From the IMG/VR virus record IMGVR_UViG_3300010354_003742, positions 1 through 29,072 of that record: a DNA stretch of 29,072 bases. The stretch is one strand, 5' to 3'. Below are positions 1 to 29,072 of this stretch, piece by piece; the stretch's first letter is position 1; every line of letters begins with the position of its first letter. The translations under genes and the position numbers were made by a program. Source of the stretch: a virus. A model generated the notes under the pieces. That model did no database searches, was not told the origin of the DNA, and saw nothing but the letters and a program-made list of their open reading frames with translations.

Positions 1-1
1 G

Positions 2-58
2 TCAGATGCGTTGGCGGAGACACCGCATACGGAGGAACCTGTAGGTTTTATTACATAG
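2..58 (+). CDS. possible 3' end of an upstream gene (partial)
   Basis: Reading frame 2 is open from the window edge to a TAG at 56-58 and would encode an 18-residue tail ending in EEPVGFIT. Its composition resembles phage coding DNA, but the fragment is too short to test. Frame 1 is also open, to a TAG at 67-69, so the choice of frame is uncertain. No function can be given. Confidence 0.3.
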   Translation, partial: SDALAETPHTEEPVGFIT

Positions 59-75
59 CGTTTGCATAGTACCTA

Positions 76-103
76 TTGACAAACCAGTTCTATATGCTAC
101 AAT
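76..103 (+). promoter_or_regulatory. sigma70-like promoter ahead of the phosphoesterase gene
   Basis: A consensus -35 TTGACA (76-81) is followed after 16 bp by the -10 TACAAT (98-103). Transcription should begin near 110. The next gene starts at 158, and a terminator-like hairpin lies between them, immediately after the expected start site. Confidence 0.7.
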
Positions 104-117
104 TTAGATAATATCAA

Positions 118-142
118 GGTCACGACTCCGTGACCCTTTTTT
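118..142 (+). terminator. hairpin plus T-run just downstream of a promoter (terminator or attenuator)
   Basis: GGTCACG (118-124) and CGTGACC (129-135) form a perfect 7-bp stem with a 4-nt loop, followed by C and six T (137-142). This is the form of an intrinsic terminator. It begins about 8 nt after the predicted start of the promoter at 76-103, so it may attenuate that promoter rather than end an upstream gene. A weak alternative pairing, CCCT (134-137) with AGGG (147-150), would compete with the stem. Confidence 0.65.
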
Positions 143-157
143 ACGCAGGGAAGTTAA

Positions 158-958
158 ATGACAAACGATTTAAAATGGATGTTGTCATCCGATCAGCAAT
201 TCCCTTATCAAGATGATAAGATGATTGCGCTATGGTTTAAAGTCATGAAGTGGTTTAAGCCAGACGTAGTAGATTATCTTGGGGATACCGATGATCAAGC
301 CTGCTACAGTAAATATACAGAAGGTCGCTCAGCCGAATTTTTGAATTTACATAAAACAGATAGCAAAGATTTAATTGTTCCTATGATGAGGCATGAGGCT
401 AAAGGTGCAAGAGATTTTTATACTAAGACTCGTGAGATGTTGCCAGATGCTCAATTGTTTTCAGCATTAGGCAATCACGATGTTCGTATATTTAATTATA
501 TGGATGCCAAGCTTCCTGACTACATGAAGGAAGTAACACCAGAAACACTATGGTCACTAGACTCCCTGGGCTATGAATACATCTATTATAATGAACTACC
601 TAAACGTAGATTCGGAGATGTTCACGTACATCACGGAATTTCTATTGCCGCAACTGGTTCAGTTCGTAAAGATATGGAAGACCTACAAGTATCCCTTATC
701 AGAGGTCACTCACACAGAATCGCTTCACATATGGTAACATATGAACTTAGAAACGGCGGAGAAGGAGAAACACTTCGTGGTTACGAGATTGGTCACATGT
801 GTGATGAAAAGGGTCCAGGAATGAAATATAGTCAACATCACGATTGGCAAAAGGGATTTGCTATTGCTCATATTGTAAATGACTATCCACATATTCAGAT
901 GATCCACATTGCTCCAGACTATTCATGTGTTGTGGACGGGAAGACATTCTCTTTATGA
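158..958 (+). CDS. calcineurin-like metallophosphoesterase
   Basis: The 266-residue protein carries the ordered metal-binding motifs of the calcineurin-like phosphoesterase superfamily: a first aspartate at D12 (SSDQQ, replacing the usual DxH), GDTDD at 42-46, GNHD at 105-108, an HHG motif at 158-160 and GHSH at 183-186. Such enzymes use a two-metal centre to hydrolyse phosphomonoesters or phosphodiesters, and phage members are often predicted nucleases or phosphodiesterases. The substrate cannot be told from sequence. The ATG at 158 is preceded by a modest Shine-Dalgarno (GGGAAG, 148-153). It opens the rightward replication array, and its stop overlaps the ATG of the next gene. The absent histidine in motif I is a departure from the family consensus. 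Confidence 0.88.
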   Translation: MTNDLKWMLSSDQQFPYQDDKMIALWFKVMKWFKPDVVDYLGDTDDQACYSKYTEGRSAEFLNLHKTDSKDLIVPMMRHEAKGARDFYTKTREMLPDAQLFSALGNHDVRIFNYMDAKLPDYMKEVTPETLWSLDSLGYEYIYYNELPKRRFGDVHVHHGISIAATGSVRKDMEDLQVSLIRGHSHRIASHMVTYELRNGGEGETLRGYEIGHMCDEKGPGMKYSQHHDWQKGFAIAHIVNDYPHIQMIHIAPDYSCVVDGKTFSL

Positions 959-1143
959 TGAAATGTCAAAGATGTAATGGAAGAGTGTTTATCGATAGGG
1001 TATTCTCTCAAAAACTTCACACAGAGTTGTTTTGCATCCTTTGCGGAAAGCGATGGATGATTAATAAAGAAACGAATGCATTCGGTAAATGGCTAGAAAA
1101 AACAGACAGGGATTACGCAAAAAGTTCGTCTATTTCTTCTTGA
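955..1143 (+). CDS. small zinc-ribbon protein
   Basis: This 62-residue protein has a four-cysteine zinc-ribbon pattern: C4-x2-C7 and C27-x2-C30 (the second pair is CILCG). The preferred start is the ATG at 955, which overlaps the TGA of the phosphoesterase gene (ATGA) and has GGGAAG at 938-943 upstream. Starting earlier would run deep into the previous gene. The last 55 nt overlap the next gene in another frame, so its true C-terminus is less certain. It is probably a nucleic-acid-binding or structural zinc knuckle; no specific role is recognised. Confidence 0.65.
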   Translation: MMKCQRCNGRVFIDRVFSQKLHTELFCILCGKRWMINKETNAFGKWLEKTDRDYAKSSSISS

Positions 1144-1571
1144 ATGGCAAGCTACATAAAGTACTTAAGCTATCAAGGGCAAAAGACGAATTAATTGCGT
1201 GGTGCTATCTAGATAAAAAAAGAATGATGTATTCTTATTCTCAGGTAGATAAGAATATGGAAAAAGCCTATACCGTAATAGAAGTCAGTAAAATTCTAGG
1301 AAGGCACAGGGTTACTATAGAAGAATATATTTTGCAGGGCAAAATTAAACAGCCTCAAAAAATGTATCCAATTAGTAACCCAGATAGTAAATGGTCTAAG
1401 TACATGTTGTCTGAATCGGACATATTGGACATTCATCAATTTATTATTGATGCTGGGCATATTAGGGATCTTCCCTCAAAGTCAGAATTAAAAGCTCTTC
1501 TCAAACATAATTTAATATTGTATACTAAGACAGAAGATGGAAAATTTGTACCTGTATGGAAGGCGGAGTAA
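1089..1571 (+). CDS. helix-turn-helix DNA-binding protein
   Basis: This 160-residue protein has a helix-turn-helix of the MerR/excisionase type at about residues 60-84 (YTVIEVSKILG, then a second helix around VTIEEYI). The part after it, up to the SESDI segment, could be a wing. The basic N-terminus (MARKNRQGLRKK) fits DNA binding. It overlaps the zinc-ribbon gene by 55 nt, which is longer than other overlaps here, but both frames read like coding sequence. Its place at the head of the replication genes suggests a replication-origin or regulatory role, which is inference. Confidence 0.65.
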   Translation: MARKNRQGLRKKFVYFFLNGKLHKVLKLSRAKDELIAWCYLDKKRMMYSYSQVDKNMEKAYTVIEVSKILGRHRVTIEEYILQGKIKQPQKMYPISNPDSKWSKYMLSESDILDIHQFIIDAGHIRDLPSKSELKALLKHNLILYTKTEDGKFVPVWKAE

Positions 1572-1777
1572 TGGCAGAAACAAGAGTAAAGGTGGATCTA
1601 TCGTTCACACGCAATCTAGGAAACTATGAAAGCATAAGAATTAATATTGGCGTTGAAGATGATGTTAGAAAAGGCGAGAACGTAGATTCTGCTACAGAGA
1701 GGGTTTACACCTTTGTAGAGAATAAGCTTATTGAAAAAACTCGTGAAGTAGAGCAGGAATTAAAGAATGGCAAATGA
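1571..1777 (+). CDS. conserved-looking phage protein, function unknown
   Basis: This 68-residue protein is predicted to have a beta-rich N-terminal half (alternating residues around RVKVDLSFTRN) and a helical, charged C-terminal half (VENKLIEKTREVEQEL). The ATG at 1571 shares its A with the preceding TAA (taATG) and has GGCGGA just upstream. An ATG 15 nt earlier is less likely. I do not recognise the family. It sits immediately before a possible helicase loader and the helicase, so a replication-accessory role is possible. Confidence 0.6.
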   Translation: MAETRVKVDLSFTRNLGNYESIRINIGVEDDVRKGENVDSATERVYTFVENKLIEKTREVEQELKNGK

Positions 1778-2087
1778 GAAGCAGCCATATGTTTTAATTG
1801 GCCTGTATGAATCTTTATACTTAGAAAAGTATGGCAGAAAACCACGCATCAATAAGTTTCGTGAGAAGTGGGCTATGCAAGACGTAATAGATAGTGTAGG
1901 ATATGATCGTGCAGTAGAGCTTCTTGTATATTATTTTAAAACTAGTAAGTCTGGGCATCCGCTCAACTTCTTCTTTTATAATTTTGATAAGATTGACTAT
2001 CTAAAAGCAGAGATTGAAAAAGATATTACAAACCGTCGTGTTCTCAGGGAAGCGACTAAGAAGATGGTAGAGGGCGAAGAAGAATGA
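1767..2087 (+). CDS. small protein preceding the helicase, possible helicase loader
   Basis: This 106-residue, largely helical protein (GYDRAVELLVYYF; FFFYNFDKIDYLKAEIEKDI) overlaps the previous gene by 11 nt and the DnaB-like helicase by 4 nt (ATGA). In many phages a small helical protein directly upstream of the replicative helicase is its loader or a replisome organiser. That genome position is the only support for the role here, because no loader motif is visible. The C-terminus is acidic (VEGEEE). Confidence 0.6.
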   Translation: MANEKQPYVLIGLYESLYLEKYGRKPRINKFREKWAMQDVIDSVGYDRAVELLVYYFKTSKSGHPLNFFFYNFDKIDYLKAEIEKDITNRRVLREATKKMVEGEEE

Positions 2088-3334
2088 ATACAGAAGCAGA
2101 GCTAATATCCGCAGTGTGCAAGAATAAGGATATCAGTACACTCCTCGCCGATAATGTGGATGAGATCTTTACATCACATCGTGACATATGGGACTCACTA
2201 AAATCTTACTACTATAAGTTTAAGGCTGTTCCAGAAGTCGGTATCTTGGTAGAAAGATTTAAAGATTTTGAGCCAGTAACAACTAAAGGTGAAACTGGAT
2301 ATTATTTAGATAAATTAAAGAATGAATATCTTTCTAGTAAGTTGAAGTCTATTTTAATTCAGTCTGGCTCGGCACTAAAAGAAGATGCAGCTTCTCGTGT
2401 TCTTTCAGAGATGCAAAGTAAATTAGCGTCTCTATCCAAGTTTACTAATCATGTCCGTGACGTTGATGTTACTGATTTAGAAGCAGCAGAAAATCATTTT
2501 CTTTCAGTAAAAGAACGTTCTGCAGTAATGGGTGGAAGTCCAGGAATCCTAACAGGCTTTGAAGCTATTGATAAGGCGTATCCTACGGGAATGGCTCCAG
2601 GACATTTAATTGTTGCTATTGGTTGGCCAGGAAAAGGTAAGACATGGTTTACTTCTTACCTAGCATGTAAGGCATGGGAGCAGGGCTTTAAGCCAATGAT
2701 TGTTTCTCTTGAAATGTCTCCTGAGAATATGCGTGATCGTATCTATACAATGATGGGCTCTGGATTATTTAGGGCTTCTGATTTCTCAAAAGGAGATGTA
2801 GATGTTGACACGTTTAAAGCTTGGGGTCAGAAAAAGTTTGCTGGAAAGAATTCTTTCATCCTTGTATCAAATGAGGGAACGGCAGAAGTAACTCCTGCAA
2901 CTATCCAAGGTAAGATAGACCAGCATAAACCAGACTTAGTTATTTTAGATTACCATCAACTATTTAATGATAACAAAAGGAGTAACTCTGAAGTAGAGCG
3001 TAACCGCAATATTTCTCGTGAGTTTAAACTTCTTGCGGTATCAAATAACATTCCAGTAATAGATATTACTGCTGCAACTGCAGATGATATTTCAGATCAA
3101 GAAAATCCTCCGATGATGAGCCAAGTGGCTTGGTCAAAGGCAATTGAATATGATGCTGATATGGCAATGGCTATCCATAGATATCCAGGAACCAATATGA
3201 TTGAAGTTGTAAGTAGAAAGAATAGACACGGACACGAGTTCGATTTCTATCTAGACTGGGATATTAATCGTGGTGTCATTACTCCGATTTATGAGAACCT
3301 ACCAGATATTAATAATGACTCACAGAAAAATTAA
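2084..3334 (+). CDS. dnaB: DnaB-like replicative helicase
   Basis: This 416-residue protein has an N-terminal helical domain (1-120) typical of DnaB and a RecA-fold ATPase domain. Visible motifs are Walker A GWPGKGKT at 180-187, the following VSLEMS segment that DnaB helicases use after Walker A, and Walker B LVILD with D289 (DYHQ). The lysine and threonine of the P-loop are intact. In this family the protein forms a hexamer that unwinds DNA 5' to 3' ahead of the polymerase. Primase, candidate SSB and polymerase follow. The gene starts inside the end of the preceding small gene (ATGA), and its 3' end overlaps the next gene by 20 nt. Confidence 0.92.
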   Translation: MNTEAELISAVCKNKDISTLLADNVDEIFTSHRDIWDSLKSYYYKFKAVPEVGILVERFKDFEPVTTKGETGYYLDKLKNEYLSSKLKSILIQSGSALKEDAASRVLSEMQSKLASLSKFTNHVRDVDVTDLEAAENHFLSVKERSAVMGGSPGILTGFEAIDKAYPTGMAPGHLIVAIGWPGKGKTWFTSYLACKAWEQGFKPMIVSLEMSPENMRDRIYTMMGSGLFRASDFSKGDVDVDTFKAWGQKKFAGKNSFILVSNEGTAEVTPATIQGKIDQHKPDLVILDYHQLFNDNKRSNSEVERNRNISREFKLLAVSNNIPVIDITAATADDISDQENPPMMSQVAWSKAIEYDADMAMAIHRYPGTNMIEVVSRKNRHGHEFDFYLDWDINRGVITPIYENLPDINNDSQKN

Positions 3335-3617
3335 AAGATTTCAAATAGATGTTCAGTTTCAAGATAATTCTCAATTAATTAGCTTGAGGCCACAGTATGA
3401 AAATTTGTTAATTCAAGACATGAGGGGCAAGGGGTACGTCAGAGTACTTGACATAGATCCAGCCTTTTCGGTAGAATTTACAGGCGAGACATGGAAGTTC
3501 TTAATGAGCATCCATGGTGTTTATGTGGGAAAGAAGAAAGCATGGCAATTAGAGGGTATAACACAAGGGAAGTCGATACCACGCACTACACGCCAGCACA
3601 TATCAAGTCAGTCCTAA
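3315..3617 (+). CDS. conserved-looking phage protein between helicase and primase
   Basis: The 100-residue product begins at the ATG at 3315, inside the helicase end, and runs to 3617, overlapping the primase frame by at least 76 nt. The protein has a beta-strand-like N-terminal half and a glycine/lysine/tryptophan-containing segment (GVYVGKKKAWQLEGI). Because that segment lies in the overlap and still looks like an organised protein sequence, both frames are probably translated. I do not recognise its function. Its position suggests a replisome accessory role. Confidence 0.6.
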   Translation: MTHRKIKRFQIDVQFQDNSQLISLRPQYENLLIQDMRGKGYVRVLDIDPAFSVEFTGETWKFLMSIHGVYVGKKKAWQLEGITQGKSIPRTTRQHISSQS

Positions 3618-4540
3618 AATCAATAGGGCTAGATATTGTTGGAGAGACTGGTAATGATTTCCTATGCTACTGCCCATTTCATTCTAATAGACATACCTCA
3701 AGTTTTAGCGTAAGTCGTGAAAAGGGTGCCTTTATTTGTTTTAACCCAGCATGTGGTGAAGCTGGAACATTACAAGAATTAGTTAAACGTGTAATGAGTA
3801 AAACAGAGTTTGAGGCAATGCGTTTTATATCATCTAAAGAAGCAGAAGCGCTAGAAAATTTTGATGAACTATTAGCCGAAACAATGGTAGAGAAGCCTGT
3901 GTTTGAAGAGTTTTCTACTGATACCCTAAATAAACTTCATGCTGGACTTATATCAAACAATAGAGCTCAAGAGTATTTTAAGTCTCGTGGCATAGATTTA
4001 GAATCAATAAAACACTTTGAGTTAGGGTATTCAGAAAATATGAATATGGTTACAGTTCCAGTTCACTCTCCAGATGGGATTGCTATAGGAATTGTAGGTA
4101 GATCAATTGAGGGTAAGGCGTTTAAGAATAGTACCAATCTGCCTAAAAGCAAAACATTATTTAATATACATCGTGCCAAAAAAATTGGTGATCACGTTAT
4201 AATTGTTGAGTCAAGCTTTGATGCAATACGTATCCATCAAGCTGGATTTCCAAATGTTGTGGCAACATTAGGCGGATTCTTATCCACAGAACAACACAAT
4301 CTATTAAATAGACATTTTAATAAAATAACCATTATGACAGATAACGACCTTGCAGGCAGGGAGTTAGGATATAGTATAGCCAACAAATTAAAATTCAAAG
4401 ACCTCTTGTGGGCTTCGTATGAATATGGTAAGATATATCCTCATGATGCAAAAGATGCTGGGGACATGACTGATCAAGAAATCAAGGCCTGCATTAAAAA
4501 TTCTGTATCCGACATGGAATACAGATCTTGGAACTCGTGA
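3542..4540 (+). CDS. dnaG: DNA primase, CHC2 zinc finger plus TOPRIM
   Basis: The protein is 332 residues from the ATG at 3542; an in-frame ATG at 3491 would add 17 residues. It has a DnaG-type zinc-binding site with C44-x2-H47 and C66-x4-C71, and a TOPRIM domain with E223 (VESS) and the D267/D269 pair (TDND). These acidic residues bind the catalytic metals that make RNA primers. It is shorter than bacterial DnaG and has no obvious C-terminal helicase-interaction domain, as is common in phage primases. It lies between the helicase and the candidate SSB. The start is uncertain because both candidates lie inside the preceding gene. Confidence 0.88.
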   Translation: MAIRGYNTREVDTTHYTPAHIKSVLKSIGLDIVGETGNDFLCYCPFHSNRHTSSFSVSREKGAFICFNPACGEAGTLQELVKRVMSKTEFEAMRFISSKEAEALENFDELLAETMVEKPVFEEFSTDTLNKLHAGLISNNRAQEYFKSRGIDLESIKHFELGYSENMNMVTVPVHSPDGIAIGIVGRSIEGKAFKNSTNLPKSKTLFNIHRAKKIGDHVIIVESSFDAIRIHQAGFPNVVATLGGFLSTEQHNLLNRHFNKITIMTDNDLAGRELGYSIANKLKFKDLLWASYEYGKIYPHDAKDAGDMTDQEIKACIKNSVSDMEYRSWNS

Positions 4541-4546
4541 TATAAT
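4538..4546 (+). promoter_or_regulatory. extended -10 promoter for the candidate SSB gene
   Basis: TGATATAAT gives a perfect -10 (4541-4546) with the TGN extension. The -35 region at 17 bp spacing (AATACA) is poor, as is usual for extended -10 promoters. The primase stop codon supplies the TG extension. Start of transcription is expected near 4553, leaving a leader of about 40 nt with a small hairpin, GATGG (4557-4561) with CCATC (4569-4573), before the Shine-Dalgarno GAGGAG. Confidence 0.7.
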
Positions 4547-4592
4547 AAAAAATACAGATGGATATATACCATCAACTACAGAGGAGAAATAA

Positions 4593-5261
4593 ATGAGTAT
4601 AGTAAAGGGTCTAAAAGACCTCAACAAGGCACTAGATAAGCCTACATATAGTGGCGACGAAAATAAGGGTCGCTGGCTAAAGATCGAAGATGGCGAAAGT
4701 GTAAAGATTAGATTCTTACAGGAACTTGATCCAGATTCACCAACATACAACGATAAGCTTGGTTGCGGATTTATCGCATTAGAGCATACCAATCCAAAGG
4801 ATTACCGTCGTAAGGCTCTAGATACAATGGAGTCAGAGGGTCGTGACTGGGCAAATGAACAGCATCGCAAGGATCCAAAGGCTGGCTGGAAGGCCAGAAC
4901 ACGCCTATACATTAATGTATTGGTAGACGATGGTAAAGAAGAGCCATACGTTGCAATTCTTTCACAAGGTACAAGCGGAAAAACAATCACCCCTACCTTG
5001 ATTGAGTACGCTGGCGAGATGGGAAGCATCACAAATTTGATGTGGAGAATCAAGCGTAACGGTTCTAAAACAGATACAAGCTACACAATCATTCCACTAG
5101 CAAAGGACGAGACTCCTTTTGATTTCTCTAGCCTGGAATTGTTTGACCTAGAAAAAACAGCAGTACGTCACGTTCCATATGCAGAGCAAGAAGCTTTTTA
5201 TATGGGCGATGGAAATAATGCTGATGAGTCTTCTGCTACATCTAGCAGCGTAGACTGGTAA
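4593..5261 (+). CDS. probable phage single-stranded DNA-binding protein
   Basis: This 222-residue protein has a central beta-rich region (FLQELD, RLYINVLVDD, YTIIPLA) and an acidic/serine-rich tail ending in SSSVDW. An acidic C-terminus with a terminal aromatic residue is characteristic of phage and bacterial SSBs that contact replisome partners. It has its own extended -10 promoter and a good Shine-Dalgarno (GAGGAG), which fits a protein needed in large amounts. It lies between primase and polymerase. The assignment rests on architecture and context, not on a signature motif. Confidence 0.68.
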   Translation: MSIVKGLKDLNKALDKPTYSGDENKGRWLKIEDGESVKIRFLQELDPDSPTYNDKLGCGFIALEHTNPKDYRRKALDTMESEGRDWANEQHRKDPKAGWKARTRLYINVLVDDGKEEPYVAILSQGTSGKTITPTLIEYAGEMGSITNLMWRIKRNGSKTDTSYTIIPLAKDETPFDFSSLELFDLEKTAVRHVPYAEQEAFYMGDGNNADESSATSSSVDW

Positions 5262-5285
5262 TATCAAGTTAAAGGCGGAGAATTA

Positions 5286-8200
5286 ATGTCATTCACACAT
5301 TTGCATGTGCATTCATACTATTCATTAATGGATGGCCTTAATTCTCCTGCCGAACTTGTTAAGGCAGCCAAAGATGCTGGTCAAACAGCACTGGCAGTTA
5401 CTGATCATGGTACCTTGTCCTCCCATCGTGAAATGCAAATTGCATGTAAAGAGCAGGGTATAAAACCAATATTAGGAGTAGAAGCGTACATATCTCCAAC
5501 AGACAGATTTGATCGCTCCTCTAAAACAGATAAATCTATTCAGGCTTACAATCATATTATTTTATTGGCTAAAAATAAAAAAGGTCTTGAGAATATAAAT
5601 ATACTCCAAGAGCTTGCTTGGAATGAAGGCTTTTATCATAAGCCACGTATTGATAGGGAGATTCTTAAAGAATATGCAGAAGGTATTATTGTATTGTCTG
5701 GATGCCTTAATGGTCTTATTTCTAAGTGTATCGAAAAGAATGAGTTCTCTGAAGCTAAACTTATTCTCAAAGATTTTAAGAAAACTTTCGGTGAAGATTT
5801 TTATATTGAGGTTCAGTCTCACAATCCGAAAGAAATAAATGAAGGCCTGCTATCTTTAGCAGATGAACTTAAAATTAAGGCGGTGGCGACAGGAGATGCC
5901 CACTTTGCCAAAGAAGAAGACCGTATATTAGAAGAGGCAATGCTTATCCTATCTACATCCCCGAAGGCGGATAAAGAAGCAGACTTTGAAATGTCTCGTC
6001 AAATGAAGGATATGTTAGATAGATTTAATTATCTTTATCCAGACAGAAAGATATCATTTGTAGACTATAATCTATTTATTCAGACTAGGGCTGAGATAGA
6101 GGCAGACTTTAAAAAATCTGGCATAGATAGAACAGATATCTTTGATAATACTATGGAGATAGCCTCTAAAATTGGAGAATACGATTTTAACAGGGGCTTA
6201 GATCTTCTCCCTGTACCCAAGACCAATGCAGACCAGAAACTGGCTCAGATGGCCCTAGAAGGCCTTAAACGCCTATCTCTGGACAAAGATAAGGTCTACA
6301 TGGACAGACTTCAAGAAGAGTTATCTATAATTAAAGATAAATCATTTGCCTCATACTTCTTAGTTGTAGCGGATATGGTTAATTGGGCAAAAGATAATAA
6401 TATAATGGTCGGTCCTGGTCGTGGATCCGCTGCAGGATCTCTTGTCTGCTACTCTCTTGGAATTACAGATGTAGACCCAATTAAATATGACTTATTGTTC
6501 TTCCGTTTTATTAACCCTGAGCGTAATGACTTTCCTGATATTGATACAGACTTTGAGGATCGCCGTCGTAAAGAGGTTAAAGATTATTTAAAGAAAAAGT
6601 TTAAGCATGTAGCTTCTATTTCCACCTACACTTATTTTAAAGATAAGGGTGTAATTAGGGATGCTGCTCGTGTGTTTATGGTCCCATTGTCTGATGTTAA
6701 TCGTGCAATGAAATCGATTGACACATTTGAAGACTTTATAGATTCGCCAAATACAAAAGAGTTTAGAATTAAATATCCAGAAGTTGTATGGCTAGCAGAG
6801 CGCTTACGTGGCAAGATTCGATCCGTTGGAGTTCATGCTGCTGGCGTTGTTGTGGCAAAAGATGACATTAGAAAGTATGCTCCAGTAGAATCTCGTGAAG
6901 ATGCTCAAGATCAAGTATCTGGAAGAATTCCAGTTGTTGCATATGATATGGATACTGTTGCTGACATTGGGTTGATTAAGCTAGACGCCCTTGGACTTAA
7001 AACTCTTTCTGTTATTTCTGACACATTAAAGTCTATTAAAGATCGCACAGGTAAAGATGTTGTTCTTTCAGAACTGCCACTGGACGATAAAGAAGTTTAT
7101 AAAACCCTTAGCGAAGGGTATACAAAAGGTGTCTTCCAGGCTGAAGCAACACCTTACACAAACCTACTTATTAAAATGGGAGTAGATAAGTTTGAAGATC
7201 TTGCAGCATCAAACGCATTGGTTAGACCAGGTGCAATGAATACTGTAGGAGCTTCTTATATTAAACGTAAGCATGGGCAAGAGGCAGTTCAATACGTTCA
7301 CCCAATCATGAAACCGTTTACAGAAAATACATATGGGGTTATTATTTATCAAGAGCAAGTTATGCAAGCATGCGTACACCTTGGTGGGATGACTTGGTCA
7401 GAGGCTGACAAGGTTCGTAAAATTATTGGAAAGAAGAAAGATGCAAAAGAATTTGATCAATTCAAAGATAAGTTTATTGAAGGGGCTGAGAAGCATATTA
7501 GCAAAAAGCAGGCCCAGCACCTTTGGCATGATTTTGAAGCTCATGCTGGTTACTCTTTTAATCGCTCTCACGCCGTTGCTTATTCTATGCTCTCTTATTA
7601 TACGGCTTGGCTTAAAAAGTATTACCCTCTTGAGTTTATGTTTTCAATTCTTAAAAATGAAAATGATAAAGATGTTCGTACAGAATATTTAATTGAGGCT
7701 AAAAGACTTGGACTAAAAGTTCTTTTGCCACATGTCAATGAGTCAGACATATACTTTTCTTTACAAAAAGATGCTATCAGATTTGGTCTGGCAGAAGTAA
7801 AATATATATCAGATAGCATTGCAAATAAAATTATTGACAAGCGCCCGTATTTAGATTATGCTGATTTTATACAGAAGGCTTCTACTAAAGGTAGCGGCAT
7901 TAATAGTAGAGCGGTATCAGCACTTAACGCAATCGGTGGTGCAGCATTTGAAGACAATGTTAGAAGTGGTAAAGAAAAAGAAAACTATTATGAGTATTTA
8001 GGAATACCTACCTTTAACTTAGAACTTCCTCCACGAATTAAGTCTCAAGCACGTCCCATATCAGATTTTGATGATCTGGGAGCATTCGTTATGTTTGGAA
8101 TGGTAAAGTCAATTAAAAGAGGAACTGGTTGGGCTAGAGTAGAGCTTGTTGATGAGACTGGCGCTATAGGATTATTCCATAATGAGCAAACCACTATAGA

Positions 8201-8552
8201 GACTGGGCAGATGTATTTTATTTTAGTTGGAGATAATAGAATTGCAAAGTATGTAAAGGTTCAAGACATTAATCCTCAATCTAAAGACACGTTTGTCGAC
8301 TTTTTATATAGAAAAGAATATGACCTAAATGAAAAAGAATATATTGTAGTGGACTTTACGCCATATAAAACAAAGGCTGGTAAAACTATGGCACATATAG
8401 TATTATCAGATAAAGATAAAAATTTAACTAGAGCAATTGTTTTCTCTAGTATGTATAAGATTGCCTTAGCAAAAATGCGTGAGGGAATGAAGTGTCAGGT
8501 AATTTTGTCCAAACTGGACGATGGCACCCTGATGATTAAGGAAATAAAATGA
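5286..8552 (+). CDS. dnaE: DNA polymerase III alpha-type replicative polymerase with intact PHP site
   Basis: The 1088-residue protein has the DnaE layout. An N-terminal PHP domain (1-about 210) keeps apparently all metal ligands: H7, H9, D16, H41, E66, H90, C140, D204 and H206. The palm has the catalytic aspartates D418 and D420 (PDIDTDFED) and D567 (KLDALG), with the GPGRGSAAGS nucleotide-binding segment before them. The C-terminal part has an OB-fold-like region at about 930-1010. The protein synthesises DNA as the catalytic subunit of the replicase. No separate proofreading exonuclease, clamp or clamp loader is seen nearby. The ATG at 5286 follows AAGGCGGAG, and its stop overlaps the next gene (ATGA). 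Confidence 0.95.
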   Translation: MSFTHLHVHSYYSLMDGLNSPAELVKAAKDAGQTALAVTDHGTLSSHREMQIACKEQGIKPILGVEAYISPTDRFDRSSKTDKSIQAYNHIILLAKNKKGLENINILQELAWNEGFYHKPRIDREILKEYAEGIIVLSGCLNGLISKCIEKNEFSEAKLILKDFKKTFGEDFYIEVQSHNPKEINEGLLSLADELKIKAVATGDAHFAKEEDRILEEAMLILSTSPKADKEADFEMSRQMKDMLDRFNYLYPDRKISFVDYNLFIQTRAEIEADFKKSGIDRTDIFDNTMEIASKIGEYDFNRGLDLLPVPKTNADQKLAQMALEGLKRLSLDKDKVYMDRLQEELSIIKDKSFASYFLVVADMVNWAKDNNIMVGPGRGSAAGSLVCYSLGITDVDPIKYDLLFFRFINPERNDFPDIDTDFEDRRRKEVKDYLKKKFKHVASISTYTYFKDKGVIRDAARVFMVPLSDVNRAMKSIDTFEDFIDSPNTKEFRIKYPEVVWLAERLRGKIRSVGVHAAGVVVAKDDIRKYAPVESREDAQDQVSGRIPVVAYDMDTVADIGLIKLDALGLKTLSVISDTLKSIKDRTGKDVVLSELPLDDKEVYKTLSEGYTKGVFQAEATPYTNLLIKMGVDKFEDLAASNALVRPGAMNTVGASYIKRKHGQEAVQYVHPIMKPFTENTYGVIIYQEQVMQACVHLGGMTWSEADKVRKIIGKKKDAKEFDQFKDKFIEGAEKHISKKQAQHLWHDFEAHAGYSFNRSHAVAYSMLSYYTAWLKKYYPLEFMFSILKNENDKDVRTEYLIEAKRLGLKVLLPHVNESDIYFSLQKDAIRFGLAEVKYISDSIANKIIDKRPYLDYADFIQKASTKGSGINSRAVSALNAIGGAAFEDNVRSGKEKENYYEYLGIPTFNLELPPRIKSQARPISDFDDLGAFVMFGMVKSIKRGTGWARVELVDETGAIGLFHNEQTTIETGQMYFILVGDNRIAKYVKVQDINPQSKDTFVDFLYRKEYDLNEKEYIVVDFTPYKTKAGKTMAHIVLSDKDKNLTRAIVFSSMYKIALAKMREGMKCQVILSKLDDGTLMIKEIK

Positions 8553-8752
8553 CAGAAAATGTAGATGGCTTAATTACTTCTATAAGTATGAATCAGGTTT
8601 TGATTGCCATTTTAGAAGAATACGGAAAGCTAACTGTTCCTACTCTAAGATTTTTAGATGCAGGATCTATAGATAAAGAATTAGTAATTGATTATGATGA
8701 GACTATCCCATCATTTACATTTAGCTTGAGGGATAAAATTGAACAGCAATAA
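8549..8752 (+). CDS. small protein of unknown function
   Basis: This 67-residue product starts by ATGA overlap with the polymerase and ends inside the MazG gene. Its N-terminal half looks helical (MNQVLIAILEEYG), and the rest is acidic and beta-like (ELVIDYDETIPSFTFSL). No motif or family is recognised. Translational coupling with polymerase and MazG supports its being a real gene. Confidence 0.55.
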   Translation: MTENVDGLITSISMNQVLIAILEEYGKLTVPTLRFLDAGSIDKELVIDYDETIPSFTFSLRDKIEQQ

Positions 8753-9086
8753 CATTTTAACAGAGTACGGACTTGATGCATTAGCGGCAATGCTTCATGA
8801 AACAGCAAAAGAAAAGGGATTTTGGGATGGAGAATATTCTCATGACAAAGTTGGCAACAAGCTTGCCCTTGTACATTCAGAAGTTACTGAAGTACTAGAA
8901 GCAATTAGAAAATCTAAAGGCAGTGAATATATTGTAGAAGAAATGGCAGATGTTATTATTAGGCTTCTAGATGTTTATGCTGCAATGAGAAACGAAGAGC
9001 AGATATTGCATAGCTTAGATGAAATTTTGGAAGCAAAAGTAAATAAAAATAAAGAGCGTCCAAGACTTCACGGCAACCTATTTTAA
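8739..9086 (+). CDS. mazG: MazG-like nucleoside triphosphate pyrophosphohydrolase
   Basis: This 115-residue all-helical protein has the paired acidic motifs of the MazG superfamily: E48-x2-E51 (HSEVTEVLEA) and E68-x2-D71 (EEMADVIIRLLD). They bind magnesium for hydrolysis of NTPs or dNTPs to monophosphates. The start is a TTG at 8739 preceded by GAGG at 8728-8731; no ATG is available before the conserved helices. Phage MazG proteins have been linked to nucleotide-pool cleansing and to ppGpp control; which applies here is unknown. It overlaps the previous gene by 14 nt and ends just before the recA promoter. Confidence 0.9.
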   Translation: MNSNNILTEYGLDALAAMLHETAKEKGFWDGEYSHDKVGNKLALVHSEVTEVLEAIRKSKGSEYIVEEMADVIIRLLDVYAAMRNEEQILHSLDEILEAKVNKNKERPRLHGNLF

Positions 9087-9095
9087 TGATATAAT
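9067..9095 (+). promoter_or_regulatory. extended -10 promoter of recA
   Basis: TGATATAAT at 9087-9095 matches the motif before the candidate SSB gene exactly. At 17 bp spacing lies TTCACG (9067-9072), a 4/6 match to the -35 consensus. The promoter overlaps the mazG stop. The leader to the ATG at 9120 is about 18 nt and purine-rich. Confidence 0.65.
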
Positions 9096-9119
9096 AAGCA
9101 GAGAGAAGAAAGAATAATA

Positions 9120-10124
9120 ATGAAATTAGTACTAGATGATATATTGGCAAAGTTAGACCCTAAAACAAGAGCAAGAGTTCAATCAGCAGTAGATGTTAAC
9201 ATAGATAAGCAGGCAACTCCAAGTATAGGTTTAAACCTAGCGTTAAAAGGTGGCCTAGCATATGGAAGGCAGATACTTGTTTGGGGAAATAAGTCTGCTG
9301 GCAAGTCTTCTTTCTGTTTGCAAATGATTGCTTTGGCACAAAAAGAGGGCAAGACATGTGCTTGGATTGATGCGGAACATTCTTATGACCCAGCATGGGC
9401 AGAACAATTAGGAGTAGATTCTACAAAACTAATTTACTCTCCAGCTAAAACAGTAAATGATATGGTAGATGTAGCGACAAAACTCATGGATGCAGAAGTT
9501 GATATGATTGTTGTAGATTCAATTTCAGCACTGCTTCCAGCAATCTACTTTGAAAAAGATGGTAGTGATTTAAAAGATTTGCAAGACACTAAGCAAATCG
9601 GTGCAGAAGCAAAGGATATGACACATGCGGTTAAAATGCTTAACTATGCGAACAAGAATACGCTTCTTGTCCTTATCTCTCAACAGCGTAATCAATTCGG
9701 ATCAATGCATGCAAGTCATATCCCAACGGGAGGGATGGCAGTTAAATTCTTCTCCTCTACAGTTATTAAATTATGGTCTTCAGAAGCTGAAGCTAATGCT
9801 ATCAAGGCTGGCATTAAAGTTGGCGATAAGATTATTGAGCAAAGAGTAGGTAGACCTGTAAATTGGATCATTGATTACAACAAGGTTGGTCCTCCAAATT
9901 TATCTGGACAATACGATTTTTATTACCAAGGGGAAACTTTGGGAGTAGACGCAATAGGAGAGACTCTTGATGTTGCAGAAATGTGTGGCATTGTAGAAAA
10001 AGGCGGAGCCTGGTATACAGTTAACGGAGAAAGATTCCAAGGACGAGCAAAAGCAGTTCAGTATCTTCGTGAAAATCCAAAAGTAGTTGAAAAACTACAG
10101 GAGGATATCCGTGCCAAATCTTAA
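9120..10124 (+). CDS. recA: RecA recombinase
   Basis: This 334-residue RecA-fold protein has Walker A GNKSAGKSS at 56-64, Walker B MIVVD ending at D133, and RecA-type motifs after it (LISQQRNQFG, with the glutamine-containing signature that couples ATP to DNA binding, and HIPTGGMAVKF). It is close in length to bacterial RecA (about 340-350) but lacks most of the acidic C-terminal tail. It would form filaments on ssDNA and drive strand exchange in phage recombination-dependent replication or repair. It has its own promoter, and the following genes encode a nuclease candidate and two further recombination nucleases. Confidence 0.93.
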   Translation: MKLVLDDILAKLDPKTRARVQSAVDVNIDKQATPSIGLNLALKGGLAYGRQILVWGNKSAGKSSFCLQMIALAQKEGKTCAWIDAEHSYDPAWAEQLGVDSTKLIYSPAKTVNDMVDVATKLMDAEVDMIVVDSISALLPAIYFEKDGSDLKDLQDTKQIGAEAKDMTHAVKMLNYANKNTLLVLISQQRNQFGSMHASHIPTGGMAVKFFSSTVIKLWSSEAEANAIKAGIKVGDKIIEQRVGRPVNWIIDYNKVGPPNLSGQYDFYYQGETLGVDAIGETLDVAEMCGIVEKGGAWYTVNGERFQGRAKAVQYLRENPKVVEKLQEDIRAKS

Positions 10125-10296
10125 TGAGTTTTTTTCAAAAGAAAAGATTCAGCCACCAGAGTTAGAAAGATTTGGCGGAAAAAAACCGTGTGCTAAATGT
10201 GACAAAGATGCGGATGAATATTTTTGGAATGCAGTATCTTTAACCATGACCTGGGAATGCCCAGATGGTCATGAAAATTCATTTAGGGTAAATTAA
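10111..10296 (+). CDS. small zinc-binding protein with a GTG start
   Basis: The start is the GTG at 10111, because a perfect AGGAGG lies at 10099-10104, six bases upstream; an ATG at 10087 has no comparable site. The 61-residue protein has a zinc site C27-x2-C30 with C50-x3-H54 (CPDGH). It overlaps recA by 14 nt. Very short zinc proteins recur throughout this window, and most are likely nucleic-acid or protein-interaction modules. Function is unknown. Confidence 0.75.
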   Translation: MPNLNEFFSKEKIQPPELERFGGKKPCAKCDKDADEYFWNAVSLTMTWECPDGHENSFRVN

Positions 10297-10607
10297 TGTC
10301 TGAAAGATCTGAAGTAAAACGTGATGGTGCTAAAGCTCAAAAGAACAGTGGGCGTGGAGACTATCAAAAAGGTGATGCTAAATGGAAGCAGTTTGTAGTT
10401 GATTATAAAGAAGCCTCTGCATCGTTTACCTTAAATAAACCAGTGTGGTCTAAAATCTGCACTGATACCTTTAAGGTAAGCAGAGATATGCATCCAGCAT
10501 TAAAAATTATTATAGGAACAGATTCCAAGGTCCGTCTTGGAATTATTGAGTGGGCGGTATTAGAAGAACTAATTCAGTTCTGGGAGGATAACAATGGGAT
10601 CAAGTAA
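10296..10607 (+). CDS. small PD-(D/E)XK nuclease, Holliday-junction-resolvase-like
   Basis: This 103-residue protein has the compact motif layout of archaeal/phage Hjc-like resolvases: a glycine-rich basic segment (NSGRGDYQKGD), D27, the D36-x-K38 pair (VDYKEA), then a serine/phenylalanine segment (SASF) and a helix with a conserved-looking tryptophan (KPVWSKI). In PD-(D/E)XK enzymes D27, D36 and K38 would bind metal and activate water for DNA cleavage. Position between recA and the Cas4-like nuclease fits recombination. The domain call rests on a short motif and is moderate. The start overlaps the previous stop (taATG). Confidence 0.7.
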   Translation: MSERSEVKRDGAKAQKNSGRGDYQKGDAKWKQFVVDYKEASASFTLNKPVWSKICTDTFKVSRDMHPALKIIIGTDSKVRLGIIEWAVLEELIQFWEDNNGIK

Positions 10608-10725
10608 TAAAATACCATTTAATAAAACAGTTATTAAAAATGGAAGAATTGTCAGGCTTAGAAAAGATGGCACCGTAAAGGCCGATTTAGGCCCCTACAA
10701 AGTTAATCATAAGAAGGCTAAGTAA
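10594..10725 (+). CDS. 43-residue basic protein
   Basis: The ATG at 10594 follows a strong GGGAGG at 10582-10587. The product is very basic (VRLRKDG, HKKAK end) with no cysteine or membrane segment. It overlaps the previous gene by 14 nt and its stop shares a base with the next ATG (taATG). Coupling on both sides supports translation. No function is recognised. Confidence 0.6.
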   Translation: MGSSNKIPFNKTVIKNGRIVRLRKDGTVKADLGPYKVNHKKAK

Positions 10726-10880
10726 TGAAAGAGATATTATATACAACATTAACTGGAGCAGCAGTAGGAGGAATATTTAGTATTTTTAAACTACCTATTC
10801 CAGCACCACCAGTATTTGCTGGATTGATGGGAATTGTTGGGCTTTGGATAGGCTATGGAATTGTTCAGAGGTTCATCTAA
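10725..10880 (+). CDS. XapX-domain membrane protein
   Basis: This 51-residue protein matches the XapX domain pattern: a first hydrophobic helix (about 7-21) ending in a lysine, the strict KLPIPAPP turn at 22-29, and a second glycine-rich helix (about 32-46). XapX proteins are tiny two-helix membrane proteins of unknown function in many bacteria. Its start shares a base with the preceding TAA, and the next tiny membrane protein begins the same way. A phage copy inside a recombination operon is unexpected. Confidence 0.8.
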   Translation: MKEILYTTLTGAAVGGIFSIFKLPIPAPPVFAGLMGIVGLWIGYGIVQRFI

Positions 10881-10990
10881 TGGACCTATTTATTTTAGGA
10901 ATTCTTATTGGTTTTGCACTGGGATACCCACTTGGTTTATTTATTGATAAATTAGATAAGAAAGAGAAAGCAAAAAATGGCGGACGATAA
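10880..10990 (+). CDS. 36-residue single-TM protein
   Basis: The product has one hydrophobic helix (about 3-24, LFILGILIGFALGYPLG) with GxxxG-like spacing, followed by a lysine-rich tail. It begins by taATG overlap with the XapX gene and overlaps the next gene by 14 nt. Positive-inside reasoning puts the C-terminus in the cytoplasm. No family is recognised. It may work with the adjacent XapX protein. Confidence 0.6.
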   Translation: MDLFILGILIGFALGYPLGLFIDKLDKKEKAKNGGR

Positions 10991-11315
10991 AAATACATTA
11001 GAGTTAATTAGCTCTATTACAGAGTTTAATGATCTTCATGATTATATGAAAGATGATCAACTGGATAAAGCTTTAGCTATTGTTGTAAAGCTTCTTTTAA
11101 ATCCAGACGTTCCTTCTGCTAAAGCGCCTTATCTTATTATAGAATTGCAAGCAATGTCTACAAAGTTTTCAATGATGGCTTCTGTATACTCTACAATAGC
11201 AAAAGATAAAGCGGGAACAGTAAATAACAATAAAAAGAATATTTATTATTCAGCAAAGGAGTCCATAGACAAACTTGTAGATGCACTTAAGTATGTCGTT
11301 AGGTATAGTTCATAA
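10977..11315 (+). CDS. helical protein of unknown function upstream of the Cas4-like nuclease
   Basis: This 112-residue protein appears almost entirely helical, with long amphipathic stretches (DDQLDKALAIVVKLLL; SAKESIDKLVDALKYVV). It overlaps the preceding membrane gene by 14 nt and its stop shares a base with the nuclease ATG. Position suggests a recombination partner or nuclease cofactor, but no motif supports a specific function. Confidence 0.65.
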   Translation: MADDKNTLELISSITEFNDLHDYMKDDQLDKALAIVVKLLLNPDVPSAKAPYLIIELQAMSTKFSMMASVYSTIAKDKAGTVNNNKKNIYYSAKESIDKLVDALKYVVRYSS

Positions 11316-12100
11316 TGGGTAGAGATATAGTAAAGAACCTTAAGTTTAAGAAGCACACAGGCAAACACTTCGATCCAGAAAGATTTGCACAGTTGCTTGA
11401 TGAGTCATACCAAAATACAAAACGTGCAGATGGAGAGATGACCAAGAAGTCATTTAGCCCAAGTTCTCTTGGGTATGGCCACGGAACGTGCCCTAGATAC
11501 TGGTATATGGCATTTAGTGGTGCAATGTTTATTGATGATAATGATGCAGTTGCTGTTGCTAATATGGCACAGGGAACGCAGGCTCATGAAAGACTTCAAA
11601 AACTAATTGCTACCATGCCAGAATTTAGAACAGAAGAAGAAGAAATTGTTAATGAGTATCCACCTATTCGTGGATTTATCGATTTAATTATGGAGTATGA
11701 TAATGAAACTGTAATTGGTGAAATTAAAACTGCTAAGCAGGAAGTCTGGGATGCACGTCAATCCGAAATGAAGCCTACAGCTAATCACCTTCTACAATTA
11801 CTTACTTACATGAAATTAAAAAATGCTAAAGAAGGTTTCTTTCTTTATGAAAATAAAAATACTCAAGAGCTAATTGTTATTCCTGTTTCCATGAATGAAA
11901 AAAATACTCAAATAATAGAAGAAGCTTTTCTTTGGATGTGCGAGGTTTGGGATAACTTTAAAGAAGGTGATCTGCCAATGCGCCCAGAAGGTGCATCAAA
12001 ATCTAAGATGCCTTGCACATACTGTCCAATTAAAAAGGAATGCTACTCTGGATTAATAGGAACAGTTCAAATAGAAACATACAAGGTTCCAAAACTATGA
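11315..12100 (+). CDS. Cas4/RecB-like PD-(D/E)XK nuclease with a probable Fe-S cluster
   Basis: The 261-residue protein has the Cas4/AddB-type arrangement: an early cysteine C59 (TCPRYW), a histidine in QAHERL, D123 (RGFIDLIM), E136-x-K138 (GEIKTA), a QLLTYM motif III, and three C-terminal cysteines C234, C237 and C243. In this family the four cysteines hold a [4Fe-4S] cluster and the acidic/lysine site cuts single strands. Without any CRISPR array or Cas1, its likely role is phage recombination or end processing together with RecA. It is coupled to both neighbours by stop-start overlaps. Confidence 0.87.
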   Translation: MGRDIVKNLKFKKHTGKHFDPERFAQLLDESYQNTKRADGEMTKKSFSPSSLGYGHGTCPRYWYMAFSGAMFIDDNDAVAVANMAQGTQAHERLQKLIATMPEFRTEEEEIVNEYPPIRGFIDLIMEYDNETVIGEIKTAKQEVWDARQSEMKPTANHLLQLLTYMKLKNAKEGFFLYENKNTQELIVIPVSMNEKNTQIIEEAFLWMCEVWDNFKEGDLPMRPEGASKSKMPCTYCPIKKECYSGLIGTVQIETYKVPKL

Positions 12101-12375
12101 TATGTGCCAATAAAGAATGCGCTAAAGACTTTGAGCCAAAGACTCATAATCAAAAATATTGTACAGATGAATGCTGCCGTGTCGCTACAAACAGGCGGAT
12201 TATGGAAAAGTATTACGAAAAAAAGGCTATAAGAAATGGTGCAACTCGTGGTTGCAAAAAATGTGGTGCTCAATTAAGTAGATACAATGAAACTACTTTA
12301 TGTGCCTCATGTCAGAAAAAAATAGATATAACAAAAAGAACTAAGATAAAGGGCATGATAGATGAAATTAGCTGA
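12097..12375 (+). CDS. protein with two four-cysteine zinc sites
   Basis: From the ATG at 12097, which overlaps the nuclease TGA, the product has 92 residues. It carries two zinc sites: C3, C8, C22 and C26 (with the HNQKYC segment), and C53-x2-C56 with C69-x2-C72. A basic helix (TNRRIMEKYYEKKAIR) joins them. The first site resembles zinc domains often found in phage DNA-binding proteins. DNA binding is inferred, and no specific role is known. Confidence 0.75.
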   Translation: MICANKECAKDFEPKTHNQKYCTDECCRVATNRRIMEKYYEKKAIRNGATRGCKKCGAQLSRYNETTLCASCQKKIDITKRTKIKGMIDEIS

Positions 12376-12928
12376 TCTTGTAAAGACTAAGGCAAACAGG
12401 GTATTGGGCATTGATGCTTCAACAAACTCTGTTGCTTTCTGCCTAATGGAAAATGATAAACCATTAAAATGGGGTAAGATTAACTTGGTTGGATCAGATA
12501 TATATGAAAAAATATATAACGCTAAAGTAAATACTCACGCAATGATTGATGAATTAAAATCAGACTACATTGCCGTGGAAGGTGCCATACTTGTCAGATC
12601 ACCTGATGCTGTGATAAAATTATCATATGTTTACGGCGTAGTTATTGCTGAGCTTATGGCAAGCGGCTCTAGTGTTATCACTATATCGCCAAGTTCTTGG
12701 CAGGCTTATATTGGAAATAAGAATCCAACAAAGGATGAGAAGCAGGCAATAAGAGTAAAGAATCCAGGGTACGCAGATTCCTGGTATAAAAATCAATTAC
12801 GCAACATGCGTAAACAGAGAACCGTAGATTATTTTAATAAGAAGTACGGAATAAACTTAACAGATTTTGACGTAGCAGATGCATTTGGCATTGCTCATTA
12901 TGCAAATAAGGTGTTGACAGAAAGATGA
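12362..12928 (+). CDS. ruvC: RuvC-like Holliday junction resolvase
   Basis: The 188-residue protein has the RNase H-fold acidic tetrad of RuvC: D18 in GIDAS, E73 in AVEGA, and D170/D173 in DVADAFGIAHY. RuvC resolvases cut four-way junctions symmetrically with two metals. The sequence has an insertion-like basic stretch (RNMRKQR) at about 140-150 before the last motif. It overlaps the zinc protein by 14 nt and the FkbM methyltransferase by 4 nt. Resolving branched DNA before packaging is the usual phage role. Confidence 0.88.
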   Translation: MKLADLVKTKANRVLGIDASTNSVAFCLMENDKPLKWGKINLVGSDIYEKIYNAKVNTHAMIDELKSDYIAVEGAILVRSPDAVIKLSYVYGVVIAELMASGSSVITISPSSWQAYIGNKNPTKDEKQAIRVKNPGYADSWYKNQLRNMRKQRTVDYFNKKYGINLTDFDVADAFGIAHYANKVLTER

Positions 12929-13677
12929 TTTTATATCCAGATAATGTAGATAATATTGATAACTATTACAAAGCATTGGACTCTTTTTATGTTTATGCTG
13001 GAGACGAAGAAGATAAAGTAATTCAAAAGTCTTTAAGAGCTAGCGGAATGTGGGAGCCAGATCTAACCAGCTTTTTAATACAAACGGTAAAGCCTGGATG
13101 GAAATGTTTAGATATAGGTTCTCACAATGGTTATTTTACAGAGGTTATGGCAAGATGTGCTGGACCAACTGGGTCTGTAATTGCGTTTGAGCCATTAAAA
13201 AGATTTGTAGATCTATACGAAGACGGGAAACATTTAAATGACTATTCAAATGCTGCACCTATAACGATGCATCCATTTGGGCTATCTAATGAAACAAAGA
13301 GTGCAGAGATACGCATTATCCCACACAATATTGGAGGATCATATATTCCGAGAAGCGATACGTATGAGCATCCTGAATCATGGGGAGAGTACTCAACCGA
13401 AGAGATAGAACTAAAAAGGTTATCAGATGTTTATGATGATACGCCAGATATTATAAAAATAGATATTGAAAACTATGAAAAGTTTGCTTTTGATGGATTT
13501 AGTGAAAATACGCTTAAGTGTCCATTAATCATAGCAGAGCTTGGCGGAGGACAGCCAGTGTCATTTTTAAACTACCTAACTAGAAATTATAACATGTATA
13601 ACTTGGTTGGAGTAAAAACAAACGCTGGCAATGTTATCGGAGAAGACTTTGTCAATATAGTTTTGAGGAAAAAATGA
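12925..13677 (+). CDS. FkbM-family SAM-dependent methyltransferase
   Basis: The 250-residue protein has the Rossmann methyltransferase motif I CLDIGSHNGYF (D63, G65), an acidic residue after strand 2 (AFEP), and the FkbM signature IKIDIENYE (D180, E182). FkbM proteins O-methylate sugars or small hydroxylated substrates. In phages and hosts they often occur in glycan gene sets, so surface or virion glycan modification is possible, but no glycosyltransferase is present here. It starts by ATGA overlap with ruvC and ends by ATGA overlap with the small HTH gene. Confidence 0.87.
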   Translation: MILYPDNVDNIDNYYKALDSFYVYAGDEEDKVIQKSLRASGMWEPDLTSFLIQTVKPGWKCLDIGSHNGYFTEVMARCAGPTGSVIAFEPLKRFVDLYEDGKHLNDYSNAAPITMHPFGLSNETKSAEIRIIPHNIGGSYIPRSDTYEHPESWGEYSTEEIELKRLSDVYDDTPDIIKIDIENYEKFAFDGFSENTLKCPLIIAELGGGQPVSFLNYLTRNYNMYNLVGVKTNAGNVIGEDFVNIVLRKK

Positions 13678-13820
13678 AATTATACCAAAGCCAGACTTGG
13701 TTATACCGAAGATATGTCGTACAAAAGAAAACGGTAACTGAGATTGCTGATGAGTGTAAAGTCTCTGCAATGACAATACAGAGATACCTAGATAAGTTTG
13801 GGCTAATTAAAAAAAGATGA
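13674..13820 (+). CDS. 48-residue helix-turn-helix protein
   Basis: This short gene bridges the two methyltransferase genes with ATGA overlaps at both ends. The product is almost entirely a homeodomain-like/resolvase-type HTH: an aromatic first helix (LYQSQTWLYRRYV), then VTEIADECKVSAMTIQRYL, then a basic end (GLIKKR). It resembles the stand-alone HTH modules found next to phage HNH enzymes and small regulators. It could bind DNA as a dimer. The target is unknown. Confidence 0.78.
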   Translation: MKLYQSQTWLYRRYVVQKKTVTEIADECKVSAMTIQRYLDKFGLIKKR

Positions 13821-14374
13821 CTAAAGAAGTATGGCTAAATGCAACGGCAGATAATGCTGGAGATCTAATTTTGACTGGATATGATGGAGAGTTTAAAGAT
13901 ATGCCAGTATATAATGAGGTTATTTCATTAACCAAAAGCTCTGACGGACATAGCCAGTATGCATTAGATTTTGGATGCGGGGTAGGAAGAAACACCATTG
14001 CCTTAGCTAAAGATTATAGAAAGGTTGTAGGATTTGATTTGCCTAGCATGATCTCATTAGTTCCAGATGAGAATAAGTCAAATAGTATATTATATACGTC
14101 AGAGTGGAGCATGGTTAAAAGTTTTAAATTTGACTTGGTTCTTGCCAGTTTAGTATTTCAACACATAGAAGATTCCGAGCTAAATGAATATTTAAATGAT
14201 ATTTCTAAAATGACTGATAAAATAGTTATACATAGTAGAACATGGATAGATCACTCTGAGACAAAGGTCTTGCCAATTCTAGAAAAATATTTTATAATGG
14301 AGAGCATAGAGCATACGGCAGATCCAAATAATCCTATAGACGATCACTTTATTGCAGTAATGAGGACTAGATAA
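13817..14374 (+). CDS. class I SAM-dependent methyltransferase
   Basis: The 185-residue protein has motif I DFGCGVGRN at 51-59, a GFDLP motif II and a DLVLASLVFQHI motif IV region, all typical of small-molecule class I methyltransferases. The substrate is unknown; the lack of a DPPY/NPPY motif argues against adenine-N6 or cytosine-N4 DNA methylation. It is translationally coupled to the HTH gene (ATGA) and the following DUF1599 gene (taATG). Confidence 0.85.
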   Translation: MTKEVWLNATADNAGDLILTGYDGEFKDMPVYNEVISLTKSSDGHSQYALDFGCGVGRNTIALAKDYRKVVGFDLPSMISLVPDENKSNSILYTSEWSMVKSFKFDLVLASLVFQHIEDSELNEYLNDISKMTDKIVIHSRTWIDHSETKVLPILEKYFIMESIEHTADPNNPIDDHFIAVMRTR

Positions 14375-14697
14375 TGTTAAGACCAGTATTTCAAGATGCA
14401 CCAGATTTTAAATGTGAAGACCTATACCTTCACTCAGTAGGTGCTCCATCTGGGTCAAAGATTTGGGCGGCATGCCATGAGATTGCCCATATGCTTATTG
14501 ATAAAAACATATCATATGGAGACTCAGCCTTGAACCCAATTAGAATATTTTCTACGACGGACGCAACAGAACAATTAAAGGTTCGCATTGATGATAAGCT
14601 AAATAGGGTAAAGAATAATCAGGGATTTGCAGGGGATAACGATATAGATGATCTCATAGGGTACCTAGTATTATATAAAATAGCTAAATCCAGTTGA
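14374..14697 (+). CDS. DUF1599-family (nucleotide-modification-associated domain) protein
   Basis: This 107-residue protein has the features of DUF1599: an early lysine/tyrosine KNISYGDSALNP segment, the RIDDKLNR helix and the terminal DLIGYLVLYKI helix. The family is also called nucleotide modification associated domain 1, because it occurs near phage base-modification genes, and is thought to act on nucleotides or DNA bases. Here no clear hypermodification pathway is visible apart from the two neighbouring methyltransferases. It is the last gene before the packaging promoter. Confidence 0.78.
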   Translation: MLRPVFQDAPDFKCEDLYLHSVGAPSGSKIWAACHEIAHMLIDKNISYGDSALNPIRIFSTTDATEQLKVRIDDKLNRVKNNQGFAGDNDIDDLIGYLVLYKIAKSS

Positions 14698-14722
14698 TTT
14701 TTTAGTCGACTAAGAGTATACT
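14694..14722 (+). promoter_or_regulatory. promoter of the packaging genes, predicted leaderless
   Basis: TTGATT (14694-14699), 17 bp, TATACT (14717-14722), then 7 nt and the ATG at 14730. Transcription from this promoter should begin at or within one or two bases of the start codon. No Shine-Dalgarno lies upstream. Confidence 0.75.
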
Positions 14723-14724
14723 CT
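14702..14724 (+). promoter_or_regulatory. two adjoining perfect 12-bp palindromes, candidate operator
   Basis: TTAGTCGACTAA (14702-14713) and AGAGTATACTCT (14713-14724) are both perfect inverted repeats and share one A. The first fills the spacer between -35 and -10, and the second contains the whole -10 box. A dimeric repressor or activator bound here would directly control the terminase genes. No known operator consensus is recognised. Confidence 0.65.
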
Positions 14725-14729
14725 AAGAT

Positions 14730-15272
14730 ATGTCTGAAATAGAATTAGCTGATCATTTTGATCGCATGAATATAGTAGTCTCAGAACTGCTAAAAGGTAA
14801 TAACCCAACCCAAATTTCTACCCTCACAGGCTTTAAGAGAGCCGAAGTTGTTGAGTTGATAGATGAGTGGAAGAGTGTTGTGCACAACGACACAGCGGCC
14901 CGTGAGAGGGCTAAAGAGGCTATCTCAGGAGCAGACCAACACTACGCCATGTTAATTAAAGAAGCGTGGAAGACGGTAGAAGATGCAGATCAAGCTGGAC
15001 AACTCAGTGTTAAATCAGGAGCCCTTAAACTAATTGCTGATATTGAAGGCAAACGAATAGGAATGCTTCAAGAGGTTGGCTTACTAGATAACGCAGAACT
15101 AGCAAATCAAATTGCAGAAACAGAACGCAAGCAGGATATCCTTGTAAAAATATTAAAAGAAGTAACTGCATCATGTCCTAAATGTAAGATGGATGTAGCA
15201 AAAAGACTTTCTCAAATTACTGGTATTGTTGAACCAGTTGTACTAAACGAAGAAGAGGCTAATGTATTGTGA
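14730..15272 (+). CDS. terS: terminase small subunit (probable)
   Basis: The 180-residue protein has an N-terminal HTH at about 22-50 (NPTQISTLTGFKRAEVVELIDEW) and a long helical middle, the usual layout of small terminase subunits, which recognise the packaging site and form a ring. A C-terminal CPKC pair adds a possible zinc site. It lies directly before the large subunit, with one mini-gene between them. Identification rests on architecture and position. The ATG is at the predicted transcription start. Confidence 0.75.
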   Translation: MSEIELADHFDRMNIVVSELLKGNNPTQISTLTGFKRAEVVELIDEWKSVVHNDTAARERAKEAISGADQHYAMLIKEAWKTVEDADQAGQLSVKSGALKLIADIEGKRIGMLQEVGLLDNAELANQIAETERKQDILVKILKEVTASCPKCKMDVAKRLSQITGIVEPVVLNEEEANVL

Positions 15273-15417
15273 GCATGTTTATAAAGAAATGGACACAGAC
15301 TTGTGTCCAAAATGTGGCCTGCCTACACATAGAATTGATTGGAAAGAAGTAGCAAAAGTACATAAGGAATGGATTGATAGCGGAAAAGCTACGCCGCAGG
15401 GTTGGTGGTCTATATAA
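15262..15417 (+). CDS. 51-residue zinc-binding mini-protein
   Basis: The gene overlaps the end of terS by 11 nt and its TAA shares a base with the terL ATG. The product begins MYCEH, has C15-x2-C18 (CPKCG) followed by H23, then a helix and ends in GWWSI. C3 or H5 with C15, C18 and H23 could form a zinc site. The compact composition and coupling on both sides mark it as a real gene. Its position between the terminase subunits suggests a packaging-related role, which is inference. Confidence 0.75.
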   Translation: MYCEHVYKEMDTDLCPKCGLPTHRIDWKEVAKVHKEWIDSGKATPQGWWSI

Positions 15418-17204
15418 TGGATCTTAATTTTAATGATTTAATTGACATGCTGGATGGCGAAGAGTTTGATGAGCGTCCAGTAGATTTAAGAACATTTGTT
15501 ACAAGCCCAGAGTATTTAGGACTTCCACCACTTTCTGAATATCAGTATACACTAATTGAAAAATCTTCTCAAGTATACAAGGAGTCCACACTTATTAAAT
15601 TATTTGGCGAAGAAGAAGGCAAGAGAATGTTTAAGCAGACAGCCAACGAGGTTGTTGCTCAATTAGGTAAGGGTTCTGGAAAGGACTATTGCTCAACCAT
15701 ATCAGTAGCCTATATAGTATATTTACTATTGTGCCTTAAAGACCCAGCATCATATTATGGTAAACCACCTGGAGACTCTATTGATATCATTAATATTGCT
15801 ATTAACGCACAACAAGCAAATAACGTATTCTTTAAAGGCTTTAGAACACGCATAGATAAGTGTGCTTGGTTTGTTGGAAAATATACAGAAAAAGCTTCTG
15901 AAATTAAATTTAATAAAAATATTACGGTGCATTCAGGTCACTCAGAGCGTGAAGCATGGGAAGGATACAACGTAATCGTTGTCATCCTTGATGAAATTTC
16001 TGGATTTAGCGTAGAGAATACAACTGGTCATGAGCAGGCAAAGACTGGAAGTCTTATATATGAAATGTATCGTGCCTCAGTAGACTCTCGTTTTCCAGAT
16101 TATGGCAAGGTTATCCTGCTATCATTTCCTAGATATAAAAATGATTATATCCAGCAAAGGTATGATGACGTAGTTGCAGAAAAAGAAGTTATTGCTAGGA
16201 CACATCATTTTAAGTTAGACGAAAATCTTCCAGACGGAACAGAAGGAAATGAATTTGATATAGAGTGGGAAGAAGACCATATCATTTCATACAAGTATCC
16301 TAGAATGTATGCGCTAAGAAGACCCACATGGGAAATTAATCCTACAAGAAAAATTGATGACTTTAAAGTAGCATTTTATAAAAATGCTCCAGATGCGCTA
16401 GGCAGATTTGCATGCATGCCGTCTGAAGCAATTGATGCATTCTTTAAATCAAGAGAGAAGATAGAAAAAGCTTTTAGTAATATGGCATTGGCCGTAGATA
16501 ATTTTGGAAGATTTGAAGACTGGTTCGCACCAGACCCAGATAAAGAATATTTTATTCACGTAGACCTTGCACAAAAACATGACCACTGTGCGGTTGCAAT
16601 GTCTCATGTACAAAAGTGGGTAAATGTAAAGGTTACTGACACCTACTCTCAGCCAGCACCAATTGTAGAAGTAGATGCAGTTAGGTATTGGACTCCTACT
16701 CCAGACAAGTCTGTGGACTTTACAGAAGTTAAAGATTATATTCTTTCATTAAGAACAAAAGGATTTAAGATACGTGTGTGTACTTTTGACAGATGGAACT
16801 CACATGATATGATGCAGCAGCTTAAACAGTACGGTATTAATACAGAGACTTTGTCTGTTGCTAAAAAGCATTACGATGATATGGCAATGGTGGTAGCAGA
16901 AGATAGACTAAGTGGTCCAGCAATTAAATTATTGATAGATGAATTATTGCAATTAAAAATTATGAGAGATAGGGTTGATCACCCAAGAAAAGGATCTAAA
17001 GACTTGGCGGACGCAGTTTGTGGTTCTGTTTATAATGCTATAAGCAGAAGTAGACCACAAAACAATGAAACAATAGATATACATACTTATGATTCTTTAA
17101 AATGGGATAGAGAAGAAGAGGATACTATATCAACAAATATGATAAGGCCACCAAGAATGCCACAGAACTTATCAGATGTACTAGAGGGAATGGAAATCGT
17201 ATGA
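15417..17204 (+). CDS. terL: terminase large subunit
   Basis: The 595-residue protein has an N-terminal packaging ATPase with a Walker A-like GKGSGKD at 84-90 and a Walker B VVILDE ending at D192/E193. Its C-terminal RNase H-fold nuclease has acidic residues D383 (HVDLA), D458 (TFDRWNS) and D529/D532 (KDLADA). It would pump DNA into the prohead and cut concatemers. The start chosen is the ATG at 15417 that overlaps the preceding TAA; a GTG/ATG slightly upstream lies inside the mini-gene. The ATGA overlap at its end couples the next gene. Confidence 0.93.
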   Translation: MDLNFNDLIDMLDGEEFDERPVDLRTFVTSPEYLGLPPLSEYQYTLIEKSSQVYKESTLIKLFGEEEGKRMFKQTANEVVAQLGKGSGKDYCSTISVAYIVYLLLCLKDPASYYGKPPGDSIDIINIAINAQQANNVFFKGFRTRIDKCAWFVGKYTEKASEIKFNKNITVHSGHSEREAWEGYNVIVVILDEISGFSVENTTGHEQAKTGSLIYEMYRASVDSRFPDYGKVILLSFPRYKNDYIQQRYDDVVAEKEVIARTHHFKLDENLPDGTEGNEFDIEWEEDHIISYKYPRMYALRRPTWEINPTRKIDDFKVAFYKNAPDALGRFACMPSEAIDAFFKSREKIEKAFSNMALAVDNFGRFEDWFAPDPDKEYFIHVDLAQKHDHCAVAMSHVQKWVNVKVTDTYSQPAPIVEVDAVRYWTPTPDKSVDFTEVKDYILSLRTKGFKIRVCTFDRWNSHDMMQQLKQYGINTETLSVAKKHYDDMAMVVAEDRLSGPAIKLLIDELLQLKIMRDRVDHPRKGSKDLADAVCGSVYNAISRSRPQNNETIDIHTYDSLKWDREEEDTISTNMIRPPRMPQNLSDVLEGMEIV

Positions 17205-17452
17205 GTATATATCAAGAAAAAGCTAAAGAATGTAAATGTTGCGGAAAACATGTTCCACTTCCCACAACGCTAAAAGAGTATGGTGGCATAATGTTATGTC
17301 CCACAAGCTTTGCAAATGTAATAGAATATAAAAGATTATGGAAGTCTCTAGGATCTAGACCAGCTGGTAATATTAGAAAACATTTTTCTGAATATGTACA
17401 GCAAATAGTTGAGACAACCATTGACAAAAATGAAGACGGCACGTTACAATAA
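17201..17452 (+). CDS. small cysteine-rich protein after terminase
   Basis: This 83-residue product overlaps the terL stop (ATGA). It begins with a CKCCG cluster at 11-15 and has another cysteine at 33 (MLCPTS), a possible three- or four-ligand zinc site, followed by a helical C-terminus. No family is recognised. It ends eight bases before the tRNA. Confidence 0.68.
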   Translation: MSIYQEKAKECKCCGKHVPLPTTLKEYGGIMLCPTSFANVIEYKRLWKSLGSRPAGNIRKHFSEYVQQIVETTIDKNEDGTLQ

Positions 17453-17459
17453 GAACTTG

Positions 17460-17533
17460 GCAACAGTAGCCAAGTTGGTTAAGGCCCCGAACTCATAATT
17501 CGGCTATCGTAGGTTCAAGTCCTACCTGTTGCA
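17460..17533 (+). tRNA. tRNA with CAU anticodon (tRNA-Met, or Ile2)
   Basis: A full cloverleaf is visible: acceptor GCAACAG (17460-17466) with CTGTTGC (17526-17532), a D arm with GCC/GGC and a GG-containing loop (17469-17485), anticodon stem CCGAA/TTCGG around CTCATAA (anticodon at 17494-17496), a 5-nt variable loop, and T arm GTAGG/CCTAC with TTCAAGT. The discriminator base is A. CCA is not encoded. The CAU anticodon can mean elongator Met, initiator Met or lysidine-modified Ile; a paired first acceptor position argues against initiator. It lies between terL and the next gene, in a 93-nt gap. Confidence 0.93.
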
Positions 17534-17545
17534 CAAAGGAGAAAC

Positions 17546-17866
17546 ATGCAAGAGCCAGATGAAAGCGATGAAAAGCTAGCTTATTATTTAGAAGTCGGTG
17601 CCGTAAGTCTTGAGGGCATGGATGAAAATGGGGAAATGATCTATAGCATAACTGAACTTGCTAAAGAGATAGCCCCAGAACTATGGCAGTCTCATATAGA
17701 GTACGTAGATAGATCATTAATGGAATTATATGAACAAGGCTTAGTTGAAGTAGAGTATGATGAAAATTTAGAAGCCACACTTCATCTTACAGAAGAAGGA
17801 CACAGGGTGGCAAAAGAAAAGGGCCTTGTTGAAATGGATTTCAATAGGGATATTCCAAACGATTAA
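17546..17866 (+). CDS. small winged-helix-like protein
   Basis: The 106-residue protein follows a good Shine-Dalgarno (AAAGGAGA). Its centre resembles a winged helix: SITELAKEI as helix 1, HIEYVDRSLMELYEQGLV as the recognition helix, then a beta hairpin (VEVEYDENLEATLHLT) and EEGHRVAKEKG. The composition is strongly acidic, unlike typical DNA binders, so it may bind protein instead or mimic DNA. No specific family is recognised. Confidence 0.7.
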   Translation: MQEPDESDEKLAYYLEVGAVSLEGMDENGEMIYSITELAKEIAPELWQSHIEYVDRSLMELYEQGLVEVEYDENLEATLHLTEEGHRVAKEKGLVEMDFNRDIPND

Positions 17867-17887
17867 TTGCAGGGTAATTAATTTTTT
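17862..17887 (+). terminator. AT-only terminator-like hairpin
   Basis: ATTAATT (17862-17868) and AATTAAT (17876-17882) form a perfect 7-bp A/T stem with a 7-nt loop followed by five T. The stem is weak, so termination may be partial. Its left arm includes the stop codon of the preceding gene and its tail runs into the next promoter. Confidence 0.5.
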
Positions 17888-17895
17888 GATATAAT
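17867..17895 (+). promoter_or_regulatory. extended -10 promoter of the hsp20 gene
   Basis: TGATATAAT at 17887-17895 with TTGCAG (17867-17872) at 17 bp spacing. The -35 overlaps the preceding hairpin. The leader of about 55 nt is GC-rich for this window (17900-17922, with GGG and CCC that can pair) and ends in a full AGGAGG (17945-17950), predicting strong translation. Confidence 0.7.
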
Positions 17896-17956
17896 ATATG
17901 TGGGTCGCCGTAAGGGGCCCGTACAAATTAACTTATTCGCTTGAAGGAGGAATAAA

Positions 17957-18382
17957 ATGGTAACAACACATTTCGCATGGGACCTTTTCAAGGACCCATT
18001 TTTTATTGGATTTGATAGGGCTCTAGACACATGGAATCATGTTCAAAATGTATCTAGTGCAACTAACTATCCACCATATAATGTAATCAAGGTAGACGAA
18101 GACAACTTTGTTGTCGAACTAGCAGTCGCTGGATTTGGTAAGACAGATATTGATGTATCAACAGCAGACGGCAAGCTTACTGTAAAGGGAGAATTAAGCA
18201 CAGAGGATAACGATTCGAAGTTTATCCACCGTGGAATTGCTGCCCGTAAATTTACTCGTGAGTGGGCCCTTGGTGAGTATATGGAAGTAAAGGCTGCGGA
18301 ACTAAAGGATGGAATGCTTAAAATTGATATTGTACGCATTCTACCAGAAGAGAAAAAGCCTAAGACTATTAAGGTCAAATAA
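17957..18382 (+). CDS. Hsp20/alpha-crystallin small heat shock protein
   Basis: The 141-residue protein has an IbpA-like layout: a short hydrophobic N-terminus (WDLFKDPFF), the NYPPYNV entry to the alpha-crystallin domain, VVELAVAGF, HRGIAARKFTREWALGEYMEV and the LKDGMLKIDIV edge strand, followed by a lysine-rich tail. Small heat shock proteins bind unfolding proteins without ATP; phages that carry one are thought to use it during assembly or to buffer host stress. The strong Shine-Dalgarno and separate promoter suggest abundant expression. Confidence 0.93.
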   Translation: MVTTHFAWDLFKDPFFIGFDRALDTWNHVQNVSSATNYPPYNVIKVDEDNFVVELAVAGFGKTDIDVSTADGKLTVKGELSTEDNDSKFIHRGIAARKFTREWALGEYMEVKAAELKDGMLKIDIVRILPEEKKPKTIKVK

Positions 18383-18386
18383 ATAG

Positions 18387-18392
18387 TATAAT
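18387..18392 (+). promoter_or_regulatory. -10 element before the structured leader
   Basis: A perfect TATAAT follows the hsp20 stop. No good -35 is visible at 16-18 bp. If used, transcription would start near 18399, so the following structured leader would begin at the 5' end of the mRNA. Confidence 0.5.
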
Positions 18393-18397
18393 AAAGA

Positions 18398-18479
18398 TCT
18401 GCACCCCGTCACTGGGGAGTCGCAGACTATTCGGGTCGCTACCCGAAGGATGGACCTGAGCATGTCCCGAAACTGCTCA
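18398..18479 (+). ncRNA. structured 5' leader of the nuclease gene, candidate cis-regulatory RNA
   Basis: Three local structures lie in 82 nt: TCTGC/GCAGA (18398-18402/18422-18426) enclosing CCCC/GGGG (18404-18407/18414-18417); a perfect 7-bp stem TTCGGGT/ACCCGAA with a 4-nt loop (18430-18447); and TGAGCA/TGCTCA (18457-18462/18474-18479) with an 11-nt loop. The loop of the third contains a second CCCGAA (18466-18471) that could pair with the same TTCGGG, and GGAC (18452-18455) can pair with GTCC (18464-18467). The Shine-Dalgarno follows about 10 nt later. No known riboswitch class is claimed. Confidence 0.6.
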
Positions 18480-18498
18480 TTAAATTTTAAGGAGAGTT

Positions 18499-18906
18499 AT
18501 GTTTGAATACAGAGTTAAGCAGGTAACAAAGATAGTGGACGGAGATACTATTGATGTTGATATTGATTTAGGATTCAGCATCTCTTATTCACAAAGACTT
18601 AGATTGGCTGGCATAGATACGCCAGAATCTAGAACAACAGACAAGTTTGAGAAAAGTCTTGGAATTGAATCTAAGGATTATCTAAAGTCTAAATTTAAAG
18701 ATGCCAAGGATGTTGTAGTAAAAACAGAAAAACCAGATAGTTCAGAAAAGTATGGAAGAATACTTGGATGGGTTTATCTAGATGGCAATACAAAGTCAGT
18801 TAATGAGCAGATGATTGAAGATGGTTATGCGTGGGGATACATGGGAGAAACTAAGGTCAAAGATTTTGCAGCCTTAGCAGAAAAGAGAAAAAAGAGCGGT
18901 AAGTAA
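18499..18906 (+). CDS. staphylococcal nuclease-like (thermonuclease) protein
   Basis: The 135-residue protein has the SNase fold motifs: VDGDTIDVD with D14/D16, RLRLAGIDTPES with R35, D40 and E43, and EKYGRILGWVY with R87. The catalytic arginines and glutamate fall at the same numbers as in the Staphylococcus aureus enzyme. No signal peptide is present, so it should act in the cytoplasm, for example in host DNA degradation or DNA scavenging, using calcium. A strong AAGGAG precedes the ATG. The preceding leader may control expression. Confidence 0.9.
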   Translation: MFEYRVKQVTKIVDGDTIDVDIDLGFSISYSQRLRLAGIDTPESRTTDKFEKSLGIESKDYLKSKFKDAKDVVVKTEKPDSSEKYGRILGWVYLDGNTKSVNEQMIEDGYAWGYMGETKVKDFAALAEKRKKSGK

Positions 18907-19091
18907 TGCCTATTTACGAGTACAAGTGTGAGTGTTCACCAGATAGCATAGTTCCTAAAGAAAGATCAATAACTTCTGTAGAGCCAATATACTTGTGTAA
19001 TGAATGTGGTAAGAGATTACAAAGACATTACGGGGGATTTGGTATTCAGTTTAAAGGCAGTGGCTTTTATAAAACAGATAATCCAAAGTAG
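18906..19091 (+). CDS. FmdB-like zinc-ribbon protein
   Basis: The 61-residue protein begins MPIYEYKCE and has C8-x-C10 and C31-x2-C34 followed by a GSGFYKTD end, the pattern of the FmdB (putative regulatory) zinc-ribbon family. It is coupled to the nuclease gene by taATG overlap. FmdB-like proteins occur in many phages near terminase or structural genes, and their function is unknown. An unusual spacing in the first pair (CxC rather than CxxC) is seen. Confidence 0.78.
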   Translation: MPIYEYKCECSPDSIVPKERSITSVEPIYLCNECGKRLQRHYGGFGIQFKGSGFYKTDNPK

Positions 19092-19120
19092 TTAACTAGT
19101 TTAATTTAATAAGATCATTG

Positions 19121-19129
19121 TGTTATAAT
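19121..19129 (+). promoter_or_regulatory. extended -10 promoter of the large surface-protein gene, with leader hairpin
   Basis: TGTTATAAT provides TGN plus a perfect TATAAT (19124-19129), with a weak TTAATT at 19101-19106. Just downstream, TAAGTAAA (19133-19140) and TTTACTTA (19153-19160) form an 8-bp stem with a 12-nt loop that ends at the Shine-Dalgarno AGGAG (19160-19164), so the hairpin could influence ribosome access. Confidence 0.6.
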
Positions 19130-19172
19130 TCTTAAGTAAACAAAAGTATTGTTTTACTTAGGAGAAACCTAA

Positions 19173-21665
19173 TTGACTAGAAGGGCAAGATACCTACTCA
19201 CCAGCCTGATTGTTGTAGGCTGGCTTTTTATTTTTGGACCAACAGCTTCTTATGCTGATGAGCCACCAGCTCCAGCAGAACAGGTAGTGGTAAGTCCTGC
19301 ACAGCAAGCTGTTAACACAGCACTTGCAACTGCCACAACAGAAGTTCAGCAAGCAATAGCGGCAACAGATACTGCTACAGCTTTAATCTCTGTTGCCCAG
19401 GCCGAAAGAGTAGAGGCCTCTGCTTCAATATCTCAAGTTAATCAATTAGTTAGTGTGGCACAAACAAGTGTTGCAGCAGTTGATACGGCAACTGCTAATA
19501 TTACTGCAATAGATTTATCGGTTACTCCAGTAGATCAAAATTCTCAAGTAGTTCAAGATGCTAAAGAGACTGTGTCTATAGCACAAACTGCAATAAATAA
19601 TATTGATACTTCAACAGCTCAAACAGCGGTATCTGAAGTAATAGCTGCAAGAACAGTTGCTGTAGCAGCACAATCAACAGCTCAAACAGAATTAACTCAA
19701 GCAAATATTGCTATTGATAATGCTCAGACAGCAGTAAATAATTTGCAGGCGACCATTGGAACAACCACAAACGTCTTGGCTGGCGTAGATGATGCTGGCA
19801 TAAGAATGAATCTTCCATTTAATTTACTAATGGGAAATACTCTTTATACCAATGTTTATGTGGGATCTAATGCTACAATCACATTTGGTGTAGACGAAGG
19901 TTGGGTTTATTATCAAACTCCTAATGCCCCTTCAGTATCTATTGCTGGTTGGGACTGGACAACTTGGAGCACTGGAACTGGAATTACATATTCAACTACT
20001 GGCACCAGCCTAGACATTGCTTGGGATGTAAGACCGTATCCATTACAAGATGCCTCAACACAAATGGTTCAAATTAGGTTTAATGCTGATGTAAATCCAA
20101 ATGACGGTGCTTGGATAGCAAACGTAACTGCAGTTGGGCCAATACCAAATGGGGCTAGGTTTAACTATAGAGAAACAACTAATGGAACAGTTATTCCAAT
20201 AGAAGATACAAATACTGGAACAGGTTTTGCGGGGCAAATAAGCCAGGGTTCAGCATTTACTCCATACGTAGATCCTAATACTTCATCAGTTCAGGCAGCT
20301 GTAGATGCAGCAAATGCAACTATTACTCAATTAAATCAAAGCCTTACCCCAGTTGTTGCTCAGAATGCAATAAATAATTCTGCTAATTCCACCCTTGCAT
20401 CTAATATATCTTCATTAAATAATTCAATAAATACAGCCTCTAATACAAAAACAAACTTGCAGACAGAATTAAATACAAATGCTCAGGAGCTAACCACAGT
20501 AATTAATAATCATATTCCTACACCTGCACCAATTATTTCGGAAACAATTGTTCAGGGAACTACTGTAACAGTTGCTCCAGAACTGCCAACTGGATATACA
20601 CCAAATACTTGGTTTTATCAAGTAGTTGCAGTTACTCCAAATGCAGAAAACCCATATGCTGGACAAACATTAAATACAGATGGTGCTCCAGAGTCTATAC
20701 AGCTTACAGGACTTGAAGAAGGAGCTACATATTCAATAAGAATTGCTAATTGGTCTGGACCAGTAAGTCAATATTCTGAAACTATTGTTTCTATACCGTC
20801 TACTCAAAGTTCAAATTTAGTTGCTAATCCTCCTTCACAGCCACCAGTTATAATAGATCTTCCTCCAATTGTAGAACCACCTGCAGAAGAACCACCTGCA
20901 GAAGAACCACCTGCTGAGGAGCCACCTGCAGAAGAACCACCTGCAGAAGAACCACCTGCTGAGGAGCCACCTGCAGAAGAACCACCTGCAGAAGAACCAC
21001 CTGCAGAAGAACCACCTGCAGAAGAACCACCTGCAGAAGAGCCACCTGCAGAAGAACCCCCTGCAGAGGAGCCACCATTAACTGTAGAAGAAATTGTTTC
21101 AGTAGTAGAAAATTTAATTAATGATGGAAACCTGACAGAATCAGATGCGGAAGCGGTAATAGATGCATTAATGTCTGACGGAGAAATAACATCTTCTGAA
21201 GTTAATAATCTTTCTGAGGCATTGACGGCAGATGGAACATTCACTATTGCAGAAAAAGAATTAGTTTCAGATGCATTAATTCAAGCAGCAGAAGGAGAGC
21301 CAGTAACTGCATCAGATATTGCAGCAGCAGGACTTGAGTATCGTGATCTTCCTCCACAAATACCAGTTGAAGTTAGAGAAGATGCAAATGGGAACCCAGT
21401 AGTTATTACAGCGGAAGTTGCCTCTGCTCTACTTACTTTAGAAAGCCCAGCAGCACTTGTAAATGCAATTGCTGGATGTTTTAATCCAGAAGAGGCTATA
21501 GAAGGACTTACTGAAGAGCAAAAATGTGAGCTAGGAAAAGCCCTTGCAAATATTGGGGCCGATATGTCTCCACAAGAACGACAAAAAGCTAAAGAAGTTT
21601 TAGTAGCAGCAATTTTAGTAGGTCAAGTAATACTTGGCAGCGCAATTTTAAGAATAAGGGGGTAA
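19173..21665 (+). CDS. exported, repeat-containing surface protein with C-terminal hydrophobic anchor
   Basis: The TTG at 19173 follows AGGAG by 8 nt and gives 830 residues with a signal peptide: RR, a hydrophobic core at 8-22 and likely cleavage after A28 (SYA|DEP). Then come an alanine/threonine-rich helical region (about 40-205), a glycine/tryptophan-rich beta domain (about 208-345), a second helical coil (about 370-450), an Fn3-like domain (about 455-550), a 13-unit PPAEE spacer (569-633), three EF-hand-like 19-residue repeats (about 637-695) and a terminal hydrophobic segment (about 807-826) ending RIRG. It is probably displayed on the infected cell or on the virion; the function is unknown. 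A cytoplasmic virion fibre would not need a signal peptide. Confidence 0.8.
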   Translation: MTRRARYLLTSLIVVGWLFIFGPTASYADEPPAPAEQVVVSPAQQAVNTALATATTEVQQAIAATDTATALISVAQAERVEASASISQVNQLVSVAQTSVAAVDTATANITAIDLSVTPVDQNSQVVQDAKETVSIAQTAINNIDTSTAQTAVSEVIAARTVAVAAQSTAQTELTQANIAIDNAQTAVNNLQATIGTTTNVLAGVDDAGIRMNLPFNLLMGNTLYTNVYVGSNATITFGVDEGWVYYQTPNAPSVSIAGWDWTTWSTGTGITYSTTGTSLDIAWDVRPYPLQDASTQMVQIRFNADVNPNDGAWIANVTAVGPIPNGARFNYRETTNGTVIPIEDTNTGTGFAGQISQGSAFTPYVDPNTSSVQAAVDAANATITQLNQSLTPVVAQNAINNSANSTLASNISSLNNSINTASNTKTNLQTELNTNAQELTTVINNHIPTPAPIISETIVQGTTVTVAPELPTGYTPNTWFYQVVAVTPNAENPYAGQTLNTDGAPESIQLTGLEEGATYSIRIANWSGPVSQYSETIVSIPSTQSSNLVANPPSQPPVIIDLPPIVEPPAEEPPAEEPPAEEPPAEEPPAEEPPAEEPPAEEPPAEEPPAEEPPAEEPPAEEPPAEEPPAEEPPLTVEEIVSVVENLINDGNLTESDAEAVIDALMSDGEITSSEVNNLSEALTADGTFTIAEKELVSDALIQAAEGEPVTASDIAAAGLEYRDLPPQIPVEVREDANGNPVVITAEVASALLTLESPAALVNAIAGCFNPEEAIEGLTEEQKCELGKALANIGADMSPQERQKAKEVLVAAILVGQVILGSAILRIRG
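20877..21071 (+). repeat. 13 tandem copies of a 15-bp unit encoding PPAEE
   Basis: The unit is CCACCTGCAGAAGAA. Units 3 and 6 share the variant GCTGAGGAG, so units 1-3 and 4-6 are a 45-bp duplication; units 7-10 are identical. Synonymous changes in units 11 and 13 mark the older edge. All copies stay in frame. Confidence 0.95.
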
Positions 21666-21668
21666 ATT

Positions 21669-21854
21669 ATGAACTGGTTGAAAAAAAGAGCAATAGCCGT
21701 ACTTAGCGAAAACTTCACGTTCCTAGGGTTTTTTGTAGCCTGGGTAGTATTAGAGGGAAGCGCTAAAACAGTAGTGGGCTATGTAACTCTAGCCTCTGTA
21801 GCACTATGGTTCCTAACCATAGGAATTAGAGAGCGGGCAGAAAAAGACGAATAA
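21669..21854 (+). CDS. small two-TM protein, candidate holin
   Basis: The 61-residue protein has two hydrophobic helices (about 15-30, FTFLGFFVAWVVL; about 36-52, VVGYVTLASVALWFLTI) with a basic N-terminus and a charged C-terminus. This matches class II holin topology, and it lies a few genes before the CHAP endolysin. A second two-TM protein at 22082 competes for the role. It starts three bases after the surface-protein gene and is probably co-transcribed with it. Confidence 0.65.
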   Translation: MNWLKKRAIAVLSENFTFLGFFVAWVVLEGSAKTVVGYVTLASVALWFLTIGIRERAEKDE

Positions 21855-21855
21855 A

Positions 21856-21864
21856 TGATATAAT
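21856..21864 (+). promoter_or_regulatory. extended -10 promoter of the lipoprotein gene, predicted leaderless
   Basis: TGATATAAT at 21856-21864, then six bases and the ATG at 21871. It is the only case that combines the extended -10 motif with leaderless spacing. No -35 or Shine-Dalgarno is seen. Confidence 0.65.
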
Positions 21865-21870
21865 AGGGTT

Positions 21871-22089
21871 ATGAAGAGAATAACTACTATTGCTTTATCA
21901 GGTCTATTAATGCTATCATTAACTAGCTGTGGCTATCAAGGAACATATCGATACCCATGCCAAGATCCTGCTAATTGGGAGAAGGCGGAATGCAATCCTC
22001 CAATCTGTGAAGCATCTGGTACATGCACTAAAGACGTAATTGGTAAAGTATCAACTACTACTACTGAAACAGGTACAACAAATGGCTAA
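21871..22089 (+). CDS. small phage lipoprotein
   Basis: The 72-residue protein has a lipoprotein signal: KR, a hydrophobic core, and lipobox LTSC with C20 as the acylation site. The mature part has five cysteines (CQDP, ECNPP, CEAS, TCTK) and aromatic YRYP. Similar short lipoproteins are found in phages of marine and freshwater bacteria, often near lysis or baseplate genes. It could act in superinfection exclusion or membrane lysis; both are inference. Confidence 0.82.
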   Translation: MKRITTIALSGLLMLSLTSCGYQGTYRYPCQDPANWEKAECNPPICEASGTCTKDVIGKVSTTTTETGTTNG

Positions 22090-22491
22090 AGAAAGACTAA
22101 GTCCACAAGATCTGGACGCTAGATTAAAATTTATTTAGGAATTACATTAGGCTCAATTCTATTTCTTACTGCGGTAGGAATTTTATACGGACTATTGTTT
22201 GTAACACAACCAATTGGTGGGCAGTCAGAGAATGATAAAATGTTCTTTAACGTGCTTGGATCAGTTGCAACATTTATTACAGGAACACTTGCTGGTCTAT
22301 TAATTGGACAATCAGGTGCCAAAGATATTATGAAGGCGCAACTTGATAATAAAGAAATGGATGCTAAAAATACACAGGCAGATAAAAAGCTTGAAGCAGA
22401 AATTGATGCAGTTGCAGCACGTTTAGCAGCTAAGCCAGATGGCGCAATGCCAGAAGTGCAACCAGTAGATACTGATTGGGATAAGGATTAA
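22082..22491 (+). pseudogene. two-TM protein, candidate holin, interrupted by a -1 frame change at an A-tract
   Basis: The ATG at 22082 reads MAKERLSPQDLDARLKFI and stops at a TAG (22136-22138). Shifting by -1 at AAAA (22126-22129) gives a continuous protein: after RLK it reads IYLGITLGSILFLTAVG (TM1), then FFNVLGSVATFITGTLAG (TM2) and a coiled, charged tail to 22491 (about 135 residues). Without the shift, TM1 has no start codon except a TTG at 22195 that removes it. One missing A in an A5 tract, or a programmed -1 shift, explains this. It lies directly before the endolysin, the usual place for a holin. Confidence 0.7.
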
Positions 22492-22493
22492 TC

Positions 22494-23060
22494 ATGGCAG
22501 AACAAGGTACAGCAGCACGTTTAATTGAAGTTGCTACAGCAGAATTAGGAACAATTGAAGGTCCTAAAGATAATGAAACTAAGTACGGTGCTTTTACAAA
22601 AGCTAACTTCCAGCCTTGGTGCGGATCATTTGTTATGTGGTGTGCTAATGAAGCAGGAGTAAAAGTTCCAAATACTGTGTACACTCCAGGTGGAGCACAA
22701 GCATTTAAAAAGGCTGGCGCATGGATTGACGGAGATCTTGCCGATCCAGAACCAGGAGATATTGCCTATTTTGATTTCCCCTCAGATGGCGTCGATAGAA
22801 TTTCTCACGTAGGAATTGTTATTAAGGATAACGAAGACGGAACCGTATGGTGCATCGAAGGAAATACTAGCCCAGATAAAAAGGGCAGCCAAAGAAATGG
22901 CGGTCAGGTTTCAAAGAAACTTCGTGCATTTAGAAAAAATAAGCAGGGCGAAATGATCTCAATAGTAGGATTTGGCAGACCTAAGTTTGTTAATGCTGTT
23001 TCATCAAAATCAGCACCAGCTAAATCTAAATCAGATAAATGCCCTACTTGTGGAAAATAA
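22494..23060 (+). CDS. CHAP-domain endolysin
   Basis: The 188-residue protein has the CHAP catalytic triad: C43 (PWCGSF), H105 (SHVGIV) and E122/N124 (CIEGNT). CHAP enzymes cleave peptidoglycan amide bonds. There is no signal peptide and no recognisable cell-wall-binding domain; the tail is lysine/serine-rich and ends in CPTCGK, a CxxC that could bind zinc. It follows the candidate holin by 2 bases. Assignment as lysin fits an actinobacterial cell wall. A virion-associated lytic role is the alternative. Confidence 0.88.
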   Translation: MAEQGTAARLIEVATAELGTIEGPKDNETKYGAFTKANFQPWCGSFVMWCANEAGVKVPNTVYTPGGAQAFKKAGAWIDGDLADPEPGDIAYFDFPSDGVDRISHVGIVIKDNEDGTVWCIEGNTSPDKKGSQRNGGQVSKKLRAFRKNKQGEMISIVGFGRPKFVNAVSSKSAPAKSKSDKCPTCGK

Positions 23061-23204
23061 ATGAATACATATAAAGTAAAACTTGAAGTAGAGGCAGAAG
23101 TAGAAGCTTTTGACGAAGGTGATGCTTTAGATTATGCCAACGACATATTTGGCATAGATGATGAAATTAAAAACGTTAAAGTAATTAGCGTAAAGGAGAA
23201 ATAA
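23061..23204 (+). CDS. 47-residue acidic protein
   Basis: The ATG at 23061 directly follows the endolysin stop. The product alternates hydrophobic and acidic residues (YKVKLEVEAEVEAF; DEGDALDYANDIFG; NVKVISVKEK), giving a predicted beta-alpha-beta mini-fold. Its 3' end carries the AGGAG used by the next gene. No function is recognised. Confidence 0.6.
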   Translation: MNTYKVKLEVEAEVEAFDEGDALDYANDIFGIDDEIKNVKVISVKEK

Positions 23205-23205
23205 A

Positions 23206-24105
23206 ATGGCAACAGAAGGATACAAACCAACAGCAGGTATGCAATCAGCAGCACGTAGAGCTATTAAATTAAAAGAGCAGGGTAAGGCAAAGGGTGCTGG
23301 AACTGCAGTAGGCTGGACTCGTGCAGGGCAGCTTTCTCGTGGTGAGACTTTAAGCCTCTCAACTGTCAAGCGTATGTACTCATTCTTCTCACGCCATGAA
23401 GTAGATAAAAAGGGCAAAGACTGGGATAATGCAGAGAACCCTTCTAATGGAAAGATCATGTGGTTGGCATGGGGCGGAGACGCAGGATTCTCCTGGTCTC
23501 GTAAAATTGTAGAACGTGAAAAGAATAAGAGCATGAAGAAGTCTCTTATGACAGAAGAAATTATTGATGAAATTAAAGATATACTTGAAGAAGCAGTAAA
23601 TCCAATTGATACAGTTATTGAAATTGATGATGATGAAGACATTAAAAAAGCACTTCGTCCAGAAGTTACAAAGGAACAGTTGGGAATGGTAATTGAGCAC
23701 CTAATGGAGGCAATTGAAGGAATGATTGAAACTCCAGAAGAAGAGAAAGAAGATATGCCAGAACCAGGAGATCCAGAAGATGCTGGAATTGAAAGAGCTA
23801 TTTCAGTTGAAAAAGCATACGAAAATTGTGGTTGCGAAACCTGTAAAGCAGAAGGAGTATCTTGCGATAAATGTTCTAAATGCTCAGAAGAAATGAGCAA
23901 ATCTTATGAATCAGATAATGAAGATGAAGATAAATGGGATAATATGGAAAAGGCCTGTTGGTCAGGATATACTCAAAGAGGCATGAAAGAAAAAAATGGC
24001 AGAATGGTACCAAATTGTGTGCCTGTTAAAAAGTCATATGATGAAGAAGAGCAAGAAGAGCCTAAAGTTAAAAAGTCCATATGGGGTGGAACTTTTCTTA
24101 AATAA
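23206..24105 (+). CDS. phage protein with conserved N-terminal domain and cysteine cluster
   Basis: The 299-residue protein has an N-terminal domain (about 5-105) rich in arginine, lysine, glycine and tryptophan (TAVGWTRAGQLS, RMYSFFSRHEVDK, IMWLAWGGDAG) that occurs in many phage head-associated polyproteins, followed by a long acidic helical linker. A cysteine cluster (ENCGCETC, CDKCSKC; about 210-225) comes next, and then a WSGYTQRGMKEKNGR-VPNC segment also seen in phage head proteins. An accessory head or maturation role is inferred. The ATG has AGGAG at spacing 8. Confidence 0.65.
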   Translation: MATEGYKPTAGMQSAARRAIKLKEQGKAKGAGTAVGWTRAGQLSRGETLSLSTVKRMYSFFSRHEVDKKGKDWDNAENPSNGKIMWLAWGGDAGFSWSRKIVEREKNKSMKKSLMTEEIIDEIKDILEEAVNPIDTVIEIDDDEDIKKALRPEVTKEQLGMVIEHLMEAIEGMIETPEEEKEDMPEPGDPEDAGIERAISVEKAYENCGCETCKAEGVSCDKCSKCSEEMSKSYESDNEDEDKWDNMEKACWSGYTQRGMKEKNGRMVPNCVPVKKSYDEEEQEEPKVKKSIWGGTFLK

Positions 24106-24108
24106 GTA

Positions 24109-24138
24109 TTGACATAGCCGCAGATTTTACTGTATAAT
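24109..24138 (+). promoter_or_regulatory. sigma70-like promoter flanked by an inverted repeat, before the WhiB genes
   Basis: TTGACA (24109-24114), 18 bp, TATAAT (24133-24138). CCGCAG (24118-24123, in the spacer) and CTGCGG (24155-24160, about 15 nt after the expected start) are an exact inverted repeat around the -10, a possible operator. A leader of about 30 nt ends in AGGA before the ATG at 24178. Confidence 0.75.
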
Positions 24139-24177
24139 ATATATCAGTGGGATGCTGCGGTTTATGTTTAGGAAACA

Positions 24178-24405
24178 ATGTTAAATTTAACAGAACTGGG
24201 TGTCGAGGTCTTTATTAAAAAGGCTAAGAACATAACTCCATACTGGGATAATTATGATCTCATAATTTGGAAAAAAGACAGCAGTGGATTTACTAACATA
24301 AAAGGGATGTTCAGAGAGAACTCCTGGGGAACAGCAGAGCGAATTGCAGTTGCCAACAATGGAATATGGAAGTTGCCCACAAAGTATGTCAAGCATTTTA
24401 AATAA
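24178..24405 (+). CDS. 75-residue protein of unknown function
   Basis: The product has hydrophobic and aromatic residues spread through it (TPYWDNYDLIIWKKD, IWKLPTKYV), suggesting a small beta-rich domain, and a basic C-terminus. AGGA precedes the ATG. It shares a transcript with WhiB and overlaps it by 20 nt. No family is recognised. Confidence 0.6.
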   Translation: MLNLTELGVEVFIKKAKNITPYWDNYDLIIWKKDSSGFTNIKGMFRENSWGTAERIAVANNGIWKLPTKYVKHFK

Positions 24406-24697
24406 TTTAGGCATAGACAAAGACGATTTAGATTGGTTCCACCTTGCAATATGTAGAGGCATGGACACAAATTTATTTTATGAAAAGTATGAAGCAGATT
24501 CTAATATTGCAAAAAATATTGATGAGATGTGTTTAAGTTGTCCAGTAATGCAAATGTGTTATGAGTCTGGCGTAGACAATAACGAGTACGGTGTTTGGGG
24601 TGGAGTTTATTTAAGTTCTGGGTCTATAGATAAATCTAAAAATCTACACAAGGATCCCGAAATTTGGAAGAAGCTGAAAAAGAAAAATGTTTATTAA
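24386..24697 (+). CDS. whiB: WhiB-family iron-sulfur transcription factor
   Basis: The 103-residue protein has the four WhiB cysteines, C23, C49, C52 and C58 (CLSCPVMQMC, spacing x2 and x5), and the GVWGG turn at 69-73. A basic C-terminal tail (KLKKKN) corresponds to the DNA-contact region. WhiB proteins bind a [4Fe-4S] cluster, interact with sigma factor A and control transcription; phage copies can repress host whiB genes or affect superinfection. An ATG at 24386 fits best, with the upstream gene end and a GGAAG nearby. It is the strongest indication of an actinobacterial host. Confidence 0.93.
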   Translation: MSSILNNLGIDKDDLDWFHLAICRGMDTNLFYEKYEADSNIAKNIDEMCLSCPVMQMCYESGVDNNEYGVWGGVYLSSGSIDKSKNLHKDPEIWKKLKKKNVY

Positions 24698-25001
24698 TAA
24701 AGATAAAGATCATTTTAAGTATGGAATTAACCAATGGACTGGTGAGCCAAACAAACCAGTTTTCTATACAGAAGAAATGAAAAAGGCAGTACATCAAGTC
24801 AAGAAGCCCTCAATGCTTCTAATGGATATAGTAATGTATCCAGACTTCTTAGCATTAAGACTATATGAAGATAATTTTTTACAGTTTGATGGAGTTAAAA
24901 AAGAAATGGTTATTGATTATGTAACAAAAATCAAGCGCCTGCTTGAGTCATATGGAGTAAGATGCGAGTTGGAGGGCAAGCCTAGTGAAAGAGTACTATG
25001 A
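24687..25001 (+). CDS. 104-residue protein of unknown function
   Basis: The product overlaps the WhiB gene by 11 nt. The N-terminus is basic and aromatic, the middle hydrophobic (PSMLLMDIVMYPDFLALRLYED), and the end helical (KKEMVIDYVTKIKRLLESY). No TM helix, cysteine pair or catalytic motif is clear. Its 3' end contains the Shine-Dalgarno of the next gene (GGAGGG). Confidence 0.6.
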   Translation: MFINKDKDHFKYGINQWTGEPNKPVFYTEEMKKAVHQVKKPSMLLMDIVMYPDFLALRLYEDNFLQFDGVKKEMVIDYVTKIKRLLESYGVRCELEGKPSERVL

Positions 25002-25182
25002 TGTTACGCACATTGTTTATATCCATGGAGAAGATTCTCATGGTACAGTCGAAAAACTTGGTGCATACGCATCAGTTGTTAAATATACAAAAGACGGGGT
25101 AGAGTACAGCGAACTTATGGAAAATGATGAATTTACTATAGTAGACGAAATAGTATTTAAGCATATTGAGGAATCAAATTAA
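24985..25182 (+). CDS. 65-residue protein with GTG start
   Basis: A GTG at 24985 lies 8 bases after GGAGGG (24971-24976). The acidic product is mostly beta-like (THIVYIHGEDS; ASVVKYTKDGVEY; EFTIVDEIVFKHI). It overlaps the preceding gene by 17 nt, and its stop shares a base with the next ATG. No function is recognised. Confidence 0.6.
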   Translation: MKEYYDVTHIVYIHGEDSHGTVEKLGAYASVVKYTKDGVEYSELMENDEFTIVDEIVFKHIEESN

Positions 25183-25418
25183 TGGAAAAAATTTTATGTT
25201 ACAGTTGCAATAAATCTAAGAATAAATTAGACGTAAAAAAGTCTTCTCTTCTTCCAATCAACCTGTTTATTTGCGAAAGTTGTATTTCTGCTAAACTAGA
25301 ACCACGCTGGGTAGTAATTTTAGCAGGCAGATCGCAGGGTCCAGATTATGTTAAAGAGTTTATTATTAAAAGACGTTATATTGGCAATGAGATTACTGCT
25401 TCGGAGCTGTTAGTTTAG
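25182..25418 (+). CDS. zinc-binding small protein
   Basis: The 78-residue protein has a zinc site C6-x2-C9 and C31-x2-C34 (CYSCNKSKN; CESCI) followed by EPRWVVILAGRSQG and an aliphatic end. The pattern resembles a widespread family of phage zinc proteins of unknown function. It is coupled to the previous gene (taATG). It may bind RNA or DNA. Confidence 0.75.
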   Translation: MEKILCYSCNKSKNKLDVKKSSLLPINLFICESCISAKLEPRWVVILAGRSQGPDYVKEFIIKRRYIGNEITASELLV

Positions 25419-25431
25419 GTTTAAATCAAGG

Positions 25432-25437
25432 TATAAT
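25432..25437 (+). promoter_or_regulatory. -10 element before the coiled-coil membrane protein gene
   Basis: A perfect TATAAT, with the ATG at 25448 after 10 nt. The expected start is about 3-5 nt before the ATG, or about 10 before a second ATG at 25454. This would be an extremely short leader with no Shine-Dalgarno. The -35 region is weak. Confidence 0.5.
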
Positions 25438-25447
25438 TAGTTACATA

Positions 25448-25777
25448 ATGAACATGGATTATACCTCTATCGTAATAGCTATTTCCGCAGCAGTTTTGTC
25501 TGGCATGGGAACTGCTATTATTGCTGGATTAAAGGAAAATAAAAGAGAAAAAGTTCGTCAATATGAGCGTGAGCAGGATCACCTTAAATTAGAGGTTAAA
25601 GATCTAAAAATTGAATTATATAAAATTGAGCGTGAATTGACTGAATGGAAAGATAAATACTATAATGCCATTCAAGAACTCATAGGGGTAAAGGCGGAGC
25701 TTGAGGAAACCCTGATTAAATTGTCATTTATAGACCACCAGATAGAAGACATGCAGGGACTGGACAGAGAATTTTAA
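25448..25777 (+). CDS. N-terminal TM plus coiled-coil protein
   Basis: The 109-residue protein has one N-terminal hydrophobic helix (about 5-27, SIVIAISAAVLSGMGTAIIAG) and then a highly charged coiled coil to the end (EREQDHLKLEVKDLKIELYKIERELTEWKDKY). This topology is shared by phage spanins and by some membrane-bound regulators; a spanin is unlikely in a single-membrane host. The ATG at 25454 is an alternative start. Confidence 0.65.
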   Translation: MNMDYTSIVIAISAAVLSGMGTAIIAGLKENKREKVRQYEREQDHLKLEVKDLKIELYKIERELTEWKDKYYNAIQELIGVKAELEETLIKLSFIDHQIEDMQGLDREF

Positions 25778-25789
25778 AAATAGTATACT
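25761..25789 (+). promoter_or_regulatory. promoter of the Ntn-hydrolase gene, predicted leaderless
   Basis: TGGACA (25761-25766), 17 bp, TATACT (25784-25789), then 7 nt and the ATG at 25797. No Shine-Dalgarno is seen. The -35 lies inside the previous gene. Confidence 0.75.
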
Positions 25790-25796
25790 AGTCAAT

Positions 25797-26363
25797 ATGA
25801 CCTGTATAGTAGCCCTAATTAATGAGAACAAGGTTTTCCTTGGTGGAGATGCCGCTGCCTCAGACGATAAGTCTGGATTGATATTTCAACGTACAGATCC
25901 AAAAGTTTTTAAGGTAGGGCAGTTTGGCATTGGCTTCGTTGATAGTTTTAGAATGGGCCAGATACTTCAATATAGTTGGACGCCACCAGTATACAAGCCT
26001 ACGGCAGGATATAGAAACTTAGATAAATTTTTGCGTACTAGATTTGTTGAATCAGTTAAAGAAGCTTTTAAAGAAAATGGTTATGGTAATCAAAATCCTG
26101 GTACTGAAGATGGCGATGAAGGCGGAATCTTTATAGTTACAGTTCAAGGTGCTGGAAGAATATTTACAATGGATTCTGATTTTCATATAGGAGAAGCAGA
26201 TGTTCAGTATATGGCAGAAGGCGCAGGACAGGAGCTTGCTCTTGGATCTTTATTCTCTACAGCACAGATTAAAACCCCCCGCAAGCGTGTTAGAATGGCT
26301 TTAGAAGCGGCTACAAAGTTTAATATGTCAGTTAGACCTCCCTTTACAATTATAGAAGTCTAG
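25797..26363 (+). CDS. Ntn-hydrolase, HslV/proteasome beta-subunit-like
   Basis: The 188-residue protein begins M-T-C-I-V-A. Removal of Met would expose a threonine nucleophile, as in HslV and 20S proteasome beta subunits. Counting from that Thr as 1, an aspartate follows at 17 (LGGDAAA) exactly as in HslV, and a lysine at 35 (DPKVFK) matches the catalytic Lys33 with a two-residue insertion. A glycine-rich IGFV strand follows, and a serine in LGSLFST is a candidate for the fourth catalytic residue. The protein could be an active threonine peptidase or an amide hydrolase. It has a leaderless promoter and no partner ATPase nearby. Confidence 0.78.
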   Translation: MTCIVALINENKVFLGGDAAASDDKSGLIFQRTDPKVFKVGQFGIGFVDSFRMGQILQYSWTPPVYKPTAGYRNLDKFLRTRFVESVKEAFKENGYGNQNPGTEDGDEGGIFIVTVQGAGRIFTMDSDFHIGEADVQYMAEGAGQELALGSLFSTAQIKTPRKRVRMALEAATKFNMSVRPPFTIIEV

Positions 26364-26371
26364 AGTATAAT
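26343..26371 (+). promoter_or_regulatory. promoter of the TM zinc protein gene, predicted leaderless
   Basis: TTTACA (26343-26348), 17 bp, TATAAT (26366-26371), then six bases and the ATG at 26378. The -35 lies inside the end of the Ntn-hydrolase gene, whose stop codon is in the spacer. Confidence 0.75.
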
Positions 26372-26377
26372 AGATTT

Positions 26378-26704
26378 ATGAAATGGGTTAATCGTTTAGC
26401 AGCAACCCTAGTAGGCCTAATAGGTATTGGGGTTATAAGAGAATTTTTTAATAGGTACGACGTTCTCGTATTTAACAAAAATGATGTTGAAGAAGCCAGA
26501 CAAGAGATGCAAGAATCAAAGTTTAATCCAATAGATCTTCGTGGAACCCCGACACATGCCTGTGTATGCGGATCACAACATTTTTATATAAGAGCAATGT
26601 TTGACAATTATGAATTGGCAACATATTTCTTAGATATGCAGTGCACTGAGTGTGGAGCTTTATTAACTGCCCCTACTCCCCTAGACAGAGAGATAACAGA
26701 GTGA
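26378..26704 (+). CDS. membrane-anchored zinc-ribbon protein
   Basis: The 108-residue protein has an N-terminal hydrophobic helix (about 7-20, LAATLVGLIGIGVI), a charged linker and a C-terminal zinc ribbon with C62-x-C64 (CVCGS) and C89-x2-C92 (CTECG). Topology puts the zinc domain most likely in the cytoplasm or in the periplasm-like space, depending on orientation; the basic residues at both ends of the TM do not decide it. Function unknown. It is coupled to the next gene by a GTGA overlap. Confidence 0.7.
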   Translation: MKWVNRLAATLVGLIGIGVIREFFNRYDVLVFNKNDVEEARQEMQESKFNPIDLRGTPTHACVCGSQHFYIRAMFDNYELATYFLDMQCTECGALLTAPTPLDREITE

Positions 26705-26871
26705 GAAAGTCAGAAAGAATAAGACTGCTTGAAATGGAAATGCTTAGAATGCAATTTCAGATTGAATATGTAAGCAGGGCTATTGATATATTATTGCAAG
26801 AAAATAAAATAGCAGGTCCAGAAATGGACGCTGGCAAATGGTACAATACTAAACTAAATAAAGATAAATAA
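26701..26871 (+). CDS. 56-residue coiled-coil protein with GTG start
   Basis: The GTG at 26701 overlaps the previous TGA. The product is an amphipathic helix (RIRLLEMEMLRMQFQIEY, then AIDILLQ) with a short polar tail. Earlier starts in this frame would run back into the TM zinc gene. No family is recognised. Confidence 0.6.
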   Translation: MRKSERIRLLEMEMLRMQFQIEYVSRAIDILLQENKIAGPEMDAGKWYNTKLNKDK

Positions 26872-26877
26872 TACCTA

Positions 26878-26906
26878 TTGACAGTATTAGTGCTATTTAG
26901 TATTAT
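26878..26906 (+). promoter_or_regulatory. canonical promoter of the subtilisin-like protease gene, predicted leaderless
   Basis: TTGACA (26878-26883), 17 bp, TATTAT (26901-26906), then six bases and the ATG at 26913. It has a perfect -35 and the clearest leaderless arrangement in the window. No Shine-Dalgarno is present. Confidence 0.82.
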
Positions 26907-26912
26907 TAGTAT

Positions 26913-27866
26913 ATGAATAAAAAAATAACAGCGGCTTTAGTAGCCGTACTACTAGCAGTTCCAGTAACTGCACAAGCAAATCTCAAGAACCGCACAGTTG
27001 GTTCAGTACCTACCCTAGCAGTTATCGATACTGCTATTAATTCTAACGATCCAGTTTTTAATGGCAAGGTGATACATGAAGTCTGTATACTTGCAGTAAA
27101 AATTAATAACTGCGCTAATGGAAGTAATTATATGGAGGGCAAAGGCGCTGCTTTAGTTCCAGATAACATTTTATACAGCAGCCTATATTTGCCAGGAACA
27201 GGTTTTGATCATGGATCTATAATGACACTCTCTGCCATTAAAGCTAATCCTAATATGAATATTGTTTTTATTAGAATTGCTGGATACAAAGATAACGGTT
27301 CAAGAGAAAACGTGGGCCCAGATTTAGTTGTAAATGCAATTAATTGGGTTGTATCCAATAAAGATAAATTTAATATTAAGGCAATTAACGTATCGCAGGG
27401 AAGCTCTAATTTGAGGAGCGGAACTGATTATTGCCCTAAAGTGCCTACTTTAAGTCAAGCAATTACAAATGCAATTTCATCCAACGTACCAGTATTTTTT
27501 CCAACTGGGAACAAGTGGAACCCAACAAGGGTGGACTTTCCAGCATGTATTCCAGAAGCAATTTCAATTGCAGCAGTAGAAGATGATGGAAGAGTTGCAG
27601 GATACACAAATCATGATCCAAACCTCACAGACTTTTTTGTTCCAGGACTTATTGAAGTTAATCTTAATAATAAACCAATTAGATCAATTGGAACATCAGT
27701 ATCGTCTGCTCGTGCTGCAGCATACTGGGTATTGATATCATCATTAAAGCCTAATTTAACATACACTCAAATGTATGATCTTTTAGTTAAAACTAGCGTA
27801 TATGGAGATAACTCTAAGATTAAAACAAATCGTGTAATGAATGTTACAGGTGCATTGAATGGATAA
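26913..27866 (+). CDS. exported subtilisin-like (S8 family) serine protease
   Basis: The 317-residue protein has a signal peptide (MNKK, hydrophobic core at 5-19, likely cleavage after A22) and the subtilase catalytic residues in order: D39 (AVIDTA), H100 (FDHGS), the oxyanion asparagine N200 (PTGNK) and S262 (GTSVSSARA). The GTS motif is typical, although the following proline of bacterial subtilisins is absent. It would be secreted or displayed outside the host membrane. A dedicated strong promoter suggests high expression. An exported protease is unusual in a phage genome. Confidence 0.88.
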   Translation: MNKKITAALVAVLLAVPVTAQANLKNRTVGSVPTLAVIDTAINSNDPVFNGKVIHEVCILAVKINNCANGSNYMEGKGAALVPDNILYSSLYLPGTGFDHGSIMTLSAIKANPNMNIVFIRIAGYKDNGSRENVGPDLVVNAINWVVSNKDKFNIKAINVSQGSSNLRSGTDYCPKVPTLSQAITNAISSNVPVFFPTGNKWNPTRVDFPACIPEAISIAAVEDDGRVAGYTNHDPNLTDFFVPGLIEVNLNNKPIRSIGTSVSSARAAAYWVLISSLKPNLTYTQMYDLLVKTSVYGDNSKIKTNRVMNVTGALNG

Positions 27867-28083
27867 TGTAGGACAAAAGATCACGGTCCTTGAAGGCATT
27901 ATGTCTGACGTTGGAGTAGCCTTATTCCAGCGTTGGGCTAATAACCTTCCAGAAGATCAAAGAACAGAAGAGGCATTAGCTAGTTTAAACAAGAATGCCA
28001 TCGAGACTGCTTACTTTGCTATTCAAATGTTTATGAATAAATTTAATGAAGCAGCAGAAGAACTGCAGTCTAAACCAGAATAA
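27859..28083 (+). CDS. 74-residue helical protein of unknown function
   Basis: The product overlaps the protease gene by 8 nt and is mostly helical and acidic (ALFQRWANNLPEDQ; AIETAYFAIQMFMNKFNEAAEEL). It has no cysteine, TM or catalytic motif. A perfect 10-bp inverted repeat lies after its stop. No family is recognised. Confidence 0.6.
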   Translation: MDNVGQKITVLEGIMSDVGVALFQRWANNLPEDQRTEEALASLNKNAIETAYFAIQMFMNKFNEAAEELQSKPE

Positions 28084-28088
28084 TTATA

Positions 28089-28114
28089 GTGGGGTAGGGG
28101 TTGACCTACCCCAC
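28089..28114 (+). terminator. perfect 10-bp inverted repeat (terminator or operator) overlapping a -35
   Basis: GTGGGGTAGG (28089-28098) and CCTACCCCAC (28105-28114) are exact complements with a 6-nt loop. The tail (ATTATTTAG) is only partly T-rich, so termination may be inefficient. The loop and right arm contain the -35 TTGACC of the next promoter. Confidence 0.65.
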
Positions 28115-28129
28115 ATTATTTAGTAGAAT
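28101..28129 (+). promoter_or_regulatory. promoter of the DNA glycosylase-like gene, predicted leaderless
   Basis: TTGACC (28101-28106), 17 bp, TAGAAT (28124-28129), then 7 nt and the ATG at 28137. A TTG at 28101 is also in frame, but it falls on the -35 itself, so the ATG is preferred. Confidence 0.72.
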
Positions 28130-28136
28130 AGGTATC

Positions 28137-28607
28137 ATGCAAACATTCTTACCAGAGGCGGACTTTGCCGAAACAGCAAAGCATTTAGATCGTAAACGTC
28201 TAATCAAACAAAGTGTTGAGAACCTACAAGTTCTAAAATCATTAGCTGGACTTTATAGTTCAGGTGCTTGGAAAAATCATCCAGCAGTAAAAATGTGGTA
28301 CGGTCACGAAGACTGGCTATTCACATACAACGAAGCAATTATTAAAGAAATTATTATGCGTGGATATAAAAATAGTACACGACAAACATTTGATGATATC
28401 TATCAGGAGCATTTTATGATGCTAGAATCAGATAGACCATGGTGGCTAGGAGACGACAAACTTCATTATACTCACAAGGGTAGGTTATTTGAGAAAGATC
28501 CAGAGTTATATTATTTTTATAATGAATACTCAGATTATCGTGAGCTTGGGTATACATGTTGCGATGCATGTAGTTATTATTGGCCAACCCATGTGGAGTC
28601 AAAGTGA
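28137..28607 (+). CDS. Pyr_excise-like DNA glycosylase/lyase family protein
   Basis: From the leaderless ATG at 28137 the protein has 156 residues. Its N-terminus reads like the family related to pyrimidine-dimer glycosylase: MQTFLPEADF, LDRKRLIKQSVENLQVL, then NHPAVKMWYGHEDWL and a RGYKNST segment. In T4 DenV, a founding member of the broader group, the N-terminal threonine amine attacks the damaged base; that residue is not obviously matched here. A base-excision role is therefore inferred. The end has a WWLGDDK helix and a CCDAC cluster. Confidence 0.65.
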   Translation: MQTFLPEADFAETAKHLDRKRLIKQSVENLQVLKSLAGLYSSGAWKNHPAVKMWYGHEDWLFTYNEAIIKEIIMRGYKNSTRQTFDDIYQEHFMMLESDRPWWLGDDKLHYTHKGRLFEKDPELYYFYNEYSDYRELGYTCCDACSYYWPTHVESK

Positions 28608-28906
28608 TAGTAACAGACGAATCATTCAATAATATCATTAACGATAATAAAATTGTTCTAATAGATTTTTGGGCAGAGTGGTGTGGACCATGTAGAAAGG
28701 TCTCCCCCATCCTTGATGAGATATCTGAGTCTCACGGATTACCCATTGGTAAGTTAAATATTGATGAGAATCCAGTAAAAACTCAGGAATACTCTGTACA
28801 TTCAATACCAACTATGGTATTATTTGTAAATGGAAATCCAGTCCATACGGTGCTTGGCGCAAAACCCAAGCATCTTCTGTTAAAGGAGTTGGCGGAATGG
28901 CTCTAA
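28604..28906 (+). CDS. trxA: thioredoxin
   Basis: A GTG start at 28604, overlapping the previous TGA (GTGA), gives 100 residues. The active site WCGPC is at 26-30 after a DFWAEWC strand, and the cis-proline is in SIPTMV. The length is that of a classical thioredoxin (about 105). It may keep cytoplasmic proteins reduced, serve a phage reductase or act as a polymerase processivity factor as in T7; the DnaE-type polymerase here makes the last unlikely. It is followed by a gene overlapping its end by 10 nt. Confidence 0.93.
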   Translation: MIVTDESFNNIINDNKIVLIDFWAEWCGPCRKVSPILDEISESHGLPIGKLNIDENPVKTQEYSVHSIPTMVLFVNGNPVHTVLGAKPKHLLLKELAEWL

Positions 28907-29072
28907 GTTACGATGAATGGATGACCTACGGAATTAAAAAAGGTTGGTGCGGACCTCCTGTATGTTATACACATGACGGACTACCAATGTCTGAGCAAGA
29001 AGATGTAGAATTTGGCGAAGGTCAAGATCCCTGCATTCATATTGTTCGAATGTATGAAGACATTGATACGAA
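28897..29072 (+). CDS. protein of unknown function, 3' end beyond the window
   Basis: The ATG at 28897 lies inside the thioredoxin end, after AAAGGAG and GGCGGA. The 58 visible codons encode MALSYDEWMTYGIKKGWCGPPVCYTH and on, with C18, C23 and a later DPCIH pair. Several cysteines and histidines may bind metal. The protein is incomplete at its C-terminus. I recognise the pattern as phage-like but cannot assign a function. Confidence 0.7.
   Translation, partial: MALSYDEWMTYGIKKGWCGPPVCYTHDGLPMSEQEDVEFGEGQDPCIHIVRMYEDIDT

Follow-up and report, generated by a model that had tools for sequence, protein, structure and literature searches.

Which RNA element occupies the short stretch between a phage hsp20 gene and the nuclease gene that follows it, and which of the two neighbours does it serve? 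In the window (the whole 29,072-nt stretch of viral DNA analysed here), positions 18398-18479 lie between hsp20 and a staphylococcal-nuclease (SNase)-like gene, and an initial annotation had described them as a structured leader able to adopt two exclusive folds. With a probability of roughly 60%, our data point to a so far undescribed family of RNAs, an H-type pseudoknot of 27 nt found in phages of many host phyla, which would act as a portable intercistronic module, setting cistron boundaries by a generic mechanism that faces ribosomes or nucleases, and which is combined with promoters, hairpins, hammerhead ribozymes, the DUF2800 RNA and tRNAs. While this type of fold is familiar, the family as well as its spread and placement appear to be new.

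Architecture of the hsp20-nuclease junction

All features of the junction lie on the plus strand. The upstream partner hsp20 (17957..18382, stop codon TAA at 18380-18382) encodes a small heat-shock protein, and the downstream neighbour (18499..18906) the nuclease; scored on the identical homologue L001, the former matches Pfam HSP20 (3.3e-19) and phrog_432 (3.4e-41), the latter Pfam SNase (9.8e-17) and phrog_452 (8.3e-48). A -10 promoter box, TATAAT (18387..18392), is found 4 nt past the hsp20 stop, as it also abuts this stop in relatives, and predicts an RNA start at about 18398-18400. It is followed by i) module A, a 5'-terminal hairpin of near-invariant sequence (TCTGC-ACCCC-gtcact-GGGG-AGTC-GCAGA, 18398..18426), ii) module B, a hairpin kept despite stem changes (TTCGGG-TCGCTA-CCCGAA, 18430..18447), iii) the linker GGAT (18448..18451), conserved between module B and the pseudoknot among the leaders compared, and iv) the H-type pseudoknot (18452..18478). 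The Shine-Dalgarno (SD) sequence AAGGAG (18489..18494) lies outside the pseudoknot and remains free; 20 nt separate the end of the pseudoknot from the nuclease ATG. In its terminase region, the window resembles Streptomyces phages such as Gilson (family Stanwilliamsviridae) at about 65% identity. Besides, hsp20 has a TATAAT and a short structured leader of its own (17890-17959), in which CTTATTC...GGAGGAATA could pair beside the hsp20 SD; this pairing recurs in a class of 37 members that are probably homologues of the hsp20 leader.

The GC-rich hairpins reported between the two genes are indeed present, as are TTCGGG (18430-18435) and both copies of CCCGAA (18442-18447 and 18466-18471). The folding energy is just mildly low (z -1.6, with 15 of 200 shuffles equally good), so that energy alone gives no justification for a structured element. 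The two exclusive folds built on the duplicated CCCGAA did not hold up: among 21 distinct leaders sharing the identical TTCGGG hairpin, the second CCCGAA occurs in 8 and is missing from 13, and the distal TTCGGG/CCCGAA helix (-6.5 kcal/mol) falls short of the local hairpin (-8.3 kcal/mol) in stability. Since the second partner is not conserved, we reject a two-state switch; the second CCCGAA is just a chance join of the S1 strand GTCC with variable loop-3 bases (CG/TC/GC/CC). Nor does GGAC/GTCC compete with the third stem, as had been assumed. This helix interleaves with GAGCA/TGCTC without conflict, and the two together form one H-type pseudoknot, in agreement with the suggestion of a pseudoknot close to the SD.

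Structure and covariation of the pseudoknot

In the window copy, S1 pairs GGAC with GTCC (18452-18455/18464-18467) and S2 pairs GAGCA with UGCUC (18458-18462/18474-18478), connected by L1 (CU, 18456-18457), the 1-nt L2 (U, 18463) and L3 (CGAAAC, 18468-18473). It shows all hallmarks of the family consensus NNNC-CU-GRGYA-N-GNNN-nnAAAC-UGCYC, namely a crossing S1 (NNNC/GNNN) and S2, CU as L1, a 1-nt L2 and an L3 ending in AAAC, and the core pattern CCTGRGYA-N(5-14)-AAACTGCYC matches once in the window versus 0.00 times expected from shuffles.

A pattern search that left S1 free apart from its closing C-G matched at least 120 stretches of viral contigs. Of 125 distinct matches, 98% have Watson-Crick bases at S1 pairs 2 and 3, realised by 37 distinct triplets, and 72.8%, versus 4.7% after shuffling, are complementary at all three variable S1 pairs. 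The A-U/G-C position of S2 is likewise coupled (106 A-U, 14 G-C, 1 G-U, 0 A-C). An alignment of 96 sequences has 97.8% of its cells paired, a fraction that drops to 25-42% in slid registers, and its covariation score of 0.484 compares with 0.150 in shuffles, none of 500 reaching it. Covariation, by which the initial annotation was to be judged, therefore supports a structured element, and the fold of covarying S1 and S2 is established by hundreds of compensating base changes, with S1 often comprising just 3-4 weak pairs across the family.

Among sequences found by pattern, the search itself dictates much of the conservation. When S2 was left free, GAGCA and GAGTA were the commonest S2 strands, the prevalence of GAGCA being partly search bias, and further helices (GGACA/TGTCC, TGGTA/TACCA, AAGCA/TGCTT, GAGTA/TACTC) came to light. 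L3 ends in AAAC in all of these variants, so that its conservation is more than a product of the pattern. The strongly preferred bases (CU, AAAC, GAGCA) could reflect recognition by a protein or a ligand. An intrinsic terminator can be rejected, because the pseudoknot is followed by no U-tract (T makes up 0.35 of the first 8 nt on its 3' side).

Against the 4227 families of Rfam 15, the whole window gave a tRNA alone at the gathering threshold, and 17860-18520 gave one chance match at E-values up to 5. Searches with 28 pseudoknot-bearing loci returned only tRNA, DUF2800 and Hammerhead_3, none of them over a pseudoknot. In line with the earlier proposal, no known riboswitch class matches at the locus, and strong covariation together with the absence of an Rfam match over the pseudoknot argues for a new phage RNA element. 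In the open literature we found no prior description of the pseudoknot family, the set of 224 motifs from 2017 being covered via Rfam only. The STAXI motif, in which two to three pseudoknots follow one another in tandem close to genes of DNA-binding proteins and integrases (Weinberg 2010, PMC2864571), is similar in being a pseudoknot-only motif of mobile-DNA neighbourhoods; in contrast, the phage pseudoknot is as a rule single per site.

Association with hsp20 and composition of the leader

Searches of IMG/VR with the nuclease and hsp20 yielded related phage loci that were unselected for the pseudoknot. In these, the 3' side of hsp20 carries the pseudoknot in 67 of 70 contexts, both with the nuclease next (48/49) and with another gene next (19/21), whereas the 5' side of the nuclease carries it in 57 of 58 cases with hsp20 upstream but in 2 of 42 without. 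Counted over all loci, the figures are 134/144 for the hsp20 3' side and, for the nuclease, 78/79 with and 4/67 without hsp20. The pseudoknot tracks the upstream hsp20 and, since nuclease loci without hsp20 mostly lack it, is not primarily a nuclease regulator; on the same association test (57/58 versus 2/42) we reject a nuclease-specific regulator. Several hsp20 relatives have no gene start at 60 nt or less from the pseudoknot.

Two arrangements account for all hsp20 junctions that hold a pseudoknot: a -10 box at the stop together with a distant pseudoknot (122), and no promoter together with a pseudoknot at most 25 nt away (14), with 0 for the other combinations. The simplest reading is that the pseudoknot has long belonged to the 3' side of hsp20, and that the promoter and modules A and B were probably inserted later, between stop and pseudoknot, in the lineage of the window. 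On this reading, the leader described earlier is a composite.

The leaders compared are modular: modules A and B come first, and the constant pseudoknot follows immediately 5' of the SD. Module A occurs once per record (12/12 records) and, of its 99 distinct copies, 93 have a pseudoknot within 130 nt on their 3' side, the others being mostly cut off or slightly variant; its covariation is weak. Module B shows compensating stem changes (TTCGGG..CCCGAA, GCGGG..CCCGC, GGGC..GCCC, ACGGG..CCCGT), and in some phages it is followed or replaced by GTCGGGGGAGACAGCGAC..AACTG. An optional module, GTCGGGGGAGACAGCGACnnTAAATAACTG, found in the leaders of L004, L018, L019, L038, L408 and others, may be a small pseudoknot with CAG/CTG across an A-rich loop. 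A structured-looking stretch, AACATTCCGCTATGAGAC...GTGGCTAATAG, takes the place of modules A and B between the hsp20-adjacent TATAAT and the pseudoknot in L068 (4922-5050), L047, L160, L162, L213 and L271. The hsp20 3' region also harbours a second promoter-borne RNA, TCCC(C)ACACAGGACCTTAG...TGTGTGGG (L068:5062-5155; L047, L056, L062, L213, L232), whose closing stem has compensating changes and which has no Rfam match.

Distribution and genomic placement

Among 21 virus records reached via the studied loci, 19 carry one to six copies each of the pseudoknot; 60 matches are listed in 21 virus records versus 0 for the reversed-pattern control. Another 106 stretches match in bacterial and archaeal genome contigs, comprising prophages, MAGs and isolates of many phyla; about half of these have an S1 of at least 4 pairs, so part of these matches are due to chance. 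A set of 301 Lactobacillaceae genomes gave 19 forward matches, spread over 17 genomes, versus 3 control matches. Annotated carriers are the Lactobacillus phages phi jlb1, KC5a, Lj771 and AQ113, with one copy each just 5' of the head scaffolding gene; the same position is seen in Lactobacillaceae prophages, where a further structured stretch lies between the two. In some of these prophages an intrinsic terminator is located directly 5' of the pseudoknot (L385:2976-3013, L178:1007-1043, L506, L510). By pattern, no copy was found in Synechococcus phage S-EIVl, which is related to two pseudoknot-bearing loci, or in Streptomyces phage Gilson, which is related to the window, and blastn of the L258, L187 and L229 stretches against annotated phages returned no relatives. 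The pseudoknot is also contained in CRISPR spacers, one in the 120-repeat array of L379 (897-964) and three in the 98-repeat array of L367 (1744-1811, 2998-3066, 5896-5964); at least four spacers of two arrays thus carry it, as expected of a common phage sequence.

According to placement counts for 214 sites, which are approximate owing to simple ORF calling, the pseudoknot is intergenic (6/214 inside a larger ORF of >450 nt) and has its upstream gene on the same strand in 192/214. A DNA-level element is unlikely in view of this strand bias. The gap from the stop codon to S1 has a sharp mode at 5 nt (26 sites) and 6 nt (15 sites), with none at 0-3 nt, and the upstream proteins of this 5-6 nt class are diverse. 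From the pseudoknot to the next start, the commonest gap is 20 nt (22 sites), the distance also found in the window. At these spacings, neither a terminating nor an initiating ribosome needs to unfold the pseudoknot.

Genes upstream of pseudoknots include hsp20, DUF932, DUF2958, SSB, ArdA and head proteins; downstream are genes for scaffolding, anti-restriction, endolysin and nuclease proteins. Some pseudoknots are followed on their 3' side by tRNA genes, -10 boxes, a type III hammerhead ribozyme (L282) or the DUF2800 RNA, all of which may be places for new 3' ends. The hammerhead was found by Rfam at L282:7541-7595 on the minus strand, and a hammerhead-like core was seen by eye in L180 after position 956. 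The DUF2800 RNA (RF02960) starts right after the pseudoknot in L306 (2824-3006), L339 (1691-1874) and L375 (1346-1527, minus strand). In one family (L286, L345, L348, L368, L384), a conserved ORF of about 20 amino acids, RFMIPRxAHCxxGCxxxS*, is located directly 5' of the pseudoknot, which its TGA stop overlaps; it is possibly a leader peptide.

Possible function as an intercistronic boundary

Spacings that tolerate ribosomes, unrelated flanking genes and varied downstream elements together favour a generic boundary role, and the great diversity of the flanking genes speaks against a gene-specific regulator. Our preferred reading, which we hold tentatively at a little below even odds, is an intercistronic boundary with a constitutive fold, serving to protect the upstream message at its 3' end or to keep cistrons apart. 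Structure, spread, placement and the link to hsp20 are shown by the data; for the mechanism, we infer that the pseudoknot, folded at all times and without switching, would most probably close off a cistron and bar exonucleases, and perhaps post-termination ribosomes, from passing from one gene to its neighbour. Its main effect would then be to shield the upstream mRNA at its 3' end once processing or termination has taken place farther downstream. In the lineage of the window, a promoter and two hairpins have probably been inserted between the hsp20 stop and the pseudoknot, which in consequence would additionally end a 5' leader of about 100 nt. Generic intercistronic structures that set or protect mRNA ends are known from the intergenic RNase III sites of T7 and from REP-type 3' hairpins; those are simple hairpins, whereas the phage element is a 27-nt pseudoknot with conserved loops. 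Against a boundary role, an S1 of 3-4 weak pairs may not stop exonucleases, and the Lactobacillaceae copies look like part of a 5' leader (terminator upstream in L178 and L385, scaffolding gene downstream). The short ORF with its stop inside the pseudoknot, seen in one family, also fits poorly.

The alternative that survives best, an unlikely one all the same, is that the element acts on ribosomes at the upstream stop codon, through recycling, blocked re-initiation or scanning, or a recoding-type pause. The -1 frameshift pseudoknots of luteoviruses and poleroviruses (BWYV, ScYLV) have an L1 of 2 nt, an L2 of 1 nt and an A-rich L3. With loops of 2/1/6 nt, the phage element shares their very short L1 and L2, their A-rich L3 and a position a few nucleotides 3' of a codon, but it is intergenic, lacks an extension ORF and frame constraint, and has different sequences. 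The 5-6 nt mode of the stop-adjacent copies falls within a stimulator spacer of about 5-9 nt and is close to the 6-9 nt typical of frameshift and readthrough pseudoknots (PMC3835772), while the window copy lies outside this range. However, many pseudoknots, that of the window included, are away from any stop, the upstream stops are ordinary (54 TAA, 27 TAG, 6 TGA), the stop-to-pseudoknot gaps show no frame preference, and in most cases no long extension ORF follows the stop (median about 7 codons). A readthrough or frameshift product is rejected on the last two grounds.

We give slightly less credit to a binding site for a phage or host protein that would repress downstream translation, by analogy with the T4/T2 gene 32 leader. 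There, an H-type pseudoknot in phage mRNA 5' of the start codon, the gp32 operator, serves one gene, 67 nt upstream of its start and followed by UUAA repeats (PMC3014915). The intercistronic pseudoknot, in contrast, is repeated one to six times per phage beside diverse genes, mostly 3' of genes, and has its own consensus. Besides the gp32 precedent, the conserved loop bases, the scaffolding gene 3' of the pseudoknot in Lactobacillaceae prophages and the 20-nt distance to the ATG in the window would suit a repressor site, but the genes that follow vary widely and are in places missing (tRNA genes, -10 boxes), the SD is left free, and nuclease genes without an upstream hsp20 lack the pseudoknot.

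It is improbable that promoter, module A, module B and pseudoknot form a small RNA of about 100 nt or a put-like antitermination leader with the pseudoknot as its 3' cap. The TATAAT directly 5', the single module A per record with its 3' pseudoknot (93/99) and the other promoter-plus-structured-RNA cassettes at the equivalent place in relatives agree with it; yet in the window no terminator follows the pseudoknot, an SD and a gene do, and modules A and B are missing from most pseudoknots of other phages.

The preQ1-I riboswitch is a small H-type pseudoknot with an A-rich L3 near the SD. A metabolite-binding riboswitch of this kind is highly improbable: size, topology, the A-rich loop 3 and the nearby SD in the window resemble it, but the phage element matches no Rfam riboswitch class, differs in loop lengths and conserved bases, has neighbours without a common pathway, reaches up to six copies per phage and, in the hsp20 relatives mentioned above, has no gene start at hand.

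If the boundary family proposed here is real, it would rank among the more widespread structured RNA elements of tailed phages, and the pseudoknot is small enough for Rfam-type searches to miss. It poses a testable question, namely how phages keep the expression of adjacent genes apart on long transcripts when the decay machineries of their hosts differ considerably, and the pseudoknot pattern would be usable for annotating the boundaries of phage operons.
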